Shown here: positions 1 through 64,000 of the stretch, piece by piece
Layout of the letters: each line of letters begins with the position of its first letter
Numbering within the stretch: position 1 is the first letter of the stretch
DNA from: Sorangium aterium
GTDB taxonomy: Bacteria > Myxococcota_A > Polyangia > Polyangiales > Polyangiaceae
Length of the DNA: 64,000 nt
Assembly (NCBI RefSeq): GCF_028368935.1
Contig: NZ_JAQNDK010000005.1
Coordinates: forward strand, 1,304,501 to 1,368,500
Direction of reading: 5' to 3'
Notes under the pieces: model-generated
Database searches by the model: none
Told to the model about the DNA's origin: nothing
Seen by the model: only the letters and a program-made list of their open reading frames with translations
Made by a program: the position numbers and the translations under genes

Positions 1-48
1 GAGCTGCTTGAGCGAGAACAGAACAGAGCTCTCCTGGATCTCGGCCAT
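1..48 (-). CDS. 5' end of an unidentified gene (partial)
   Basis: Only the first 16 codons lie in the window; the gene reads leftward off the edge. The start is an ATG whose complement is at 46-48. It is preceded on the minus strand by a strong AGGAGG Shine-Dalgarno about 10 nt upstream, which is the main support for a real gene. The N-terminus begins MAEIQESSVLFSLKQL, has no signal peptide and is not enough to assign a family. It lies about 240 bp downstream of the lipoprotein gene on the same strand and may belong to the same transcription unit. Confidence 0.55.
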   Translation of the reverse strand, partial: MAEIQESSVLFSLKQL

Positions 49-289
49 GACGGATCGACCTCCTTGCCCGCGCCGGGGTGCGGAGCGCACGGCGCACGCC
101 GACGAGCGCGGCTCCAGCGGATGAACTCCGCCTGTCCGGCCTCGCTCTCGCGCGCGGTGCGCTCTCGGTTCTCCAGTTGGACCGAGCGACGAGATGGAAG
201 CTTGGATGGCCGAGGAGCCGATCAGGACGGGCGCAGGGGAAGCGCCGCGAGGAGTGTGGGAGAAGGAGGGGGCGCCGCGAGCGGCGCGA

Positions 290-841
290 TCACTCGATGC
301 GGACGGCGACGAGGACCTTCATCCATACCCCTTCGGGCGGGATCGTCTTCGTCAGATCGACCTTGCCTTCCCAGTCGACGTGTACGGTGTAATCGCCGCT
401 CTCGTCGTTCTTGTAGAAGAAGGGCCGGATGTCGTCGTTATAGACCCGATCGAGCGGGACGATGCGCTCCCCGGTGGGCATCGGCGCCTTCTTGGCGACG
501 ACGGTCGACTTGCCGTCGACGACGGCCGAGGCGGAGACGCTCTTGATGAAGGTGAGGTCGGGGACGTTGTTGTCGCGCGCTTCCAGCCGGATGTACATGA
601 GCTCGGCCCTGTCGACCGAGTTCGGGTCCTCCGAGACGGAGAGCTCGCTCCATCCGGAGAAGACCGACTGCGAGGTGGGCTTGACGAGGAACTTGGTCTC
701 CACCTCATGCTCGCCGACGACCGAGGCGCAGGCGCTCGCGCCGAGGGACAGCGCCATGGTGAGCGCCGCGCCGGTGCGCGCGGAGAGGCAGAGCGAGGCG
801 AGCCCACGGCGGCAGGTCAACATAAGCATCCTCATTCGCAA
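290..841 (-). CDS. Putative lipoprotein of unknown function
   Basis: A 183-residue protein. The N-terminus is a type II signal peptide: basic start, hydrophobic stretch, then a lipobox-like LGASAC around residues 33-38, so it is probably exported and lipidated. The mature part is beta-rich and acidic and matches no family I know. A TTG at 841 opens the frame, but in-frame ATGs follow within a few codons and one of them may be the true start. It is divergent from the MoxR operon, with only about 70 bp between them, so the two may share a control region. The coding call is good; the function is unknown. Confidence 0.7.
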   Translation of the reverse strand: MRMRMLMLTCRRGLASLCLSARTGAALTMALSLGASACASVVGEHEVETKFLVKPTSQSVFSGWSELSVSEDPNSVDRAELMYIRLEARDNNVPDLTFIKSVSASAVVDGKSTVVAKKAPMPTGERIVPLDRVYNDDIRPFFYKNDESGDYTVHVDWEGKVDLTKTIPPEGVWMKVLVAVRIE

Positions 842-912
842 GACATAGCATGGCGAGGTCCGATCGACGCGCGGGGCGCGGCCGGCTATCGTCGTCGGCC
901 GAGGGCGACCAG

Positions 913-1977
913 ATGGCGGCGGAATCAGGCGCGGGTATTGACGGCGGGCAGGGTACGGCCCCCGCCTCCTTCGAGGCGAGGCTCGATCTCGCCCAGCGGA
1001 CGAGCGCGCGGCTGCGAGAGGCGATCGGGCAGGCCGTGGTCGGGCAGGACGACGTCATCGAGCAGACGCTCTGGGGGATCCTCGCGGGAGGGCACGTCCT
1101 CCTCGAGGGGGCGCCCGGGCTGGGCAAGACGCTCCTCGTCAGGACCATCGCCGGCTGCCTGGATCTCGCGTTCTCGCGCATCCAGTTCACCCCGGATCTC
1201 ATGCCGAGCGACGTGACCGGCACGAACGTGCTCGTCGCGGCGGCGGACGGCTCGCGCCACTTCTCGCTGCACAAGGGGCCGATCTTCGGGCAGGTGATCC
1301 TGGCCGACGAGATCAACCGGGCGACGCCGAAGACGCAGAGCGCGCTGCTCGAGGCCATGCAGGAGCACGCGTGCACCATCGCGGGCACGCGGTACGCGAT
1401 GGAGGAGCCGTTCTTCGTGCTGGCCACCGAGAACCCGATCGAGATGGAAGGGACTTACCCCCTGCCGGAGGCGCAGCTCGATCGGTTCCTGCTCAAGGTG
1501 CTCGTGCCGAGCCCGACCGAGGACGAGATGACCGAGATCCTCGCCCGGACCACGGGCCACGATCGCGGGCCGCCGCCGCGGGTGCTCACCCGCGACGACG
1601 TGCTCTCGCTGCGATCGCTCTGCCGCGACATCGCGGTCGCCGAGCCCGTCATGCGGTACGCGTCGCGGCTCACGCGGGCGAGCGATCCGGCGGCCGAGGG
1701 GGCGCCCGAGATCGTGCGGAGGTCGCTCCGGTTCGGCGCCGGCGTGCGCGGCGCGCAGTCGCTGGTGCTGGCCGCGAAGGCCGTGGCGCTCCTCCAGGGA
1801 AGGGCGCACGTCGCCTTCGCCGACGTGCAGCGGGTCGCGAAGCCGGTGCTCCGCCACCGGATGATCCGGTCCTTCGAGGGCGAGGCGGAGGGGATCACGA
1901 CAGATCAGGTGATCGCGGCGCTCCTCTCCGCGATAGAGGCGCGCCCCGAGCCCGTGGCGCAGGCGATCCGGCGATGA
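913..1977 (+). CDS. MoxR-family AAA+ ATPase
   Basis: A 354-residue MoxR-type AAA+ ATPase. Visible motifs are Walker A GAPGLGKT at about residues 66-73, Walker B with LADEINRA near 130, sensor 1 ATENP near 171 and the arginine-finger segment PEAQLDRF near 185; a C-terminal lid domain follows. MoxR proteins are known as chaperone-like ATPases that assemble or activate membrane or VWA-domain complexes. I chose the ATG at 913 because a GAGGG element precedes it; an in-frame ATG at 850 would add 21 low-complexity residues. The stop overlaps the next start (ATGA), so it is translationally coupled to the membrane protein that is its likely client. No DUF58 or VWA gene is next to it, which is unusual for the family. 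Confidence 0.93.
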   Translation: MAAESGAGIDGGQGTAPASFEARLDLAQRTSARLREAIGQAVVGQDDVIEQTLWGILAGGHVLLEGAPGLGKTLLVRTIAGCLDLAFSRIQFTPDLMPSDVTGTNVLVAAADGSRHFSLHKGPIFGQVILADEINRATPKTQSALLEAMQEHACTIAGTRYAMEEPFFVLATENPIEMEGTYPLPEAQLDRFLLKVLVPSPTEDEMTEILARTTGHDRGPPPRVLTRDDVLSLRSLCRDIAVAEPVMRYASRLTRASDPAAEGAPEIVRRSLRFGAGVRGAQSLVLAAKAVALLQGRAHVAFADVQRVAKPVLRHRMIRSFEGEAEGITTDQVIAALLSAIEARPEPVAQAIRR

Positions 1978-4112
1978 GGCGCGTGGATGAGCCGCGGGGG
2001 CAGGCGATCCGGAGCGGGTCGCCGAGGAGGGGCGCGAAGGGCCTTGCGGGGGCGGCGTCGCTCGCGGCGCTCTTCTCGGCGGGGCCCGCGTCCGGGCAGG
2101 CGCCGCCTCTGTCGACCGCGACGGAGCTCGTCGTCGACGTGGCGCCCGTGCTCGGGACGAGCGGCGGGATACCCTGGGGCTGGAACCAGGTCGTCGTGCG
2201 CATCCAGAACAACGGCGGCAGGGCGGCCAGGGGCGAGGTCGAGGTCGAGTCGAAGCGCTACTCCGATGAGCGCGTCTTCGTCGCGTCGGCGCCGTACGCC
2301 GTCGGGGCGGGCGCGTCGGTCGACGTGCGCGTGCCGGTGCACGTGTCGCCTTTCGGCGACGTGCAGGTGCGGGCGCTCGATGAGGGCGGAGCACAGGTGT
2401 CGTCGCAGGGGCTCTCGTCGACCTCGCAACACGCGGTGGTGCTCTTCGACGTCAGCGAGAGGTCGCTCCTCCGCGGGGGCCTCCACGACGCGCCGATCGC
2501 GCCGCTGTACATATCGACCAGCCGCGCGCCCGGGGGGACGCCGAGCCCTGTCCTCTGGGTCGGGCAGCCTCGCTTCGACAGCGCGACCGGCGACCCGCTG
2601 CTGCCCGACCGGGCGGCCCTGTACAACGCGGCGGACGCCGTGCTCATGCGCACCGACACGCTGTCCAGGCTGAGCGGCTCCGAGCTCGAGGCGCTCGCCG
2701 GCTTCGTCCTCTCCGGCGGCACGCTGGCGCTGTCCGTCGCCCGCCCCGAGGATCTGCGGCACCCGACGCTCGCGGCGTTCGTCGGCGGTGAGGTCGCGAG
2801 GGCGCCCATCGCGCCGCCCACCCTCGCGGAGATCGCGCCGCCCGGCGGCTCCAGCGGCTTTGGCAAGCAGGGCAACGTGCTCCTGCCCGCGCCGAGCGCG
2901 ACCCCCGCGGTGGCCGAGTCGCTCTGCGGCTGGTCGGGCGGCAACCTGCGCGGGAGCCCGTATGGCAGCTCGGCGTTCTACGGCCTCGGCGAGGTGCACC
3001 TGCTGGCGTTCGACCCAACGCGCTCGCCCGCGGCCAGCGACCCGTGGGTGAAGATCCGTGTGGCCGATCTCGCTCGCCGCGCTTACGACCGTCGCTCCAC
3101 GGTCGCCTTCCGCCCGGGGGAGGATGCGATGGGCGTCGACCTCGATCCGGTGCGGCGGGAGCTCGATCCGAACGAGAGCTCCCGCTGGGCGATCGGGGTC
3201 TCCGCGCTGCTGCTCTGCATTTACGCGGTGCTCGCCGGTCCGATCAATTTCTCGCGCGCCGCGCGGCAGGGGAGGCCGCTCCGCGCGCTCTGGTACCTGC
3301 CGGTGCTCTCTGCGGTCACGTTCGCGGTGATCGTCGGCGTGGGCCTGTTTGCGAAGGGGGTGCGCGGCCGGGCGCGGCACCTCACGTTGATCGAGGCGGG
3401 GGCCGGCATGACGAAGGGCGCGGTGCGCCGGTTCCGGGGCTTCTTCGTCGCCAGCGCGGAGGAGCTCACGGTCCGCACGACCGACCCGAGCGGCGTGATC
3501 AGCACGGCGGTGGTCGCCGAGCTCTCCGAGCGGCGCGACCGGCTGCTCGTGGACCGTGACGGCGCCCGGCTGACGAAGGTCGCGGCGCTCCCCTGGCAGA
3601 CGGTGATCGTGCGCGAGGACGGGGCCGCGTCGCTCGGGGACGGCATCGCGATCGTCGCCGATCCGAGCGGCGACATCGTCGTGAGCAACCGGAGCGGCCG
3701 CGACCTCCGAGGCGGCGTCCTGTGGCTACCGGAGGGCGCGGCCCGCTACTTCGCCCGCATCGGCGACGGGGAGAGGGTCTCGTCGCGCGCGGGGGTTGAT
3801 CTCGCGGCGCGGAGCGAGGGGCAGGGCTGGCTCTCGCACGCCGGCTCCGCGCGGCGGGTCGGCGGCATGGACGTCCACGACCTCGGCGGGAGGCTGCTGA
3901 CGCCGCTCCTCGAGCCCGACGTCCCGGGGCTCGGCGCCGCGTGGCTGGCCATCGAGGAGGCGGCCGGCGGATCGGTCGACTGGTTCCCGGCCGGCGTGCC
4001 CGTGCTGTTCGGCCAGCTCGACGGCGGCGAGGGGCGCGCGAGCGACTCCGGGTTGCGAATCGACAGCGACCGCGTGCTCGTGCGGGTCGTCGGCTACGGA
4101 GGCCGGCCGTGA
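1974..4112 (+). CDS. Large exported/membrane protein coupled to MoxR and an ABC transporter
   Basis: A 712-residue protein starting at an ATG that overlaps the MoxR stop. It has a signal-peptide-like N-terminus (about residues 20-42), a long extracytoplasmic beta-rich region and two adjacent transmembrane helices at about 404-425 and 438-460. Between the helices is an AGPINF...GRPLRALW cytoplasmic turn. A second beta-rich region follows to the C-terminus. The layout recalls the large accessory membrane proteins that sit beside ABC-2 exporters and MoxR ATPases (GldG/DUF4350-like in arrangement), but I cannot name the family. Four-nucleotide overlaps on both sides argue for a stoichiometric complex with MoxR and the transporter. 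An in-frame extension upstream of 1974 would overlap moxR and is rejected. Confidence 0.85.
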   Translation: MRRVDEPRGQAIRSGSPRRGAKGLAGAASLAALFSAGPASGQAPPLSTATELVVDVAPVLGTSGGIPWGWNQVVVRIQNNGGRAARGEVEVESKRYSDERVFVASAPYAVGAGASVDVRVPVHVSPFGDVQVRALDEGGAQVSSQGLSSTSQHAVVLFDVSERSLLRGGLHDAPIAPLYISTSRAPGGTPSPVLWVGQPRFDSATGDPLLPDRAALYNAADAVLMRTDTLSRLSGSELEALAGFVLSGGTLALSVARPEDLRHPTLAAFVGGEVARAPIAPPTLAEIAPPGGSSGFGKQGNVLLPAPSATPAVAESLCGWSGGNLRGSPYGSSAFYGLGEVHLLAFDPTRSPAASDPWVKIRVADLARRAYDRRSTVAFRPGEDAMGVDLDPVRRELDPNESSRWAIGVSALLLCIYAVLAGPINFSRAARQGRPLRALWYLPVLSAVTFAVIVGVGLFAKGVRGRARHLTLIEAGAGMTKGAVRRFRGFFVASAEELTVRTTDPSGVISTAVVAELSERRDRLLVDRDGARLTKVAALPWQTVIVREDGAASLGDGIAIVADPSGDIVVSNRSGRDLRGGVLWLPEGAARYFARIGDGERVSSRAGVDLAARSEGQGWLSHAGSARRVGGMDVHDLGGRLLTPLLEPDVPGLGAAWLAIEEAAGGSVDWFPAGVPVLFGQLDGGEGRASDSGLRIDSDRVLVRVVGYGGRP

Positions 4113-5353
4113 GCGCGGCGCTCGGCGGCGCTCCGCTCTCCACGGCCGCGGCGCAGATCGAGCGGCTTCGGCCGACGATCCGCGTCCGGCACCTCTCGCA
4201 CCGCTTCGGCGCGCTCGACGTGCTGAAGGACGTCACCTTCGACGTGGGCCCCGGCGAGATCTTCGGCTTCATCGGGCCGAACGGCGCGGGCAAGACGACG
4301 ACGATCCGGGTCATGGCGACCTTGCTCGAGCCCATGGCAGGGCGGGTCGAGATCGACGGCGTCGACGTGACGATCGACCCCGCGGCTGTCCGTCGCAGCA
4401 TCGGGTACATGCCGGATCACGCCGGCGTCTACGACAGGATCACGGTGCGCGAGTACCTCGAGTTCTTCGCGGACGCCTTCCGGGTGCCGTCGCTCGACGT
4501 GGTCGACGCCGTCCTGGAGCTGACCGACCTCGGCAAGATCCAGGACCGGATCGTCGCCACGATGTCCAAGGGGATGAAGCAGCGCCTCCAGCTCGGGAGG
4601 ATCCTGCTGCACGATCCGAAGGTCCTTATCCTGGACGAGCCGGCCAGCGATCTCGATCCGCGCGCGCGCATCGAGATCCGCGATCTCTTGCTCGAGCTCC
4701 GGAGCCTGGGGAAGACGATCTTCCTCTCGTCGCACATCCTCACGGAGCTCTCCGACGTGTGCACGTCGATCGGCATCCTCGAGAAGGGCCGCCTCGTCGT
4801 CGCCGGGCCGATCGGGGAGATCGCCGCGCGCCTCGAGGCGGTGCGCGCGGCGCAGGCGCACGGGCACGCGCCGCCGCGCCACGCCGTCGTGCCGGGCGCG
4901 TACGGGGCGCAGGCGCACGGGCATGCGCCGCCGCGGCACGGACCCGGGGCGGCCACGCCCGACGGCGCGCCGACGGATCCGGCAGCCGTCGATCGCTCGC
5001 AGGCCGACGGTCCGCCGCCCGGATACGGCCCGCACCCGCCGCACGCCGCTGGGCTGGCGAGCGCCGGGCAGGCGGCCTATCCGGCGCTCTCGCAGATCTC
5101 CCGGCGCAAGGTCAAGGTGCGGGTCCTCGGCGATCCCGAGGCAGCGGCCTTCCTGGTCAGGGGCGGGCCGGGGATCACCGACGTCGACATCGTCGCCGGA
5201 GCCGTTCACGTCGGCTACGTGGGCACCGACGTGAAGATCGCCGAGATCGTCCAGCACCTCGTGCGCAGCGGCGTCGGCGTGATCGGCGTCGAGCCGGAGC
5301 GCAATGAGCTCGAGAGGATCTTCCTGGAGGTCACGCAAGGAGAGGTGCAGTGA
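4109..5353 (+). CDS. ABC transporter ATP-binding protein with His/Pro-rich linker
   Basis: A 414-residue ABC ATPase of the ABC-2 exporter (CcmA/NatA/GldA-like) type. Walker A GPNGAGKT lies near residues 57-64, a degenerate signature SKGMKQR near 152, Walker B LILDEP near 172 and the H-loop SSHIL near 210. After the nucleotide-binding domain there is an 80-residue linker (about 247-327) rich in His, Pro and Ala that contains a duplicated AQAHGHAPPRH block. A C-terminal alpha/beta domain of about 85 residues follows. The start is a GTG that overlaps the previous stop, and its end overlaps the permease start. It should energise the adjacent permease; the substrate is unknown. Confidence 0.92.
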   Translation: MSAALGGAPLSTAAAQIERLRPTIRVRHLSHRFGALDVLKDVTFDVGPGEIFGFIGPNGAGKTTTIRVMATLLEPMAGRVEIDGVDVTIDPAAVRRSIGYMPDHAGVYDRITVREYLEFFADAFRVPSLDVVDAVLELTDLGKIQDRIVATMSKGMKQRLQLGRILLHDPKVLILDEPASDLDPRARIEIRDLLLELRSLGKTIFLSSHILTELSDVCTSIGILEKGRLVVAGPIGEIAARLEAVRAAQAHGHAPPRHAVVPGAYGAQAHGHAPPRHGPGAATPDGAPTDPAAVDRSQADGPPPGYGPHPPHAAGLASAGQAAYPALSQISRRKVKVRVLGDPEAAAFLVRGGPGITDVDIVAGAVHVGYVGTDVKIAEIVQHLVRSGVGVIGVEPERNELERIFLEVTQGEVQ

Positions 5354-7098
5354 GCGTGCAGACTGGCACATCGCCGCCCGCCGGTCCGGCGTCGCAGCGG
5401 CTCGTCGATCGGGCGCGGCATCGCGTGGGGCACGTCCTGCGCGAGCCGAACCCGATCTGGATCCGTGAGCTCAAGCAGGCGGCGCGCCTCGCCCGCACGC
5501 CGATCATCCTGCTGGTGCTGGCCGTGCTGATGGCGCTGCTCGTGGCGACCATCGGCGGCATCGCGGCGAAGGAAATCGCGCCTGCGAAGACGGGCGTGAT
5601 CCTGTTCCAGGTCTTCTTCTCGCTCGCGTACTTCGTGGTGGCGCTGGTCGGGCCGGCGGTCGCCGCGAACAGCATCGCTTCGGAGCGCGAGGGGCGCACC
5701 TGGGAGGCGGTGCTCCTGACGGGCATCCCGCCCGGCGAGATCGCGCGAGGCAAGTTCCTCGCCGCGTACACGGCGATCTCGATGTACGTGGTGATGCTCG
5801 CGCCGGTCGGGGCGCTGCCGTTCCTGTTCGGCGGGATCACCGCGATGGAGGTGGTGATCGCCTTCCTGTTCCTCTTCTTGATCGCGCTGCTCAGCGTGGC
5901 CTTCGGCCTGGCGATCAGCTCGAAGATGGCGAGCCTGCGCGCGGCGATCCTCGTCACGCTGCTGCTCGCGTTCCCGCTGTCGATCGGCCTGTTCTCGGCG
6001 GGGGGCTCGGGGCTCTCGTACGCGGCCCACCTGGCCTGGCCGGAGGTGCCCGAGGGGCCGCCGATCTGGCTCCCGATCGCCTACCAGCGCGCGCCTCTCG
6101 GCCTCGATTACGTGCTCTTCCTGATCCTCCTGCCGATCGCGGCGATCGGCATGCCCGCGTGGTTCCTGTACCAGGTGACCGTCGCGAACCTCACGAGCGA
6201 GAGCGACGATCGCTCTTCCGGGTTGAAGACGTGGTTCGCGGTCTGCGCGCCCGTGGCGACCGCCGCCGTCGCGGTGCCGGCGCTCTCGGTGGACCCCTCC
6301 GATCGCATGCCCGCGATCGTCGCGGGCGTGTGCGCGGCGCTCTCGTTTCTGATCTTCTGCGTGTTCCTCTTTGCCGGTGAGCCGATCGGCCCATCGCGCC
6401 GCGTCGAGGTTCACTGGGCTCGGAGCCGCGCCAGCCGGCTGCGTCGCTTCTTCGGCCCCGGCGTGATGCGCTCGGCGTACCTCCTCCTCGCGGTGGGGGT
6501 CCCCGCCATCGCCGCGCTCTGGCTCATCGGGCACCGGCTGAGCCTCGGCGCGCCCGTCGCGACGCCGGAGATCCAGGCGCAGCAGGTGCAGCACGTCGCC
6601 GTCTATGCGCTCGCCGTCTACGTGTTCCTCGTCGGGCTCGGCGCGTTCCTTCGCGCGCGGATCGCCTCGCCCCTGGTGACGCGGGCGCTGCTCCTGACGC
6701 TGCTCTTCACGATCGCGGTCGGCCCATGGATCGTCGCCGCCATCGCGGGCCTCGTCGCGGAGCTCGACACGAGCGAGAGCGCTCTCCTCGTCGCGGCCCC
6801 GTCGCCGTTCTACGCGTTCGTGATGCTCTCCAAGGCCGATCAGGGCGATGCAGGGTCTGTCATCGCCGCCGGGTACACGGCCGCAGCCGGCTGGGTCGCC
6901 GTCGGGCTCGGCCTGCTCTCCGCGGCCCGCGCGCGCTGCGCTGCCGTCGTCGCGCAACGCGAGGCGGCCTTCGCCGAGACGGACGCGCTCCTCGCCCGGG
7001 AAGACGAGGCGGCGCTCGCGGCGGAGCAGGCAGCGCCGCCGCACGCGGCCACGCCCGAGCACGCCGGGCCAGGGAGCGCCGCGGGCACTGCCGCCTGA
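5350..7098 (+). CDS. ABC-2 type transporter permease
   Basis: A 582-residue polytopic membrane protein starting with a GTG that overlaps the ATPase stop. A hydrophobic segment near residue 50 is followed by an ASEREGRTWEAVLLTG segment near 115, a pattern seen in ABC-2 permeases (NatB/GldF class). About 11-12 helices in two bundles follow, and the C-terminal tail is Ala/Glu-rich and cytoplasmic. It is the membrane half of the exporter energised by the preceding ATPase and is the last gene of the MoxR operon. Export of a peptide, ion or envelope component is possible; the sequence does not say which. Confidence 0.88.
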   Translation: MSVQTGTSPPAGPASQRLVDRARHRVGHVLREPNPIWIRELKQAARLARTPIILLVLAVLMALLVATIGGIAAKEIAPAKTGVILFQVFFSLAYFVVALVGPAVAANSIASEREGRTWEAVLLTGIPPGEIARGKFLAAYTAISMYVVMLAPVGALPFLFGGITAMEVVIAFLFLFLIALLSVAFGLAISSKMASLRAAILVTLLLAFPLSIGLFSAGGSGLSYAAHLAWPEVPEGPPIWLPIAYQRAPLGLDYVLFLILLPIAAIGMPAWFLYQVTVANLTSESDDRSSGLKTWFAVCAPVATAAVAVPALSVDPSDRMPAIVAGVCAALSFLIFCVFLFAGEPIGPSRRVEVHWARSRASRLRRFFGPGVMRSAYLLLAVGVPAIAALWLIGHRLSLGAPVATPEIQAQQVQHVAVYALAVYVFLVGLGAFLRARIASPLVTRALLLTLLFTIAVGPWIVAAIAGLVAELDTSESALLVAAPSPFYAFVMLSKADQGDAGSVIAAGYTAAAGWVAVGLGLLSAARARCAAVVAQREAAFAETDALLAREDEAALAAEQAAPPHAATPEHAGPGSAAGTAA

Positions 7099-7101
7099 TC
7101 A

Positions 7102-7126
7102 CGGAGCGCGATCGCGGCGCGCTCCG
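7102..7126 (+). terminator. Hairpin just after the ABC operon
   Basis: Four bases after the permease stop there is a perfect 9-bp inverted repeat: CGGAGCGCG at 7102-7110, a 7-nt loop and CGCGCTCCG at 7118-7126. No T tract follows, so a classical intrinsic terminator is not proven. Its position directly behind the last operon gene still suggests a 3' end or RNA-stabilising hairpin. Confidence 0.45.
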
Positions 7127-7336
7127 AAATCGTACGTGCACGTCTCTTTGTGTGGAAATTTGGATCGCGACCGGGGAATGCAGCAGGATGCGCTGCGCGC
7201 GGATCTGTTGAAATCTTGGGCGTCCTGTGGCGAGCGTGTGAAAAGAGCGCTCGCGCGCTCGAGGTCCGGGAGCGAGATGGGGATCTCGATTCCTCGCGTC
7301 GTGTGACGACGGCGGCACCACCTCGACCCGCAGAGG

Positions 7337-8587
7337 ATGGCCTTGCCTTCGCACGAAGACTGCCGATGCGCGGCGCCTGAGCTGAGCGATACCTTGCTGG
7401 ATGGAACGCCGTACCGGCCCGTGCGTCGGCTGGGGCGAGGGGGCATGGGCGAGGTGATCGAGGCGGCGCACGTGGGCCTCGACAAGCCGGTGGTGGTGAA
7501 GCTCTTGCACCGCGACCTGAACCGCGAGCCGCGGCTCGTGGAGCGGATGCGCGTCGAGGCGCAGTCGCTGGCGCGGCTCGCCCACCCGAACCTGGTGACC
7601 GTCACCGATTTCGGGCGGACCGCCGAGGGGAGGACGTTCCTCGTCATGGAGCGGCTCTATGGCCGGACGATGCGCGAGGAGCTCGCGGCGCGCGGCGCGC
7701 TGCCGGCGACGGAGGCGCTCGATCTCGTGACGCAGACGCTGGCGGGCCTCGCCGCGGCGCACGGCGCGGGCATCGTCCACCGCGACGTGAAGCTCGAGAA
7801 CCTCTTCGTGTGCGACGCGGACGCGCAGGGGCGGCGCGTGGTGAAGGTGCTCGATTTCGGGATCGCCAAGGTGGTCGCTCCGCGCGGCGATGGGCGCGCG
7901 CCGGCGCCGTCGCTCTATCAGACGGAGGAGGGGGTGCTCGTCGGTACGCCGCGCTATCTCTCGCCCGAGCAGGCTTGCGGGCTCGCCGTCGATGCGCGCA
8001 CCGACGTGTATGCGGCCGGCGTGGTGCTCTACACGCTGGTCGCCGGTCGCGATCCGTTCGAGCATATGAGGCGCGTCCACGAGCTCGTGCGCGCCCACGC
8101 GAGCGAGGTCCCGGCGCCGCCGTCCAGCCATGCGCCACGACTGGTGCCGCCGGAGCTCGACCGCGCGATCATGAGGGCGCTGGAGAAGCGTCCGGAGCTC
8201 CGTTTCCCGGACGCTGCGGCGTTCGCGGCGGAGCTGTCGCGCATCGCCGCGGGGCTATCGAGAGGGGTCGATGGTGGGTCGGTCGTACCATCGGGGTCGT
8301 ACTGGCAGCGCACGGCGCCGCTTACGCTGCCGCCGGTCCGGGCGCCGGTGCTCCCACCGACGTTGAGCGCGACCGTGAAGGCGTTCGGCCTGACGGCGCT
8401 GGACATGGCTGCGCAGCCCACCCCAGGAGCTGCGCAGCAGCGCGCCTCGGAGGCGCACAGAAGCAGGGCGCGCCGCGCGCGACGGCCCGCGCGCCCCGAG
8501 GCCAGCTGGGCGGCCATGGGATTGCTGGTGGTGAGCGTGGTGCTCTTCGGCTTCACCCTGGCGTTGCTGGTGAGCTTCGTGGGCTGA
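7337..8587 (+). CDS. Ser/Thr protein kinase, tail-anchored
   Basis: A 416-residue eukaryote-like (PknB-type) protein kinase. Its glycine-rich loop is LGRGGMGEV, the catalytic lysine is in VVVKLLH near residue 54, the HRDVKLEN catalytic loop is near 148, the DFG motif near 172 and GTPRYLSPEQ follows. The catalytic residues are intact. After the kinase domain comes a 100-residue Pro/Ala-rich linker, then one hydrophobic helix at the extreme C-terminus (about 394-415). The protein is therefore anchored by its tail and has no extracellular sensor domain. The ATG at 7337 follows a GAGG element. It stands alone between two non-coding regions, so the substrate cannot be inferred. Confidence 0.92.
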   Translation: MALPSHEDCRCAAPELSDTLLDGTPYRPVRRLGRGGMGEVIEAAHVGLDKPVVVKLLHRDLNREPRLVERMRVEAQSLARLAHPNLVTVTDFGRTAEGRTFLVMERLYGRTMREELAARGALPATEALDLVTQTLAGLAAAHGAGIVHRDVKLENLFVCDADAQGRRVVKVLDFGIAKVVAPRGDGRAPAPSLYQTEEGVLVGTPRYLSPEQACGLAVDARTDVYAAGVVLYTLVAGRDPFEHMRRVHELVRAHASEVPAPPSSHAPRLVPPELDRAIMRALEKRPELRFPDAAAFAAELSRIAAGLSRGVDGGSVVPSGSYWQRTAPLTLPPVRAPVLPPTLSATVKAFGLTALDMAAQPTPGAAQQRASEAHRSRARRARRPARPEASWAAMGLLVVSVVLFGFTLALLVSFVG

Positions 8588-8691
8588 CAGGCCGGTACGG
8601 CGTCGTCGCCGCGGATGCCAGGAACGTCACCCGGCGCGACGAACCCGCTACGATGCGGGCTGCGGAATGGGAGCGCTGAGGCTGAGAGGGC

Positions 8692-8920
8692 CAACCTGGG
8701 TCGGAAGGGGCAACCTCGGAGGGGTCAACCTCGGCGTGGTGGAAGGCTCAACCTGGGGGTGGGCCACGAGGCAAGGCAACTCAACCTGGGTGGGCCAAGG
8801 GCCAGGGTGTGGGCCACGAGGCAACTCAACCTGGGTGAGGGCCAGAGGGCCAAGGGCCAAGCTCAACCTGGGTGCGGGGCCAGGCCGGGAGGCAGGAGAG
8901 AGGCTCAACCTGGGTGCGGG
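8692..8920. repeat. Interspersed repeat array A, core CAACCTGGG
   Basis: Eight copies of a 9-bp core occur in about 220 bp, at 8692, 8711, 8726, 8749, 8782, 8827, 8864 and 8906. Six read CAACCTGGG and two read CAACCTCGG. Most are preceded by CT or T and followed by TG(C/A/G)GGG(C). Spacing varies (19, 15, 23, 33, 45, 37 and 42 bp), and spacers contain secondary repeats such as GTGGGCCACGAGGCAA. The core is not palindromic. It is not a CRISPR, because repeats are too short and spacers too irregular. Confidence 0.75.
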
Positions 8921-9105
8921 CCGTGGACGCGATCTGGATGCAAAAAATCGATGCTATGGCACACGGAAAGTTTGGCGGCGTAGTAGTGGGCAACACCCGC
9001 GTGGTTCGGTGAGGAAGCAAGAAGGTGGCCAGGGTCAACTTTGCGCGCCGTCGATCCGCGGAGCCGCGCCTCGCGCGACGTCATGGTTCGCGACATCGGA
9101 GCCTT

Positions 9106-9161
9106 CGAGCATCAGGAGCCGGCACCGTCACGTCCATGACGGCGCCAGCTCCCGATGCCCG
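9106..9161 (-). ncRNA. Candidate structured RNA: 25-bp hairpin, best on the minus strand
   Basis: An inverted repeat has arms 9106-9130 and 9137-9161 with a 6-nt loop. Of 25 positions, 21 are Watson-Crick. The four exceptions (9108/9159, 9114/9153, 9120/9147, 9124/9143) are all A-C pairs on the plus strand, so they become G-U pairs in a minus-strand transcript. The transcript would therefore be fully paired. This asymmetry suggests selection on a minus-strand RNA. It could instead be a remnant of a palindromic mobile repeat. No promoter was identified. Confidence 0.45.
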
Positions 9162-9453
9162 TGCCCTCCCGTGGGGCGACCCTGGCATCGCTCCGGAGGG
9201 GGTGGTGACGCTTGGGTGCGTGGTGGTGGCGGCCGGGTGGAGTATCTTCGGGTCCATGCCGTGGCCCTGTCCCCGAGCGAGCTCCGAGGTATCGTGCGCG
9301 GGCCAGCGCACGTTCGACGCTGGCCTCCCGTGCCCCCGGGCTCGTCGGAGCGCTGTCGCGGCACCCGCCACGCCGTCTGCAGTGCAGCGGTCGAGGCAGA
9401 TCACCTCGGGAGTGCGCCCATGACAGCGCGACGTCTTGCACCGAGGGCTCGAT

Positions 9454-9489
9454 GCGCTGCTGCCCACGTTGGGCAGCAGCGCGCCTTTT
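9454..9489 (+). terminator. Intrinsic terminator upstream of the 9512 gene
   Basis: A perfect 13-bp stem with left arm GCGCTGCTGCCCA (9454-9466), 3-nt loop CGT and right arm 9470-9482 is followed by TTTT at 9486-9489. The T tract is on the plus strand only. It lies 22 bp before the next start codon and far from any upstream gene stop. It is thus either the end of an untranslated transcript or an attenuator in the leader of the following gene. Confidence 0.7.
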
Positions 9490-9511
9490 GCGCGTGGCGA
9501 GAGGGGCAGGC

Positions 9512-10744
9512 ATGACCAACAGGAACGCGAACAAGAGCTCGCCAGGGCAGCCGGCTGGTCAGGGCGCTGCGGGCGACGCCGCGCCGCAGCAACCGACGCT
9601 GCCGCAGCAGCCGCCGCGCGGGTACGACACGCCGAATTTTGCATCGCAAGAGCACCCCTCGCCGGCGCAACAGCGAGCGCTAACGCAGGAGCCGCGCCGC
9701 AGGCCTGAAGATGGAAACACCGGCCCCGCAGCGCCACCCGCGGAGCGGATGGTGCAGTGGGGCGAGCCCAGGCCGCGGCGCCGCCAGGATCGCGAGGCGG
9801 GGCCGAGCGACAAGCAGGTGTATGTTCCTCCGGTCACGCTGCCCCCGAATCGCGAGCACCAGGCGATGGATCAGCAGAAGATCCAGGTAGCGCCGTCGCT
9901 GTTGAAGGGCGTCGACGAACGGAACCGGCCGACGATGCGCAGGATCCCTGTGCAGGGGTTGCCGGGCCCCCCGGGGGCTCCCGATGGGCAGGGCGGCGCG
10001 CGTCCCGGTGGCGTCCGCACGGCCCGCGTCGGTGTCGGCAGCGGCGTCTGGCCGCCGCCCGAAGACGAGTCGTCCGGCCCGCGCGGGCAGTCGTCCCGGA
10101 AGCAGAGGCCGATGGGAACAGCCGCCCCCCAGCCAGCAGCCGCCGCTTCTCGAGCGGGGCTGCAGCCGGCCGCCGCGCGTCCCGACGCCGCCGCGGTGAC
10201 CGCAGCGGCCGCCGCGGCGGTGCTCGCGGCGCGCCGCCGCCGCGCCACGCTGGCGCTCTTCGCGCTGCTCGTGTTTCTGGGGAGCGCGACGGTCGCAGGC
10301 TTCTGGGTGCTGTGGCGTGCGGCCAATCCGACGAGCGGGCAGGATCCGACGCTGGCCGAGGGCGGCCGCGTTCCCACGCCCGATCCCGGCGGCCTCGCGA
10401 CCCCCACGCCGAGCGCGCAGCCCGAACATCCGCCTCCGGCGGCGATCGAGCCGCCGCCCACCGCAGAGCGACCCGTTCCCGCCGTGCCCGAGGTTCCGAC
10501 GGCGTCGCCCTCGGCGGAGCCGAGCGCGCCGCCCGCACACTCCGCGGCCACGGTCGCCGCTCGTCCGTCATCAACGCGTCCTGCTGTGCAGGTGAAGCGT
10601 CCCACCAAGCCTACGACCGCGGCGGACGACATCTACGATTCGGCTGTTAGCCCTCCGATCCCACCACCGGTCCCGCCGTCCGCGCCCTCTGCGTCGCCCA
10701 CAACGCCCCCGGGGACGACCGCTCCCCCGCGTCCCTTCCCCTGA
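9512..10744 (+). CDS. Pro/Gln-rich single-pass membrane protein, unknown
   Basis: A 410-residue protein. The first 240 residues are hydrophilic, rich in Gln, Pro, Ala and Arg and probably cytoplasmic. One transmembrane helix follows at about 245-267, preceded by a cluster of arginines that fits an N-in topology. The remaining 140 residues are Pro/Thr/Ser/Ala-rich and would lie outside the membrane. No enzymatic domain is visible. The start ATG at 9512 has a GAGGGGCAGG ribosome-binding stretch just ahead of it; earlier in-frame starts run through the terminator and are rejected. It precedes the TPR/PEGA gene by 40 bp and may be co-transcribed with it. Such disordered proteins are common in myxobacteria. 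Confidence 0.72.
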   Translation: MTNRNANKSSPGQPAGQGAAGDAAPQQPTLPQQPPRGYDTPNFASQEHPSPAQQRALTQEPRRRPEDGNTGPAAPPAERMVQWGEPRPRRRQDREAGPSDKQVYVPPVTLPPNREHQAMDQQKIQVAPSLLKGVDERNRPTMRRIPVQGLPGPPGAPDGQGGARPGGVRTARVGVGSGVWPPPEDESSGPRGQSSRKQRPMGTAAPQPAAAASRAGLQPAAARPDAAAVTAAAAAAVLAARRRRATLALFALLVFLGSATVAGFWVLWRAANPTSGQDPTLAEGGRVPTPDPGGLATPTPSAQPEHPPPAAIEPPPTAERPVPAVPEVPTASPSAEPSAPPAHSAATVAARPSSTRPAVQVKRPTKPTTAADDIYDSAVSPPIPPPVPPSAPSASPTTPPGTTAPPRPFP

Positions 10745-10784
10745 GGCGTCGCCTCTCCGGATTGCATTTCTCCCGCCAGCCACC

Positions 10785-11744
10785 ATGCGAAAGCCATTCT
10801 TGAAATACCTGTCTCTACTCCTCCCGTGCGCGGCGGTTCTTCTGGGGCCGAGCGTCGCGAGCGCGACCGGCGAGGCTCGGCTGATGCCGAACTCTCCGAC
10901 CGACGCCCCGCCTGCGACGTCGCGCGCGGGCGAGCGCGCGGCGCAGCTCTACCGGGAGGGGAACAGGTTCTACGATGAAGCGCGATTCGCCGAGGCCGAG
11001 GCGCGTTATCAGGCGGCGTGGGATCTCCAGCAGAGCTTTGACGTGGCCGGCAACCTCGGGAATGTCGAGCTGGAGGTGAACCAGCCCCGCGAGGCGGCCG
11101 AGCACCTCCTGTACGCGCTCAACACCTTTCCGCTCGGCGAGAAGGCCGAGAAGAAGAGCTTCCTACAGAAGCGGCTCGCCGTCGCCCGGTCGCAGGTCGG
11201 AGCGCTTCGCATCAGCGTGAACGTCGACGATGCCGAGGTGCTCATCGACGGCAAGCTCGTCGGGCGTTCGCCCCTCGCGACCGAGGTGTTCGTCGATCCC
11301 GGCAAGCGCACGATCGACGCACGCCGCGCTGGCGCCAGGACGTCGACCTCGCTGCTCGTGGCGAGGGGCTCGGACCAGAGCATCGCCCTCAGCCTCGATT
11401 CGGGCCCGAACATTCCGCTGGTGGTCGCCGGCGGGGCCGTCGGGCTGCTCGGGCTCGCGTCGGGCGTGACCTTCGCGATCCTCTCCACGGCAAAGGGCGA
11501 GTCCGCGGCGACGGAGCCGTTCGGCAGCGCGAGGCGCACCGACCTGCGCGACGCCCAGACCACGCTCGCCAACGTCTCGTTCTGGAGCTTCCTCGGCGGT
11601 GGCGTGGTGCTCGCGGGGACGGCCCTGTACGCGTTCTCCGCGTCGAGCCGCACGCCGGTCACCAAGGCCGGGCTCCCCCGGTTGTATGCCGCGCCGTTCG
11701 TGGGCGGAGAGGCGAACGGCCTGCTGCTGGGCGCGAGCTTCTAG
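10785..11744 (+). CDS. Secreted TPR/PEGA-domain membrane protein
   Basis: A 319-residue protein with a cleavable-looking signal peptide ending near VASATG (residue 27). A TPR-like segment at about 45-130 includes the AEARYQAAWDLQ and AEHLLYALNTFP helices. A PEGA-like beta domain follows at about 142-190, with VDDAEVLIDGKLVGRSPL typical of that family. Two hydrophobic helices lie near 210-232 and 263-285. This architecture is common in myxobacterial periplasmic proteins, frequently near Ser/Thr kinases; no enzymatic role is known. It lies 40 bp behind the Pro-rich membrane protein gene and converges with the DUF4175-like gene, whose end is 38 bp away. Confidence 0.82.
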   Translation: MRKPFLKYLSLLLPCAAVLLGPSVASATGEARLMPNSPTDAPPATSRAGERAAQLYREGNRFYDEARFAEAEARYQAAWDLQQSFDVAGNLGNVELEVNQPREAAEHLLYALNTFPLGEKAEKKSFLQKRLAVARSQVGALRISVNVDDAEVLIDGKLVGRSPLATEVFVDPGKRTIDARRAGARTSTSLLVARGSDQSIALSLDSGPNIPLVVAGGAVGLLGLASGVTFAILSTAKGESAATEPFGSARRTDLRDAQTTLANVSFWSFLGGGVVLAGTALYAFSASSRTPVTKAGLPRLYAAPFVGGEANGLLLGASF

Positions 11745-11782
11745 GCCGGTGGCCGCTGCGCGCTCCACGTTTCGTCCTCGGA

Positions 11783-13633
11783 CTAGCGCGGCTGGAAGTA
11801 ACGGCCTACCTGCTCGCGGTACTCTTCGGGGACATCGCTGCGCTCGACGCCGCCGAGCTCCTGGGGACCCACGACACCGAGCGCGCTCTCGCCGCGCACG
11901 TTGGCCGTGTCTCCGGCGCGCCCGGCTGCTCGGCCCGTCACGATCCCCGGCATCGGCCTACCCGGGTTGAGCCTCGCGCTGGCGCGTGAGCGCAGCTCAC
12001 CCCCGGCGATCGCGCCGGTCTGCCCTTCGTGGCTGCCCGATCCGCCGCCCTCCGAGTGACCTGGCTGCGCCGGCCCCTGCTTGCCGTCCCCGCCCCCCGA
12101 CGACCCCTGCTGCCCGCCCTGTCCGCTGCCCAACCCCGGTTGGCCTGACCCGCCTGCGATCGGCATCGGGAGCGGCGTCCCCCCGAGCTGCCCCTCGGCC
12201 TCGCCCGCTTCGCGCTGCGCATCGTCGAGCGCTCGTTGGCGCTTCGATTCCTCGCTGCTCGGGCTCCCCTCCTGGGCCATCCGGCGCAGCTGTTCCTCGA
12301 GTTGCTGCCGTCCGTCCGGCGTCTCGAGCTGCCGTGCGAGCTCGCGCATCTGCTCCTTCGATATGGGCTCTCCGAGCGCGCTCTCCGGGGACTGCGCCAT
12401 TCGCTGCTTCAAGCGTTCGGCGAGCTGCTTGCGCTCCTCGGGGCTCAATTTTTCGAGCGCCTTCTCGAGGCTGCCAGCAAGCCGCCGCGCGTCGCGGTCG
12501 CTGCCGGTCCGGGCGAGCTCGCGGAGCGCGTCGCGCCCCTCGTCGCCGAGCCCGTCGCCGAGCGCCTCTGCCAGCTCCCTCAACGCGTCGGCCTGCTTGC
12601 CGCGCTGATCCAGCAGCTTGCGTTGTTCCTCGAGCGCCTTCGCCACGCCGGGAGCGCCGGCCCTCTTGGCGGCTTCGGCGGCCTCCTCGAGCACCTTCCT
12701 GGCCCGTTCGCGGTCGTCCCGTTCGAGCTTGTTCGCGAGCCGCGACATCTCCTCGTCGAACGCCACGAGGTCGCGATCGCCGAGCGCCTTCGCGGCCCGC
12801 TTCAGCTGAGGGTCTTCTCCGAGCTTGCCGAGCGCCGACTCCATCCCATGACGCTGCTCGCCCTCGCCGAGCGACAGCCGCTCGGCCGTGATCGCGTCGC
12901 GGAGCCTGCCGAGCTCGGCCTGCGCTTCGCGGCGCTCGACGCCGCTCTTCAGCTTTTCACGGAGCCTCTTCGCGTCGTCCGAGAGCTTTTTCAGTCGATC
13001 GTGTTGCTCCGCGTCCCGAGGGTCGATCTCGGCAAGCCGGACCACCCGCTCGAGGCCGGCGATCTCGGCGAGGCGCACCTGCTCTGCCCCGGGTGGGGGC
13101 GCTGCCGCCGCGGGCGCTGGTGGCAGGGGGAGCCAGCTGAGATAGCCAATGGCCGCTGCCGCGAGGGGCGCTCCGGCATGCCAGCGTCGCCACAGGGGCG
13201 TGCGGACTTGCCGGGCGGTCGCGGCATCGAGGGCCGCCGCCGCGTGGGCGAACACCACCTGGCGGGCCGCGGATGTGCTGGCGCCGGGCGCGCCGTCCGT
13301 CGCGTCCTCGGCTGCTGCGAGCTCAACGGCCGTGGAGACCGACTCGGCGGAGCCGAGCTTGCCGTCGAGAAACAACGCGACGTTCGGGTCAGTCCACCGG
13401 CGCCGGTGCGCCACCGCTGCGCCAGCCACAGCGCCGAGCAGGCCGCCCGCGGCCATCCAGGGGCGCAGCGCGCCTTGCCGCATGTGCCAGGCGACGGCTG
13501 CGCCTACCGCGCCGAGCATCATCCCAGCGGCGGCGCCGGTGAGGACCAGATCGATCGCGAGCCGCCGCCGGACCCGGCGAGACCACCGAACGAACGCGGC
13601 GCTGAACCTCCGCCGGGGAGACGCATCGACCAT
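11783..13633 (-). CDS. DUF4175-like coiled-coil membrane protein
   Basis: A 616-residue protein. Two transmembrane helices lie near residues 27-70 and a third near 155-175. A DPNVALFLDGKLGSAE segment between them is typical of DUF4175-type proteins. A long charged alpha-helical or coiled-coil region (about 190-470) follows, then a Gly/Gln/Ser-rich low-complexity stretch (about 480-560) and an ordered C-terminal tail. In other bacteria DUF4175 proteins lie beside MoxR, DUF58 and VWA genes; here a MoxR operon is about 5 kb away, so a shared envelope function is possible but not shown. The start is ATG (complement at 13631-13633). Confidence 0.82.
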   Translation of the reverse strand: MVDASPRRRFSAAFVRWSRRVRRRLAIDLVLTGAAAGMMLGAVGAAVAWHMRQGALRPWMAAGGLLGAVAGAAVAHRRRWTDPNVALFLDGKLGSAESVSTAVELAAAEDATDGAPGASTSAARQVVFAHAAAALDAATARQVRTPLWRRWHAGAPLAAAAIGYLSWLPLPPAPAAAAPPPGAEQVRLAEIAGLERVVRLAEIDPRDAEQHDRLKKLSDDAKRLREKLKSGVERREAQAELGRLRDAITAERLSLGEGEQRHGMESALGKLGEDPQLKRAAKALGDRDLVAFDEEMSRLANKLERDDRERARKVLEEAAEAAKRAGAPGVAKALEEQRKLLDQRGKQADALRELAEALGDGLGDEGRDALRELARTGSDRDARRLAGSLEKALEKLSPEERKQLAERLKQRMAQSPESALGEPISKEQMRELARQLETPDGRQQLEEQLRRMAQEGSPSSEESKRQRALDDAQREAGEAEGQLGGTPLPMPIAGGSGQPGLGSGQGGQQGSSGGGDGKQGPAQPGHSEGGGSGSHEGQTGAIAGGELRSRASARLNPGRPMPGIVTGRAAGRAGDTANVRGESALGVVGPQELGGVERSDVPEEYREQVGRYFQPR

Positions 13634-13840
13634 GGATCGAGGTGTACCTGCGGGCAGACGCGCCGGCCAGCGCCGCCTCGGGGCACTCCGCCAAGCCTCA
13701 TTGCGGCACGCAGCGCCCGACCTCGCGCCCGGTGCGAGCGCCTCGCGCTCTGTGGGGACGCCCTGTGGAGCGGCGTCGGTCGTGTCGAGCCACGACGCGC
13801 CGCGGAGGAGCTGTCCTCGGACATACCGCGCCCCGCCCCT

Positions 13841-14353
13841 TCACGGGACGAAGCACCATTTCAAGTGGAATGACGCGAACTCGAGGCGCGCTGGGACAAC
13901 GTCCTGGGCAGCGCCGAGCAAGTTCAGGCCACAGTCAGCGAAAGAGAACCTGCATTCGTGCGAGTCCTCGGACGATGTCCGGAGCGTCGCACGGCAAGAG
14001 CCATAGAAAAGCGCATCGTCGACGTACATTCGCATGTTCACGACAGCAGCGTCGCCGCCCTTGCGCTCGCTGCCGAGCAGATGGAGATCGAGGTAGTAGA
14101 AGCCCCTCCTGTCCTTCGAGTGATCCACCAGCTCCAGATTGGTTTCGCCATTGAGGCGGGAGCAGTCAACGTCCCAGCTGTCGTCGAATCCGGGGACAGG
14201 CAGCTTGCCGCTATCCCCCGTGTCAAGCACCAAGCTCTCCCCGTTCACGGTCATGACCGCCATGCCGTACGCTTCAGGAATTTCCGGGCTAGTAGAGCAC
14301 CCGAACGGCGAGAGCGACAGCACGAGGCCTTGGGCGAGGAGGGGTCGGTGCAT
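13841..14353 (-). CDS. Small putative lipoprotein, unknown function
   Basis: A 170-residue protein starting at an ATG preceded by GGAGAA on the minus strand. It has a short hydrophobic leader with lipobox-like SPFGC near residue 19, so it is probably a lipoprotein. The rest has several cysteines (DVDCSRLN, YGSCRATL, HECRF, DCGLN) that could form disulfides in the periplasm. I do not recognise the family. The frame stays open upstream through repeat array B, but that part is repeat-encoded and is rejected. Confidence 0.62.
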   Translation of the reverse strand: MHRPLLAQGLVLSLSPFGCSTSPEIPEAYGMAVMTVNGESLVLDTGDSGKLPVPGFDDSWDVDCSRLNGETNLELVDHSKDRRGFYYLDLHLLGSERKGGDAAVVNMRMYVDDALFYGSCRATLRTSSEDSHECRFSFADCGLNLLGAAQDVVPARLEFASFHLKWCFVP

Positions 14354-14780
14354 GGGAGTTCTCCAGCAGCATGGCGGGCGAGAGCATCGCACGAGGTCGA
14401 CAACCATGAACGCGCGCAATGTGGTTGATCCATGCGCCGTGCCAGATGTCAACCGGAAACGGAGGCCCCTGTTGGGCCCGTGCCGGGCTGACTGCCGGGC
14501 TGACTGCCGGGCTGACCGACGTTGCCGTTGACTGTCGACCTGACCGACGTTCCCGGCCTGCCGGCCCGGCCGGTCTGACCGACGTTGCCGTTGACTGTCG
14601 ACCTGACCGACGTTGCCTTGGTGGCTTGGTGAGACCCGATACGTGTTGTCTACGGGGCGGTCCCAGGCATAGGTCATGGCGGGCGCCAGCGGAAAACAGC
14701 AGTCGCCAGGGTCTCGAAAAATTAAGTGTGCGAAATCATTGGCCGCGAGCCCCGGCACGCGTTTGGCATAGTCGGCAGCC
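14354..14780. other. Non-coding spacer holding repeat array B
   Basis: This is a 427-bp gap between the divergent lipoprotein and transposase genes. Its middle third is repeat array B. On its right side, a GAGACCC at about 14632 and a GGGTCTC at about 14709 form a distant 7-bp inverted repeat, and a short A-rich stretch (CGAAAAATTAAG) follows. No coding sequence is supported here. Confidence 0.5.
14481..14617. repeat. Repeat array B, core TGACCGACGTTGCC
   Basis: The array starts with three perfect tandem copies of the 12-mer TGCCGGGCTGAC (14481-14516). It continues with four copies of TGACCGACGTTGCC at 14513, 14541 (TTCC variant), 14576 and 14604. A 39-bp segment is duplicated exactly (14513-14551 and 14576-14614, 63 bp apart). 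The same 12-mer GACCGACGTTGC occurs five times in array C at 16989-17128. The array lies 160 bp upstream of the transposase gene. Confidence 0.75.
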
Positions 14781-15701
14781 ATGAGCCAGCCTCGCGCTAT
14801 TGTTGCAGGTGCCACCTATCTCCTCACACGACGCGCGTTGCGGCGACACCTCCTCTTCAGGCCAGATGCCGCGATCACTCAGCTGATCATCTATGCACTT
14901 GCGGTTTCGGCCAGGCGCTACGGCATTCGCCTGCATGCGTTGTGCGCCATGTCCACGCACCTGCACATCGTCGTCACTGACGTCGAAGGCGTACTTCCGC
15001 GATTCCTGCAGCTGTTTCATCGTCTCGTGGCGCTGGGGACCAAGGTGCTCCGAACCTGGGAGGGGCCGGTCTGGGGCCACGAAGCGACCAGCGTTGTTCG
15101 CCTCTTGACGCGGGCGGCCGTGGTGGAAAAGATTTCATATTCACTGGCGAACCCGGTAGAGGCGGGGCTGGTGCGACGTGCGAAGGAATGGCCTGGAGCG
15201 AAGGTGCTCGTCAACGAAATCGGCCGTGGCGAGCTGCGGGCGAGGCGTCCTGACGTCTACTTTGCTTCGAGCAACCCCGCATGGCCTGAGCACGCCGCCA
15301 TTGCGATCTCGCTTCCGCCAGATGTGGCGGATGGTGACGCGGACGCCTTTCGGCGCGATGTGGCGGCGGAGCTCGAGCGGAAGGAAGCCGAGGCGCGCGC
15401 CGCGGTTCATCGAAATGGCCGCGGTTTCCTCGGCCCCGAGCGCGCATGCACGGTGTCGCCCGACGCTCGCGCGACGAGCCTCGAGGCGCCTCGCGGCCTC
15501 AATCCAACGTTTGCGGTGGGGAGAGGGTATTCAGACGCACGAAGAACCGCGGTTGCCGCCGTCCGCGCATTTCGCGCGGCATACCGTGACGCGCTCCAAC
15601 AATGGCGTGCAGGGCTGCGCAGCGTGGTGTTTCCCGCAGAAACGTGGTGGATGCGCGTGTTCCACGGCGTGGCCGTGAACGATGATGCGCTCGTATCGTG
15701 A
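14781..15701 (+). CDS. REP-associated tyrosine transposase (Y1/HUH, IS200-like)
   Basis: A 306-residue protein of the Y1_Tnp superfamily. The metal-binding HUH motif is HLH within MSTHLHIVV near residues 56-64. The catalytic tyrosine is expected in ISYSLANPVEAGLV near residue 119, a signature of RAYTs. The N-terminal TYLLTRRALRRHLLFRP also fits the family. RAYTs are single-copy, domesticated relatives of IS200/IS605 transposases that are often linked to short palindromic repeats. No IS ends or flanking target repeats were found, so this is probably a resident gene rather than an active IS. The last 150 residues are longer than in most family members. Array B lies immediately upstream. Confidence 0.85.
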   Translation: MSQPRAIVAGATYLLTRRALRRHLLFRPDAAITQLIIYALAVSARRYGIRLHALCAMSTHLHIVVTDVEGVLPRFLQLFHRLVALGTKVLRTWEGPVWGHEATSVVRLLTRAAVVEKISYSLANPVEAGLVRRAKEWPGAKVLVNEIGRGELRARRPDVYFASSNPAWPEHAAIAISLPPDVADGDADAFRRDVAAELERKEAEARAAVHRNGRGFLGPERACTVSPDARATSLEAPRGLNPTFAVGRGYSDARRTAVAAVRAFRAAYRDALQQWRAGLRSVVFPAETWWMRVFHGVAVNDDALVS

Positions 15702-15880
15702 CAGGAACGATCGGCACGTCGACGCGGCATCTGGGCTGCTGATCGAGGGCGAATGAGCGGCGGACGCCCTCCGTTCGCGTGCACGATCGTGTAATTTTGT
15801 GTGAAACTAGACGTCAGCGGCGCGGCGATCGCGTGAGCCAGCCTGGTGGCCGAGGAAGCGCGGGCGGTTCGAGCGCGTCG

Positions 15881-16663
15881 CTACAGCGGTAGAGGGAGCT
15901 CGATATACGGCTCGGTGATCCGGCCGACGGCGATATCGCGCACCTGCGTCCCATAGTAGGTCGATCCCGATTGCGTGCTCCAGGCATGTCCCACGATTGT
16001 TCCATTGCTGTTGGCATAGAGGCGCATGACACCCCTGCCAACACCCGGGTGCCAGGAGCCGTCCGCGTTGCGCCGGGTGTCGGTTGTCCCGTGGCCCGTG
16101 GTGCTCGAATCGAGGACGGGGAGAGTATACTGGATTGTCCCCGTGACGAACGGATAGGTCGCCACGCGTGGCACCGCAGCGCCTGCCGCGATGGCGACGT
16201 GCCCGCTCGCCGTGCTCCCCGCCGGATACTCGATCGCGACGATATCGCCGGCCTCGATCTCGCTCACGGTCATGATCTGCTCGAAGCCGACCTCCTCGAT
16301 GATCCTGTCGTGGTACAGTGCGGCGTTCGGGCTCATGCTGCCGAACCATGTGTTGATGTCGTAGACGGACAGCTGATAGGCCTGCTTGAGGACGTTCGTG
16401 ACGAACGACGCGCACAGGCTGCGGCTCCGATACTCCGTGGCTCCTCCTACGCCGGCCCAATAAACATAGGTCGTGCTGCTACCATATTCATTGTTTACCG
16501 GTGCGATGTGGGTCACGAGCGTGTCGGCCCAGTAGAAATGGCTTGGCTTCTCGGCCGTCTGGCCCTGAGCCGGGCGCGGCGCGAGCAGGCTCAACCCCGC
16601 CAGAACGGCGGCCGGGAGCGCGCGAACAGCGGCTCTCGAGCTCATGCGCTTCAATGCATTCAT
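15881..16663 (-). CDS. Secreted NlpC/P60- or CHAP-like cysteine peptidase
   Basis: A 260-residue protein with a signal peptide (about residues 1-36, ending near RPAQGQTA). The mature part has a SLCASFVTNVLKQAY motif, with a probable nucleophile Cys near residue 83. Downstream is AGDIVAIEY and then SGHVAIAAG with a candidate His near 155. That Cys-then-GHVAI order is characteristic of the NlpC/P60 and CHAP papain-like folds, which cleave peptidoglycan peptides. I chose the ATG whose complement is at 16661-16663 because GGGAGGAAATC precedes it; a longer frame upstream has no signal peptide. It stands alone. A role in wall remodelling or antagonism is inferred only. Confidence 0.68.
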   Translation of the reverse strand: MNALKRMSSRAAVRALPAAVLAGLSLLAPRPAQGQTAEKPSHFYWADTLVTHIAPVNNEYGSSTTYVYWAGVGGATEYRSRSLCASFVTNVLKQAYQLSVYDINTWFGSMSPNAALYHDRIIEEVGFEQIMTVSEIEAGDIVAIEYPAGSTASGHVAIAAGAAVPRVATYPFVTGTIQYTLPVLDSSTTGHGTTDTRRNADGSWHPGVGRGVMRLYANSNGTIVGHAWSTQSGSTYYGTQVRDIAVGRITEPYIELPLPL

Positions 16664-17358
16664 GATTTCCTCCCGTGTGGAATCGATGGCCCCGCGTAGG
16701 TTGGTCACACCGGTGTCGGCCTCATCGCGGGCATCGCCGCGGAGCGCCGGCAAAGCGAAGTTGCGCACCAAGCCACCGAACATACGCCGAACGAGCGATC
16801 TCTTCAATCACCGGCGCGAAGGCGGCACACGGGTCGTGCGCGATCCTGCGCGGATAGTGTTCCCCTCATTTCCACAGGCTGTCTCCTCCGGGCGACCTCC
16901 GGGCACGTCTTCGTAGATCCGCGCGTCGACGCCCACCGCAGGGGCGGCGCGGCGGTCACGGGCGGTACGGCGAGGGCGCTGCCGTCGCGACCGACGTTGC
17001 GTCCGATGCGTCCGACGGCCGTCACGACCGACGTTGCGTCCGACCGACGGCCGTCATGACCGACGTTGCGTCCGACGGCGGCCGTCGCGACCGACGTTGC
17101 GCCCGGCGGCCGTAACGACCGACGTTGCGCCCGGCGTCGACAGGAGGGCGGCGATATCGTACGGATCGGCCGAACCCGGGCGCTCCGGGAGCGCGGTCGG
17201 CGAGGGCCCGAGGCGCCGGCGGAGCGCGCCACGAGAAGCACGCCCCCCGGCGGAGGCCCGCCCCGCCCGCGCCGCGTGGCGCGCGGGTCCACGCGGGTCG
17301 CCGGGGCCGAGTTCCGCCGTTTTGTTGACAGATCCGCGCAGTTCGATTGGATGGCCGC
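16664..17358. other. Long spacer with repeat array C
   Basis: This is a 695-bp gap between the divergent peptidase and methyltransferase genes. The left 320 bp show no gene. Array C occupies 16989-17128, and about 200 bp of extremely GC-rich sequence follow. A TTGACA hexamer lies at 17325-17330, just before the methyltransferase, but I see no matching -10. Open frames through the array on the minus strand are repeat-driven. Confidence 0.5.
16989..17128. repeat. Repeat array C, core GACCGACGTTGC
   Basis: Five exact copies of GACCGACGTTGC begin at 16989, 17026, 17058, 17089 and 17117 (spacing 37, 32, 31 and 28 bp). Each is followed by G. Between copies is a palindrome, GACGGCCGTC, at 17014-17023 and 17046-17055, and a related GACGGCGGCCGTC at 17074. 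The core is identical to that of array B, 2.4 kb away, so this is a dispersed repeat family rather than chance. Confidence 0.78.
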
Positions 17359-18375
17359 GTGCCCCCCGTGAAGCGCGCATCGACCAACCTCCACCCCACC
17401 CTGACGCTCGGCGACGCGCTGGAGCACTATGCCTCCTGGCCGAGACCCACCGTGATTGTCTCCGACGGTGCTTATGGCGTCTCCGGTTTTCCCGGTGATC
17501 CCCCGACGCACGACGGGCTCGCCGCATGGTACGAGCCCCACGTCGCCGTCTGGTCGGAGCGCGCCTTGCCGTCCGCCACCCTCTGGTTCTGGGCGACGGA
17601 GATCGGCTGGGCGACGGTGCACCCGCTGCTCGAGCAGCACGGATGGGAGTACCGGACCTGCCACGTTTGGGACAAGGGAATCGCCCACATCGCGGGCAAC
17701 GCGAACACCCGGACGCTGCGCAAGTTCCCCGTGGTGAGCGAGGTGTGCGTTCAGTACGTGCGCAAGGTCCTCCTGGAGAGCAGCGGCGTGCGGCTGCCCC
17801 TCAAGGCCTGGCTGCGGCACGAGTGGGAGCGCTCGGGCCTCCCCCTGTGCCAGACGAACGAGGCGTGCGGCGTGAAGAACGCGGCCACGAGGAAGTACTT
17901 CACACGCTGCCACCTCTGGTATTACCCCCCGGCCTCGGCGTTCGAGCAGATCGCCGCCTTCGCGAACGCGCACGGCCGCCCCGAGGGACGACCCTACTTC
18001 TCGGTCGACGGCAAGCGGCCGTTGACGGGTGAAGAGTGGGCCACCCTGAGAGCGAAATTCCATTGCGAGGTCGGCGTGACCAACGTCTGGCAGGAGCCCG
18101 CGGTCCGCGGCCCCGAACGCTTCAAGGAGGACACCCGGTCGATCCACGGCAACCAGAAGCCCCTCAAGCTGCTCGATCGCATCATCCGCGCATCGTCCGA
18201 TCCAGGCGATGTCGTCTGGGAGCCATTCGGGGGGCTCTGCTCGGTCGCGGTGGCGGCCTTCGCCGCAGGGAGGCGCTGCTACAGCGCCGAGATCGCGCCC
18301 ACGTACCACGCCGTCGCGTCGCGCCGCCTCGCGAAGTGCGCGCCGCAGCCGCGCGCCGAGATCTCGGCGGCCTGA
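17359..18375 (+). CDS. Solitary DNA methyltransferase (N4/N6, beta-like order)
   Basis: About 338 residues from the GTG at 17359; TTG 17347 and GTG 17368 are alternatives, and an in-frame stop at 17326 bounds the choice. The catalytic motif IV appears as SDGAYG near residues 35-40, an unusual variant of (D/N/S)PPY. The SAM-binding motif I appears as VWEPFGGLCSVAVA near 285-298, so motif IV precedes motif I. GNQKPLKLLDRII before motif I is typical of amino-methyltransferases. No restriction endonuclease gene is adjacent, so it is probably an orphan or regulatory methylase, or a modification relic. Repeat array C is directly upstream. Confidence 0.8.
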   Translation: MPPVKRASTNLHPTLTLGDALEHYASWPRPTVIVSDGAYGVSGFPGDPPTHDGLAAWYEPHVAVWSERALPSATLWFWATEIGWATVHPLLEQHGWEYRTCHVWDKGIAHIAGNANTRTLRKFPVVSEVCVQYVRKVLLESSGVRLPLKAWLRHEWERSGLPLCQTNEACGVKNAATRKYFTRCHLWYYPPASAFEQIAAFANAHGRPEGRPYFSVDGKRPLTGEEWATLRAKFHCEVGVTNVWQEPAVRGPERFKEDTRSIHGNQKPLKLLDRIIRASSDPGDVVWEPFGGLCSVAVAAFAAGRRCYSAEIAPTYHAVASRRLAKCAPQPRAEISAA

Positions 18376-18420
18376 CGGTCGGTATCGGCCCCGCTCGTCC
18401 GCATGGTAGCCTGCTCCCCG

Positions 18421-19380
18421 ATGGCGACGCCGAAGATCGTGACCGTGGGAGGGGGGACGGGCCATTACACGCTCCTCACGGGCCTGCGTGGTCTGAGCGC
18501 CCGGATCACCGCGATCGTGACCATGATGGACTCGGGCGGGAGCTCCGGGAGGCTCCGGGACGAGTACGGCCTCCTGCCGCCAGGCGACTTCACGCGTTGC
18601 CTCGTCGCCCTGTCCGAGCACCCGGAGGCGCTGAAGGAGCTGCTCGGCCACCGCTTCCGCTCGGGAAGCCTCGGCGGGCACACCCTGCGCAACCTTATAT
18701 TCACCGCGGTGCAGGAGATCACCGGCTCGCTCCCCCTCACGGTCGAGCGCCTGCACGAGATCTTCTCCGTCAAGAACCGCGTCCTCCCGGTCACGATGGA
18801 TCACGTCGATCTCGTGATGCACCTGGAGAACGACCGGACCATCCGTGGGGAAGCGTCGATTGACAACCTCTCCGACATGCTCGATGCGCCGGTGCTCTCG
18901 GTCTATCTCGATCCCGAAGCCCGGGCGTATCCAGCGGCGCTCGACGCGATCGCGGACGCCGATCTCATCATCCTCGGGCCGGGAGATCTCTACACGAGCC
19001 TCGTGCCGAACCTCCTGGTCAAGGGCGTGCGCGAGGCCATCGCGGCGAGCCGCGCCCGCGCGATGTTCGTGTGCAACCTGATGACGAAGCCCAACGAGAC
19101 CCCCGGCTACACGGTCGAGGACTTCGTGGGGACCATCGCCATGTACCTGGGCGAAGCCCGGCTCGACGCCGTGCTGGTCAACGACGTCTGGCCCTCCGAG
19201 GGCCTCGAGGAGTACGCCTCCGCCGGCTCTGAACCAGTCGTGACCTCGCCGGACAAACCGCTCGCCTCCGACCTCCTCGTCCCCGCCGATCTGCTGTTCG
19301 GCGGCAAGCTGATTCGCCACGACCCGCAGAAGCTCTCGGCCGCGATCGTCTCGCTCGCCCGCCAGCGATCGTGGTGGTGA
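18421..19380 (+). CDS. yvcK: YvcK/CofD-like protein (gluconeogenesis factor family)
   Basis: A 319-residue member of the CofD/YvcK family, which binds UDP-GlcNAc or related nucleotides and affects central carbon flux and cell shape in other bacteria. Family motifs are the N-terminal VGGGTGHYTLLTGL, MMDSGGSSGRLR near 40, PPGDFTRCLVAL near 58 and LGPGDLYTSLVPNLLV near 180. I chose the ATG at 18421; an ATG six codons earlier adds a poorly conserved VACSP tail. In Firmicutes yvcK lies with rapZ and whiA; neither is near here. It converges with the APC permease gene across a 123-bp GC-rich gap. Confidence 0.88.
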   Translation: MATPKIVTVGGGTGHYTLLTGLRGLSARITAIVTMMDSGGSSGRLRDEYGLLPPGDFTRCLVALSEHPEALKELLGHRFRSGSLGGHTLRNLIFTAVQEITGSLPLTVERLHEIFSVKNRVLPVTMDHVDLVMHLENDRTIRGEASIDNLSDMLDAPVLSVYLDPEARAYPAALDAIADADLIILGPGDLYTSLVPNLLVKGVREAIAASRARAMFVCNLMTKPNETPGYTVEDFVGTIAMYLGEARLDAVLVNDVWPSEGLEEYASAGSEPVVTSPDKPLASDLLVPADLLFGGKLIRHDPQKLSAAIVSLARQRSWW

Positions 19381-19503
19381 GGCCCCGGCCCAGGCTCCGC
19401 CGCGCCTGGCCCCGCGCTCGACGGCCACCCGCGGCGCGCCGCCGGGACGCGGCGCTCCCGGGTTGGCCCGGTGGCCTCGCGCCGGCGCGGCCGCGCACGA
19501 CGA

Positions 19504-21390
19504 TCAGGCGGCATTCGGCGTGTCGGGCAGATGAAAGGGCGTGTTGACGATCACAACGCCCTTCCCGCCCCGGAAGAGAAGGAGCCATTTGAGGACCGAC
19601 GCCGTGTGGTTGTGCAGCAGGTAATGGTACCAGCGTGACTCGACCACCTCCGGCACGACGACCGCCACCTGCCGATCCGGGTGGGCGCGCGCGAGGGTGG
19701 TGACGAAGCGGAGCAGCGGCCTGAAGAGCCGCCGGTAGCGGGACCGCACCACCGAGAGCCGCGGCGCCGGCACCCCCTTCTCCTTCGCGGGCGCTTCCAC
19801 GAGATCGTGCCATTCGCCGCTCAGGTCCTCGACGCGAGGATCGTCGAGGAGCACCTGGAGCGCGTAGACCTCAGGCGAGAGCCGAAGCGCGAACCGGAGC
19901 CCCTTCTGCGCCACGAGGTCCCAGCGCCTGATCGGGACCACCACGATCGGCGGCGGAGGTGGGGTGAAATCGAGCGGCGCGCGGTCGCAAACCACCTCGT
20001 CGATGTGCTTGTAGTGGCGTCGCACATTGCAGAAGATGAGAAAGGCTGCGATCACGAGGAGGGTCGAGATCCACGCCCCCTCGGTGAACTTCGAGATGAT
20101 GATGACGACGAGCGTGGCGGCCGTGGCCGTGGCGCCGGTCGCATTGACGGCGAGGTGGAGCCGGGAGCGCTTGCCGCGGACCCTGTGCCAGTGCGCGGTC
20201 ATCCCCGCCTGCGACATCGTGAAGGCGAGGAAGGCGCCCACCGCGAAGAGCGGGATGAGGGCGTCGGTGATGCCCTGGAAGACGACGAGCAGGAGGGCCG
20301 AGAGCCCGGCGAGGACTCCGATGCCGTAGGAGAAGGCGAGGCGCCTACCGCGGTGGATGAACGGCTCAGGCAGGAAGCGATCGAGCGCGAGGAGCTGGCA
20401 GAGGCGGGGGAAGTCGGCGAAGCTGGTGTTGGCGGAGAGCATCAGCACCGCAACCACGGCGGCCAGGGTCACGTAGTAGAATGGGCCGCGCCCCACGACC
20501 GCGCCCACGATCTGCGAGACGATGCTCTGGTAGCCGCTCCTGCCGGGCTCGGTGGCGGTGACGCCGTACACCCGCGCGAGGATCGCGATCCCGGCGAGCA
20601 GGATGGCGAGCGAGGCGACGATGTATGAGAGCGTCCGGCGCGCCTGCTCGCTGCTCGGCTTGCGAAAGGCAGGGACGCCGTTGCTCACCGCTTCCACGCC
20701 GGTCATCGCGGTGCACCCGCTCGCGAAAGAGTGGCAGAGGAGCCCCAGGCTCGCGGTCCCGAGCGCGACCGGCAGCGAGGGCGGCGCGACCACGGGCGTC
20801 GGGTGCCCGCCGTGCAGGATCGTCTTCCCGATACCGATCGCGATCACCGCGAAGAGGCAGCCGAGGAACGCGTACGTCGGCACCAGGAACACGAGGCCTG
20901 CGGTGCGGAGCCCGCGCAGGTTGGCCGCGGTGAGCAGGGTGAGGACGGCGAGGCAGAGGACCAGGGTGTGGGGCAGGAGCGCGGGCACCGCCGAGACCAG
21001 CGCGCCCACCCCCGCGGAGATGGCGACCGCGACGTTGAGCACGTAGTCGATGAGCAGCGCCGCCGCCGCGACGAGGCCGGCGCGCGTGCCGAGGTTTTCC
21101 TTCGCGACGATGTACGAGCCGCCGCCGTTCGGGTACGCCGCGATCGTCTGACGGTACGAGACGTAGACGATCGCGAGCAGCCCGATGACCAAGGCGCTGA
21201 GCGGCACGATGTAGTGGACGCCGAGCGCGCCGAGGGGGATGAGCACGGTGAGCGCGGCCTCGGGGCCGTACGACGCGGAAGCGAGCGCGTCGAGGCCCAG
21301 GACCGGGATCCCGGAGAGCGGGCCGATCTGTTCCTTCTCCTCTTCATCCGAGGCCAGCCGCCGGCCGAACAGCACCGTCGTGAGCGACAT
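19504..21390 (-). CDS. APC-superfamily permease with C-terminal soluble domain
   Basis: A 628-residue transporter. The first 450 residues contain about 12 transmembrane helices; GLDALASASYGPEA and AYPNGGGSYIVAKENLG near residues 30 and 85 are typical of APC amino-acid/polyamine/K+ permeases (YdgK/KUP-like). The last 170 residues form a soluble alpha/beta domain with VVVPIRRWDLVAQKGLRFAL and VAVVVPEVVESRWYH, as in this subgroup. The start is the ATG complementary to 21388-21390; earlier in-frame starts lie in a leader with an inverted repeat. The substrate is unknown: amino acids or K+ are the options. Possible leader control is described separately. Confidence 0.88.
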   Translation of the reverse strand: MSLTTVLFGRRLASDEEEKEQIGPLSGIPVLGLDALASASYGPEAALTVLIPLGALGVHYIVPLSALVIGLLAIVYVSYRQTIAAYPNGGGSYIVAKENLGTRAGLVAAAALLIDYVLNVAVAISAGVGALVSAVPALLPHTLVLCLAVLTLLTAANLRGLRTAGLVFLVPTYAFLGCLFAVIAIGIGKTILHGGHPTPVVAPPSLPVALGTASLGLLCHSFASGCTAMTGVEAVSNGVPAFRKPSSEQARRTLSYIVASLAILLAGIAILARVYGVTATEPGRSGYQSIVSQIVGAVVGRGPFYYVTLAAVVAVLMLSANTSFADFPRLCQLLALDRFLPEPFIHRGRRLAFSYGIGVLAGLSALLLVVFQGITDALIPLFAVGAFLAFTMSQAGMTAHWHRVRGKRSRLHLAVNATGATATAATLVVIIISKFTEGAWISTLLVIAAFLIFCNVRRHYKHIDEVVCDRAPLDFTPPPPPIVVVPIRRWDLVAQKGLRFALRLSPEVYALQVLLDDPRVEDLSGEWHDLVEAPAKEKGVPAPRLSVVRSRYRRLFRPLLRFVTTLARAHPDRQVAVVVPEVVESRWYHYLLHNHTASVLKWLLLFRGGKGVVIVNTPFHLPDTPNAA

Positions 21391-21852
21391 GGGTGCAGGC
21401 GACTCACGCAAGGCGTGTGCCTGGAGCGAGCTCCGTTGCGCGCGCGTCGGTCGGAGCCGCGGCGCGCAACCGGTGCTCCAAGCTCGCGCCGAGCGCTCGT
21501 CAGCGGTGCTGATCGAGCACGGGCGTCGTCTCCATGAGCGTGGGCGCAGCCCGTCGCATTCGACGTTTGCACGGCAGCCTCTCCTCCGATGCGACGCGAT
21601 GGCGTGCGAACCGATCGAGGTGGGATCATTTGCCACGCCCGGCCAAGTTGCCTCATCGCAGGCGGGCGCCCTCGCCTGCGAGCGCGCTCGCCGCTGGCGC
21701 AAGCGGCTCGCCTGCTGCTGGCGGAGCCGCGCGGGCTCACCGTTGCTGCGCGTCGGCCGCTCCGGCGCTTCCTGCTGGTATGTGCTTCGCATAGCGCCCG
21801 GAGGGCTATCGCCACTTCCGTGGCTGATCATCTCAGGACGAGGTAGAGCGCT
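21391..21852. other. Divergent intergenic region with possible structured leader
   Basis: This is a 462-bp region between the permease and a small membrane protein gene. A nested inverted repeat occurs at 21422-21480: TGGAGC pairs with GCTCCA, and inside it TTGCGCGC (21436-21443) pairs with GCGCGCAA (21462-21469). It would lie 32-90 nt upstream of the permease start codon in its mRNA. A CGAGCGCTCG palindrome follows. No coding gene is supported. Confidence 0.45.
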
Positions 21853-22236
21853 ATGAGCATCGGTAATGAACAGTACACTTCGGGCGGGTACAAGAACGGG
21901 ATCTACGAGGGCGGCTCGCAGGAGTCCGGCTCGCACGAGCCTGGCGCGCCGCAGACGCAGGGCGGCGAGGGCGCGGTGAGCCTCGATATGCTGCTGAAGT
22001 TCGCCAAGGACATCCAGGCCAAGGTCAAGGACGTCCCGTACGTCGTCCCGATCGCGATCGGCGGAGCAGCGTTTGCGATTGGCGTGCTCGCCAGCTCGAA
22101 GATCCTGCGCCAGCTCACCCTTCTCGCCGGCGGTTACGCGGTCAAGTACGCGATCCAGAACGTCCCCAGGGAGCCGATCGTCGACTTTGCAAAGAAGGTC
22201 GTGTCGGACTCGTTCAGGGCGTCGTCGAGGGTCTAG
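21853..22236 (+). CDS. Small membrane protein, unknown function
   Basis: A 127-residue protein. The first 40 residues are Gly/Ser-rich and hydrophilic. An amphipathic segment, LDMLLKFAKDIQAKVKD, follows, then one clear transmembrane helix at about 62-85. The C-terminal half has LTLLAGGYAVKYAIQNVP and ends in a charged helix. No family recognised. The ATG at 21853 follows a weak GAGGTAGAG ribosome-binding stretch. Confidence 0.68.
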   Translation: MSIGNEQYTSGGYKNGIYEGGSQESGSHEPGAPQTQGGEGAVSLDMLLKFAKDIQAKVKDVPYVVPIAIGGAAFAIGVLASSKILRQLTLLAGGYAVKYAIQNVPREPIVDFAKKVVSDSFRASSRV

Positions 22237-22415
22237 CCGGGGACGCGCTGCGGCGTGCAGGGGCGCTCGACCGCCAACAGCCGTGCGAGCTCCGGCAGAA
22301 GGCAGCCTGACCGGAGATCCTACCTTCGCCGCGCCGGCGGCACACCTGCCCCCATTTCTGGCATCATGGAGGTGGTGGTGCCGACGCGCCGCCAGCGCGC
22401 GGCCGGGAGGATGCC

Positions 22416-23033
22416 ATGGATATCCGGGAGAGCATCGAGGTCCGCTGGTTCCTGCCTGCAGACGACGCTCGTGCAGCGCGGCTCGTGTCGTGGTTCTCGC
22501 GTGCGTCCTCCGAGGCGCCCCGGCATGACCGCTACCGGCGCCTGCGGCGCGCCGATCTCGGGATCAAGAAGCGCGGCGGTCGGCCGACGAGCCTGGAGAT
22601 CAAGTTCCGGGGCTGCGCCTTCGGCCCCATCCACCTCTCTCCCACGGTGCTGGGTGAGCTGGAGGGGTGGACGAAGCTCACCCTCTCGTCGACGGACGCC
22701 GAGGACAGCGCGTGGACGACCCTCACGAAGGAGCGCCGCGTGAGGGTGTTCGGGCTGGTGGGCGGACGCGCCGTCGAGGTGATGGACGGCGGGCGCCCCG
22801 GAGCCGGATGTGCTGTCGAGCTGACGCGCGTCGCTGTGGCGGAAGGCGAGGGCGCGGCTGCTCCGGCCGCGTGGTCGCTGGGCCTCGAAGCGTTCGGTCC
22901 ACCAGCGATCCTGCTCGAATCGCTCTACGCCGTTGGCCGCGCGGTGTTCGTGGAGGTGCCCGATCTCGGCCTTACGTCCGTTGAATCGAAGGGGTATCCG
23001 GCGTGGCTCGCCGAGCTGTCGGCGGATCGGTGA
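22416..23033 (+). CDS. Uncharacterised cytosolic protein (possible CYTH-like fold)
   Basis: A 205-residue protein starting at ATG 22416 behind a GGGAGG element. It has no signal peptide or membrane segment. The pattern of an N-terminal ESIEVRWFL strand, LGIKKRGG, LEIKFRG and a C-terminal AAWSLGLEAFG recalls the alternating charged strands of CYTH (triphosphate tunnel) proteins, but the N-terminal ExExK motif is not convincing. This is a weak structural hint, not a family assignment. It stands alone 180 bp after the small membrane protein gene. Confidence 0.65.
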   Translation: MDIRESIEVRWFLPADDARAARLVSWFSRASSEAPRHDRYRRLRRADLGIKKRGGRPTSLEIKFRGCAFGPIHLSPTVLGELEGWTKLTLSSTDAEDSAWTTLTKERRVRVFGLVGGRAVEVMDGGRPGAGCAVELTRVAVAEGEGAAAPAAWSLGLEAFGPPAILLESLYAVGRAVFVEVPDLGLTSVESKGYPAWLAELSADR

Positions 23034-23304
23034 GCGCAGGGGCTCGCCGTCGCAGCAGCCTGCCAATCCCTGAGCTCGACCTGGCGATCAGCGACGAACC
23101 AGCGACCGTAATCCAGCAAAGAGTGGGTGCTCTCATGCCCCGAATCGCTCGCGCTGCGCGTATCGTCGTCTTCTTTCATACGTCGTTGTAGATGTCGTCG
23201 TACATGCCCTCGTCGCCATGAGCCGCTGCGGCCGAGTCTCTTCCCCCGAGAGCGTCGCGTGCGATACCCTGCTGCCTTTCTGAGCTCCAGGGGAGAGTGC
23301 TCGT

Positions 23305-24522
23305 GTGATGAATGTTACTTCGGACACCCTGTTTGCGGAATTCTTCGCCCGCTGTCCCGAGCTGCTCTTCGTCGCCTCGGTGGCGGGCGGACTGCTCCAC
23401 GAGAACGATGCTTTGCGGGAGGTCATCGGCCCTGCGAGCGAGCGAGGCGTCACGTTCGCAGAGCTCGCTCACCCGGAGGATGGCGCAGCGCTGCTCGCGG
23501 CGTGGGCGAAGCTCGAGCAGACCGGTGAACCCGTCTCATTTCGCGTCCGCCTTCGCGATGCGCGCGGGGCATACCGCCCGCTGGTGTGCAACGCGAAGCG
23601 TTCGCCTGATCGCAGCGCGGTCTTCGGATCGCTCCGGGCGGCACCCGAGCTCGCCGAGGAGGAGCTGACGATCGCGCGCAACAAGGCGCGCATCCTGGAT
23701 AGCGTCGTCAACCACGTGGACAAACTGGCGTTCTGGGCCCTCGATCGCGATGGAATCTGTTTCTATCACGACGGCAAAGCGCTCCCGAACGCCGGGTTCA
23801 AACCCGGGCAGCTCCTGGGGGTCAACTGGATCGAGCTTTATGGGAAGCAGCCACGAGCGTCCGCCATCGATGTGCCCGACGTCGACTCCGACATGAACAG
23901 CTGGTTCGACGGGACGGTGCGCCGCTTTCGCACCGACACGAACGATGTCTACTGGGACAACTGGATCACCCCGCTCCGGGACGGAGACGGCGGGCCCGTG
24001 TGCGGCTTGCTCGGGTTGTCGTTCGACATCTCGGAGTCCAGGCGCACGGAGGAGGAGCTGCGCGCCCAGCTGCAGCAGATCGAGGCGCAACAGAAGGTCA
24101 TTCGTGATCTCTCGACGCCGATCATCGAGGTCTGGGACGGCGTGCTCACGCTGCCGATGGTGGGGACGGTCGACAGCATGCGCACCGCCGACGTGATGGA
24201 TAGCCTGCTCTCGAAGATCGTGGAGAAGCAGGCGCGCTTCGCCATCCTCGACCTGACCGGCGTCGAGGTGGTCGACACGAAGGTCGCGAGCCACCTGATC
24301 GAGCTCGTCACGGCGATCCGACTGCTCGGGGCCGACGGGATCGTGGCAGGCATCAAGCCGAACGTCGCGCAGACGATGGTCGCGCTCGGGCTCGACCTCT
24401 CGCAGCTCAACACGCAACGTAATCTGCGCGCTGCGCTCCAGCATGCGATCCGGAGCATGACCCGCCCGGAGAGCTCCCCGCGCAACGGCGCCGCGACGCC
24501 CGGCCTGCCGGCGCGGGGCTGA
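23305..24522 (+). CDS. PAS-STAS protein of the RsbR type
   Basis: A 405-residue cytosolic protein. Two PAS-like modules come first (about residues 1-115 and 125-250), the second with FWALDRDGICFYHDGKAL and GLSFDISESRRTEEEL at its end. A coiled linker leads to a C-terminal STAS domain (about 270-385) with LTLPMVGTVD, FAILDLTGVEVVDT and GIKPNVAQTMVALGL. This is the architecture of RsbR-type stressosome subunits, in which threonines of the STAS domain are phosphorylated; Thr residues are present in DLTG and AQT here. No RsbS, RsbT or anti-sigma gene is near it, so its partners are unknown. GTG 23305 or the next codon, ATG 23308, is the start. Confidence 0.85.
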   Translation: MMNVTSDTLFAEFFARCPELLFVASVAGGLLHENDALREVIGPASERGVTFAELAHPEDGAALLAAWAKLEQTGEPVSFRVRLRDARGAYRPLVCNAKRSPDRSAVFGSLRAAPELAEEELTIARNKARILDSVVNHVDKLAFWALDRDGICFYHDGKALPNAGFKPGQLLGVNWIELYGKQPRASAIDVPDVDSDMNSWFDGTVRRFRTDTNDVYWDNWITPLRDGDGGPVCGLLGLSFDISESRRTEEELRAQLQQIEAQQKVIRDLSTPIIEVWDGVLTLPMVGTVDSMRTADVMDSLLSKIVEKQARFAILDLTGVEVVDTKVASHLIELVTAIRLLGADGIVAGIKPNVAQTMVALGLDLSQLNTQRNLRAALQHAIRSMTRPESSPRNGAATPGLPARG

Positions 24523-24532
24523 CCGGGGCGCG

Positions 24533-25477
24533 TCACGGGAGCTCGCCGCCGCCGCAGAGCAGCGCGGCGAGCTCCTCCGTCCGCTCCGGCGTCGCGAGGT
24601 CTCCGGCTGCGACCGTAATCGCGCGGATCCCCTCGGCTCTCCAGCCGCCGTGCTCGCGCTCCGGGGCCGCCGTGATCCGGATGCGCATGAGCTCGCCGGA
24701 CGCCACGATCGCGAGCTCCACGCCTTCGCCCTCCGGCCCGTCATCGCGGCGGATGGTCACCGCCACCGCGCCGCGCGCCGCGAGCGCCCGCGCGAGCCGG
24801 GCCTCCGGCGCCGCCGCTCCGCCGAGCGGGTAGAGCGCCGTGGCGAGCTCCACGGACGCGATCGCCTCGGAGGCGCGCGTCCCCGCGTCGCGCACCGCTC
24901 GCCGCAGCCGCTCCGCGCGCTCGCCGTCGCGGTCGAGCGCGGCGCGATCCGCCGGCTCGAGCCGGACCACGCAGCGCACCAGCGCGGCGCCCCCGCCGCC
25001 CGCGACCTGCGCTGCCTCGAGCCGCGCGCGGCGGAGCATCGCCGCGCCCCGCGCGTCGCCCGACGCCTCGAGCAGGGCCGCCGCGCCGCCGAGCACCACG
25101 TCCGGAGCCGGCCGCTCCGGCGCCGCCGGGAGGGCGGCCTCCCGGTAGATATGGCTCCACCCGCGACCGACGCCGGGCAGGCGCAGCACCAGCGACAGAT
25201 CGGCGAGCTCCGTCTCCGGCGTGCGGACCGCGCTCGCGAACGCCTCCTTCACCGCCGCGAGGCGGCTCGGATCCGCGGTGAGCGCCGCGAACTCGGGCGC
25301 GTCGACGGCCAGCGCGAGGCGCGACGCGCTCACCTCGCGCGACCCCAGCGTCCACCGCTGGGGCGGGGCGGCGAGCGCGAGCTCCCCGCCGACGACGAGG
25401 GCGGAGAGCCCGCGCTCGCCGCGCGCCTCGAGCAGCGCCGCGACCGCAGCCTTGAGCGCGGTCAGCGCCGGGATCAC
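24533..25477 (-). CDS. Uncharacterised protein translationally coupled to slipin
   Basis: A 314-residue Ala/Arg/Glu-rich protein of mixed alpha/beta character, without signal peptide or clear transmembrane helices. I do not recognise the family. The GTG start at 25475-25477 overlaps the slipin stop by the GTGA arrangement, so it is the second gene of a slipin operon. In most bacteria slipin is paired with NfeD, a membrane protease-like protein; this protein shows no NfeD feature. It may be a lineage-specific slipin partner. It converges with the PAS-STAS gene, which ends 10 bp away. Confidence 0.7.
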   Translation of the reverse strand: MIPALTALKAAVAALLEARGERGLSALVVGGELALAAPPQRWTLGSREVSASRLALAVDAPEFAALTADPSRLAAVKEAFASAVRTPETELADLSLVLRLPGVGRGWSHIYREAALPAAPERPAPDVVLGGAAALLEASGDARGAAMLRRARLEAAQVAGGGGAALVRCVVRLEPADRAALDRDGERAERLRRAVRDAGTRASEAIASVELATALYPLGGAAAPEARLARALAARGAVAVTIRRDDGPEGEGVELAIVASGELMRIRITAAPEREHGGWRAEGIRAITVAAGDLATPERTEELAALLCGGGELP

Positions 25478-26376
25478 GCCCCGCCCATGCGCCCGCGCCG
25501 CGCCGTCCGCTGCTCCTCGAGCGCCGCCTCCTCTTCGAGGGCCGCCTCGGCCTCGCGCTGCGCCTCGGCGTCGACCGCGCGTTGCCCCTGCTGCACGCGC
25601 ACGGGCTTCGCCTCGGTGACCGCCGCCTCGGCCATCGCGACCGCCGCGTGCCGCACGTCGTCGTACGGCTTTGCGAGGTCGAAGATCACCTTGGTGTTGC
25701 CCTGGCTCAGGTTCGCCAGCGCCTCGAAGCGGCGCAGCTCCATCGCCCCGGGCGAGCGCGCGAGGATGCCCGCCGCCTCCGCGAAGTTCTTCGCGCTCTC
25801 CACGTCGGCCTCGCTCTTGATGACCACGTAGCGCCGATCGCGCTCGGCGATCGCGCCCTTCGCGAGCACCTCCTGCATCTGGGGCGGCAGCGCGATGTCC
25901 TGGAGGCCGATCATCTCCACGTGCAGGCCCCACGCGGCCGCCACCGCCTCGACCTGCGAGCGCACCTTGGCGGCGACCTCCTCGCGGTGCGCGAGCAGCT
26001 CGTCGAGCCGCGTCTCGCCCACCACGTCGCGCAGCACGACCTTGGCGCGGTCCTTCATCGCCGTCTCGTAGTTCTCGACGGCCAGCGTGGCCTTCTCCGG
26101 ATCGACGACGCGGTAATAGACGACCGCATCGACCATCGTGGTCACGTTGTCGCGGGTGATCACCATCTGCTGGAGGAGATCGCGGTTCTTCATCCGCGTG
26201 TCGATGCGCCGCAGCTCCTGGAGCCCCGGGAGGAACAGCGTCACCCCGGGAGATAGGCGGCCGGTCAGCTTGCCGAGCGTGAAGCGCAGCGCGACTTCCC
26301 ACTGGTTGATCTGCCGCAGCCCCGACAGCAGGTAGAGCGCGGCAAACAGCCCGAGCACGGTGAGGATCAGGGACAT
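25474..26376 (-). CDS. Slipin (SPFH/band-7 membrane protein)
   Basis: A 300-residue stomatin-like protein. One N-terminal transmembrane helix (residues 3-20) is followed by the SPFH domain with RLSPGVTLFLPGLQELRRID, TRMKNRDL and VDAVVYYRVVDPEKA. A coiled-coil stretch then carries AKGAIAERDRRYVVIKSEADVESAKNF and the final charged tail. Slipins oligomerise and scaffold membrane microdomains or regulate membrane proteases. The C-terminal 50 residues are very rich in Glu/Ala/Arg. The ATG start complements 26374-26376. It is coupled to the downstream unknown gene rather than to nfeD, and it is divergent from the Ser/Thr kinase gene. Confidence 0.92.
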   Translation of the reverse strand: MSLILTVLGLFAALYLLSGLRQINQWEVALRFTLGKLTGRLSPGVTLFLPGLQELRRIDTRMKNRDLLQQMVITRDNVTTMVDAVVYYRVVDPEKATLAVENYETAMKDRAKVVLRDVVGETRLDELLAHREEVAAKVRSQVEAVAAAWGLHVEMIGLQDIALPPQMQEVLAKGAIAERDRRYVVIKSEADVESAKNFAEAAGILARSPGAMELRRFEALANLSQGNTKVIFDLAKPYDDVRHAAVAMAEAAVTEAKPVRVQQGQRAVDAEAQREAEAALEEEAALEEQRTARRGRMGGA

Positions 26377-26532
26377 CGCCCGCGACTCTAGCAGAGCGCA
26401 TGGCGCGGGCCGCGCGAGCGGCGCGCGCGCCGGCGGGCGTCCGGACGTCCGGACGTTCGCGCGCGCTCGCGGGCGCCCAGGCGCGGCTTCGACCTGGTGT
26501 CGTTGCCCGGGCGGTGTACTCTCGCTCCCTCG

Positions 26533-27924
26533 ATGGGTGCCGAGCCGAGCCAGGCGCTGCGCGACGGGCGCTACATGATCACGCGCGCCCTCGGCGAAGG
26601 GGCTCAGGGGCACACGCTCGAGGCGGTCGACAAGCGGCTCGGCAAGCTCGTCGCGATCAAGCGGTTCCAGATCCGCGGCGCCTCGAGCTGGAAGAGCGTG
26701 GAGCTCGCCGAGCGCGAGGCCCGGGTGCTCGCGTCGCTCTCGCACCCGAGCCTGCCGGCCTACCTCGATCATTTCGAGGAGGACGGAGCGCTCTTCCTGG
26801 TGATGGAGAAGATCGAGGGCGAGAGCCTGGGCGCGATGCGCCGTCGCAGCGCGGTGCTCGGGCGGGACGACATCCTCCGCTTCCTGAGGGACGCCTCCGG
26901 CGTGCTCGACTACCTGCACGGCCGCGCGCCCCCGGTCATCCACCGCGACATCAAGCCGAACAACGTGATCCGCCGGCCCGACGGCTCGTTCGCGATCGTC
27001 GACTTCGGCGCGGTCCGCGATCGCATGCGTCCCGAGGGCGGGAGCACCGTGGTCGGCACGTTCGGGTACATGGCGCCGGAGCAGTTCCAGGGCCGCGCGC
27101 TGCCCGCGTCGGACGTCTATGCCGTCGGCGCGACCGCGCTCTGCCTGCTCACCGGCGAGGAGCCGGAGAACCTGCCGCACCGAGGGCTCGCGATCGACGT
27201 GCCCGCTGCCCTCGGCGATCGCGCGGACCCGCGCCTCGTCCGGGCGCTCTCCGCGATGCTGGAGCCCGACCCGGACCGCCGCGCCGCGCGTATCGCGCCG
27301 CTCCTTCCGGGGCTCGAAGCGGGCGACGCGCCCCCCGAGCGCGCTCGCGAGCCTGCGGAGCGCGGGGCGCACAAGGAGGACAGGCGCGCGCACAAGGACG
27401 AGCGCAAGGAAGAGAAGCGCGCGCGCAAGGACGAGCGCAGGGAGGTGAGGCGCGCACGCAAGGAGGAGCGGCGCGCGCGCCGGCACGAGGGGCGCCCGTC
27501 GCTCGATCGCGGCCTGGTGGGCCTGCCGCTCGTGGCCGCGCTGTTCGGCCTCACCGTCGCGCGCATCGCCGTCGGCCTCGCGCTCGGGGTGATCGTCCCG
27601 ACGGTGCTGACGCTGCTGTCCCTGGTGTTCGGCCGCGTGCTGCGCGAGAAGGCCGCGCCGAACGTGCGCAGGGCCGGGCGGGTCGCCGACCTCGCGCTGC
27701 GCCGCGCCACCCGCGTCGTCCGCGGGCGCCCGGAGCCCGACGCCGCTGCCGAGCGCGGCCAGGACGAGGCGGCGCGCGTGCGCTTCGAGGAGCAGGAGGC
27801 CCCCGGTCGCTCGCGCATCCACGACGGCGACGTCGCGCTGGAGGAGGAGCTCGACGAGCTGGAGGCCGATGAGCACGGCCGCGCGCACGCCGGGTCGCGG
27901 CCGCCTCGCGCGGGGGAGCGCTGA
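26533..27924 (+). CDS. Ser/Thr protein kinase with charged linker and membrane hairpin
   Basis: A 463-residue protein with an N-terminal kinase domain: LGEGAQGHTLEAVD loop, VAIKRF lysine near residue 39, HRDIKPNNV near 136, VDFGAVRD near 155 and GTFGYMAPEQF near 178. Catalytic residues are complete. An unusually charged linker (about 275-320) follows, made of repeated HK(E/D)-R and RARK-type units. Two adjacent hydrophobic helices (about 329-367) come next, and the tail is acidic. The glycine loop lacks the usual second GxG spacing. ATG 26533 is chosen; a start at 26497 lacks support. The gene is divergent from slipin with 157 bp between them. Confidence 0.9.
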   Translation: MGAEPSQALRDGRYMITRALGEGAQGHTLEAVDKRLGKLVAIKRFQIRGASSWKSVELAEREARVLASLSHPSLPAYLDHFEEDGALFLVMEKIEGESLGAMRRRSAVLGRDDILRFLRDASGVLDYLHGRAPPVIHRDIKPNNVIRRPDGSFAIVDFGAVRDRMRPEGGSTVVGTFGYMAPEQFQGRALPASDVYAVGATALCLLTGEEPENLPHRGLAIDVPAALGDRADPRLVRALSAMLEPDPDRRAARIAPLLPGLEAGDAPPERAREPAERGAHKEDRRAHKDERKEEKRARKDERREVRRARKEERRARRHEGRPSLDRGLVGLPLVAALFGLTVARIAVGLALGVIVPTVLTLLSLVFGRVLREKAAPNVRRAGRVADLALRRATRVVRGRPEPDAAAERGQDEAARVRFEEQEAPGRSRIHDGDVALEEELDELEADEHGRAHAGSRPPRAGER

Positions 27925-27961
27925 GCCCAGCGCGCGCTCGCGCTCCGGCGGGGCCGCGCGA

Positions 27962-28684
27962 TCAGATGCGGCCGCGCGCGGCGTCGAGCTTCAGGCGGAA
28001 GACCTCGACGATCGCCTCGGCGAAGATCCGGCGGCTCATCTTCGAGCGGCCTGCGCGGCGGTCGACGAACACGATCGGCACCTCGACCACGCGGAGCCCT
28101 TTGCGCAGCGCGCGGTAGGTCGTCTCGATCTGGAAGGCGTAGCCGTTCGAGCGCACGCTGCCGAGATCGAGCGAGAGGAGCGCGCGCCGCGTGAACGCCT
28201 TGTAGCCGGTCGTGAGGTCACGGATGCCGACCCCCAGGATGGTCCGCGCGTAGAGGGAGCCGCCCTTCGAGAGCACGTGCCGCCCGAGGCCCCAGCCCTC
28301 CACGCCGCCGCCCGGCATGTTGCGCGAGCCGAGGACGACGTCGGCGCCCCGGGCGATCGCGTCGAGGAACGCCGGCAGGTGGCGCGGGTCGTGCGAGAGG
28401 TCGGCGTCCATCTCGAGCGCGACGTCGTAGCCGCCGTCCAGCGCGCGCTGGAAGCCCTCCAGGTAGGCCGTGCCGAGCCCGCGCTTCGCCGCGCGGTGGA
28501 GCACCCGGACGCGCCCGTCGCGCGCGGCGAGCTCGTCGCCGAGGGCGCCGGTCCCGTCGGGCGACGCGTCGTCCACGACGAGCACGTGCGCGTCCGGGGC
28601 CGCCGCGAGGACGGAGCTCACGAACTCGGCGAGGTTGTCTCGCTCGTTGTACGTCGGCGTGATGATGAGGGTTCGGGGGGCCAT
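27962..28684 (-). CDS. DPM1-like family 2 glycosyltransferase
   Basis: A 240-residue GT2 enzyme resembling dolichol/polyprenol-phosphate mannosyltransferase. The N-terminal TLIITPTYNERDNL, VLVVDDASPDGTG, the AKRGLGTAYLEGF segment and EMDADLSHDP (metal-binding DxD) are all present. VLGSRNMPGGGVEGWG and DLTTGYKAFTR are typical of this branch. It has no C-terminal membrane helices, so it is of the short soluble class. It should transfer a hexose from a nucleotide sugar to polyprenyl phosphate, supplying GT-C enzymes; one such candidate lies at 33107-34750. It converges with the kinase gene. Confidence 0.9.
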   Translation of the reverse strand: MAPRTLIITPTYNERDNLAEFVSSVLAAAPDAHVLVVDDASPDGTGALGDELAARDGRVRVLHRAAKRGLGTAYLEGFQRALDGGYDVALEMDADLSHDPRHLPAFLDAIARGADVVLGSRNMPGGGVEGWGLGRHVLSKGGSLYARTILGVGIRDLTTGYKAFTRRALLSLDLGSVRSNGYAFQIETTYRALRKGLRVVEVPIVFVDRRAGRSKMSRRIFAEAIVEVFRLKLDAARGRI

Positions 28685-29046
28685 CCTGGCTCGGCGCCGC
28701 GCGAGCGGGCGCTCGCACGCGTGGTCGTGCGCACCGTGCAGCGCCGCGCGCCGGGTTCGCGGGCGTCCGCTCGCGCTCAGGCCTCCGCCGCGTCGGCCAG
28801 CAGGGGCGCTCCGGCGCCGGGCGATCTACCAAAACGATGGCGCAGGCGGAAGGTTCCGCGGGGTGCGCCGCGAGCGCCTTGTGGGTTGCCGGAGGCGTGC
28901 GCGCCGGGTACTTTCCTTTCCCGACAGGGCGTCCGCTCTGCATCGGGCCGATAGGCTGGCGCGGCCTCGGTCAACCCACGGGGCGCGCCCCGCGCACCAC
29001 CCGCGCGGCCCCGAACATGAACAGCGCGGCACCGACGGAGACAATC
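28685..29046. other. Divergent spacer upstream of thioredoxin
   Basis: This is a 362-bp gap between the glycosyltransferase and thioredoxin starts. A small nested inverted repeat occurs at 28839-28869 (GGCGCA/TGCGCC enclosing CGGAA/TTCCG). No gene or confident promoter was recognised. Confidence 0.4.
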
Positions 29047-29370
29047 ATGGCAGGCGAGCACGTCGTCACCTTCACCAACGAGAATTTCGAGTCCGAGGTC
29101 ATCAACTCCCCGATCCCCGTGCTCGTGGACTTCACGGCCACCTGGTGCGGACCCTGCAAGCAGCTCGCGCCGATCGTCGAGACGATCGCCAAGGAGTCCC
29201 AGGGCACGCTGAAGGTCGGCAAGCTCGACATCGACGCGGCGCCCAAGCTCGCCCAGAAGTACAACGTCCGCGCCGTTCCGACGTGCATCCTGTTCCGGGG
29301 TGGCGAGAAGGCGGGCTCGTACACCGGCGTCGCGAGCAAGGAGAAGCTCCTCCGGGAGCTCGGCGTCTGA
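29047..29370 (+). CDS. trxA: Thioredoxin
   Basis: A 107-residue thioredoxin of standard length. The redox motif is in FTATWCGPCKQLAP (WCGPC near residues 31-35), followed by VGKLDIDAAPKLAQKYNV and the cis-proline loop VRAVPTCILF. It reduces protein disulfides in the cytosol using thioredoxin reductase, which is not in this window. ATG 29047 is preceded by GGAGACA; an upstream in-frame ATG at 29017 would add ten residues. It precedes the glycolytic operon by 245 bp and is probably separately expressed. Confidence 0.95.
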   Translation: MAGEHVVTFTNENFESEVINSPIPVLVDFTATWCGPCKQLAPIVETIAKESQGTLKVGKLDIDAAPKLAQKYNVRAVPTCILFRGGEKAGSYTGVASKEKLLRELGV

Positions 29371-29556
29371 TCCGCGGCCGCGCGTGACGCCGGCGCGACA
29401 GCGCCCGAGCGCGCCAGCGCTCCCCTTCCCACAGACCGAAACCACCCCAAATACCGACCGAAAGCCCTCCCGGCGAGGCGCCGCTCCGGCCAGCCGGCCG
29501 CGGCCCCGCCGCCGCCGGCGCTCCACGTCGCCGGCGCCCCGCGGCTGAGGCTTTGC

Positions 29557-29585
29557 TTGACCGTCGCGCGCGAGGTGACTACGAC
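29557..29585 (+). promoter_or_regulatory. Candidate sigma-70-type promoter of the gap operon
   Basis: TTGACC at 29557-29562 and TACGAC at 29580-29585 are separated by 17 bp and lie 30 bp upstream of the gap start codon. The -35 matches 5 of 6 consensus bases and the -10 matches 3 or 4. There is no experimental support, but spacing and position are right. Confidence 0.4.
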
Positions 29586-29615
29586 TCGCGCCGGCCACTT
29601 TCCCAGGAGTTCGCG

Positions 29616-30641
29616 ATGGCGACGAAGATCGCAATTAACGGTTTTGGGCGCATCGGACGCTGCATTGTCCGCGCGCTTTACGAGCGCGGCGTGAAGGATA
29701 TCGAGCTGGTCGCCATCAACGACCTGACGGATCCGGCGACGCTCGCCCACCTCTTCCAGTACGACTCGATCCACCGCGAGTTCAAGGCGGCGAAGGTCGG
29801 TCACGGCGACAAGCACATCAGCATCGGCGATCGGAAGATCGAGGTCCTCGCGCTGAAGGATCCGGCCGAGCTGCCGTGGAAGAGCCTCGGCGTCGACATC
29901 GTCCTCGAGTGCACCGGCCTCTTCACGGACAAGGCGAAGGCCGCCGGCCACATCAACGCGGGCGCCAAGCGCGTCATCATCAGCGCGCCGGCCAAGGGCC
30001 ACGACCTCACGGTCGTGATGGGCGTGAACGACGAGCTCTACGACGCGCAGAAGCACACGGTCATCTCGTGCGGCTCCTGCACGACGAACTGCCTCGCCCC
30101 CATCGCCAAGGTGATGCTCGACAACTTCGGCATCGTCCGCGGCCTGATGACGACGGTCCACTCGTACACGAACGACCAGCACCTGCTCGACATCCCGCAC
30201 CGCAAGGGCGACCTGCGCCGCGCGCGCGCCGCCGCCGTCAACATGATCCCCTCGAGCACCGGCGCCGCGAAGGCGCTGTCCGAGGTCATCCCGGCGCTCA
30301 AGGGCAAGTTCGACGGGCTCGCGATCCGCGTCCCCACGGTCGACGTCTCGCTCGTGGACCTCACCCTCGAGACCGAGAAGCCGATCACGAAGGAGAGCAT
30401 CCACGCCGCGATGAAGCAGGCCGCCGAGCAGGGGCCGATGAAGGACGTCCTCAACTACACCGATCGGGAGCTCGTCTCGGGCGACTTCATCGGCTCGCCC
30501 GCGTCGAGCACCTTCGACTCGACCATGACGTCGGTCCTCGGCGATCGCTTCGCGAAGATCTTCTCGTGGTACGACAACGAGTGGGGCTTCTCGAACCGCA
30601 TGATCGACCTCGCGCAGCTCGTGGCGAGGAAGGGCGTCTAG
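29616..30641 (+). CDS. gap: Glyceraldehyde-3-phosphate dehydrogenase
   Basis: A 341-residue type I GAPDH that converts glyceraldehyde-3-phosphate, phosphate and NAD+ to 1,3-bisphosphoglycerate. The Rossmann motif INGFGRIGR is at the N-terminus, the catalytic Cys is in SCGSCTTNCLAP near residue 153, and SSTGAAKA and the C-terminal WYDNEWGFSNRM are standard. ATG 29616 follows AGGAG. It heads the operon gap-pgk-tpiA-secG and is followed by pgk after only 4 bp. A candidate promoter lies just upstream. Confidence 0.97.
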   Translation: MATKIAINGFGRIGRCIVRALYERGVKDIELVAINDLTDPATLAHLFQYDSIHREFKAAKVGHGDKHISIGDRKIEVLALKDPAELPWKSLGVDIVLECTGLFTDKAKAAGHINAGAKRVIISAPAKGHDLTVVMGVNDELYDAQKHTVISCGSCTTNCLAPIAKVMLDNFGIVRGLMTTVHSYTNDQHLLDIPHRKGDLRRARAAAVNMIPSSTGAAKALSEVIPALKGKFDGLAIRVPTVDVSLVDLTLETEKPITKESIHAAMKQAAEQGPMKDVLNYTDRELVSGDFIGSPASSTFDSTMTSVLGDRFAKIFSWYDNEWGFSNRMIDLAQLVARKGV

Positions 30642-30645
30642 CGCC

Positions 30646-31881
30646 GTGAAGCTCACCGGAATCCGCTCCGTCGAAGACCTCGCCGCCGCCGGGGGCGCTG
30701 CTGGCCTCAGCGGCAAGCGCGTCTTCATCCGCGTCGACTTCAACGTCCCGCTCGACAAGAAGACGGGCAAGATCACGGACGACTCGCGCATCCGCGAGGC
30801 GATCCCGACGATCAAGCTCGTCATGGAGGCGGGCGCGAAGGTGATCCTCGCGTCGCACCTCGGCCGCCCGAAGCCGGGCAAGACCGAGGGGCTCTCGCTG
30901 GAGCCGTGCGGGGGGCGGCTCAGTGAGCTCACGGGCTACGAGGTCCACCTGCCGGACGACTGTGTCGGCGACTCGCCCAAGAAGGTCATCTACGACCTCC
31001 GGGCGGGCCAGATCTGCCTCCTCGAGAACCTCCGCTTCCACGAGGAGGAGGAGAAGGACGACGAGGGCTTCGCGCGCCAGCTCGCCGAGCTCTGCGACGT
31101 CTACGTCGACGACGCCTTCGGCGCCGTGCACCGCGCCCACGCGTCGGTGCACGCGCTGCCGCGCCTCATGCGCGAGCGCGCCGCCGGCCTCCTCCTCCAG
31201 AAGGAGCTCAAGGCGCTGACCCGGCTCGTCGATCGCCCGGAGAAGCCTTACGTCGCCGTCCTCGGCGGCGCCAAGGTCTCCGACAAGATCGACGTCGTCG
31301 AGGCGCTCCTCAACGTGGTCGACACCCTGTGCATCGGCGGCGCGATGGCGAACACCTTCCTCGCCGCGCAGGGCAAGAACCTGCAGAAGAGCCGGATCGA
31401 GGAGGACAAGCTCCCGCTGGCGCGCACGATCATGAGCAAGGCGCGCGATCGGGGCATCCAGCTCCTCCTGCCCGTCGATGCCGTCGTCGCCTCGAGCATC
31501 GACGCGACGCAGGGCGAGCCCGCGTCCGTCGACGCGATCCCCGAGGGCACGATGGCGCTCGACATCGGCCCCCGGTCGATCGAGCAGTTCGGCCAGGCGA
31601 TCGAGAGGGCGAAGACGGTGTTCTGGAACGGCCCGATGGGCCTCTTCGAGACGCCCGCCTTCTCCAAGGGCACGTTCGACGTCGCGCGCATCATGAGCGG
31701 CGCCTCCGGCTTCACGGTGGTCGGCGGCGGCGACAGCGCGGCGGCGGTCAAGCAGGCCGGCGAGCACATCGCCAAGGGCTTCGATCACATCTCGACCGGC
31801 GGCGGCGCTTCGCTCGAGCTCATCGAGGGCAAGCGTCTCCCGGGCGTCGAGGCGCTCCGGTCGGCCGAGGTGAGCGAGTGA
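30646..31881 (+). CDS. pgk: Phosphoglycerate kinase
   Basis: A 411-residue phosphoglycerate kinase, which transfers phosphate from 1,3-bisphosphoglycerate to ADP. N-terminal RVDFNVPLD, substrate-binding SHLGRPK near 68, the LLENLRFH segment, VLGGAKVSDKI near 210 and the C-terminal GGGDSAAAVKQAG nucleotide loop are all present. The start is GTG, 4 bp after the gap stop, and its stop overlaps the tpiA start. It is of usual length, with a short acidic N-terminal extension (about 20 residues). Confidence 0.97.
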   Translation: MKLTGIRSVEDLAAAGGAAGLSGKRVFIRVDFNVPLDKKTGKITDDSRIREAIPTIKLVMEAGAKVILASHLGRPKPGKTEGLSLEPCGGRLSELTGYEVHLPDDCVGDSPKKVIYDLRAGQICLLENLRFHEEEEKDDEGFARQLAELCDVYVDDAFGAVHRAHASVHALPRLMRERAAGLLLQKELKALTRLVDRPEKPYVAVLGGAKVSDKIDVVEALLNVVDTLCIGGAMANTFLAAQGKNLQKSRIEEDKLPLARTIMSKARDRGIQLLLPVDAVVASSIDATQGEPASVDAIPEGTMALDIGPRSIEQFGQAIERAKTVFWNGPMGLFETPAFSKGTFDVARIMSGASGFTVVGGGDSAAAVKQAGEHIAKGFDHISTGGGASLELIEGKRLPGVEALRSAEVSE

Positions 31882-32720
31882 AGCCCGTGAACGATGGGGG
31901 CACGCCCGGGGAGGCGGGAGCCGCCTCGCGGGCGGCCTCGCGTCGTCCGCTCATCGCCGGCAACTGGAAGATGAACGCCGGGGGCCAGGACGCATGTCCT
32001 CTCTCGGCGGCCGTCGCCAAGGCGACGCGTGAGCTCACCCGGGCCGAGGTGGTGGTCGCTCCGCCGTTCACGGCGATCGCCGCCGTGGCCCACGAGCTCG
32101 CGGAGGCGAAGAGCGAGGTCGGCATCGCCGCGCAGAACATGAGCGCGGAGGTCTCCGGGGCGTTCACCGGCGAGATCTCCTCGGGCATGCTCAAGGACGC
32201 GGGCGCGACCTGGGTGATCCTCGGGCACAGCGAGCGGCGGCAGCTCTTCGCCGAGACCGACGAGTCGGTCGCCCGGAAGGTCGCCTCGGCGATGGCCGCC
32301 GAGCTGCGCCCCATCGTCTGCGTCGGCGAGACGCTCGAGCAGCGCGAGGCGGGTGACACGCTCGCCGTGGTCGAACGGCAGGTCCGCGCCGTCCTCGACG
32401 AGCTCGCGAAGCAGCCCGGCTTCGGCGTCATCGCCTACGAGCCGGTCTGGGCGATCGGGACGGGCAAGGTCGCGCGCGCCGAGGACGCTCAGGAGGTGCA
32501 CGCGTTCATCCGCGGCCTGCTCGCGAAGGCCTCGGAGGACCTCGCGGGCGTCACGCGCATCCTCTACGGCGGCAGCGTCAAGGCCGACAACGCCGAGGCG
32601 CTGCTCGCCCAGGACGACATCGACGGCGCGCTGGTCGGAGGGGCTTCGCTCGACGCCGCTGGCTTCGCCAAGATCGTCGAGGCCGCTCACCGACTGGCGG
32701 AGCGCGCGGAACAGGGGTAG
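31878..32720 (+). CDS. tpiA: Triosephosphate isomerase
   Basis: A 280-residue TIM-barrel enzyme that interconverts dihydroxyacetone phosphate and glyceraldehyde-3-phosphate. Catalytic residues are visible: Lys in GNWKMN, His in ILGHSERR and Glu in AYEPVWAIGTG; the phosphate loop LYGGSVKADN and GALVGGASL follow. The GTG start overlaps the pgk stop (GTGA). The first 23 residues are a non-conserved extension, so the functional start could be slightly later. The enzyme is slightly longer than the usual 250 residues for this reason. Confidence 0.96.
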   Translation: MKPVNDGGTPGEAGAASRAASRRPLIAGNWKMNAGGQDACPLSAAVAKATRELTRAEVVVAPPFTAIAAVAHELAEAKSEVGIAAQNMSAEVSGAFTGEISSGMLKDAGATWVILGHSERRQLFAETDESVARKVASAMAAELRPIVCVGETLEQREAGDTLAVVERQVRAVLDELAKQPGFGVIAYEPVWAIGTGKVARAEDAQEVHAFIRGLLAKASEDLAGVTRILYGGSVKADNAEALLAQDDIDGALVGGASLDAAGFAKIVEAAHRLAERAEQG

Positions 32721-32827
32721 ATCGCAGGCCGCTCCCGTCTCGCCGCGGGAGCGCCGGCCTGTCCTGCCGCCCACTTGCCCCCCTGGGCCCCTCGCGCGGG
32801 CCAGACTCACCCAGCTGAAAGACGCCG

Positions 32828-33100
32828 ATGCTTCACACGCTCCTCAACATCGTGCACGTGTTCGTCTGTCTGTTCCTCATCCTCGTCGTGCTCCTCCAGC
32901 AGGGCCGCGGGGGCGGGATGGGCTCGGCCATGGGCGGCGCGACGGCGCAGGTGTTCGGCGGCCGCGGCGCAGGCAACTTCATGACCCGCCTCACGGCCGT
33001 CTGCGCTGCCGTCTTCATGGCGACGAGCGTGTCGCTCGCCTACCTCTCGTCGGCAGGCGACCGCGAGCTGCGCGAGTTCGAGAAGTCCCAGGAAAAGTAG
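32828..33100 (+). CDS. secG: Preprotein translocase subunit SecG
   Basis: A 90-residue SecG, the small accessory subunit of SecYEG. Two transmembrane helices (about 5-22 and 51-72) flank the conserved LLQQGRGGGMGSAMGG loop. secG behind tpiA is a widely conserved gene order. The C-terminal tail is short and charged. It lies 107 bp after tpiA and only 6 bp before the glycosyltransferase gene, so it may link the glycolytic and envelope genes in one transcript. Confidence 0.93.
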   Translation: MLHTLLNIVHVFVCLFLILVVLLQQGRGGGMGSAMGGATAQVFGGRGAGNFMTRLTAVCAAVFMATSVSLAYLSSAGDRELREFEKSQEK

Positions 33101-33106
33101 GCTCGC

Positions 33107-34750
33107 GTGCTGGGGCCCGCCCCCGCGCCGGGGAGGGAAGCGGGCAGGGCGCTCGACGTGGGGTCGTCCGTGGAGGCGGCGTCGGCCGCCTCCGTCCCTT
33201 TCGCGCGCGACCTTGCCCTCGTCGCCCTCGCCAAGGCGGTCGTCTCCGCCCTGGTCCTCGCGCTCGGCTTCCGGGCGGTGAGCGACGACGACTTCGCGCG
33301 CGTGGTCCTCGCGCAGGCGTGGGCCCACGCGCCCCGGCTCGACCCGACGGGGACGAGCTGGCTGCCTGTCCCTTTCTGGCTCAACGGCGCGCTCTTCCGG
33401 GTCTTCGCGCCGACCCTCGAGGTCGCCCGCGCCATCGCCTTCGCCCTCGGCCTCGCTTCGGCCGCGCTCGTCCACCTCTCCGCCCGCTGGATCACGGGCG
33501 ACCGCCGCGCCGCGCTCGCCGGCGCCCTGCTCGCCGGCGCCTTTCCCTGGAGCGCTTGCCTCGGCGTGGCGACGGTCCCCGAGCTGCCGACCGCCGCCCT
33601 GTCGCTGTTCGCGGTGGCGTCGCTCGTCACGCCGCCGGCCGGGCCTGCGCCCCCGGCCGGACGCGCCCTCCTCGGCGCGTTCGCGCTCGTGCTCGCGACG
33701 CTCTCCCGCTACGAGCCCTGGTCCGTCGCCGTCGCCTTCGCGGCGATGGCGCTGCTCGCCGCCGCCCGCCTCGGCCAGGGCCGCGGCGCGCAGGCGAAGC
33801 TCGCGCTCGCCGCGCTCATCGCGCTCGCCGGGCCCGCCGCGTGGATCGCGTGGAACCGCGCCGCCCACGGCGACGCGCTGCATTTCCTCGCCCGCGTCGC
33901 CTCCTACCGCAGCGCGATCGGCCCGGGCGGCGACGGCGCCCTGCTGCGGCTCTTCGCGTACCCTGCCGCGATGGTCCGCGAGGAGCCGGAGCTCTTCGTG
34001 TGGCCCATCGCCATCGCCCTCGTCGCCTGGCGCGCCCGCCGCGGCGCTGCGCCGGGGGCAGCGCGCCCGCTCCCGCCGCTCCTTCGCGCGGCCCGTCCGT
34101 ACGCGCTCCCCGGCGCGGTCGCCGCCTTCCAGATCGCGGCGCTCTCGCTCGCCCTCGTGCGCGACGGCGCGCCCACCCACCACCCCGAGCGAGCGACCCT
34201 CCTCGCGCTGCTCTTGCTCGCGCTCGCCGTCGGGGATCTCTCGGCGCGCGCGTTCCGGGGCGCCTCGGCCGGCGCGCGGCGCGCCCTCGGCGGCGCGCTG
34301 CTGGTGGTGCTCGCCCTCGGCGCCTTCTTCCGGCCGCACCTGCGCCGCGAGCACTTCAATCCGCGGAGGGACGAGGTCGCCATCGGCCGCGTCGCCGCGG
34401 AGCTCACGCCTCCTTCCGCGCCCCTCCTCCTCGAGGTCGTCGACTATGGCCACCTCGCGGCGCTCGCCGCCCTGGGGCGTCCCGAGGGGGTTCACCCCGA
34501 TCGCTCGATCGATCCCCGTGATCCGCCTGTCCGCTCGAGCTTCGAGGACCCGGCCTCGCTCGCGCGCCGCGCCGCCGGCCTGGGCGCCGCCTACCTCATC
34601 GGGCGCGTCAGGCCGCCCGTCATCGATTTCGCCGGCCCGCCGCTCGCGACGCGCGGCGCCTGGGGGATCTGGCCGGTGCCTCCGGCAGGCGGCGCGCTGG
34701 GGGCCCTGCCGGAGGGTGGCCCCAGCGGCCCCGCGGACAGGGCGCCATGA
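33107..34750 (+). CDS. Polytopic GT-C-like glycosyltransferase
   Basis: A 547-residue integral membrane protein with about 10 hydrophobic helices. An acidic motif in the first external loop (VSDDDFARV near residue 62) resembles the catalytic Asp region of PMT/ArnT-type GT-C enzymes. A soluble region of about 130 residues follows the last helix. Such enzymes use polyprenyl-phosphate sugars; the DPM1-like enzyme at 27962-28684 could make the donor. It starts at a GTG 6 bp after secG and overlaps the next gene by 4 nt (ATGA). The family assignment is by topology and the Asp motif, so it is moderate. Confidence 0.72.
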   Translation: MLGPAPAPGREAGRALDVGSSVEAASAASVPFARDLALVALAKAVVSALVLALGFRAVSDDDFARVVLAQAWAHAPRLDPTGTSWLPVPFWLNGALFRVFAPTLEVARAIAFALGLASAALVHLSARWITGDRRAALAGALLAGAFPWSACLGVATVPELPTAALSLFAVASLVTPPAGPAPPAGRALLGAFALVLATLSRYEPWSVAVAFAAMALLAAARLGQGRGAQAKLALAALIALAGPAAWIAWNRAAHGDALHFLARVASYRSAIGPGGDGALLRLFAYPAAMVREEPELFVWPIAIALVAWRARRGAAPGAARPLPPLLRAARPYALPGAVAAFQIAALSLALVRDGAPTHHPERATLLALLLLALAVGDLSARAFRGASAGARRALGGALLVVLALGAFFRPHLRREHFNPRRDEVAIGRVAAELTPPSAPLLLEVVDYGHLAALAALGRPEGVHPDRSIDPRDPPVRSSFEDPASLARRAAGLGAAYLIGRVRPPVIDFAGPPLATRGAWGIWPVPPAGGALGALPEGGPSGPADRAP

Positions 34751-35421
34751 GCGAGCCTGCAAAGCCCTTCTTCGCGCACCCGTCTGCGTGCATCGACGAG
34801 CCCTGCGACATCGGCGAGGGGACGAAGGTGTGGCACTTCTGCCATATCTCGGCGGGGGCGCGGATCGGCCGCGCCTGCGTCCTCGGCCAGAACGTCTTCG
34901 TCGCGGGCACCGCCGTCATCGGCGATGGCGTCCGGATCCAGAACAACGTGTCTCTTTATGACGGCACGCTGGTCGAGGACGACGTGTTCCTCGGCCCGTC
35001 CGCGGTGCTCACCAACGTCGTCAACCCGCGTGCCCCGATCGACCGCCGCGCGTTCCTCGACACGACGCGCATCCGTCGCGGCGCCACCGTGGGCGCCAAT
35101 GCCACCATCGTCTGCGGCGTCACGATAGGGCGCCATGCGTTCGTCGGCGCCGGCGCGGTCGTCACGCGCGACGTGCCCGACTATGCGCTCGTCACCGGCG
35201 TGCCGGCCCGGCGCACCGGCTGGATGAGCCGCCACGGTCACAAGCTCGTCGCCGCGCGCGACGGCCTCCTGCGCTGCCCCGAGAGCGGCTATCGCTACGA
35301 GCGCCGCGGCGACATCGTCCGCTGTCTCGACCTCGACGAGGACGCGCCGCTCGCCCGGCCCCGCGCCGCGGCCACGCGCCATTACCGCGATCCCCTCTCC
35401 GCGGAGGACACCGACGGATGA
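34747..35421 (+). CDS. WbpD-like hexapeptide N-acyltransferase
   Basis: A 224-residue left-handed beta-helix acyltransferase. The repeat pattern (IGEGTKVWHFCHI, IGRACVLGQNVFV, IGDGVRIQNNVSLYDG) and the VWHFCHI catalytic His resemble WbpD/WlbB, which acetylates UDP-3-amino-sugars (GlcNAc3NA or a 3-amino relative). The C-terminal region contains a C-x-12-C pair (LRCPESGY and VRCLDL) beyond the helix. It is coupled by ATGA overlap to the aminotransferase that would supply the amino group, which supports the pathway assignment. The substrate is inferred only. Confidence 0.82.
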   Translation: MSEPAKPFFAHPSACIDEPCDIGEGTKVWHFCHISAGARIGRACVLGQNVFVAGTAVIGDGVRIQNNVSLYDGTLVEDDVFLGPSAVLTNVVNPRAPIDRRAFLDTTRIRRGATVGANATIVCGVTIGRHAFVGAGAVVTRDVPDYALVTGVPARRTGWMSRHGHKLVAARDGLLRCPESGYRYERRGDIVRCLDLDEDAPLARPRAAATRHYRDPLSAEDTDG

Positions 35422-36536
35422 CCGCCCCTGTTCCCTTCTTCGATCGAGCCCGCGGAGATCTCGCCCTGCAGGACGAGCTCTCCGCCGTGTTCCAGTCCGT
35501 CCTCCGGAGCGGCCACTACATCCTCGGTCCGGAGGTCGAGGCCTTCGAGTCGGAGTGCGCCGCGTACCTCGGCGTCCGGCACGCGATCGGCGTCTCTTCC
35601 GGCACCGACGCGCTGCTCGTCGCGCTGATGGCGCTCGGCGTCGGCGCGGGCGACGAGGTCGTGTGCCCCGCATACACGTTCTTCGCGACCGCGGGCGCCA
35701 TCCACCGCTCCGGCGCCACGCCGGTCTTCGCGGACGTGCTCCCTGGCTCGTTGAACATCGACCCCGCCTCGACGGCGCGCGCCCTGACGGAGCGCACCCG
35801 GGCGATCCTCGCCGTCCACCTCTTCGGCGACTGCGCGCCCATGGATGAGCTCCTCGCGATCGCGGGCGGCCGTGGCCTGCCGGTCATCGAGGACGCGGCC
35901 CAGGCGTTCGGCGCCGAGCGCGGCGGCCGCCGCGCGGGGGCGCTCGGGCTCATGGGGTGCTTCTCGTTCTTCCCGACCAAGAACCTCGGCGGTTTCGGCG
36001 ATGGCGGGCTCGCGACCACCGACGACGACAAGCTCGCGGAGCGCGTCCGGACGCTCAGGGCGCAGGGCGCTCGGAGGAAGCACCATCACACCCGTATCGG
36101 CGGCAACTTCCGGCTCGACGCGCTCCAGGCGGCGCTCCTCCGCCGCAAGCTCCCGCGGCTCGGCGCGCTCCTCGAGCGGCGGCGCGAGCACGCCGCGCGG
36201 TATGCCGCGCTGCTCGGCGGGCGAGATCTGCCGCTGACGCTGCCGGACGCCGGCGCTGCGGGGCATACGTTCAATCAGTATGTCATTCGCCTGAAGGATG
36301 CCTCTCTGCGCGATCCGCTGCGGAGCTCGCTTGCGGAGCAGGGCATCGGCACCGAGATTTATTATCCCGCGCCGCTCCACCTCCAGCCTTGCTTCGCGCA
36401 GCTTGGCCCGCCGGAGGGCTCCCTTCCGGTCGCGGAGGCGGCGGCGCGCGACACGCTCGCGCTCCCCATCTTTCCCGAGCTCACAGGCGACGAAGTCACC
36501 CGCGTGGCGGCCGCCATCGCTTCATTTTTCGGTTGA
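35418..36536 (+). CDS. DegT/DnrJ/EryC1/StrS sugar aminotransferase (WbpE-like)
   Basis: A 372-residue PLP enzyme. Family motifs: GVSSGTDALLVALMA, VVCPAYTFFATAGAI, the VIEDAAQAFGAE segment, and the PLP lysine in FSFFPTKNLGGFGDGG near residue 195. HHTRIGGNFRLDALQAALL follows. It would aminate a 3- or 4-keto nucleotide sugar, with the coupled WbpD-like enzyme acetylating the product. The dehydrogenase or oxidase that would make the keto sugar is not in this window. The ATG overlaps the previous stop. Confidence 0.92.
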   Translation: MTAPVPFFDRARGDLALQDELSAVFQSVLRSGHYILGPEVEAFESECAAYLGVRHAIGVSSGTDALLVALMALGVGAGDEVVCPAYTFFATAGAIHRSGATPVFADVLPGSLNIDPASTARALTERTRAILAVHLFGDCAPMDELLAIAGGRGLPVIEDAAQAFGAERGGRRAGALGLMGCFSFFPTKNLGGFGDGGLATTDDDKLAERVRTLRAQGARRKHHHTRIGGNFRLDALQAALLRRKLPRLGALLERRREHAARYAALLGGRDLPLTLPDAGAAGHTFNQYVIRLKDASLRDPLRSSLAEQGIGTEIYYPAPLHLQPCFAQLGPPEGSLPVAEAAARDTLALPIFPELTGDEVTRVAAAIASFFG

Positions 36537-36709
36537 ACCAGACGCTTCGGCGCAGCGGCGTCAAGGCGCCGCGTCGGTGACCCTCCGCGCGCCGGGCCGC
36601 GCTGGGCGCTGGCGGTGGACGGCGGCGCGGGCAAACCGGGAATCTCGCTGGGGCGGTCCTGCCCACGGGGAAGGGCCGCGCGACCCTGCCTGTGCTAGAC
36701 GTGCGCGCC

Positions 36710-37801
36710 ATGAGCGTCGAGGTTGGCATCGTCGGACTGCCCAACGTGGGCAAGAGCACCCTGTTCAACGCGCTGACGGCCGCCAAGGCCGAGGCGCAGA
36801 ATTACCCCTTCTGCACGATCGAGCCCAACGTCGGCGCCGTCCCTGTCCCTGACGACCGGCTCACGACGCTCGCGAAGTTCATCAAGACCGAGAAGATCAT
36901 CCCCGCCATGGTGCAGGTGGTCGACATCGCCGGGCTCGTGCGCGGCGCGAGCACGGGCGAGGGGCTCGGGAACAAATTCCTGAGTCATATCCGTGAGGTA
37001 GATGCCATCCTCCACGTGGTCCGCTGCTTCACGCTCGCGGACGTCGTGCACGTCGACGGCGGGGTCGACCCGCTCCGCGACATCGACACGATCGAGACGG
37101 AGCTGATGCTGGCCGACCTCGGCTCCCTCGAGGGGATGCTGGAGCGCACGCGGAAGCAGGCCAAGGGCGACAAGGAGCTCCTCCCGAAGATCGCGCTCAT
37201 GGAGAAGTGCCTCGAGGCGCTCCAGGCCGGAAAGCCCGTCCGCGGGCTCTCCTTCGACGACGAGCAGCGGAAGGTCGTGAAGACGTTCGGCCTCATCACG
37301 GCGAAGAAGGTCCTCTACGTGGCGAACGTCGACGAGTCCGACGTCTCCGGCACGGGCCCGCTCGCGACGAAGGTGCGCGAGCGCGCCGCCTCCGAGGGCA
37401 GCGGCGTCGTGCCGGTCTGCAGCAAGCTCGAGGCGGAGCTGAACGAGCTCGCGCCCGACGAGCGCAAGGAGATGCTCGAGAGCCTCGGCATGAAGGAGCC
37501 GGCGCTCTCGACGCTCGCGCGCGAGGCCTACCGGCTGCTCGGCCTCCAGAGCTACTACACGGCCGGTCCCAAGGAGATCCGCGCCTGGACGATCCCGATC
37601 GGGTGTACGGCGCCGCAGGCCGCGGGGGTCATCCACAGCGATTTCGAGAAGGGCTTCATCCGGGCGGAGGTCTACAGGGTGGACGACCTCGTCGAGCACA
37701 GGACCGAGGCCGCCATCCGCGCCGCCGGCAAGCTGCGCGTCGAGGGCAAGACGTACGTCTTCCAGGACGCCGACGTCGCGCACTTCCTCTTCAACGTCTG
37801 A
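36710..37801 (+). CDS. ychF: Ribosome-binding ATPase YchF (OBG family)
   Basis: A 363-residue YchF/Ola1 P-loop protein. G1 is GLPNVGKST near residue 8, G3 is [11 protein letters not shown] near 66 and the non-canonical NxxE region is VANVDESD near 206. The C-terminal TGS-like domain with [24 protein letters not shown] is intact. YchF hydrolyses ATP and associates with the ribosome. ATG 36710 aligns with the family's start; a GTG six codons earlier is rejected. It is probably monocistronic. Confidence 0.95.
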
Positions 37802-37978
37802 CCGTCCGCCCCACGAGCGCGCCCGCTGCCGTCGGGCTCCGCGAGCGCGCTCGGTGCGCCCCTGCTGCGCGGGCGGCGCGGCACCGCCGTTGCTCCTCCG
37901 GCGTTCGCGCAGGCGCGGTGTGCCGGCCACGACCGCCGGCCCTCCGCGGACTCGCGCTTCTCGGACGGAGGCAGGACG

Positions 37979-38383
37979 GTGCCCAGGGCGAGCGTCGGCG
38001 CGTGGCGTGTGCTGGTTCTCCTTGCCTCGTCGGGGAGCGCCGTAGCGGGCTGCGTCGCGGCTCCCACCGACGTCCCGCCCGAGGAGGCGGGCGCCCCGGA
38101 TCCGGGCGTCGGCGCGGAGCGGGCGCCTGTTCCGCCCGCTCCGTGCGATCTGCCGCGCGGGTTCTCGGAGGGCGCGCCGCCCCGCTTTCCTGCGGCGCCC
38201 GCGCCGGCCATCGGCCACAGCCTCTCCGCGGAGCCCGGCGACGACGTCTTCGGCCGTTTCCTGCGATCCACCGTCGTCTTCTGCGGGCCCGACGAAGAGC
38301 CCTATTTCCTCCACTACCGCTTTTACCTCACTGGCCCGTTCTCGGGCCGCTGGCTGCGCCCGCCGCTGGCCCAGCCGCTCTGA
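37979..38383 (+). CDS. Small putative lipoprotein
   Basis: A 134-residue protein starting at GTG 37979. A hydrophobic signal sequence ends in the lipobox SAVAGC near residue 25, followed by a Pro/Glu/Ala-rich linker. An ordered C-terminal half has a conserved-looking FCGPDEEPYFLHYRFYL stretch. No family recognised. It follows ychF by 177 bp and has no obvious partner. Confidence 0.55.
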   Translation: MPRASVGAWRVLVLLASSGSAVAGCVAAPTDVPPEEAGAPDPGVGAERAPVPPAPCDLPRGFSEGAPPRFPAAPAPAIGHSLSAEPGDDVFGRFLRSTVVFCGPDEEPYFLHYRFYLTGPFSGRWLRPPLAQPL

Positions 38384-38540
38384 CCGCGCCTCGCTGCCCA
38401 GCCCGCCTGGCGGCCGTCGCCGTTCGTCGGCGTTCGTCCCCGTCCTGTGGCCGATGGCCGCGGCGCCCCGTCCGGTTTTTTGACCCCCTGGATCCGCTCG
38501 GCTACCTCCTTCGCCCTTCACGAGACGAAAGGACGATCAT

Positions 38541-39179
38541 TTGGGCGCACTCAAAGGATCCATCTCATTCTCGAAGTTCTATGTCCGCGGCGAGCTCACC
38601 GAGGGGTTCCGCGACAGGTTCGTCGAGCGAATCCAGCTCCGCGCGTTCCGGCCGCTCACGGTCGAGGAGGACGCGGAGCAGCGCGCCGGGTGGTGCTCCA
38701 TCGAGAATCCGCTCGACTGCGAGCTCGATCACGGCAAGATCTTCTTCAACTCGTACATCAACCTCGGCCTCAGGACCGATCGCTGGCAGGTGCCCTCGGC
38801 GCTCTTCAAGGCGCATTTCGCCGAGGCGGAGCGGGAGCACCTCGCCAAGCGCGGGCGCGAAAAGCTCGGGCGGCGCGAGAAGGAGGAGCTCCGGGCCGTC
38901 GTGTCGAGGAAGCTCCGCGCGCAGCTCATGCCGGTGATGAAGGTCGTGGATCTGTCCTGGAACCTGGAGGCCGGCGTCGTCCGGTTCTGGAACCAGTCGC
39001 CGCGCGCGCACGAGGGGCTCTCGGAGCTCTTCGAGGAGACCTTCGAGCTCGATCTCGTGCCGGAGAGCCCGTACACGGCCGCCCGTGAGCTCGGCTTGAC
39101 GGCCGAGCAGCTGGCCGCGTTCGAGCTGCTCAAGCCCACGGTCTTCCACGCTGAATCGACCCTTGGAGGTGCGCTGTGA
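38541..39179 (+). CDS. RdgC-like protein, N-terminal half
   Basis: A 212-residue cytosolic protein beginning at TTG 38541 behind AAAGGACG. Its layout resembles the first two thirds of RdgC, a ring-shaped DNA-binding protein that restrains RecA: a GWCSIENP-like strand, an inserted basic helix rich in Lys/Arg/Glu (KRGREKLGRREKEEL near 105) and a VVDLSWNLEAGVVRFW segment matching RdgC's internal beta motif. The similarity is by pattern only. The stop overlaps the next start (GTGA), and the next protein matches the remainder of RdgC. RdgC in Proteobacteria is normally one protein of about 300 residues. Confidence 0.68.
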   Translation: MGALKGSISFSKFYVRGELTEGFRDRFVERIQLRAFRPLTVEEDAEQRAGWCSIENPLDCELDHGKIFFNSYINLGLRTDRWQVPSALFKAHFAEAEREHLAKRGREKLGRREKEELRAVVSRKLRAQLMPVMKVVDLSWNLEAGVVRFWNQSPRAHEGLSELFEETFELDLVPESPYTAARELGLTAEQLAAFELLKPTVFHAESTLGGAL

Positions 39180-39802
39180 GCCTCGCTGAGCTGATCGAGC
39201 AGCGCCGGTTCGTCGGCCGCGAATTCCTCGTCTGGCTCTGGTTCGAGAGCGAGCTCTTCGAGGGCCGCTTCTCCCTGGACGCCCTCGGCGTCTGCGAGCT
39301 CTGGCTCGAGGGGCAGATCACCCTCGTCCAGGAGAAGGAGCAGAGCCGGCTCAAGGGCGCGGCGCCGAGCAGCGCCCCCGAGGCCCACGAGGCGCTGCGC
39401 CAGGGCAAGCTCCCGTCGCACGCGCGCGTCCGCGTCACGCGCGGAGAGCTCGAGTACGCCTTCCTGTTCAACGCCGACGCGTTCTCGCTCTCGGGCGTGA
39501 AGATCCCGAGCGTCGTCAAGGACGCCGTGGACGAGCAGTTCTACGAGCGCATGTACCTCATCGAGGAGCTCGAGACGCTCTTCACCGCGCTCTACGGCGA
39601 GTTCCTCGCGCTTCGCCTCGGGGCCGCCTGGGAGTCCGGGGTGGCGCCGTTCATCCGCACCTGGGTCCGGGGCGAGCCGGTCGACACGGCCGCGTACCAG
39701 AAGCTCCGGGGCAAGCTCGCGCCCGTCCGCGGCGCGGCGAGGTCGAGGACGACCCCGCCGCCAGCGGAGAGGCCCGAGCGCGCGGCGCGCGTGGTCGCCT
39801 GA
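39176..39802 (+). CDS. RdgC-like protein, C-terminal half
   Basis: A 208-residue protein coupled to the previous gene by a GTGA overlap. It has SSAPEAHEALRQGKLPSHARV followed by a beta strand and an ERMYLIEELETLFTALYGEFLALRLG helix; this order matches the C-terminal part of RdgC (a conserved GK-x-beta strand then an acidic helix). The last 45 residues are Arg/Pro/Ala-rich and disordered. Together the two genes give about 420 residues, longer than typical RdgC. No frameshift signature is visible at the junction, so this seems to be a genuine two-subunit arrangement. Function is inferred only. Confidence 0.65.
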   Translation: MSLAELIEQRRFVGREFLVWLWFESELFEGRFSLDALGVCELWLEGQITLVQEKEQSRLKGAAPSSAPEAHEALRQGKLPSHARVRVTRGELEYAFLFNADAFSLSGVKIPSVVKDAVDEQFYERMYLIEELETLFTALYGEFLALRLGAAWESGVAPFIRTWVRGEPVDTAAYQKLRGKLAPVRGAARSRTTPPPAERPERAARVVA

Positions 39803-39821
39803 CCTCGTCCTCGTCGGCGGT

Positions 39822-39850
39822 GCGCCGGCCGCGCCGCGCGGGGCCGGCGC
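39822..39850. terminator. Bidirectional hairpin between convergent genes
   Basis: A 9-bp perfect inverted repeat (GCGCCGGCC at 39822-39830, GGCCGGCGC at 39842-39850, 11-nt loop) lies in the 58-bp gap between the convergent RdgC-like and DUF4142 genes. No T tract flanks it, so it is only a probable terminator. Confidence 0.45.
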
Positions 39851-39860
39851 GCTCGCGCCG

Positions 39861-40415
39861 CTACTTCCCCTTCACCTTGCCGTGGACCTGCTTCGCCATC
39901 GCGAGGTGCTCCTGGAGCTGCGGCAGCGTCGAGGCGGCGAAGTGCTTCACGTCGGCGTCCTTCGCCTCCTTCGAGGCCTTCTCGAACTCCTCGATGTCGC
40001 GCTGGTGGTCATCGACCATCGCGCTCATGTAGTCCCTGTCGAACTCGGCCCCTGTCTTCTTGGACAGCTTGTCGACGTCCTCGCGGTGCTTCTGCGCGAG
40101 CTCCTGCGGCACGAGCGCGTCCTTGCGGTGCGCGAGCTCCGCGAGCCGCTTGTTGATCGCCGTGTGATCGTCGACCATCCGCTGCGCGAAGCGCTTCACT
40201 TCCGGGCTCGCGGTGCGCTGCTTCGCGAGCTGCCCGAGCCGCACCTCCAGGAGCCCTCCCTGACCAGCCTTCTCGACGAACTCCCGATCTGACTCGCTGA
40301 GCTTGGTTTGGTTGGCCTGGGCCTGCTGCCCTGTCGAGCCCTGCCCCTCTGCCGCAGCAGAGGCCGGCGCGGACGCCGCCGCCATCATGATGGTGAATAG
40401 AACAGGCTTGAGCAT
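39861..40415 (-). CDS. DUF4142 periplasmic protein
   Basis: A 184-residue protein with a signal peptide (residues 1-22) and a ferritin-like four-helix DUF4142 domain: SDREFVEKAGQGGLLEVRLGQ, RFAQRMVDDHTAINKRL and the second DRDYMSAMVDDHQRDIEEFE. The paired MVDDH motifs are typical. Family members are common in soil bacteria; metal binding has been proposed but not proven. The ATG complements 40413-40415 and a GGAGGGGA ribosome-binding site is 5 bp upstream. It appears monocistronic. Confidence 0.88.
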   Translation of the reverse strand: MLKPVLFTIMMAAASAPASAAAEGQGSTGQQAQANQTKLSESDREFVEKAGQGGLLEVRLGQLAKQRTASPEVKRFAQRMVDDHTAINKRLAELAHRKDALVPQELAQKHREDVDKLSKKTGAEFDRDYMSAMVDDHQRDIEEFEKASKEAKDADVKHFAASTLPQLQEHLAMAKQVHGKVKGK

Positions 40416-40683
40416 CTCAGTCCCCTCCTTGTCTCGGCCGCCTTCCGGCGGCCGTGCCGATCGCTCCATCGCCCCGGGACGGCCGGACTCCACTGCTCGG
40501 CGCCCCCGGGTCGATGCGCTCGCCGTATGTCGTGAGTCGCCGGCGCTCTGGCAAGGGGCAGCGAACATGGGGCGGTCCGCCGTCCACGCGCTCGGCTCGG
40601 CGCGGCAGGCCGCGCCCGGCGGAAGGGCAAAAGGCGCCCGAGAACTGGGCCCCGGCCGATCGCTCCATCTACGCTCGGCGCCT

Positions 40684-40959
40684 GTGGTCGGCGAGTTCTT
40701 CAAGCGCCTCACGAACGGCGTCGTATTCCTCCTCGCCGCCCTGACCTTCTTCCTCGTCCCGATCGGCAGGAAGACGGCCGCGCAGCACCTCGTCGCGATC
40801 GTCTCGACGCCGCCCGCCAGGGAGGCCGTCTCGGCCTTCGCCCACATCGCTCGGCGCATCGCCGTCGAGGCGCGCACGGAGCTGGACAAGCTCCGCCGCC
40901 CGCCGCCCGCGCAGCGCGAACCGAAGCCGACGACCACGAAGGTGAGCCCGCCGCCGTAG
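40684..40959 (+). CDS. Small single-pass membrane protein, unknown
   Basis: A 91-residue protein from GTG 40684. One transmembrane helix lies at residues 10-27 (NGVVFLLAALTFFLVPIG), followed by amphipathic helices and a Pro/Lys tail. No Shine-Dalgarno is evident and the frame extends upstream, so the start is uncertain. It converges with fdx. The ordered amino-acid pattern suggests a real gene; function unknown. Confidence 0.45.
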   Translation: MVGEFFKRLTNGVVFLLAALTFFLVPIGRKTAAQHLVAIVSTPPAREAVSAFAHIARRIAVEARTELDKLRRPPPAQREPKPTTTKVSPPP

Positions 40960-41000
40960 CCGTCCCTGCCGTCGTTGCGCGCTGATGGCGCTGGTCGGCC

Positions 41001-41026
41001 CGCGCCAAGGGCTCAGCCCTTGCGCG
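41001..41026. terminator. Hairpin covering the end of fdx
   Basis: CGCGC plus AAGGGC pair with GCCCTT plus GCGCG (41001-41012 with 41016-41026) around a TCA loop that is the complement of the fdx stop codon, with one bulged base. It can act on both strands between convergent genes. No T tract follows, so this is a moderate call. Confidence 0.45.
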
Positions 41027-41369
41027 GATCCTTCTCGTTCGGGTGCTCGTTGTAGAAAGCGTCGAGGCTCTCGCGGGAGATCTCCGCCTCGATATCGCCG
41101 TCTTTCAAGATCTTCGCCTGACAGCCGAGGCGGCTCGTCGACCGGACGTCGAAGGCCTTGTCGAGGATGTCCTCCTCGTCCTCCTCGGCCTCGCTGAGGA
41201 GCTCGCGCCCCTTCGTGACGTAGACGTGGCAGGTCGAGCACGCGCAGACGCCGCCGCACGCGTCGCCCTCGGGCGCGCCCACGGACTTCGACGCCTGGAG
41301 GACGGACGAGCCCACCGGGGCCTCGACCTCCCACGCGCGGCCGTGCGCCAGAAATCGGACCTTGGCCAT
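41013..41369 (-). CDS. fdx: ISC-type [2Fe-2S] ferredoxin
   Basis: A 118-residue adrenodoxin-type ferredoxin. Cluster ligands are visible as CGGVCACSTC (three Cys) near residues 38-47 and a fourth in LGCQAKI near 83. It gives electrons for Fe-S assembly on IscU. Its start overlaps the hscA stop by one base, and it is the last gene of the isc operon; iscX, which follows fdx in Enterobacteria, is absent. C-terminal LDAFYNEHPNEKDP is somewhat longer than usual. Confidence 0.95.
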   Translation of the reverse strand: MAKVRFLAHGRAWEVEAPVGSSVLQASKSVGAPEGDACGGVCACSTCHVYVTKGRELLSEAEEDEEDILDKAFDVRSTSRLGCQAKILKDGDIEAEISRESLDAFYNEHPNEKDPRKG

Positions 41370-43375
41370 CAGCTCCTCCTCGCCTCGACGCCGGCCTTCG
41401 CCGGGCCAGCGCCGCCCGCCTCGACCGGCGGGTGGCTCGCGTCGTCCCCGCCGTGCTCGGCCAGGTGCGCGTCCACGCCCTTCGCCGCGGCGACCTTCGC
41501 CTCGACGTCCTCGACCTGCTTGCCTGCGATCGCCCTGGCCACGGCGCGGTCCATCCGCCGACCAGCCCAGCCGTGCGTCGCCTCGTCGAGCGCCTCCGTG
41601 CGCGCCAGGATGAGCCCCGGCTTGTCCCCGCGGATCGCGGCGTCGAGGCCCTTCAGCGCGCCCTCGATCCCCTCGCGCTCGCCCGGCTCGAGCAGATCGG
41701 CGTCCGCGGCGAGCGCCTTGCGCGTCGCCATCGCCACGCGCTCGCCCTCGACCCGCGCCTCGACCAGCCGGCGCTTGAGGAGGTCTTCCTCGCCGTGGTC
41801 CAGCGCCGCGAGGAGCATGTCCTCGACCTCCTCATCGGTCAGCCCGTAGCTCGGCTTGACCTCGACCTTCTGCTCGACCCCCGTCGTCAGCTCGCGCGCT
41901 GTCACGCCGAGCAGGCCGTCGGCGTCCACGCGGAACGTCACCTCGAGCCGCGCCATGCCCGCGGGCATCGGCGGGATCCCCTTCAGCACGAAGCGCGCGA
42001 GCGAGCGGCAGTCGGCGGCGAGCTCCCGCTCGCCCTGCACGATGTGCAGATCGAACCCGGTCTGGTTGTCCGCGTACGTCGTGAAGACCTGCCGCGCCCC
42101 TGCCGGGATCGTCGTGTTCCTCGGCAGGATCTTCTCGGCGACGCCGCCCATCGTCTCGATGCCGAGCGACAGCGGCAGCACGTCGAGCAGGAGCACCTCG
42201 TCCGCGCGATCCATCGAGCCGGCCAGGATGTCGGCCTGGATGGCCGCGCCCAGCGCGACGACCTCCTCGGGATCGATGTCCTTGAGCGGCTCCTTGCCGA
42301 AGAGGCTCGCCACGTAGTCGCGCACGTGGGGCACGCGCGTCGCGCCGCCCACGAGGATCACGCCGTCGAGGTCCGCGGCCTGGACGCCCGCGTCGCGGAG
42401 CGCGCGGCGGCACGCGACGCCCGTGCGCTCCAGGAGCGGCGTGATGAGCGCGTTCAGCTCGTCGCGGGTCACGGTGACCAGCTTCGACGCCGGGCCGCCC
42501 GTCGCCTCGGCCGCCTGCACGGGCAGCTCGATCTCGATCTGCGTCGCGTCGGTCAGCGCGTGCTTGATGCTGCGGGCGGTGTCGAGCGCGAGCCGCACCA
42601 CCTCGGGCGTGCGCCGCGTCGCGCCCATCTCCTCGAGCAGCCGCTCTGCGAGCGCCCTGTCCATGTCGTCGCCGCCGAGCGAGCTGTCGCCCCCGGTGGA
42701 CTTCACCTGGAAGACCCCGTTGTCGAGCAGGAGCACGGTGACGTCGAACGTCCCGCCGCCGAGGTCGTACACGGCGAACAGGCCGTTTTGCTGCTTGTCG
42801 AGCCCGTAGGCGAGCGCCGCGGCGGTCGGCTCGTTGAGCAGGCGCAGCACCTCCAGCCCGGCCAGCCGGCCGGCGTCCTTGGTCGCCTGCCGCTGGGCGT
42901 CGTCGAAGTACGCCGGCACCGTGATCACAGCGCCGCCCACGGAGCGGAGCTCGCGCTCCGCCGAGGTGCGGAGCTCTTTCAAGATCTCCGCCGACACCTC
43001 GACGGGCGTCACGACCGCGTCCCGCACCTTGAAGCGCACGCTCTTCGCGTCCTCGGGGCCCTTCGGCTCCGCGAACTCGTACGGCCCGAGCCGCCGCGTC
43101 TCCGGATCGTTCGCGCCGCGGCCCATGAAGCGCTTCACGCTGACGATGGTCTCGCGGGGGTAGCTCTGCGCGAGCCGCCGCGCGCTGTCGCCCACGACCG
43201 CGTGCCCGCGCTCGTCGTAGTGCACGACCGACGGAACGAGCCGCTCTCCGTTGCAGTCGTCGATGACCACCGGGCGGCCGTCGCGCACGCGAGCGACGAG
43301 CGAGTTCGTCGTCCCGAGATCGATGCCGATCGGGCTGGGCCTTGCTTTGGGGTCGAAAATTTCGAGGAGGGTCAT
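41369..43375 (-). CDS. hscA: Fe-S assembly chaperone HscA (Hsp70 family)
   Basis: A 668-residue Hsp70 specialised for IscU. The ATPase domain begins [13 protein letters not shown], with [14 protein letters not shown] near 205 and [11 protein letters not shown] near 340. The substrate-binding domain starts near residue 390. In the family it binds the LPPVK motif of IscU, which is present here. About 30 residues longer than usual because of a Gly/Ala-rich tail. Its ATG overlaps the hscB stop (ATGA) and it ends one base into fdx, so translation is coupled on both sides. Confidence 0.96.
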
Positions 43376-43908
43376 TTCAAATCTGCGAGCTCTTCTTCGA
43401 TGGCGCTCACTTCGTCGAGGAACCGCCGGATGTAGCGGAGCTCGCTGAGCAACGCGAGCACGCCCTTCAGCTGCTCCGGATCATTCCCTGCGGCGGCGAA
43501 GGCGCCCTGGATCGCCGTGAGGGTCGCCTGCTCGCGCGCGAGCATCGCCTCGCCGAGCCGCGCGATTCGCGCGGGATCGCGCCCCTTCGCCGCCTCGGCG
43601 AGCTCTTCGCGCGACTCCATCATCTCCATGAGCAGGGCAGGGGAGGCCTTCTGCTCGCCCTCCTCGCCCCGCGCGACCCCGGCTCGCTGGAGCAGCGCCT
43701 CGGCCCGGCGGATCGGATCCTTGAGGACGCGCAGGGCGTCGTTCGCCTCGATCGCGCGGCCGAGCGCGAGCCGGCGCTCGGCCGCGGGGGCGCCCGCGTA
43801 GCGATCGGGGTGGAGCGCGCGGGAGAGGTCGCGGTGGCGCTGCTCCAGCGTGCGCAGGTCGAGGTCGAAGCGCGGCTCGACGCCCAGGGTATCGAAGGGA
43901 TCGGTCAT
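43372..43908 (-). CDS. hscB: Fe-S assembly co-chaperone HscB (J-domain)
   Basis: A 178-residue protein with an N-terminal J domain ([17 protein letters not shown] near residues 33-35) and a C-terminal helical domain that in the family binds IscU. It stimulates HscA ATPase. The stop overlaps the hscA start. It lies 56 bp after iscA on the same strand. Confidence 0.95.
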
Positions 43909-43964
43909 GGCGTGCTCTGGGGGAGGCGCCTCGGCGAGCTCTCGCGCGCGCTCCCTGCGGCGGC

Positions 43965-44447
43965 TCAGGCCACCGTGAACGAGTGCCCGCAGCCGCAGCG
44001 CGTCGCCTCGTGCGGGTTCTTGAACTTGAAGCCCTGGAACATGAGCGTCTTCTCCCAGTCGAGCACCGAGCCGCCCAGGTAGAGGATGCTCTTCTTGTCG
44101 CAGAAGACGCGCACGGTCGCCTTGTCCGGCTCGGCGAACTCCAGGACGAGGTCGCCGGACCGGGGCGGCTTGTCCTCGAACTCGATGACGTAGGAGAACC
44201 CGGAGCAGCCGCCGCCGCGGATCCCGACCCGGATGGCGCCCTCGGGCGTGCCGCGCTTGGCGAGCTGCGCCCGGATGGCCTGCACCGCGGCGTCGCTGAC
44301 CGAGAGCGTCCGCTTCGACTTCGCCTCCGCCTCGCCCGAGGCCCCGTCGCCGCGCGCGGGCGCGGCGTCCGCGGTCGCGGTCGCGGTCGGCGCGGCGTGC
44401 GGCCCGGTGTCCGCCGCCTTGGTCGTGGTCTGCTCACTGCTCTGCAT
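43965..44447 (-). CDS. iscA: A-type iron-sulfur carrier IscA
   Basis: A 160-residue A-type carrier. The conserved core (about 50-160) contains GGGCSGFSYVIEF and the C-terminal TRCGCGHSF that supplies the Cys ligands. The first 47 residues are an Ala/Thr/Glu-rich extension not seen in most IscA proteins; translation might instead start near residue 45. A hexanucleotide repeat lies just upstream of the start. It transfers clusters to targets or stores iron. Confidence 0.93.
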   Translation of the reverse strand: MQSSEQTTTKAADTGPHAAPTATATADAAPARGDGASGEAEAKSKRTLSVSDAAVQAIRAQLAKRGTPEGAIRVGIRGGGCSGFSYVIEFEDKPPRSGDLVLEFAEPDKATVRVFCDKKSILYLGGSVLDWEKTLMFQGFKFKNPHEATRCGCGHSFTVA

Positions 44448-44460
44448 GCGTCGTTCCTTC

Positions 44461-44484
44461 TCCGGTTCCGGTTCCGGTTCCGGT
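44461..44484. repeat. Hexanucleotide tandem repeat (TCCGGT)4
   Basis: Four perfect copies of TCCGGT lie in the 73-bp gap between iscU and iscA, 14 bp upstream of the iscA start on the minus strand. Such short repeats can vary in copy number and would alter spacing upstream of the ribosome-binding site. Confidence 0.7.
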
Positions 44485-44520
44485 GCTGTGGGCCGCCTCC
44501 GCCCCGAAGCCCCGGCGCTG

Positions 44521-44958
44521 TTACTCAGCGCTCGCCGTCGCGGTGGCCGAAGGCGCCGCGCCCGCGAGCTCCTTCTTCGCTTGCTGCTTGGCGCGGAAGT
44601 CGGCGATGGCGCTCTTGATCGCGTCCTCGGCGAGGACCGAGCAATGGATCTTCACCGGAGGCAGGTGGAGCTCCTCGGCGATCATGCTGTTCTTGATCGT
44701 CTCGGCCTCGTCGATCGTCTTGCCCTTCAGCCACTCGGTGGCGAGCGACGACGACGCGATGGCCGACCCGCAGCCGAACGTCTTGAACTTCGCGTCCTCG
44801 ATGACGCCGCCCTCGCCGACCTTGATCTGCAAGCGCATGACGTCGCCGCAGGCCGGAGCGCCGACGAGCCCGGTGCCGACGTGCTCGTCATTCTTGTCGA
44901 GCGTGCCGACGTTCTGGGGGTTCTCGTAGTGCTCGATGACCTTATCGCTGTATGCCAT
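44521..44958 (-). CDS. iscU: Iron-sulfur scaffold IscU
   Basis: A 145-residue scaffold on which Fe-S clusters are built. The three ligand cysteines appear in APACGDVM, FGCGSAIASSS and KIHCSVL; the HscA-binding LPPVK motif precedes the last. N-terminal AYSDKVIEHYENPQNVG is standard. The C-terminal tail (last 20 residues) is Ala/Thr-rich and longer than in E. coli. It lies 72 bp downstream of iscS. Confidence 0.97.
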   Translation of the reverse strand: MAYSDKVIEHYENPQNVGTLDKNDEHVGTGLVGAPACGDVMRLQIKVGEGGVIEDAKFKTFGCGSAIASSSLATEWLKGKTIDEAETIKNSMIAEELHLPPVKIHCSVLAEDAIKSAIADFRAKQQAKKELAGAAPSATATASAE

Positions 44959-45030
44959 GGCTCTCTCCTCGACCGTTTCCTTTCGTCTCGAAATCTCGCT
45001 CTGTCGGGCCGGCGGCGCCCGCGCCGCTCG

Positions 45031-46254
45031 TCAGTGGGCCGCCCACTGCACGCTGTTCAGGTCGATCCCCTCTTTGTGCATCTCGTAGAGCGGCGACATG
45101 TCGCGCAGCTTGTTCACCTTCCGGATGACGAGGTCAGCCACGTAGTCGACCTCCTCCTCGGTGGTGAAGCGCCCGAGCCCGAACCGGATGGACGAGTGGG
45201 CGAGGTCGTCGCCGATGCCCATCGCGTGGAGGACGTAGGAGGGCTCCAGGCTGGCGCTCGTGCACGCCGAGCCGCTCGAGACCGCCACGTCCTTGATCGC
45301 CATCATCATGGCCTCGCCCTCGACGAAGCTGAACGACACGTTGAGGTTGCCCGGCAGCCGCCGATCGGGCGAGCCGTTCAGCTGGATGGCGTCGAGCTCC
45401 TTCCAGAGCCGGTTCCTGAGCCGCTCGCGCAGCGACAGGATGCGCGCCGACTCCGCCTCGCCCTCCTCGATGAGGATCTCGGCCGCCCTGGCGAACCCGA
45501 CGATGCCGGGCACGTTGAGCGTGCCGGACCGCATGCCGAACTCGTGGCCGCCGCCGTCCATCTGCGCGGTGATGCGGACGCGCGGCTTCGACCTGCGCAC
45601 GTACAGGCAGCCGATGCCCTTCGGGCCGTAGATCTTGTGGGCCGTCACCGACGCGAGGTCGACCCCCATCTGCTCGACGTTGAACGGGACCTTCCCGACC
45701 CCCTGCACCGCGTCGGAGTGGAGCAGGACGCCCTTCGATTTCGTGATCTTCCCGATCTCGGCGATGGGCTGGACCGTGCCGACCTCGTTGTTGGCCAGCA
45801 TGATGGAGACAAGGATCGTCTTGTCGGTGATCGCCCGGGCGACGTCGTCCGGGTCGACCATCCCGTACTTGTCGACCTTGAGGTAGGTGACCTCGTAGCC
45901 CTGCTTCTCGAGCCGCTTGCAGGTGTCGAGCACCGCCTTGTGCTCGATGACGCTCGTGATGATGTGGTTGCCCTTGTCCTTGTAGAACTCGGCGACCCCC
46001 TTGATGGCGATGTTGTCGCTCTCGGTCGCGCCGGAGGTGAAGACGATCTCCTTGGGGTTCGAGGCGCCGATGAACCTGGCGAGCGTCTCGCGCGCGTGGC
46101 CGACCGCCTCCTCGGCCGTCCAGCCGAAGACGTGGCTCCGGCTCGCGGCGTTGCCGAATTTGCCGTTGAAATACGGCAGCATGGCGTCGAGGACACGCTG
46201 ATCGACCGGCGTCGTCGCGTGGTAGTCCATGTAGATCGGAAGATGGATACCCAT
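45031..46254 (-). CDS. iscS: Cysteine desulfurase IscS
   Basis: A 407-residue PLP-dependent desulfurase that supplies sulfur to Isc[12 protein letters not shown] opens the protein, the PLP lysine is in [14 protein letters not shown] near residue 209 and the catalytic Cys is in [13 protein letters not shown] near 330. The C-terminal [17 protein letters not shown] tail that docks IscU is kept. It is preceded by the regulator gene with a 12-bp gap, so the two are co-transcribed. Confidence 0.97.
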
Positions 46255-46266
46255 GGTGTTTCTCGC

Positions 46267-46884
46267 TCAGCGGTGATTCGAGCCGTGGCGGCAATGCCCA
46301 TTGCCGCGGATACCGGCGACGAGCTCGGGCTCGGCCGTGCTCTTGTCGTGGAGGTTACAGTTCGTGCAGGCGGCGACGAGCTCTGCCGGGTCGCACGTCT
46401 CGCAGGTGTCGAGGTAGGCGAGGCTCGCCACGAGCTCGTGCTCGAGGGTCTCGAGGTGCGCGATCTGCTCCCGCACCTCTTCGAGCTTCTGCTGGTAGAC
46501 GTGGCGGATCTGCGACATCGCCCCGGGGGCCGACGAGGACGACTCCCATGTCGAGACGATCTGCTGGATCTGGCTCAGCGACAGGCCGAGGTCGTGGAGC
46601 TTGCCGATCCACCGGACCCGGGTGAGGGCCGCGTGGTCGTAGAGCCGGTAGCGACCCTTGGAGCGGGCGTGCGGGATGAGCAGCCCGACCTCCTCGTAGT
46701 GGTGGATCGCCCGCACGGTCTTCCCTGTCGCCTTGGCGATGTCCCCCACCTGGAGCAGACGGTCTTCCTCCCCCTCGGCACCGTCAGGCGCCTCCGTTCT
46801 CGCGTCCGCCTTGGACGCGCTGGACACGAAGGGCCCGCCGATGCTTTGCTCGTGGGCAACGGGAAGGTGGTGGCGGGTCGTCAT
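46267..46884 (-). CDS. MerR-family regulator heading the isc operon
   Basis: A 205-residue MerR-type repressor/activator. After a 40-residue hydrophilic leader come the winged-helix motifs LLQVGDIAKATGKTVRAIHHYEEVGLL and RYRLYDHAALTRVRWIGKL, then a long dimerisation helix. The C-terminal part has five cysteines arranged as CETC, CTNC and GHCRH (about 160-198). It takes the place of the Rrf2-type IscR normally found here. Cysteines suggest Zn or Fe-S sensing, which is an inference. It is preceded by a dyad operator and a promoter and should control the whole operon and itself. Confidence 0.88.
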   Translation of the reverse strand: MTTRHHLPVAHEQSIGGPFVSSASKADARTEAPDGAEGEEDRLLQVGDIAKATGKTVRAIHHYEEVGLLIPHARSKGRYRLYDHAALTRVRWIGKLHDLGLSLSQIQQIVSTWESSSSAPGAMSQIRHVYQQKLEEVREQIAHLETLEHELVASLAYLDTCETCDPAELVAACTNCNLHDKSTAEPELVAGIRGNGHCRHGSNHR

Positions 46885-46895
46885 GGGGGAACCTT

Positions 46896-46919
46896 AACCC
46901 TTACGTACGCGTTAGGGTT
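46896..46919. promoter_or_regulatory. Dyad operator upstream of the MerR-isc operon
   Basis: Half-sites AACCCTTACG (46896-46905) and CGTTAGGGTT (46910-46919) form a dyad with one mismatch around TACG. The dyad ends 11 bp from the regulator's start codon and starts at the predicted transcription start. Placement fits autoregulation by the MerR protein. Confidence 0.6.
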
Positions 46920-46925
46920 GCGGAC

Positions 46926-46954
46926 CTTGTAGGGCGCCGCGCCAAGACTGTCAA
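46926..46954 (-). promoter_or_regulatory. Sigma-70-type promoter of the MerR-isc operon
   Basis: On the minus strand a perfect TTGACA (-35, complement at 46949-46954) is followed by 17 bp and TACAAG (-10, complement at 46926-46931). Transcription would start about 7 nt later, at the edge of the dyad operator. Confidence 0.6.
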
Positions 46955-47371
46955 CCGGGTTGTACGGGAGTCTGCGTGACATGGCGGAAGGAGGCGAAAT
47001 CGAGCGCCGCGTGACCTTCCGGAGGAGCATCCAGGGGGGCGCACCGCGGGACGCGGGTTTTGTCGCGCCGCGTCATGCGGGATGGTCCGGCTCAGGCCTG
47101 TCGCTCGGCGCCCGATAGGCGGCAGCGGTCGAGCGCTGCGCCGGGGGCCACGCAGCGGCCGCATCGGAGGCCGGCGGAGCGAGCTCCGCGTCATCGGCAT
47201 CACTCGCCCGGCGTCCGTCAGGCGCTGATGACGTCGCCGTCCGACTCTGCATGCGCTCGGATTTCCTTCTCGCGTGTCGCGCGCTCGCCGCGCGCGGCGA
47301 TGGCAGTCGAGTCCCCGGCTTGCTAAACAGCGACGCACATGTATGTTACTGCCCCTGACGATAGAGATGAG

Positions 47372-48478
47372 ATGACAGGCAAGAAACGAATTCTGTTCGT
47401 CGGCTCGTTCAATCCCCCTTCTGACGGCAGGATAGGTGGGCAGTACTTCGCTTGTCGCTCTCTGATCGAGAGCGATCTGAAGGATGACTTCGACTTCCTG
47501 CTGGTCGACTCCACCCTCGACAGCATCCAGGTCTCGTCGGTGTTCTCGAGGCTCCCCAAGATCGGATCGAGGGTGCTCCGGTGCGTCCGGGAGCTGCTGC
47601 TCTCCGAGGTGGACGCGGTCCTTTTGTTCTCGAGCTCGGGGTTGAGCTTCGTCGAGAAGGGATCCATCGGGCTTCTGGGCAAGATGCTCGGCAAGAAGGT
47701 CGTCATCTTCCCTCGATCGGGGCCCATCATCGACGACGTCGCCAGGAGCAGGCTGTACAGGTCGTACCTGGGCGCCGTCGTGAGCGCCTGCGATGCGCTG
47801 ATATGCCAGAGCGACTACTGGCGCAGCTTCTTCCTGGGCATGGTGCCCGAAGGGAACGGGGACAAGCTCGTCGTCATAGAGAACTGGCTGCCTGACTCCT
47901 GCTTTGGCGAGGGGGGGCAGAAGGCTTATCCCGGGGTCATGGACAGGCCGCTTCGGCTGCTCTACTTCAACCGGATCGAGAAGCGCAAGGGGATCTACGA
48001 CTTCCTCGAGGCCATGCTCCTCTTGCAGCGCGCGGGCGCCTGGGTCGAGGCCAAGATTTACGGGGACGGGAGCGAGCGCGAGAACGTGAAGCGGTTCATC
48101 GCCGAGAATCAGCTCAGGAACACCGAGTACGCGGGCTGGCTCGTCAGCGACAAGAAGGACGTGATCTCGTCGTTCGATCTGTGCCTGTTCACGTCGCACA
48201 GCGAGGGGTTCCCGAACGCGTTGCTGGAGGTGATGGCCCTCGGCGTCCCCGTCGTGTCCAGCAGGGTGGGTGCCGTGAATGACCTCATCGTTTCGGGGAA
48301 GAACGGCCTCCTGGTCGACGTCGGGAGCCCGGGCCAGATCGCGCAGGCGGTCCAGACCTTGCTCCGGGAGCCGGCGCTGCTGCAGGAGTTCTCGCGGCGC
48401 TCGGTCGAGCGGGTGCGGCAGGCCAACCGGCTCGATGATGCCATCACCAAGTTCAGGTCGCTCCTGTCAACGCTATGA
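47372..48478 (+). CDS. GT4 family glycosyltransferase
   Basis: A 368-residue GT-B glycosyltransferase of family 4. The N-terminal KRILFVGSFNPPSDGRIGG is the acceptor domain start; the donor domain has LLYFNRIEKRKGIYDFLEAM near 205 and the E-x7-E motif in HSEGFPNALLEVMALGVPVVSS near 285. It would add a sugar to a lipid-linked repeat unit. ATG 47372 behind GAGATGAG is favoured over ATG 47339. It overlaps the next gene (ATGA), so the acetyltransferase product is likely to act on the same glycan. Confidence 0.88.
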   Translation: MTGKKRILFVGSFNPPSDGRIGGQYFACRSLIESDLKDDFDFLLVDSTLDSIQVSSVFSRLPKIGSRVLRCVRELLLSEVDAVLLFSSSGLSFVEKGSIGLLGKMLGKKVVIFPRSGPIIDDVARSRLYRSYLGAVVSACDALICQSDYWRSFFLGMVPEGNGDKLVVIENWLPDSCFGEGGQKAYPGVMDRPLRLLYFNRIEKRKGIYDFLEAMLLLQRAGAWVEAKIYGDGSERENVKRFIAENQLRNTEYAGWLVSDKKDVISSFDLCLFTSHSEGFPNALLEVMALGVPVVSSRVGAVNDLIVSGKNGLLVDVGSPGQIAQAVQTLLREPALLQEFSRRSVERVRQANRLDDAITKFRSLLSTL

Positions 48479-48939
48479 AGAACCCTTCTGTGCTGCTCTA
48501 CCGGATGGGGAACTTCTTCTACCGGAACAAGCTGCGCTCCATCGCCACGGCCATCACCTGGCTGAACAGGCTCTTGTTCTCGGTGTTCATCCCGTCCTCG
48601 GCCACGATCGGCGCGAATTTCAGGCTTGGTTACTGGGGGCTGGGGGTGGTGATCCATGCGAGGGCGTCCATCGGCGACAACTGCCTCGTCAGCCAGAACG
48701 TCACGATAGGGAGGAACTTCGGCAGCCAGGGGGTCCCGCGGCTGGGCAACGACGTCTATGTCGGGGCGGGGAGCGCCATCTTTGGCGATATCTCCATCGG
48801 AGACAACGTGATCATCGGCGCCAACAGCGTCGTGAACAAGGACGTGCCGTCCAACTCCGTCGTCGCGGGGAATCCGTTCAGGATCATCGCGTCCGACAGG
48901 AAGCTCAAGTACTACGAGCTGGATGACCCGAACGCCTGA
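48475..48939 (+). CDS. Hexapeptide (CysE-like) acetyltransferase
   Basis: A 154-residue left-handed beta-helix protein related to serine acetyltransferase-type sugar O-acetyltransferases. Hexapeptide repeats run from IGANFRLG through IGDNCLVSQNVTIG to IGDNVIIGANSVV, and PSNSVVAGNPFRII is the usual end. An H in VVIHARASIG is the likely catalytic residue. Coupled by ATGA to the GT4 gene. It probably acetylates a sugar of the exopolysaccharide. Confidence 0.87.
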   Translation: MKNPSVLLYRMGNFFYRNKLRSIATAITWLNRLLFSVFIPSSATIGANFRLGYWGLGVVIHARASIGDNCLVSQNVTIGRNFGSQGVPRLGNDVYVGAGSAIFGDISIGDNVIIGANSVVNKDVPSNSVVAGNPFRIIASDRKLKYYELDDPNA

Positions 48940-48953
48940 TCCGCAGGATCAGG
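48935..48953. terminator. Hairpin at the end of the acetyltransferase gene
   Basis: CCTGATCC and GGATCAGG form an 8-bp perfect stem with a 3-nt loop; the stem contains the stop codon. A second small stem (GCCCC/GGGGC) follows a few bases later. No T run, so this is only a candidate 3' end. Confidence 0.4.
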
Positions 48954-49408
48954 TCAGCCCCACCGCGTGACGGGGCGCATCTCCAGGCGCGCCCGGTTCC
49001 CCCGGTTCCATGACGCGCGCGGCCCGTGCGGGCCTGCAAGCGGGCTCCCCGCGCTGCGGGGGCGGTGGAGGGCTCGCCGGGGCCACGCGCCTGCCTCGAG
49101 GAAGGCGCCTCCGCTTTCACGGCAGACCCCGCCACTGCCGAGGCCGGTAAACGACAATGTCACCAGGCCGAGGCCGACGCATCACGGTTCACACACGCAG
49201 GTAAAATTGTGTCGTGATACTGTAAAATTCGATCGTCAACGGAAAATTTGACACGCCAGCCGCAGACCAAAGCCTGCTCATGGGTTGTTCCGTGTGCTTA
49301 CTTGGGGTACTAGGTGCGCACCGACAACGGATTGTCCGCAATGGTGATGAGCTATGAATATCGCGCGCCGCGCCGCATCTTAGTGCGGGGCTTCCATAGG
49401 AGCGAGCG
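48940..49408. other. Spacer before the WecA-like gene
   Basis: A 469-bp non-coding region. The left part is GC-rich. The segment 49197-49260 is unusually AT-rich for this genome and carries GTAAAATT twice (about 20 bp apart) followed by a TTTGACA hexamer. It is a likely promoter or regulatory region of the polysaccharide operon, but I cannot define a -10. Confidence 0.45.
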
Positions 49409-50923
49409 ATGGTAAGTACGCTCACGGCGGTCATTCTGGCGCTGGTGTTGTCGTGGGCAGCGACGCCGCTCGTGCGCCGTTTGGCGGTGACTGTGGGGGC
49501 GGTGGACGAACCGACCGCGCGGCGCGTACACACGCGGTGTATCCCACGCCTGGGCGGGCTCGCGATCGTGGCGGGCTTCGTGCTGCCGCTGTTCATCCTG
49601 GCCGCGCTGGGGACGCAGATCGGGCTGAGGTGGTTCTCGCAGCACTCGCTGGTGGTGGGGCTGCTGGCTGGAGGGCTGGGGATCGCCGCGGTCGGCGCCT
49701 GGGACGACACGAAGGGAATGCGTGCGCGGCACAAGCTGGCCGCGCAGGTCCTCGTCGCATCGATCGCCTGGGCCTTCGGGCTCCGCCTCGAGTGCGTGAC
49801 GCTGCCGTACTTCGGACACGTATCGTTCTGGCCGCTCTCGTTCCTGGTGACGATTCCGTGGTTCGTCGCGATCATCAACGCGGTCAACCTGATCGACGGG
49901 CTCGACGGGCTCGCGGCGGGTGTCGGCTTCTTCGCCTGCGTCGCGAACTTCATCACCGCGTACCTCGGCGGCTACCCCGGCAATATGGTGATCTGCCTGC
50001 TCGCGGCGACGCTCGCGGGCGCGATCGTGGGGTTCCTGTTTCACAACTTTCACCCCGCGACGATCTTCATGGGCGACACCGGGAGCATGTTCCTCGGGTT
50101 CATGCTGGCCGCGATCCCTCTCTTCGGGGTGGGCACGCACAAGGGCGGCACCGCGCTCGCCGTCATGGTGCCGCTTCTCGCGCTGGGCCTGCCGATCTTC
50201 GACATGATCTCGGCGATGGTGCGGCGCTATGTCGCTCGCCGGCCGATCTTCTCCGCCGATCGTTCGCATATTCACCACAAGCTGCTCGACAAGGGCCACT
50301 CGCATCGCAGCGCGGTGCTGATCCTGTATGGGCTCAGCCTGCTGTTCACCGTGGTCGCGCTGGTCGCGTATGTCGGTCGCTCGCTCGAGATCGGGTTCGC
50401 CCTCGTCGCCTGCAGCGTGGTGCTCTTCATCGTGGTGCGCACGGCAGGCTCGCTCCCGCTCTTCGGGGCGCAGCCGCAGGACGCCCGGCGCGCGCGCGAG
50501 GCCACCGTGGAGGCGCTGCGCCGCGCTGTGCCGTGGGCGCTCATGGAGATCGAGGCCGCGAGCGGCGTGGAAAAGCTGCGTCCGGTGCTCGAGCGCTTTG
50601 CCGAGGAGGCGAAGCTCGTCGCGCTCGAGGTGAGCTCCGCAGGCGCGAACGGCAGCGCGCGCGTGAAGCCCTGGAACTGGGCGCAGGATACGGCGACGCC
50701 GCAGCAGCTCCGGGAGGCGGTGGTCGCGGTGTTCCCGATCCAGCTCGAGGGCGAGACCGTCGAGCTGCGGTTCCGCTGGGACAGCGAAGAGTGCGCGGTC
50801 AGTCCGCAGGCCGACATGCTGCTGCAGCTGGTCGTGGACTCCGCAGAGCGCCTGTTGCTGCGCCGGCCGCCGCCGCCGCGCGCGCGGGATTCGCGCCCGC
50901 AGGGGCGCTTCTCGGTGGTGTGA
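49409..50923 (+). CDS. WecA/TagO-like polyprenyl-phosphate sugar-1-phosphate transferase
   Basis: A 504-residue integral membrane enzyme of the MraY/WecA family, which transfers a sugar-1-phosphate (usually GlcNAc) to undecaprenyl phosphate to start a glycan. About 11 helices; DEPTARRVHTRCIPRLGG, GAWDDTKG, NAVNLIDGLDGLAAG and FMGDTGSMFLGF contain the Mg/UDP-binding Asp residues, and RSHIHHKLL is the HIHH motif. After residue 355 a 150-residue soluble domain follows that WecA lacks, with VFPIQLEGETVELRF. It initiates the locus' lipid-linked repeat unit; ATG 49409 follows GGAGCGAG. Confidence 0.92.
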   Translation: MVSTLTAVILALVLSWAATPLVRRLAVTVGAVDEPTARRVHTRCIPRLGGLAIVAGFVLPLFILAALGTQIGLRWFSQHSLVVGLLAGGLGIAAVGAWDDTKGMRARHKLAAQVLVASIAWAFGLRLECVTLPYFGHVSFWPLSFLVTIPWFVAIINAVNLIDGLDGLAAGVGFFACVANFITAYLGGYPGNMVICLLAATLAGAIVGFLFHNFHPATIFMGDTGSMFLGFMLAAIPLFGVGTHKGGTALAVMVPLLALGLPIFDMISAMVRRYVARRPIFSADRSHIHHKLLDKGHSHRSAVLILYGLSLLFTVVALVAYVGRSLEIGFALVACSVVLFIVVRTAGSLPLFGAQPQDARRAREATVEALRRAVPWALMEIEAASGVEKLRPVLERFAEEAKLVALEVSSAGANGSARVKPWNWAQDTATPQQLREAVVAVFPIQLEGETVELRFRWDSEECAVSPQADMLLQLVVDSAERLLLRRPPPPRARDSRPQGRFSVV

Positions 50924-50979
50924 GAGGCATCCATCCCCCGCTGATTTGTTCGTGCCGCCGGACTGACTGAGGAGACATC

Positions 50980-51726
50980 GTGGACATTGCCCGCAGCATC
51001 GTTGGTCTCAACAGCAAGACGAACGAGCTCTATTATCGTGTCAGCGATCATGCGCATTACTGGAAGGTCTACCAGGGCATCGTGGACGAGGCGGTCGCGT
51101 CGGCGACGGACATCATCCACCTCGGCTGCGGGCCGCTGTGGTTCGGCAAGGTCGCGACGGTGCCGCTCGACGGCAAGACCATCTACGCGGTCGATCCGGA
51201 CGAGGAGGCGCTCGCGCGCAACCCGGCGGAGAAGCATATCTGCGCCTACGGCGAGTCGATCCCGCTGCCGGACGGCTGCGCGGACGTGATCGCCGCAGAC
51301 CACCTGCTCGAGCACCTCGAGAGGCCCGAGGCGGTGCTGCGAGAGGCGCACCGCCTGCTGCGGCCGGGAGGGCGGTTCGTCTTCACGGCGCCGAACCTCC
51401 TCTCCTATTCGGGGCTCGCGACGCACCTCACGCCGCACTGGTTTCATACGCTCTACGTCGGGCTGCTGCGTGGGACGAGCGGCAGCGGCAATTCCAAGCC
51501 GTACCCGACGTACTTCCGCATGAACACGGTCTGGGCCGTGAACCGCCTCGCGAAGGCCGCGGGCTTCCGCGTCGACAAGCTCGCTACCGGGGTCGATCAC
51601 CCGACGTATACGGTGTTGATTCCCGGGCTCCACCAGGCTGCGGTGGCGCTGCACCTCGTGCTCGACAAGGTCGAGGCGCTCGCGCCCTTCCGCATCACGC
51701 TCACAGGCAGCCTCGTGCGCGAGTAG
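50980..51726 (+). CDS. SAM-dependent methyltransferase (class I)
   Basis: A 248-residue protein with a class I Rossmann methyltransferase core. Motif I is IIHLGCGPLW near residue 46, the acidic loop is IYAVDPDEEAL and the post-I motifs are LPDGCADVIAADHLLEHL and LLRPGGRFVFTAPNLL. It lies behind the WecA-like gene; GTG 50980 has a GAGGAGAC ribosome-binding site. In this locus it may methylate a glycan sugar or a lipid intermediate. It is the last plus-strand gene before a block of minus-strand genes. Confidence 0.88.
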   Translation: MDIARSIVGLNSKTNELYYRVSDHAHYWKVYQGIVDEAVASATDIIHLGCGPLWFGKVATVPLDGKTIYAVDPDEEALARNPAEKHICAYGESIPLPDGCADVIAADHLLEHLERPEAVLREAHRLLRPGGRFVFTAPNLLSYSGLATHLTPHWFHTLYVGLLRGTSGSGNSKPYPTYFRMNTVWAVNRLAKAAGFRVDKLATGVDHPTYTVLIPGLHQAAVALHLVLDKVEALAPFRITLTGSLVRE

Positions 51727-51750
51727 CGCACGAACCTGCACCCCGCTCTA

Positions 51751-53307
51751 CTAGAAGCGGAGGCGGAAGCCGCCACGCCAGGCGCCGTGCACGTCGCCGC
51801 GCCCGGAGAACACCGTGGCTGCCTGGGGTTTACGGAAGCAGGGATGCCATACGCCCGAGCTCCGCTCCGGCGCGAGCTGGATGCCCTCGACCTCGATGGA
51901 CTGGCGCCGCACGGCGGCCTCGTCGAGCCTGAGCCGGGAGCACGCGCTCGTCCTGCCGCCGAGGATGTCGTCGAGGACCACGAGCTCCCGCGCGGACAGC
52001 TCCAGCCTCCGGCGATGTCGTGGGGCTCCAGGGAGGGCTCGATACCCGTCGTGCTCGGCCTCCACGGCGACGTGCGCCGGGGCGCGTTCGAGCTTGCGCA
52101 CCTCCGCGCGCGCCCGGCGGCCGACGCGGAAGGCGCTCCACACCTCGCTCGAATCCACGTCGCCGAGCTCCACGGTGTTGTGGGCGCGTGTGGAGCGGGT
52201 GGTCTGACGGTCGCCGTCGGCCTTGTAGCTAGAGACCCCGTAGTCGACGACAGCGCGCTCTCCGCCGAGCCATAGCTCGAAGGTGAGGGCGTCCGCGTGC
52301 ACGTGCCCGGGCTGATAGGGGGCACCATCCATCCCCGCGTCGAGCGCGAGCCAGGCCCGGTCGCCGAGCTGCAGGATCACCCAGCCGGTGTCTGCCAGGT
52401 GGTCGAACGACGGCGCGTCGTCCGGCGGCGTGCCGGGGGCCCCCCGCTCGCCGCCGGAGGCACTGTCCGGCATGAAGAGGCCGAGGTCCGCGCCAAGGGC
52501 GAGGACCTGGTCGAGCTCGGGCGCGGCGTCGAGCGATGCATCGTTGAAGAGGGGGTACGAGCCGTCCGGCGCGCGCACGGCTGCAGCCCACCCGAGGGCC
52601 CTCTCCGCCGTCGTCCGCCAGCTCTCGGGCACCTCGCGCCCGGCCGCTCGCGCAAGCTCGATGGCCTCGAGCAGCCCGGCCGTCAGCGCGAGGTGGTACG
52701 ACGCGGAGAGCTCGAAATGACCGCCGTCCGCGAGGAACTGCTCCGGCAGCTGCCAGGCCAGGATCGCCGAGCCGAGCCGCCACCACGCCTCGGCCTCGGG
52801 CCCCTGGGCCACCGCGCCGCCGCAGACGAGCCCGATCGCGTTTTCGAGGAGGTGATTGGCAAGCAGGTGCAGCTCGAGGCCGAGCGCGACGGCCCGACAT
52901 GCGCGCGCCAGCTCTGCAGAGAGCCCGGGGCGGCCGAGGCGCGCCGCCACCGCGAGCCGGCGGGCGCGCACCGACGCGGGAAACGGGTGCGACGCGATCG
53001 GGTCGTCCCACGCGCTCGGGGCAGGGAGGGTCGGCTCGGCCCCGAGCTCATAGCCGTAGGCGCGCTCGTAGGCGTGCAGCAGCGACCCCTCGGGAATGGC
53101 AGCCAGCCGCGCGCGCCCGCGCTCCTTCTCCGCGTCGGCGAAGGCCGCGAACCGCGGGCGCGACGCGGCAAAGCCCGGCCGGACGCGCGGCGCCAGGATC
53201 GCGCTCGGCCCCCCGCCGAGCGCGCGATGGCCAAGGGCGACAGGGCGGGCGAGCACCTGCAGCGGATGGAGCTGGACGAGGGTGCGGGCGATCCGCGGGA
53301 CGTTCAT
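51751..53307 (-). CDS. Heparinase II/III-like polysaccharide lyase
   Basis: A 518-residue protein with an alpha-helical N-terminal toroid (about 1-300) and a beta-rich heparinase II/III domain. Key parts are NHLLENAIGLVCGG near 155, GHFELSASYHLAL near 205, PGHVHADALTFELWLGGE near 335 (catalytic His region) and TRSTRAHNTVELGD near 375. Such enzymes cleave uronate-containing polysaccharides by beta-elimination. No signal peptide is obvious, which is odd for a lyase working outside. Its start overlaps the preceding GT4 stop (ATGA). It may trim or edit the polysaccharide made here. Confidence 0.85.
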   Translation of the reverse strand: MNVPRIARTLVQLHPLQVLARPVALGHRALGGGPSAILAPRVRPGFAASRPRFAAFADAEKERGRARLAAIPEGSLLHAYERAYGYELGAEPTLPAPSAWDDPIASHPFPASVRARRLAVAARLGRPGLSAELARACRAVALGLELHLLANHLLENAIGLVCGGAVAQGPEAEAWWRLGSAILAWQLPEQFLADGGHFELSASYHLALTAGLLEAIELARAAGREVPESWRTTAERALGWAAAVRAPDGSYPLFNDASLDAAPELDQVLALGADLGLFMPDSASGGERGAPGTPPDDAPSFDHLADTGWVILQLGDRAWLALDAGMDGAPYQPGHVHADALTFELWLGGERAVVDYGVSSYKADGDRQTTRSTRAHNTVELGDVDSSEVWSAFRVGRRARAEVRKLERAPAHVAVEAEHDGYRALPGAPRHRRRLELSARELVVLDDILGGRTSACSRLRLDEAAVRRQSIEVEGIQLAPERSSGVWHPCFRKPQAATVFSGRGDVHGAWRGGFRLRF

Positions 53308-54569
53308 CGCTCGCTCCTGCGCTGGCCTTCAGGAGAGCGCGAGCCGCGGATCACGCGCTCCAGCACATCGACATAGTCACGCGCGAGCATGTCGCGCTCG
53401 AACGAGCGTATCACGTAGGCCCGCCCTGCCGGCCCCATGCGCCTTCGCCTCTCGGGATCGGCGGCGAGCTCGACGATCGCCCGGGTCATGGCCGGTACGT
53501 CTTCAGGGGGAGCGAAGACACCGGCGTTCGCCTCCTCGACGATGGACCGCGCTTCGCCGTCGACCGAGATCACGATCGGCCGCTCCATGGCGAGGATCTC
53601 GAAGATCTTGGACGGGATGACCGTCTGGAAGAGCTCGGTCTTGCGCAGCGGGACGAGGCAGATATCGGCGGTCGCATACACCTCGGTCATCGCGTCGCGC
53701 GGGAGCGCGCCGAGGAACGTCACATTGGAGAGCCCGAGCTCCCGGGCGCGCGCCTCCAGGCTGGCCCGCTCCGCCCCCTCGCCGACGAACAGGAAGCGAA
53801 TGTCGTCGCGGGCGCGCAGGCCGTTCGCCACGTCGAGCACGGCGGAGAGGCCGTGCGCCATCCCGTGCGTCCCGACGTAAGCCACGACGAGCCGCTCACC
53901 GAAGCCGAGCTTCTCCCGGAGCGGCGTGTCGCGCGAGGAGGGGGTGAAACGGTCGAGGTCCACGCCGTTCCTGATGACGTCGATCTTGTCGGCGGGGACG
54001 CCTCGCTGGGTGAGCCGCTCCCGGAAGCTCTGCGTGACGACAACGATCCCATCGGCCGCCTCGTAGAGGTGCTCCTCGACGCGCGTGAGCCCGCGCACGA
54101 CCGCGTGCCCGGCCGACAGCGCGCCCACGGCCACGATCGACTCGGGCCAGAGGTCCCGCACCTCGAACACGAACGGCAGCCCGCGGAGCCTGGCGATCCC
54201 ATAGCCGGCCACGGCCGCGAGGAACTGGGGGCTCGTCGCGATGAGGACGTCGGCCTGCGGTAACCCGAGCTGCGCGAGCGAGAGCGCCGACAGGGCGAAG
54301 GACCCGTACGCGAGCGAGCGACGCACCTTGCCCCGGTTGGCGGCGGCGTAAATCCAGGTGCGAAGGACCCGCACTCCGTGGAAGTCCTCTTCCACGCGGA
54401 TCCGACCTCGGTACGCCGCCGGGATCACCCCTGTCGGGTGGTTCGGCATGCCCGTCAGGACCGTGACCTCGTGTCCGGCGCGCCGCCAGGCCCGGGCGAG
54501 CTCGGAGACGCGCGCGGCCGGGGCCCCAGGCTCGGGGGGAAAGTAGGGAGAGACGTAGAGGATGCGCAT
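53304..54569 (-). CDS. WcaI/WbuB-like GT4 glycosyltransferase
   Basis: A 421-residue GT-B enzyme of the WcaI/WbuB subgroup. It starts MRILYVSPYFPPEPGAPA, has VTVLTGMPNHPTG and VFEVRDLWPESIVAVG (residues 138-155), then the donor domain VVAYVGTHGMAHGL and ELFQTVIPSKIFEILAMERP. It transfers a sugar to a lipid-linked acceptor. Coupled to the lyase gene by overlap, so the two are expressed together. Confidence 0.92.
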   Translation of the reverse strand: MRILYVSPYFPPEPGAPAARVSELARAWRRAGHEVTVLTGMPNHPTGVIPAAYRGRIRVEEDFHGVRVLRTWIYAAANRGKVRRSLAYGSFALSALSLAQLGLPQADVLIATSPQFLAAVAGYGIARLRGLPFVFEVRDLWPESIVAVGALSAGHAVVRGLTRVEEHLYEAADGIVVVTQSFRERLTQRGVPADKIDVIRNGVDLDRFTPSSRDTPLREKLGFGERLVVAYVGTHGMAHGLSAVLDVANGLRARDDIRFLFVGEGAERASLEARARELGLSNVTFLGALPRDAMTEVYATADICLVPLRKTELFQTVIPSKIFEILAMERPIVISVDGEARSIVEEANAGVFAPPEDVPAMTRAIVELAADPERRRRMGPAGRAYVIRSFERDMLARDYVDVLERVIRGSRSPEGQRRSER

Positions 54570-54629
54570 GAGGGCTTCGGGGAGGTCCTTGCGTGGAGAG
54601 CGAGCTGCGCTCCTGGTGGAAGAGGGCCG

Positions 54630-55484
54630 TCAGCAGCTCAGGATGAGCGCCTTGATCTCCGTTCCGCCATGGATGCTGTCGATGTGCCCGAAGCCGCTCT
54701 CCGTCCGCGCGAAGAGCGAAGCCTTCTCGGCGTCGCGGTTGTCGATCACAAGGAGAAGCCCGTCAGGCGAAAGGGCGCGCCAGAAATTGCGCGCAGCCAG
54801 GCGGATCCGATCGTCGGAAAAATAGGCGCGGTTCAGGATGTTCGCTGCCTTGACGACCGTCGGCGCGGGGCCGTCCCACGGCTGGAAGATGTCGTGAGGC
54901 TTGAGGCGCACGCGGGCGTCCCGGCGCGCGATCTCGCGGAGCTTCGGCTGGACGAGGGATACTTCTGGATAGGCCGGGTCGAAGGGCGGGATGGCGCCGC
55001 GCGACCCCGGGAGCACCCAGCGCGACCAGCGGCGCGACCCCGCCGCCGCGGGATAGAACAGGAGGCGCGGGGTGGCCGCAAGGACGCAGGCGCCGTCGGC
55101 ATCATAGAAGAACGCCCGCCCGCCGCCGTCGGCGCGCACCCGGAGCGAGAGCGCCCTGTCCGTCACATAGTACGCCTCGAAGGCGTCGCCGAGCGCGGCG
55201 ATCAGATCGAGCGCCGTGCTCCCGTCGGAGGCACCGACATCGAGGACGACGGGGCGCTTCTGCCGGAGCGCTCCCACGAGGAGGGCATCGCTCTGCCGGT
55301 GCCTGCCCGGACGCGTCGTCTTGTAGGTGCCGCCCAGCAAGAGGACGGAGATGCGCTCCGAGAACACCTCGGGCGACGTGATCTCCTCAGGCCGGAGCAG
55401 AGCCCTCGGGTCCGGGAAGCAGACCCTGCGGGGCAGCATCCGCGCCGGCCAGCCTGAACGGTTCAAACGAACGGGAACTCTCAT
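54630..55484 (-). CDS. Class I methyltransferase-like protein
   Basis: A 284-residue protein. The segment VVLDVGASDGSTALDLIAAL near residue 80 is a class I SAM-binding motif I. A beta-hairpin insertion and a late AARNFWRALSPDGLLLVIDNRD complete the fold. I cannot name a subfamily; the insertion between motifs I and IV (about 100-160) is unusual. It lies between the GT4 and polymerase genes, so a glycan or lipid substrate is plausible. ATG start complements 55482-55484. Confidence 0.72.
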   Translation of the reverse strand: MRVPVRLNRSGWPARMLPRRVCFPDPRALLRPEEITSPEVFSERISVLLLGGTYKTTRPGRHRQSDALLVGALRQKRPVVLDVGASDGSTALDLIAALGDAFEAYYVTDRALSLRVRADGGGRAFFYDADGACVLAATPRLLFYPAAAGSRRWSRWVLPGSRGAIPPFDPAYPEVSLVQPKLREIARRDARVRLKPHDIFQPWDGPAPTVVKAANILNRAYFSDDRIRLAARNFWRALSPDGLLLVIDNRDAEKASLFARTESGFGHIDSIHGGTEIKALILSC

Positions 55485-55603
55485 GATGATAGGGACCTGA
55501 CTTCTTCGTTCTTGATGTTCCGGCGCCGCACGCCGCGGGGTTCATCCTTGCGAGCGCGCTGTCCCGCGTTGTCCTCGCGCCGGCCAACTCCGCCTCGGCG
55601 CGG

Positions 55604-57157
55604 CTATCGCCCCAGCGCCGACGAGGGGCCGAGGCGCGGGTCGCGCTGGCGCCGCCCGGAGCTCTTGCGTGTCGGGCCGAGCGCCGCCATCCCGCGCCGC
55701 AGGTGCGCGACCACCGAGGTGAGCACGAGCACCGCGAGCAGCGCGATCCCCAGCGACACCGCGATCTTGAGCAGCGCGGTCAGCTCACCACGAAACTGGT
55801 TGTATGCGAACGAGGCAAGGTTCACCGCCGTAGCACGGACGAGCAGGGGCGAGCCGCGCGCGCTGGCCACGAGGAGCGGAAGCATGAAGAAGAACGCGCT
55901 GAAGACCGCGATCTCGATGGCCGTGCCGGCGAGCCCGAAGTTCAGGTACCCCTCGGTGGCGGCGCCCATCGCGAAGCCGGCGCCGCGGCGCGCGAGGTCG
56001 GGGGCCGTCCACAAGGCGTATTGCTGCGCGAGGCCGAGCGGTCGCTCGCTCCAGAGCGGCTTGGGCACCAGGATGAGGAACGCGTTCACCCAGCTCTCAC
56101 CCGGGTAGCTGATGATGGGCGGCTGCTCGTTCACGATGGTGACGAGGTTGGCGTAAACTCGCTGGAGCTCTCCGATCTCCAGCGGGTTCTCGATCCGATC
56201 GAGGTATGCGCTGGCCGACGATATCTGTGCGTCAATCCCTTTGCCCTGCTGGGCGCGGGCGCCTTCCACGAAGAAGCCGTAGAAGACGATGCTCACCATC
56301 CCGACGGCCAGCCATACGCGTCGAATCTTGATGCCGTAGGCATGTACGGCGAGGGCGATGGAGAGGACGAGCCAGACGAGGGGACCCCGCCGGCCCATGA
56401 CCGTATTGAGCAGGAAGCTCGCGAAGAAGCATAGCCCCGCGAGCGAGATCACCCTCGGCACGGCCAGCCCGGCCTTGCGGAGCGATGCGGCCCGGAGCAG
56501 GAGGTAGACGACGGCCACCCCGATGAAATGCCAGCCGCCTAGGAGCAGCCCTTTGCCATCTGCCTCGAGGTGATTGGAGGCGTAGTTCAACGAGAAGAAC
56601 CGTCCCACGCCGATCGTGACGATCCACGTGGCCACGAGCCCCAGGCCGAGCACGCCGACGATGATCGTGGCCCAGTCCTGGTCCAGCGTCGCCTTTGGCC
56701 TGTGCATCGGGACCATGCGCTGCGTGTCTGGCGTTTCCTGGCGGCGGCTCAGCGCAGTGCACGCGATGGCGCACCCGACCGCGCCGGCGTAGGCCACCCG
56801 CATGGCTGCCGTCTCATGGCTCGACAAGGAGAACTCGCGGGACATCAGGAGGCGCAGGACAGGTGAGTAGGCGACGCTGAGGAAATAGGTGGCTGGTATG
56901 TAGGTCTCTGGATCGAGCGGATGGAAGCGAGGGCCGCCGGCGCGGGCGAGCGACGGGGCGGCCAGCAAGAGCAGGAGGCCGATCGTCCACCCGCGCCCGT
57001 CGCCGAGCGCTCCCTCGAGGATCGGGCCGAGGGCCGCCAGCGTCCCGACGAGGAGCGTCGCGGTGATCCGGCCGAGGGGCGTCTTCGTCCGCCGCGCGGG
57101 CGCCGGGCCTGCGGCGCGCGCAGCGCCGCGCGCGCGGGGGAGTCTCAGCGAGGGCAA
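55604..57157 (-). CDS. Wzy-like polysaccharide polymerase
   Basis: A 517-residue membrane protein with about 12 helices and a large periplasmic loop (about 315-395) that holds RIENPLEIGELQR and PGESWVNAFLILVPKPLW, a layout typical of O-antigen/exopolysaccharide repeat-unit polymerases. Wzy proteins are too variable for motif proof; the position beside a Wzc-like gene and a flippase is the better evidence. The start appears to be TTG at 57157 behind GAGGAG. The C-terminal tail is short and basic. Confidence 0.78.
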   Translation of the reverse strand: MPSLRLPRARGAARAAGPAPARRTKTPLGRITATLLVGTLAALGPILEGALGDGRGWTIGLLLLLAAPSLARAGGPRFHPLDPETYIPATYFLSVAYSPVLRLLMSREFSLSSHETAAMRVAYAGAVGCAIACTALSRRQETPDTQRMVPMHRPKATLDQDWATIIVGVLGLGLVATWIVTIGVGRFFSLNYASNHLEADGKGLLLGGWHFIGVAVVYLLLRAASLRKAGLAVPRVISLAGLCFFASFLLNTVMGRRGPLVWLVLSIALAVHAYGIKIRRVWLAVGMVSIVFYGFFVEGARAQQGKGIDAQISSASAYLDRIENPLEIGELQRVYANLVTIVNEQPPIISYPGESWVNAFLILVPKPLWSERPLGLAQQYALWTAPDLARRGAGFAMGAATEGYLNFGLAGTAIEIAVFSAFFFMLPLLVASARGSPLLVRATAVNLASFAYNQFRGELTALLKIAVSLGIALLAVLVLTSVVAHLRRGMAALGPTRKSSGRRQRDPRLGPSSALGR

Positions 57158-57169
57158 CGGCGGCGCTCC

Positions 57170-59470
57170 TCAGTTCGGCAAGGGGGGTGGGGAGGGAGGT
57201 GGAGGACCGTCCGTCGGGGCCGGGGGCGGCGGCTCGGAGGGCGCGTGGTAATAGCCGTCCTTCCTGTCGCCATAGTAGTGGTAAATCCCGTACTCTTGGC
57301 GCTTCAGGTCGACGGCGTTCAGCACGACGCCCACGGTCTTGCCGCCGACGTCGAGCAGCGCGCGGATCCCATGGCGCGCGAAGTCGTGCCTCGTCGCGGA
57401 GGCGCGCACGACGAGGACCGTGCCGTCGACCAGCGTCGACAGCACGGCGCCGTCGGTGACCGCGACGATGGGAGGGCTGTCGATGATGACCCGGTCGAAG
57501 CGGCTCTGGAGCTTCTGGAGCAGCGCCTGGAAGCGATCGCTGTGCAGGAGCTCCGCCGGGTTCGGCGGGATCGGGCCTGCCGGGATGACGTAGAGGTTCT
57601 CCACCTCGGTCTTGAGCGCGCTCTCGTCGTCCACCACGGAGTCGTCGAGCAGCGCGCTGGTGACGCCGAGCTCCGGGCTCTTGCCGAATATCTGGTGGAT
57701 GCGCGGCTTGCGGAGGTCGCAATCGATGAGGACGACCTTCTGTCCGGCCTGCGCCATGGCGACCGCGATGCAGCAGCACACGGTCGTCTTGCCCTCGCTG
57801 GGGCCGGCGCTGGCGATGAGGAGCGTCTTGTAAGGCCGGTCGGGCGACATGAAGAGCAGGTTGGTCCGGATCGCGCGCGCCGCCTCGGCGATCCCGCTCG
57901 TCGGCTGATCGTGCACGACGAGCTCGCGCCGGCCCAGCTGGGGCGCGGCCTTGCCGCGGTGGCGCGCCCTGCGGCGCTGGGCTTCCTTCTGGTCCCGCTT
58001 GTCGAACTCCGGGAGGAGGCCGAGGAAGGGCAGCCCGAGCTCCCGCTCGACCTCATCCGGCGTCCGCAGCGTGCGATCGAGCATCGCCCGCGCCAGCGCC
58101 GCGCCGATCCCGAGGAGCAGCCCGGCGAGGATGCCTATCCCGATGTTGACGCCGACGCGCGGCCGCAGCGCGGTGAGCGGGAAGTTCGGCCGATCGAGGA
58201 CGTGGATGTTGTTCACCCGAAGCATTCGCTGGAGATCGCTCTCCTTCGTGCGCTCCAGGACGAGCTGGTACAGCTTCTCTGTGTTCTCCTTCGTCCTGCG
58301 GAGTCGATCGTACTCGATCTTGAGGGAGTTCAGCTCGAACGCCTGCTTCTTCGCGTCCTCGATCAGCCCCACGAGGCCCCCCTCCTGACGCTTCACGATG
58401 GCGAGATCGCGGTTGACCGCTCCCTGAACGTTCTTGATCTCGGCGATCAGCGCGCTCCTGTTGGCGGCGACCCGCTCGGTCGCGGCGCGGACGTCGGGGT
58501 GGTTTTCCCCCTTGCCGGAGCCGATGAGCGCGTCGCGCTCACGGACGCACTCCTCCTGGCGCGCGCGCAGCATCTGGAGGACCGGGCTCTGGATGAGCTC
58601 GGAGGCGGGGAGGTCGAGCGGGTTGTTCGGGTCGAGCTTCGACAGCTCGTAGCTCCGGGCCGCGAACTCTTCACGCTTCGTGCGCACGGACGTGAGAGCG
58701 TCGTTGATCTGCTTCATCTCCTCGCGCAGCAGGTTCGTCTTGTCCTCGAAATCGACGTCGAGGATATTCTTGCTGAGCTTGTATTCGTGGAGCGACGTCT
58801 CGCTCGTCTCGAGATCGTTCTTCAGCTTGTCGAGCTGCGCCCGGAGCCAATCGACTGCTGAGTTCGTCGAGGCGACCGCGTCATCGAGGTTCTGCTCGAT
58901 GTAGATGTCCATCAACGTGGAGAGGATGCGCTGAGCCCGCTCGCGATCCGCGTCGTTGTAGCGGATCACCGCGAGGCGGCTGTCCTTCACCGGCTCGACC
59001 GCGAGCCGCTCGCGCAGCAGCTCCGCGGCCTCCTCCGGGGTCACGGACATCGGCTCGGGTGAGGTCGCGTCCTTCGGGAGGTCCTTCAGAAAATAGGCAT
59101 CGTTCTGCAGGTTGAGCTGGGCGACGACCGCCAGCGCCACCCGGATGGACCGGATGACCTTGTACTGGGTCTCATAGTACTCGCGGTTGTTCCAGTACGA
59201 GCCGGCGCCCATGTCGACCACGGTGTCGACCCCGCGGCCGAGCGGACGAGGAGGGTTCGGATCGAACTGCACCGTCGCCGCGGACTGATAGATCTTCTTC
59301 TGCCCGAGCGTATAGAACGTGACGCTGAGGGCGACCAGGAGCAGGGTGGTCAGCGCGATGGCCCAGTGCTTGCTGACCGTTCGCCAGGTGACGACGAGGT
59401 CGAACGTGCGCTCGCCTGAGGTGTCGTCGCGGGGAGCGATCGTGGAAGGGGCTCTGGATTCGTCGGCCAT
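57170..59470 (-). CDS. Wzc-like polysaccharide co-polymerase and BY-kinase
   Basis: A 766-residue protein. An N-terminal Wzz/PCP domain has a transmembrane helix near 38-57, a long periplasmic coiled coil (about 190-420) and a second helix near 440-460. The cytoplasmic BY-kinase domain follows: Walker A ASAGPSEGKTT near 553, Walker A' VVLIDCDLRKPR near 580 and Walker B VIIDSPP near 660. The C-terminal tail has six tyrosines in EYGIYHYYGDRKDGYYH, the usual autophosphorylation cluster, then a Pro-rich end. It controls chain length and export. No Wzb phosphatase or Wza porin is in the window. Confidence 0.95.
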   Translation of the reverse strand: MADESRAPSTIAPRDDTSGERTFDLVVTWRTVSKHWAIALTTLLLVALSVTFYTLGQKKIYQSAATVQFDPNPPRPLGRGVDTVVDMGAGSYWNNREYYETQYKVIRSIRVALAVVAQLNLQNDAYFLKDLPKDATSPEPMSVTPEEAAELLRERLAVEPVKDSRLAVIRYNDADRERAQRILSTLMDIYIEQNLDDAVASTNSAVDWLRAQLDKLKNDLETSETSLHEYKLSKNILDVDFEDKTNLLREEMKQINDALTSVRTKREEFAARSYELSKLDPNNPLDLPASELIQSPVLQMLRARQEECVRERDALIGSGKGENHPDVRAATERVAANRSALIAEIKNVQGAVNRDLAIVKRQEGGLVGLIEDAKKQAFELNSLKIEYDRLRRTKENTEKLYQLVLERTKESDLQRMLRVNNIHVLDRPNFPLTALRPRVGVNIGIGILAGLLLGIGAALARAMLDRTLRTPDEVERELGLPFLGLLPEFDKRDQKEAQRRRARHRGKAAPQLGRRELVVHDQPTSGIAEAARAIRTNLLFMSPDRPYKTLLIASAGPSEGKTTVCCCIAVAMAQAGQKVVLIDCDLRKPRIHQIFGKSPELGVTSALLDDSVVDDESALKTEVENLYVIPAGPIPPNPAELLHSDRFQALLQKLQSRFDRVIIDSPPIVAVTDGAVLSTLVDGTVLVVRASATRHDFARHGIRALLDVGGKTVGVVLNAVDLKRQEYGIYHYYGDRKDGYYHAPSEPPPPAPTDGPPPPSPPPLPN

Positions 59471-59559
59471 AAGTCATGCGCTCGAAGCGCCTTCGTGGAG
59501 GGTAGAGGTCCGCGCGGAGGGCTAAGGTGCCCGCGGCGTCTCCAAAATTCAAGCCGGGG

Positions 59560-59588
59560 CTCACAATAGGGGGACGATGTAGTATAAT
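59560..59588 (+). promoter_or_regulatory. Promoter of the FG-GAP surface protein gene
   Basis: CTCACA (59560-59565), a 17-bp spacer and a perfect TATAAT (59583-59588) lie 150 bp upstream of the start codon. Just downstream GCGCAT (59591-59596) and ATGCGC (59604-59609) form an inverted repeat that could be an operator. A consensus TATAAT is rare in this GC-rich window. Confidence 0.55.
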
Positions 59589-59737
59589 GTGCGCATCGTG
59601 ACAATGCGCGGCCTGGCGCCGGGGGGGGCGTCGGAGGAGGCCAGGTGCGGCACATTCTCGCGCGGTGCGACGCTCGCGCCGATGGAGTACACTCCGGCCG
59701 CGCGTCCGGAAGCGGGAAACGCGCTCGGGCAGTCAGA

Positions 59738-62700
59738 ATGGAACGATCGTCCTTCATGGCGCGCGGCGCGGTCGCGAGCGCCGTTTGCTCTGCGCTCCTC
59801 CTCGAGGGGGCCTCGGCCTTCGCCGACTGGCCATCTGCCCGTCACGACGCGCAGCGCACGGGCGCCACGTCGTCCACGAGCAATATCGTGAAGCCGGCGC
59901 CCTACTGGCGGGCGTACCTCGGCGGTGTCCTCTCGACAGGCCGGGTGCTCGCAGGGGATGTGAACCAGGACGGCGATATCGACCTGCTCTTTGTGTCCGG
60001 CGGCCGCGTCGTCCTCTCCGATCCGCTGGGATTCGTCCGCTGGAGCACCCCATCGCTGGGATTGCAGACGCTGCACTCCTTCGACGATCTCGACGGAGAC
60101 GGGCGGATCGAGATCGTCGCGCTGAGCGGCGCGGGCGCAGCGGTCATCGATGGATCGAGCGGAGCCATCCTGTGGCGCGAGGACGCCTCGGAGCTCGGAA
60201 CGCTCGGGGCCGCGCGCCTCGCGGATTTCAACGGCGACGGTCATCTCGATCTCTTCCTGGACGAGTGCGGCTGTTGCGCGGTGCGCACGGACAGCCCTGG
60301 TGTCATCTACAGCTTCGCTGGGGGGTTCGGCGCTGTCGAGAGGTTGCCGCCTCCTCCGCGGCGCACGCGCTGCAACGCGACGATCGACACCGTGGGCGAC
60401 TGGAACGGAGACGGCGCCGACGATCTCCTCGTGTCCTCGTATGACCAGCTGTTCCTCGTCTCGGGAACAGGGGAGGTCTTCGCGAAGTCGGCCAGCATCG
60501 GCGCCCACCTCGGCGGGGCCGTCTGCGAGGCGGTGACCCTGGGCGACCCGGCCAGCCCCGGTCAGCTCGCGCTCTGCTTCCAGAATCGGGTTCGCAGCAA
60601 CCAGGGCGCACGCGAGGTCACCCTGCTCGCGTACAGGCCGGACGAGAGCCCGTCGCTGGCCGTGGTCTGGCGAAAGACCCTCAGCCCCAAGGACGTCGGC
60701 GACGCCCGCGCCCCGACGCGCCTCGCGTGGGATCTCGACGGCGACGGCGCGCTCGAGGTGGTGGCGAGCGGCAAGGTGGGCGAAACCTGGACGACCTTCG
60801 TGCTCGATGCAGCCACGGGCGCCGAGCTCGCCGCCATTCCCGATGCGATAGCGCAGGGCGCGGTGCCAGGAGATGCCGGCTCCGAGCAATGGCTCGTCAC
60901 GTCGCTCGAAGAGCGCGTGTCGGCGTTCAGGTTCAGCCGCGCCGCCGGCGGCTCGCTGGAGCGGCTCTGGTCGCTGGACGGCGAGCGGGTGCGAACGCGG
61001 CTCGACTGGGCAAGATCCCGCAGGACGAACCTCGGCTTCTCGCTGGTGACTCCGGATCTCACGGGCGACGGACTTGGTGAGCTCGTGCTGGAGTCGACGT
61101 CGGAGCCCGTGGCGCTCACCGCGGTTGACATGCGGGGAGGTGGGGCATCGGTCGCGGGCGTCTACGCCGTCGAGTCCGGCAGCGGCGTCGCGGCGCTCGA
61201 GCTGCCCGTCGCGACGTCTCCCTCGTGGCCGCGGCTGGTGGTCTCCCGGGCCGATGGGTTCCTCACGCTGCTCGACGCGTCGTTCGAGCCCTCGAATCTC
61301 GTGCGGGAGGGGCGCGACGTCCTGCCCGGGATGCGCGTCGGCGGTTTCTATACAGGTCCTGGCGCCTACGTCAATTTTGGCCGCGCCCCGCTCGCCGCGA
61401 GGTTCTCTCCGGAGGACGCCACCGCCAGCGTCGTGGTCGTCGACAGCCGGGGCGATCTCCTCCGGATCGCGTCCGACGGCGCGAGCAATGTGGCGCCGGC
61501 CAAGCCCGCCTGGCGCGTGAAGGACGCGTTCGGCGCGTCCATCGTGCCCGCCGAGGGGAGCTCGCCCGCGACGCTCGCGTGCTTCAGGCGGCTGCACCCG
61601 CTCACCGATCCGGTGAAGTACGCCGTCGCGACGCTCGACGCGAACGGCAGGCAGGCGAGCGAGACGCCGCTCGAGAAGCCCCCCGTGTGGGACGTGCTGC
61701 AGGGGGATCTCGACGGAGACGGCGCGCGCGAGCTCGTGGCGGTCACGGTCGATCCGAGCCTGCACACCGACGTCATCGCGATCGAACGCAGCGGCGGAGA
61801 GCGGTGGAAACACCGTATCGACGCCTCCGCCGGCACCCAGGCTGTCGCGATCGCCGACTGGAACGGCGACGGCGCGGAGGACGTGGCGGTCGCGATCAAC
61901 AAGGCCAAGGTGCTCTCGGGTCGGAACGGGAGCACCCTCGGCGAGAACCCGGAGACGCTGCTCTATTTCATGCCCATCCTCGCCAATGTGTCGGGAGATC
62001 ATCGGCTCGAGATGACGCTGCAGGGGGGGTATGCCCCTGCGCGGGCGCTGCCGAACGACCTGAGCGCCGCGCTGTGGAAGGGCGCGGAGGACATCCGTCC
62101 CTACCCGCACGGCGCGATCGCGAGCTGCGACGGCAAGACCGTCCTCATTGAGGGGTCGTTCATGAACCCGGCGCGACTGACGTTCTCCGTGCTGGAGGCC
62201 GCCGGCGGGGGGCGATCGAGCTTCATCGTCCTTGCGGGCGACGGCGCGTTCGACGCGGAGGCCGCCGCAGCGCGGGTGGGCGCCCCGATGGGCCAGCTCG
62301 GAGACGTGGCGATCTCGCGGAACCTGACCGGGCGCGCGTCCGCCGGTCCGACCGCCCTCGTCGGCTCCACGAACGGCTTTCTCTATGCGGTCGACGCGTG
62401 CTCCGGGCGCCTCGTGTGGTCTTATGCTTTCGGCAGCCCCGTCGGCTCACCGAGCCTCGCAGACACCGACGGTGACGGCCACGACGACATCCTCGTGAGC
62501 GTGGCAGATGGCTACCTCTACGACATGCGCCACGAGATCCTGCCGGCGCCCGAGCTCGTCTGGGATGTCGATCCGAGCAGGGGCGATCAGGGCGAGGACA
62601 TCGACGAGATCGAGACCAGAGACACGCTCCACATGAGATGGTCGAAGGTCGATGGCGCGGCGTCGTATCAGGTGACGGTCGTGGGTGGGCAAGGCGATTA

Positions 62701-63238
62701 CGTGAGCTCGCCTGCGTGGCAGGACGTCGGCGACGTCGCCGAGGCCTCGATCGGCGGGCTGCCGCTCCTCGACGGGGCGAAGTACTACGTCGGCGTGCGC
62801 GCGGTCTCTGCCGCCGGGCTCTCGCCGGACCGGGGGTCGGACGGCGTGATCGTGAGGGTGCCGCAGGGCCAGGGGGGAGGCGGCGGAGCCGGAGGCGCTG
62901 ACGGCGGTGGCGGGGCAGGGGGCGCCGGCGGCGGTGGCGGGGCAGGGGGCGCCGGCGGCGATGGCGGGGCAGGGGGCGCCGGCGGCGCAGGTCCCGGCGG
63001 AGCCGGCACGGCTGGATGGGACGACACGCTGCTCTACGGCCGTGGCTGCGTCTGCACCGAGGTGCCAGGGCAGCGCCCGGCCTCGATGGCGGCCGGCCTC
63101 GGCGGTGCCGCCTTGGCGCTCGTTGCCCTCGTCCGGGCCCGCGGGGCGGCGAGCGCGCCGCCGAGCCGCCGGACGACGCGCCGCCGGACCAAGGCACCTC
63201 GCGGGCGCTGGCCGCACGACGCTCGGCCGGCGCGTTAG
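59738..63238 (+). CDS. Large FG-GAP/VCBS surface protein with MYXO-CTERM-like tail
   Basis: A 1166-residue exported protein. The signal peptide (about residues 1-31) ends near SAFADW. At least nine Ca-binding-type loops of the D-x-(D/N)-x-DG-x-x-(D/E) pattern are spread along it (DVNQDGDIDLL, DLDGDGRIEIV, DFNGDGHLDLF, DWNGDGADDLL, DLDGDGALEVV, DLTGDGLGELV, DLDGDGARELV, DWNGDGAEDVA, DTDGDGHDDIL), giving a beta-propeller-like array. A fibronectin-III-like domain (about 970-1045) and a Gly-rich spacer follow. The end has GCVC, a transmembrane helix and an Arg cluster, as in MYXO-CTERM. ATG 59738 or 59756 is the start. Confidence 0.85.
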   Translation: MERSSFMARGAVASAVCSALLLEGASAFADWPSARHDAQRTGATSSTSNIVKPAPYWRAYLGGVLSTGRVLAGDVNQDGDIDLLFVSGGRVVLSDPLGFVRWSTPSLGLQTLHSFDDLDGDGRIEIVALSGAGAAVIDGSSGAILWREDASELGTLGAARLADFNGDGHLDLFLDECGCCAVRTDSPGVIYSFAGGFGAVERLPPPPRRTRCNATIDTVGDWNGDGADDLLVSSYDQLFLVSGTGEVFAKSASIGAHLGGAVCEAVTLGDPASPGQLALCFQNRVRSNQGAREVTLLAYRPDESPSLAVVWRKTLSPKDVGDARAPTRLAWDLDGDGALEVVASGKVGETWTTFVLDAATGAELAAIPDAIAQGAVPGDAGSEQWLVTSLEERVSAFRFSRAAGGSLERLWSLDGERVRTRLDWARSRRTNLGFSLVTPDLTGDGLGELVLESTSEPVALTAVDMRGGGASVAGVYAVESGSGVAALELPVATSPSWPRLVVSRADGFLTLLDASFEPSNLVREGRDVLPGMRVGGFYTGPGAYVNFGRAPLAARFSPEDATASVVVVDSRGDLLRIASDGASNVAPAKPAWRVKDAFGASIVPAEGSSPATLACFRRLHPLTDPVKYAVATLDANGRQASETPLEKPPVWDVLQGDLDGDGARELVAVTVDPSLHTDVIAIERSGGERWKHRIDASAGTQAVAIADWNGDGAEDVAVAINKAKVLSGRNGSTLGENPETLLYFMPILANVSGDHRLEMTLQGGYAPARALPNDLSAALWKGAEDIRPYPHGAIASCDGKTVLIEGSFMNPARLTFSVLEAAGGGRSSFIVLAGDGAFDAEAAAARVGAPMGQLGDVAISRNLTGRASAGPTALVGSTNGFLYAVDACSGRLVWSYAFGSPVGSPSLADTDGDGHDDILVSVADGYLYDMRHEILPAPELVWDVDPSRGDQGEDIDEIETRDTLHMRWSKVDGAASYQVTVVGGQGDYVSSPAWQDVGDVAEASIGGLPLLDGAKYYVGVRAVSAAGLSPDRGSDGVIVRVPQGQGGGGGAGGADGGGGAGGAGGGGGAGGAGGDGGAGGAGGAGPGGAGTAGWDDTLLYGRGCVCTEVPGQRPASMAAGLGGAALALVALVRARGAASAPPSRRTTRRRTKAPRGRWPHDARPAR

Positions 63239-64000
63239 AAGCTCACGCCTCCACCGAGCGCCAGCGTGAGCGCGAAGGCTGCTGTCAGCAGGAGTATCGC
63301 GGCGAGCGTGTACCGTCGCACCGGCGCATCGATCACGAAGGCGAGGCGCGCCACGCCGACCAGCACCGAGGGGCCGAACACACCGAAATGGCGGACCAGG
63401 AGCGTCGGCGCCAGCAGGAGCCATCCGGCCACACATGCGCTGCTCAGCAAGCTGCCTGCCGCGAGCATGCGGCGCGAACCCGGGCCAGAGAAGTAGATGC
63501 ACATGGCGTCCGTGATGAGCGGAGCCATCCCCGAGACCAGCATCGTCATCGTCATGGCGTCGCGCGCGGCGCCCGAGTACGGCAGCGCGGGGAGCCGGAC
63601 CGTGAAGATCACGTAGATGGTCGCGCCGACGATCGAGAGCAGGGCGGCCGGCGGCAGCCAGGCGCGCAGGGCGCGTGCCTGCCAGGCCGCCTCGTCTCCC
63701 GACCTGCTCGCGCCTGCGATGGCGCGCGCGGCGAACGCCTGCGAAGCCTGGGAGAGCACCACGGCGAACGACCAGTAGAGCACCTGCTGCCCGACGCGAT
63801 GGTCGCCGATGAGCTTCAGGTTGGCGCTGAGCGAGATCGGGTAAACGAGGACCGTCGAGAAGTTCGCAATGGAGTACGGAAATGCGCGCCGGACGACGAG
63901 CACCGCGTAACGTGCGGCGCGCCGGAGCCGGGTCGGGCGCAGGAGGAGCAGCGCTGGCGAGGCGCCGGCGATCCCGATCGCGACGGCGACGGCATCGGGG
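63235..64000 (-). CDS. Wzx-like flippase (C-terminal part, runs off the window)
   Basis: At least 254 residues of a membrane protein with about six helices; the frame is open to the window edge, so the gene is truncated here by the window. Hydrophobic pattern and the LVVRRAFPYSIANFSTVLVYPISLS and GLSAL-like arrangement fit a MATE/Wzx polysaccharide flippase. It would move the lipid-linked repeat unit across the membrane. Its stop overlaps the stop of the convergent surface-protein gene by four bases. Confidence 0.7.
   Translation of the reverse strand, partial: PDAVAVAIGIAGASPALLLLRPTRLRRAARYAVLVVRRAFPYSIANFSTVLVYPISLSANLKLIGDHRVGQQVLYWSFAVVLSQASQAFAARAIAGASRSGDEAAWQARALRAWLPPAALLSIVGATIYVIFTVRLPALPYSGAARDAMTMTMLVSGMAPLITDAMCIYFSGPGSRRMLAAGSLLSSACVAGWLLLAPTLLVRHFGVFGPSVLVGVARLAFVIDAPVRRYTLAAILLLTAAFALTLALGGGVSF

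Follow-up and report, generated by a model that had tools for sequence, protein, structure and literature searches.

The RAYT-like gene and the repeat arrays in the window

The window, which is the whole 64,000-nucleotide stretch of DNA analysed here from the soil myxobacterium Sorangium aterium, contained a RAYT-like gene, an array of the 12-mer GACCGACGTTGC directly upstream of it, a second array of the same 12-mer beyond the following gene, and a third array of the same family. The features are as follows.

8688..8916, minus strand: third array, of the same family in the CAG dialect, with GACCCAGGTTG once and CACCCAGGTTG four times on that strand
13841..14353, minus strand: conserved neighbour gene, 170 aa from the inferred start, no Pfam match
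14481..14617, plus strand: array B, three 12-bp units TGCCGGGCTGAC (14481-14516) and then cores
14754..14767, plus strand: sigma54-like box GGCACGCGTTTGGC (GG-N10-GC) ahead of the RAYT gene
14781..15701, plus strand: RAYT-like Y1/HUH protein, 306 aa, by alignment, fold, and profile match
15881..16807, minus strand: gene between the RAYT gene and array C, possibly secreted product, no family match at E 0.001
16981..17136, plus strand: array C, five exact cores GACCGACGTTGC

The initial annotation had assigned the enzyme to the RAYT type, which was supported by the HxH and Y1 residues in the alignment and by a fold closest to that of the E. coli RAYT. H60-x-H62, Y120, and N124-P125 were invariant in 16 aligned relatives, and the C-terminal extension was approximately 160 aa. 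NCBIfam NF047646 matched the protein with an E value of 1.3e-12 but with 47.9 bits, below the equivalog cut-off of 80, and no match was found in Pfam or PHROGs. The predicted model (pLDDT 91) gave 4er8, a structure of the E. coli RAYT together with a REP hairpin, as the first-ranked Foldseek match (E 7e-6, TM 0.70 on the target), and the HMH and Y of 4er8 aligned with H60/H62 and Y120 (profile E 0.00093).

Array B, located between the start of the minus-strand gene (~14353) and that of the RAYT gene (14781), had three exact cores at 14514, 14577, and 14605 and a one-base variant, GACCGACGTTCC, at 14542, all on the plus strand with a spacing of 28, 35, and 28. Array C, located in the gap 16807-17347, had its five exact cores at 16989, 17026, 17058, 17089, and 17117, also all on the plus strand, with a spacing of 37, 32, 31, and 28. 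The shared core, the distance of about 2.4 kb between the arrays, and the position of array B directly upstream of a RAYT-type gene were thus as first described. The statement that the two arrays flank the gene held for array B, whereas array C was separated from the RAYT stop by 1.29 kb, with another gene on the minus strand in between, and had the orientation of B instead of the inverted one. The third array comes after the gene at 7337-8587.

In the whole genome (13.47 Mb), GACCGACGTTGC occurred in 10 exact copies and the reversed pattern in one; eight of the ten were within 2.6 kb, and each of the ten had one of six RAYT-like genes at a distance of 176-2153 bp. The 11-mer GACCGACGTTG, which is GACCGACGTTGC minus the last C, had 17 copies in the genome (G000; control, 3), 11 near RAYTs and six away from them, and a four-copy array of it in G001 was 20.7 kb from the nearest RAYT. 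When up to two mismatches were allowed, the window contained 19 copies of GACCGACGTTGC, an unremarkable number that 12 of 100 shuffles reached, and in 64-kb Markov sequences (200 simulations) whichever 12-mer was most frequent had a mean of 4.35 copies and a maximum of 8. Because the mismatch, Markov, and 11-mer results weaken the bare count of eight, the evidence lies in the clustering and in the comparative results. Each of the other 38 genomes had 0-7 copies of GACCGACGTTGC (control, 0-4), near background except in a few.

The word family and its dialects around RAYT genes

GACCGACGTTGC is one dialect, defined by its three-base centre, of the word GACC-NNN-GTTG, whose common form sits inside GACCCGACCCAGGTTG and whose core is 11-16 nt long. 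The word was associated with RAYT genes and pointed inward to them. At 45 Sorangium RAYT loci, the upstream 700 bp contained 188 forward and 12 reverse words and the downstream 1500 bp 178 reverse and 22 forward ones, the Markov expectations for these counts being 1.5, 0.5, 1.3, and 0.8 (20 resamplings per locus); two words were found inside the 45 genes. The forward word was present upstream in 39 of the 45 loci, the reverse word downstream in 33, and both arms in 30, and three loci had no word in the expected places.

Among 70 further loci, 36 were from Sorangium (12 used, the rest already in the set) and 34 were not, of which 26 were used, several with flanks shorter than the stretch searched. 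L163, L166, L172, L185, and L187-L190 were excluded because they were partial or had no flank, and the counts also omit an 84-base RAYT fragment in G003. At the 26 loci not labelled Sorangium, whose RAYTs were 37-70% identical, there were 17 forward and three reverse words upstream and 24 reverse and one forward downstream (expectation, 0.3-0.5); both arms were present in eight of these loci and no word was in the expected places in 11. The RAYT/word system is widespread in Sorangium and is found in other Myxococcota.

The word was also dispersed in Sorangium. Copies of GACCCAGGTTG, the CAG form, numbered 28-284 per genome in six Sorangium genomes (control, 0-3) and 0-19 in 110 others (control, 0-8). 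The initial annotation had named an abundance of the repeat in genomes lacking the RAYT gene as a refutation of its proposal; for this common dialect no such abundance was seen, as 20 of 39 genomes gave no RAYT match at E 0.001 and these had 0-7 copies, a background level (reversed control, 0-8). In G000, 75 of the 100 listed copies (100 of 101 places) were more than 10 kb from any RAYT. Of 98 copies, 57 were outside gene calls. These calls were rough, covering 79% of the sequence, and the genic fractions are rough as well because the first gene calls missed the RAYT gene itself. A coding repeat was rejected for most arrays, since 65 of the 77 arrays of three or more copies were not frame-preserving; some of the other 12 may lie in genes.

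The main split of the centre followed the RAYT tree. This tree had 62 rows, without the truncated L044 (kept in the counts) and eight of the 26 non-Sorangium loci. For upstream centres CAG/CGG versus all other centres, three changes were counted on 49 labelled rows, whereas shuffles gave a mean of 13 and a minimum of 9, with none of 500 as low as three; tied upstream centres (L032, L047, and L121 among others) were labelled by the first found. The distinction of CAG from CGG did not follow the tree (seven changes; shuffles, mean 6.5). The two arms can also differ, as in L037, L060, and L061, which had GTG or GCG upstream and CAG downstream. The orthologue L121 had CAG and TAC centres and no GAC.

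At the window locus, the upstream arm was present and the inverted downstream arm absent; array C is not a normal inverted downstream arm and breaks the polarity rule. No array was seen at the place equivalent to array C in G001-G004, the Sorangium genomes compared that far. Array B, or a relic of it, recurred at this position in all five other Sorangium genomes, three of which have no RAYT there, and the homologous flank in these five ended at window positions 14465-14470, just before array B. In G002, two collinear scraps (E 3.0 and 0.19) at the window locus are no more than suggestive of a RAYT relic.

Interpretation of the arrays

Because the word has a fixed orientation around most relatives of the RAYT gene, the system looks like a new version of the REP/RAYT partnership, in which an enzyme acting on single-stranded DNA is paired with its repeats. 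Arrays B and C are probably REP-like repeats of such a RAYT (REPtron-like) system, for which we infer cognate recognition and copying; the fold of the enzyme and the recurrence of array B, or its relic, in the other Sorangium genomes also favour this reading. The initial annotation had proposed a new REP-like family mobilised by this enzyme; the tie to RAYT genes was borne out by position, orientation, taxonomic range, and tree, but the 12-mer itself proved to be a local dialect of 10 copies that is not dispersed genome-wide. The unit would be a short asymmetric word whose direct-repeat arrays point to the RAYT gene from both sides. The RAYT would act on single-stranded DNA, recognising the word on one strand and nicking it through Y120, and repeated cleavage and rejoining or re-replication would copy the word with its spacer locally, generating arrays, and occasionally to new positions; the repeats would in this way be mobilised by the enzyme. 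The GAC dialect of the window may be cognate to this lineage of RAYTs, with array B as its old companion array and array C as a local copy that arose recently in this genome.

A different explanation, to which we give a minor share of credence, is that the arrays are target or landing sites instead of substrates, and that the RAYT gene is a mobile unit, about 1.1 kb long, whose insertions go into arrays already present or between them. Two pairs of recent duplicates would fit this, as L031/L032 shared only -218 to +1012 (98.1%) and L046/L047 only -125 to +966 (99.6%), with the arrays mostly outside the shared gene unit. It is also consistent with the G000 site that lacks the L046 RAYT and still holds three exact reverse words with one degenerate forward copy facing them, and with tblastn searches in which 18 of the 19 G000 array regions had no RAYT remnant at E 0.001, a result by which the G000 arrays were rejected as relics of lost RAYTs. 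The 19th region (L074) holds an intact RAYT, and L086 starts 300 bp after another RAYT. By itself, however, insertion into landing sites leaves unexplained why the centres follow the RAYT clade and why arrays next to a RAYT are as long as the one at L049, in which there are 25 exact words and, by TRF, 32 tandem units.

The words might instead serve a regulator as double-stranded operators or enhancers, for instance at a sigma54-like promoter before RAYT genes, which we regard as improbable. The sigma54-like label of GGCACGCGTTTGGC is tentative and follows a consensus. The nearest upstream word ended 119-337 bp before the start codon (39 loci), beside two promoter features that would fit such sites: a conserved palindrome, present in 35 of 45 loci but in only 1 of 45 in a control stretch, and a GGCACG-type box, present in 33 of 45 Sorangium RAYT promoters (a count without control). 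Against regulation stand the reverse copies 39-772 bp downstream of the RAYT stop in 33 loci, the G000 copies remote from any RAYT, and the irregular spacing of 15-94 bp inside arrays. The promoter palindrome, TGGCGGCCGCCACC, was itself rejected as the dispersed repeat: Sorangium genomes had 3-11 copies each (control, 0-2), and none of the 45 RAYTs had its looser form downstream.

That the arrays are ordinary slippage minisatellites near RAYTs by accident is hardly credible. The locally homogenised units of 18, 20, 22, and 25 bp are what slippage would give, but one core word is kept across arrays of differing unit length and spacer, and the polarity and tree association are left over; the polarity and the taxonomic range of GACCCAGGTTG largely refute this reading. 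A plain tandem-repeat artefact was rejected on the polarity and the RAYT tree.

Against the REP-like reading stand the loci that have no word in the expected places, the CAG and CGG centres that do not follow the tree, the differing arms, the centres of L121, the 11-mer copies away from RAYTs, the polarity of array C, and the weak folding of the word and the scarcity of canonical hairpins. Folding of the word was weak, with a mean z of -0.49 (s.e. 0.11) on the forward strand and -0.28 (s.e. 0.10) on the other, from 150 of 337 unique 31-mers; because the word folds only weakly, the hairpin read by known RAYTs is not evident here. The GT(A/G)G head was absent from the core consensus, and a canonical GTAG REP was rejected, as only 11 GT[AG]G hairpins were beside RAYTs in 45 loci (five shuffles, 0-7). 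As for the CnGA foot, the CAG and CGG consensus had CCGA at -2 to +1 (C 0.90 and 0.86; without control); array B reads CTGA, and array C does not fit. A possible, though doubtful, form of the proposal is a REP system without palindromic REPs, in which the HUH enzyme, perhaps via its C-terminal extension, would read a linear word of 11-16 nt with the three-base centre as a clade-specific code, and direct arrays would be built by nicking and local re-replication without the movement of hairpins.

Comparison with known systems

How RAYTs spread and are paired with repeats is an open question, and Bertels and colleagues have reportedly worked on RAYT groups. No description of these repeats in myxobacteria was found among the best matches listed from the open-access literature, and none of the listed matches to the motif strings was on myxobacteria by title. 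Since a Sorangium genome has 4-10 RAYT matches and three dialect groups exist in the genus beside the main one, these loci offer natural swaps for testing how the residues of the enzyme match the bases that they read. Should the arrays prove to be made by the enzyme, they would also contribute intergenic plasticity to genomes that are among the largest in bacteria.

The enzyme fold and the duplication of gene-unit copies resemble IS200/IS605 insertion sequences, whereas the ends of the shared unit differed between the two recent pairs. Compared with REPIN/BIME (PMC3116915), inward copies around the gene are similar, as is a set at the empty site L111 whose words are roughly face to face, but the arrays here are direct and not alternating pairs, with opposite exact words within 300 bp in none of the 19 G000 array loci.

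The closest likeness is to REP/RAYT (TnpAREP) and REPtrons, as described by Nunvar 2010 (PMC2817692) and Corneloup 2021 (PMC8266576): a Y1/HUH enzyme of the 4er8 fold, a gene flanked by inverted short repeats that are dispersed in the genome, and a repeat variant that co-varies with the enzyme. The Sorangium system differs from them in the lack of a GT(A/G)G head, the weak hairpin, the 11-16 nt core, the tandem direct arrays, the presence of more than one RAYT in a genome, recent duplicates among them, and the long C-terminal extension.

According to PMC6006769, HuH subclass 2.6 and class 3 have atypical repeats with no GT[AG]G and weaker structure, in which the Sorangium repeats resemble them; class 3 further has repeats with a CnGA foot and a Y----Q motif, whereas the window RAYT has Y120 followed by N124-P125, as in 4er8. 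That source gives subclasses 2.1 and 2.3 a long C-terminal domain, a description that the window RAYT resembles, and reports these subclasses without REPs, whereas the Sorangium RAYTs with a long extension have repeats around them.

Window arrays and the repeat word around RAYT genes

Sequence inspection bore out the initial annotation, which had described two arrays built on a shared 12-mer beside a RAYT (REP-associated Y1/HUH transposase type) gene, and the repeat observation itself is real. The features concerned are as follows.

8688-8916, minus orientation: another array (the third) belonging to this family, in the CAG dialect; the RAYT gene is 5.9 kb away
14754-14767: sigma54-like box of the RAYT gene
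Directly upstream of the RAYT gene: array B, GAC dialect
14781-15701, plus strand: RAYT gene, product of 306 aa
2.4 kb from array B, beyond the next gene: array C, GAC dialect
27372-27470: tandem repeat, 33-bp unit x3, unrelated to the motif
62882-62991: tandem repeat, 27-bp unit x3.9, unrelated to the motif

The repeat word is GACC-NNN-GTTG, and the window 12-mer has the same frame as the CAG-form consensus GACCCGACCCAGGTTG (227 unique sites), with GAC as its centre; the array at 8688-8916 therefore places two dialects within the window. Ten exact copies of the 12-mer were found in the 13.47-Mb source genome (G000, where the window is C5:1304501-1368500) versus one for the control, the same pattern read backwards. 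Eight lay inside the window; the remaining two were near two further RAYT paralogues, at distances of 0.57 and 2.15 kb. The 11-mer GACCGACGTTG, one base shorter, had 17 copies in G000 (control 3), of which 11 were near RAYTs and six elsewhere, two of these six being spaced 15 bp, and had 5-14 copies in each of the five other Sorangium genomes (G001-G005; control 1-4). At G001:C1:13190106-13190185, four copies of GACCGACGTTG form a tandem GAC-dialect array away from the gene, the nearest RAYT of So ce26 being at a distance of 20.7 kb. Thus, the GAC dialect is centred on the window locus in G000 but not wholly confined there.

Flanks were compared for 45 Sorangium RAYT copies, a 46th match being an 84-base fragment. 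At least one forward word, relative to the RAYT gene, was present within 700 bp upstream in 39 of the 45, many with a whole array. Upstream, 188 words were forward versus 12 reverse; downstream, 178 were reverse versus 22 forward, with a chance expectation of approximately one per class and only two words inside the genes. The same polarity was kept at 26 loci not labelled Sorangium (upstream, 17:3 forward to reverse; downstream, 24:1 reverse to forward), which include Minicystis rosea, a Byssovorax MAG, and a Sandaracinus MAG, along with myxobacterial or deltaproteobacterial MAGs of less certain placement; the arrangement therefore predates the genus. Neither arm was found in the expected places in 3 of the 45 Sorangium and 11 of the 26 other loci. 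The repeats make up a family with conserved polarity and several dialects that accompanies a RAYT lineage in Myxococcota, and the association is strong. The significance extends past arrays B and C to the whole family.

The initial annotation had also proposed that the enzyme mobilises the repeats. Recognition and mobilisation by the RAYT would be a reasonable but unproven reading. There is also room for the words to be sites of a regulator, which is left by two upstream elements of Sorangium RAYTs. A palindrome, TGGCGG...CCGCCA, stands in the array-to-gene interval at 35 of the 45 loci (control stretch, 1/45; downstream, 0/45), and a GGCACG-N4/5-TTG box precedes the gene in 33 of the 45 (a raw count without a control). 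The box resembles a sigma54 promoter. The window copy keeps the box and has no such palindrome. Both elements may control RAYT expression.

Dispersal and dialects

Copies of GACCCAGGTTG numbered 101, 137, 28, 284, 258, and 121 in G000 to G005, respectively (control 0-3), and 0-19 in a further 110 genomes from the same family and order (control 0-8). Among the other gene-searched genomes, the highest counts were 19 in G025 (control 1) and 11 in G034 (control 0), both RAYT-positive; the 20 of 39 genomes without a RAYT match had 0-7 copies (control 0-8). Among the 100 copies listed for G000, which form 43 clusters (21 with two or more), 9 had a RAYT within 2 kb and 25 had one within 10 kb, the latter against an expectation of 0.9; most of the G000 family sits away from RAYTs. 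The GTG form was likewise dispersed (14, 9, 3, 21, 16, and 18 copies in the same order; controls 0-3). The GAG form had 6-27 copies in five non-Sorangium genomes with a RAYT (controls 0-3), the lowest count, 6 versus 2, being near its control. Arrays at two loci (L078, approximately 3982-4072; L085, approximately 4000-4168) keep frame with an 18-bp period, apart from one 24-bp step in L085, and may have been absorbed into coding sequence.

On the RAYT tree, the window RAYT forms one clade with its So ceGT47 and So0008-312 orthologues. In the main Sorangium clade, 32 of 33 rows had CAG or CGG upstream and one had no upstream word. Upstream CAG/CGG versus other centres required three changes over 49 rows (at least 9 in shuffles, mean 13) and, for Sorangium alone, two over 39 rows (at least 3, mean 5.7); downstream centres required six over 43 rows (at least 8, mean 12.7). 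In the clade L126/L033/L053, L126 has CAC upstream, L033 and L053 have no forward word there, and the downstream centre is GTG for both L126 and L053; L037, L060, and L061 have GTG or GCG upstream, yet CAG downstream. CAG and CGG intermingle freely, and the So0008-312 orthologue has centres CAG and TAC; the split is thus real but does not amount to a strict code.

History of the locus and movement of the gene

All five other Sorangium genomes conserve the flanking sequence as far as window 14465-14470. The RAYT is present there in G000, G003, and G005; approximately 7-9 kb of other sequence takes its place in G001, G002, and G004, where this boundary still carries relics of array B (GACCGGCGTTG and GACCGACGTTG in G001, GATCCACGTTG and GACCCACGTTG in G002, and two GACCCACGCTG in G004), G002 also having two weak RAYT-like scraps. 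The simplest reading is an ancient RAYT accompanied by its array, with losses in certain lineages. At the corresponding position, G001-G004 have nothing matching array C, which is likely a young local copy.

Two within-genome pairs of RAYT loci are nearly identical (L031/L032, 98.1% over 1232 bp; L046/L047, 99.6% over 1092 bp); therefore, a RAYT unit of approximately 1.1-1.2 kb duplicates, mostly without arrays. In G000, the place corresponding to the L046 insertion contains approximately 109 bp, where three exact reverse words face one degenerate forward copy that differs from the word by two changes; this single case would fit either insertion between facing words or gene loss leaving a REPIN-like remnant. 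By flanking homology, L031/L047 and L032/L049 occupy equivalent places in G000 and G004, and L031 (98.1%) and L047 (99.6%) each nearly match another copy in their own genome, a pattern left either by gene conversion or by recurrent insertion at one site. RAYTs of three Sorangium genomes share one neighbouring segment on their upstream side (upstream of L152 and L043; -1344 to -365 for L046). Relative to the gene, this segment runs one way in G003 and G005 and the other way in G004, which hints that the surroundings of these loci have been rearranged.

The RAYT protein and known REP/RAYT systems

A Pfam search of the 306-aa product gave no match, and NCBIfam REP_Tyr_transpos matched with a score under the curated cut-off. 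The HxH pair, Y120, and N124-P125 were invariant in an alignment of 16 relatives. The closest PDB entry to the AlphaFold model (pLDDT 91) was 4er8, the E. coli RAYT with a REP hairpin, followed by the IS608 and ISDra2 transposases; a profile search aligned the HxH pair and Y120 with the HMH and Y of 4er8. The matched domain leaves approximately 160 residues at the C-terminus uncovered. Each Sorangium genome has 4-10 RAYT matches. More distant relatives (L012, L029 in G026, and L016 in G016) have many copies per genome; their 1.5 kb flanks contained no exact GACC-NNN-GTTG, and they may carry other repeats.

According to Nunvar et al. (PMC2817692), a RAYT always lies between a pair of REPs in inverted orientation, which carry a GT(A/G)G head and a palindrome. 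Sorangium-type RAYTs share the inverted flanking as a family trait, but the word differs from those REPs in head and palindrome: the consensus has no GT(A/G)G head, GT(A/G)G hairpins were rare at the 45 RAYT loci (11, versus 0-7 in five shuffles), and the hairpin was weak. In PMC6006769, long-C-terminal HuH subclasses are reported without REPs, other subclasses have atypical, weaker repeats, and class 3 repeats have a CnGA foot. The CAG-form consensus can be read as having such a foot, CCGA, but the window RAYT, unlike class 3 enzymes, lacks the Y----Q motif.
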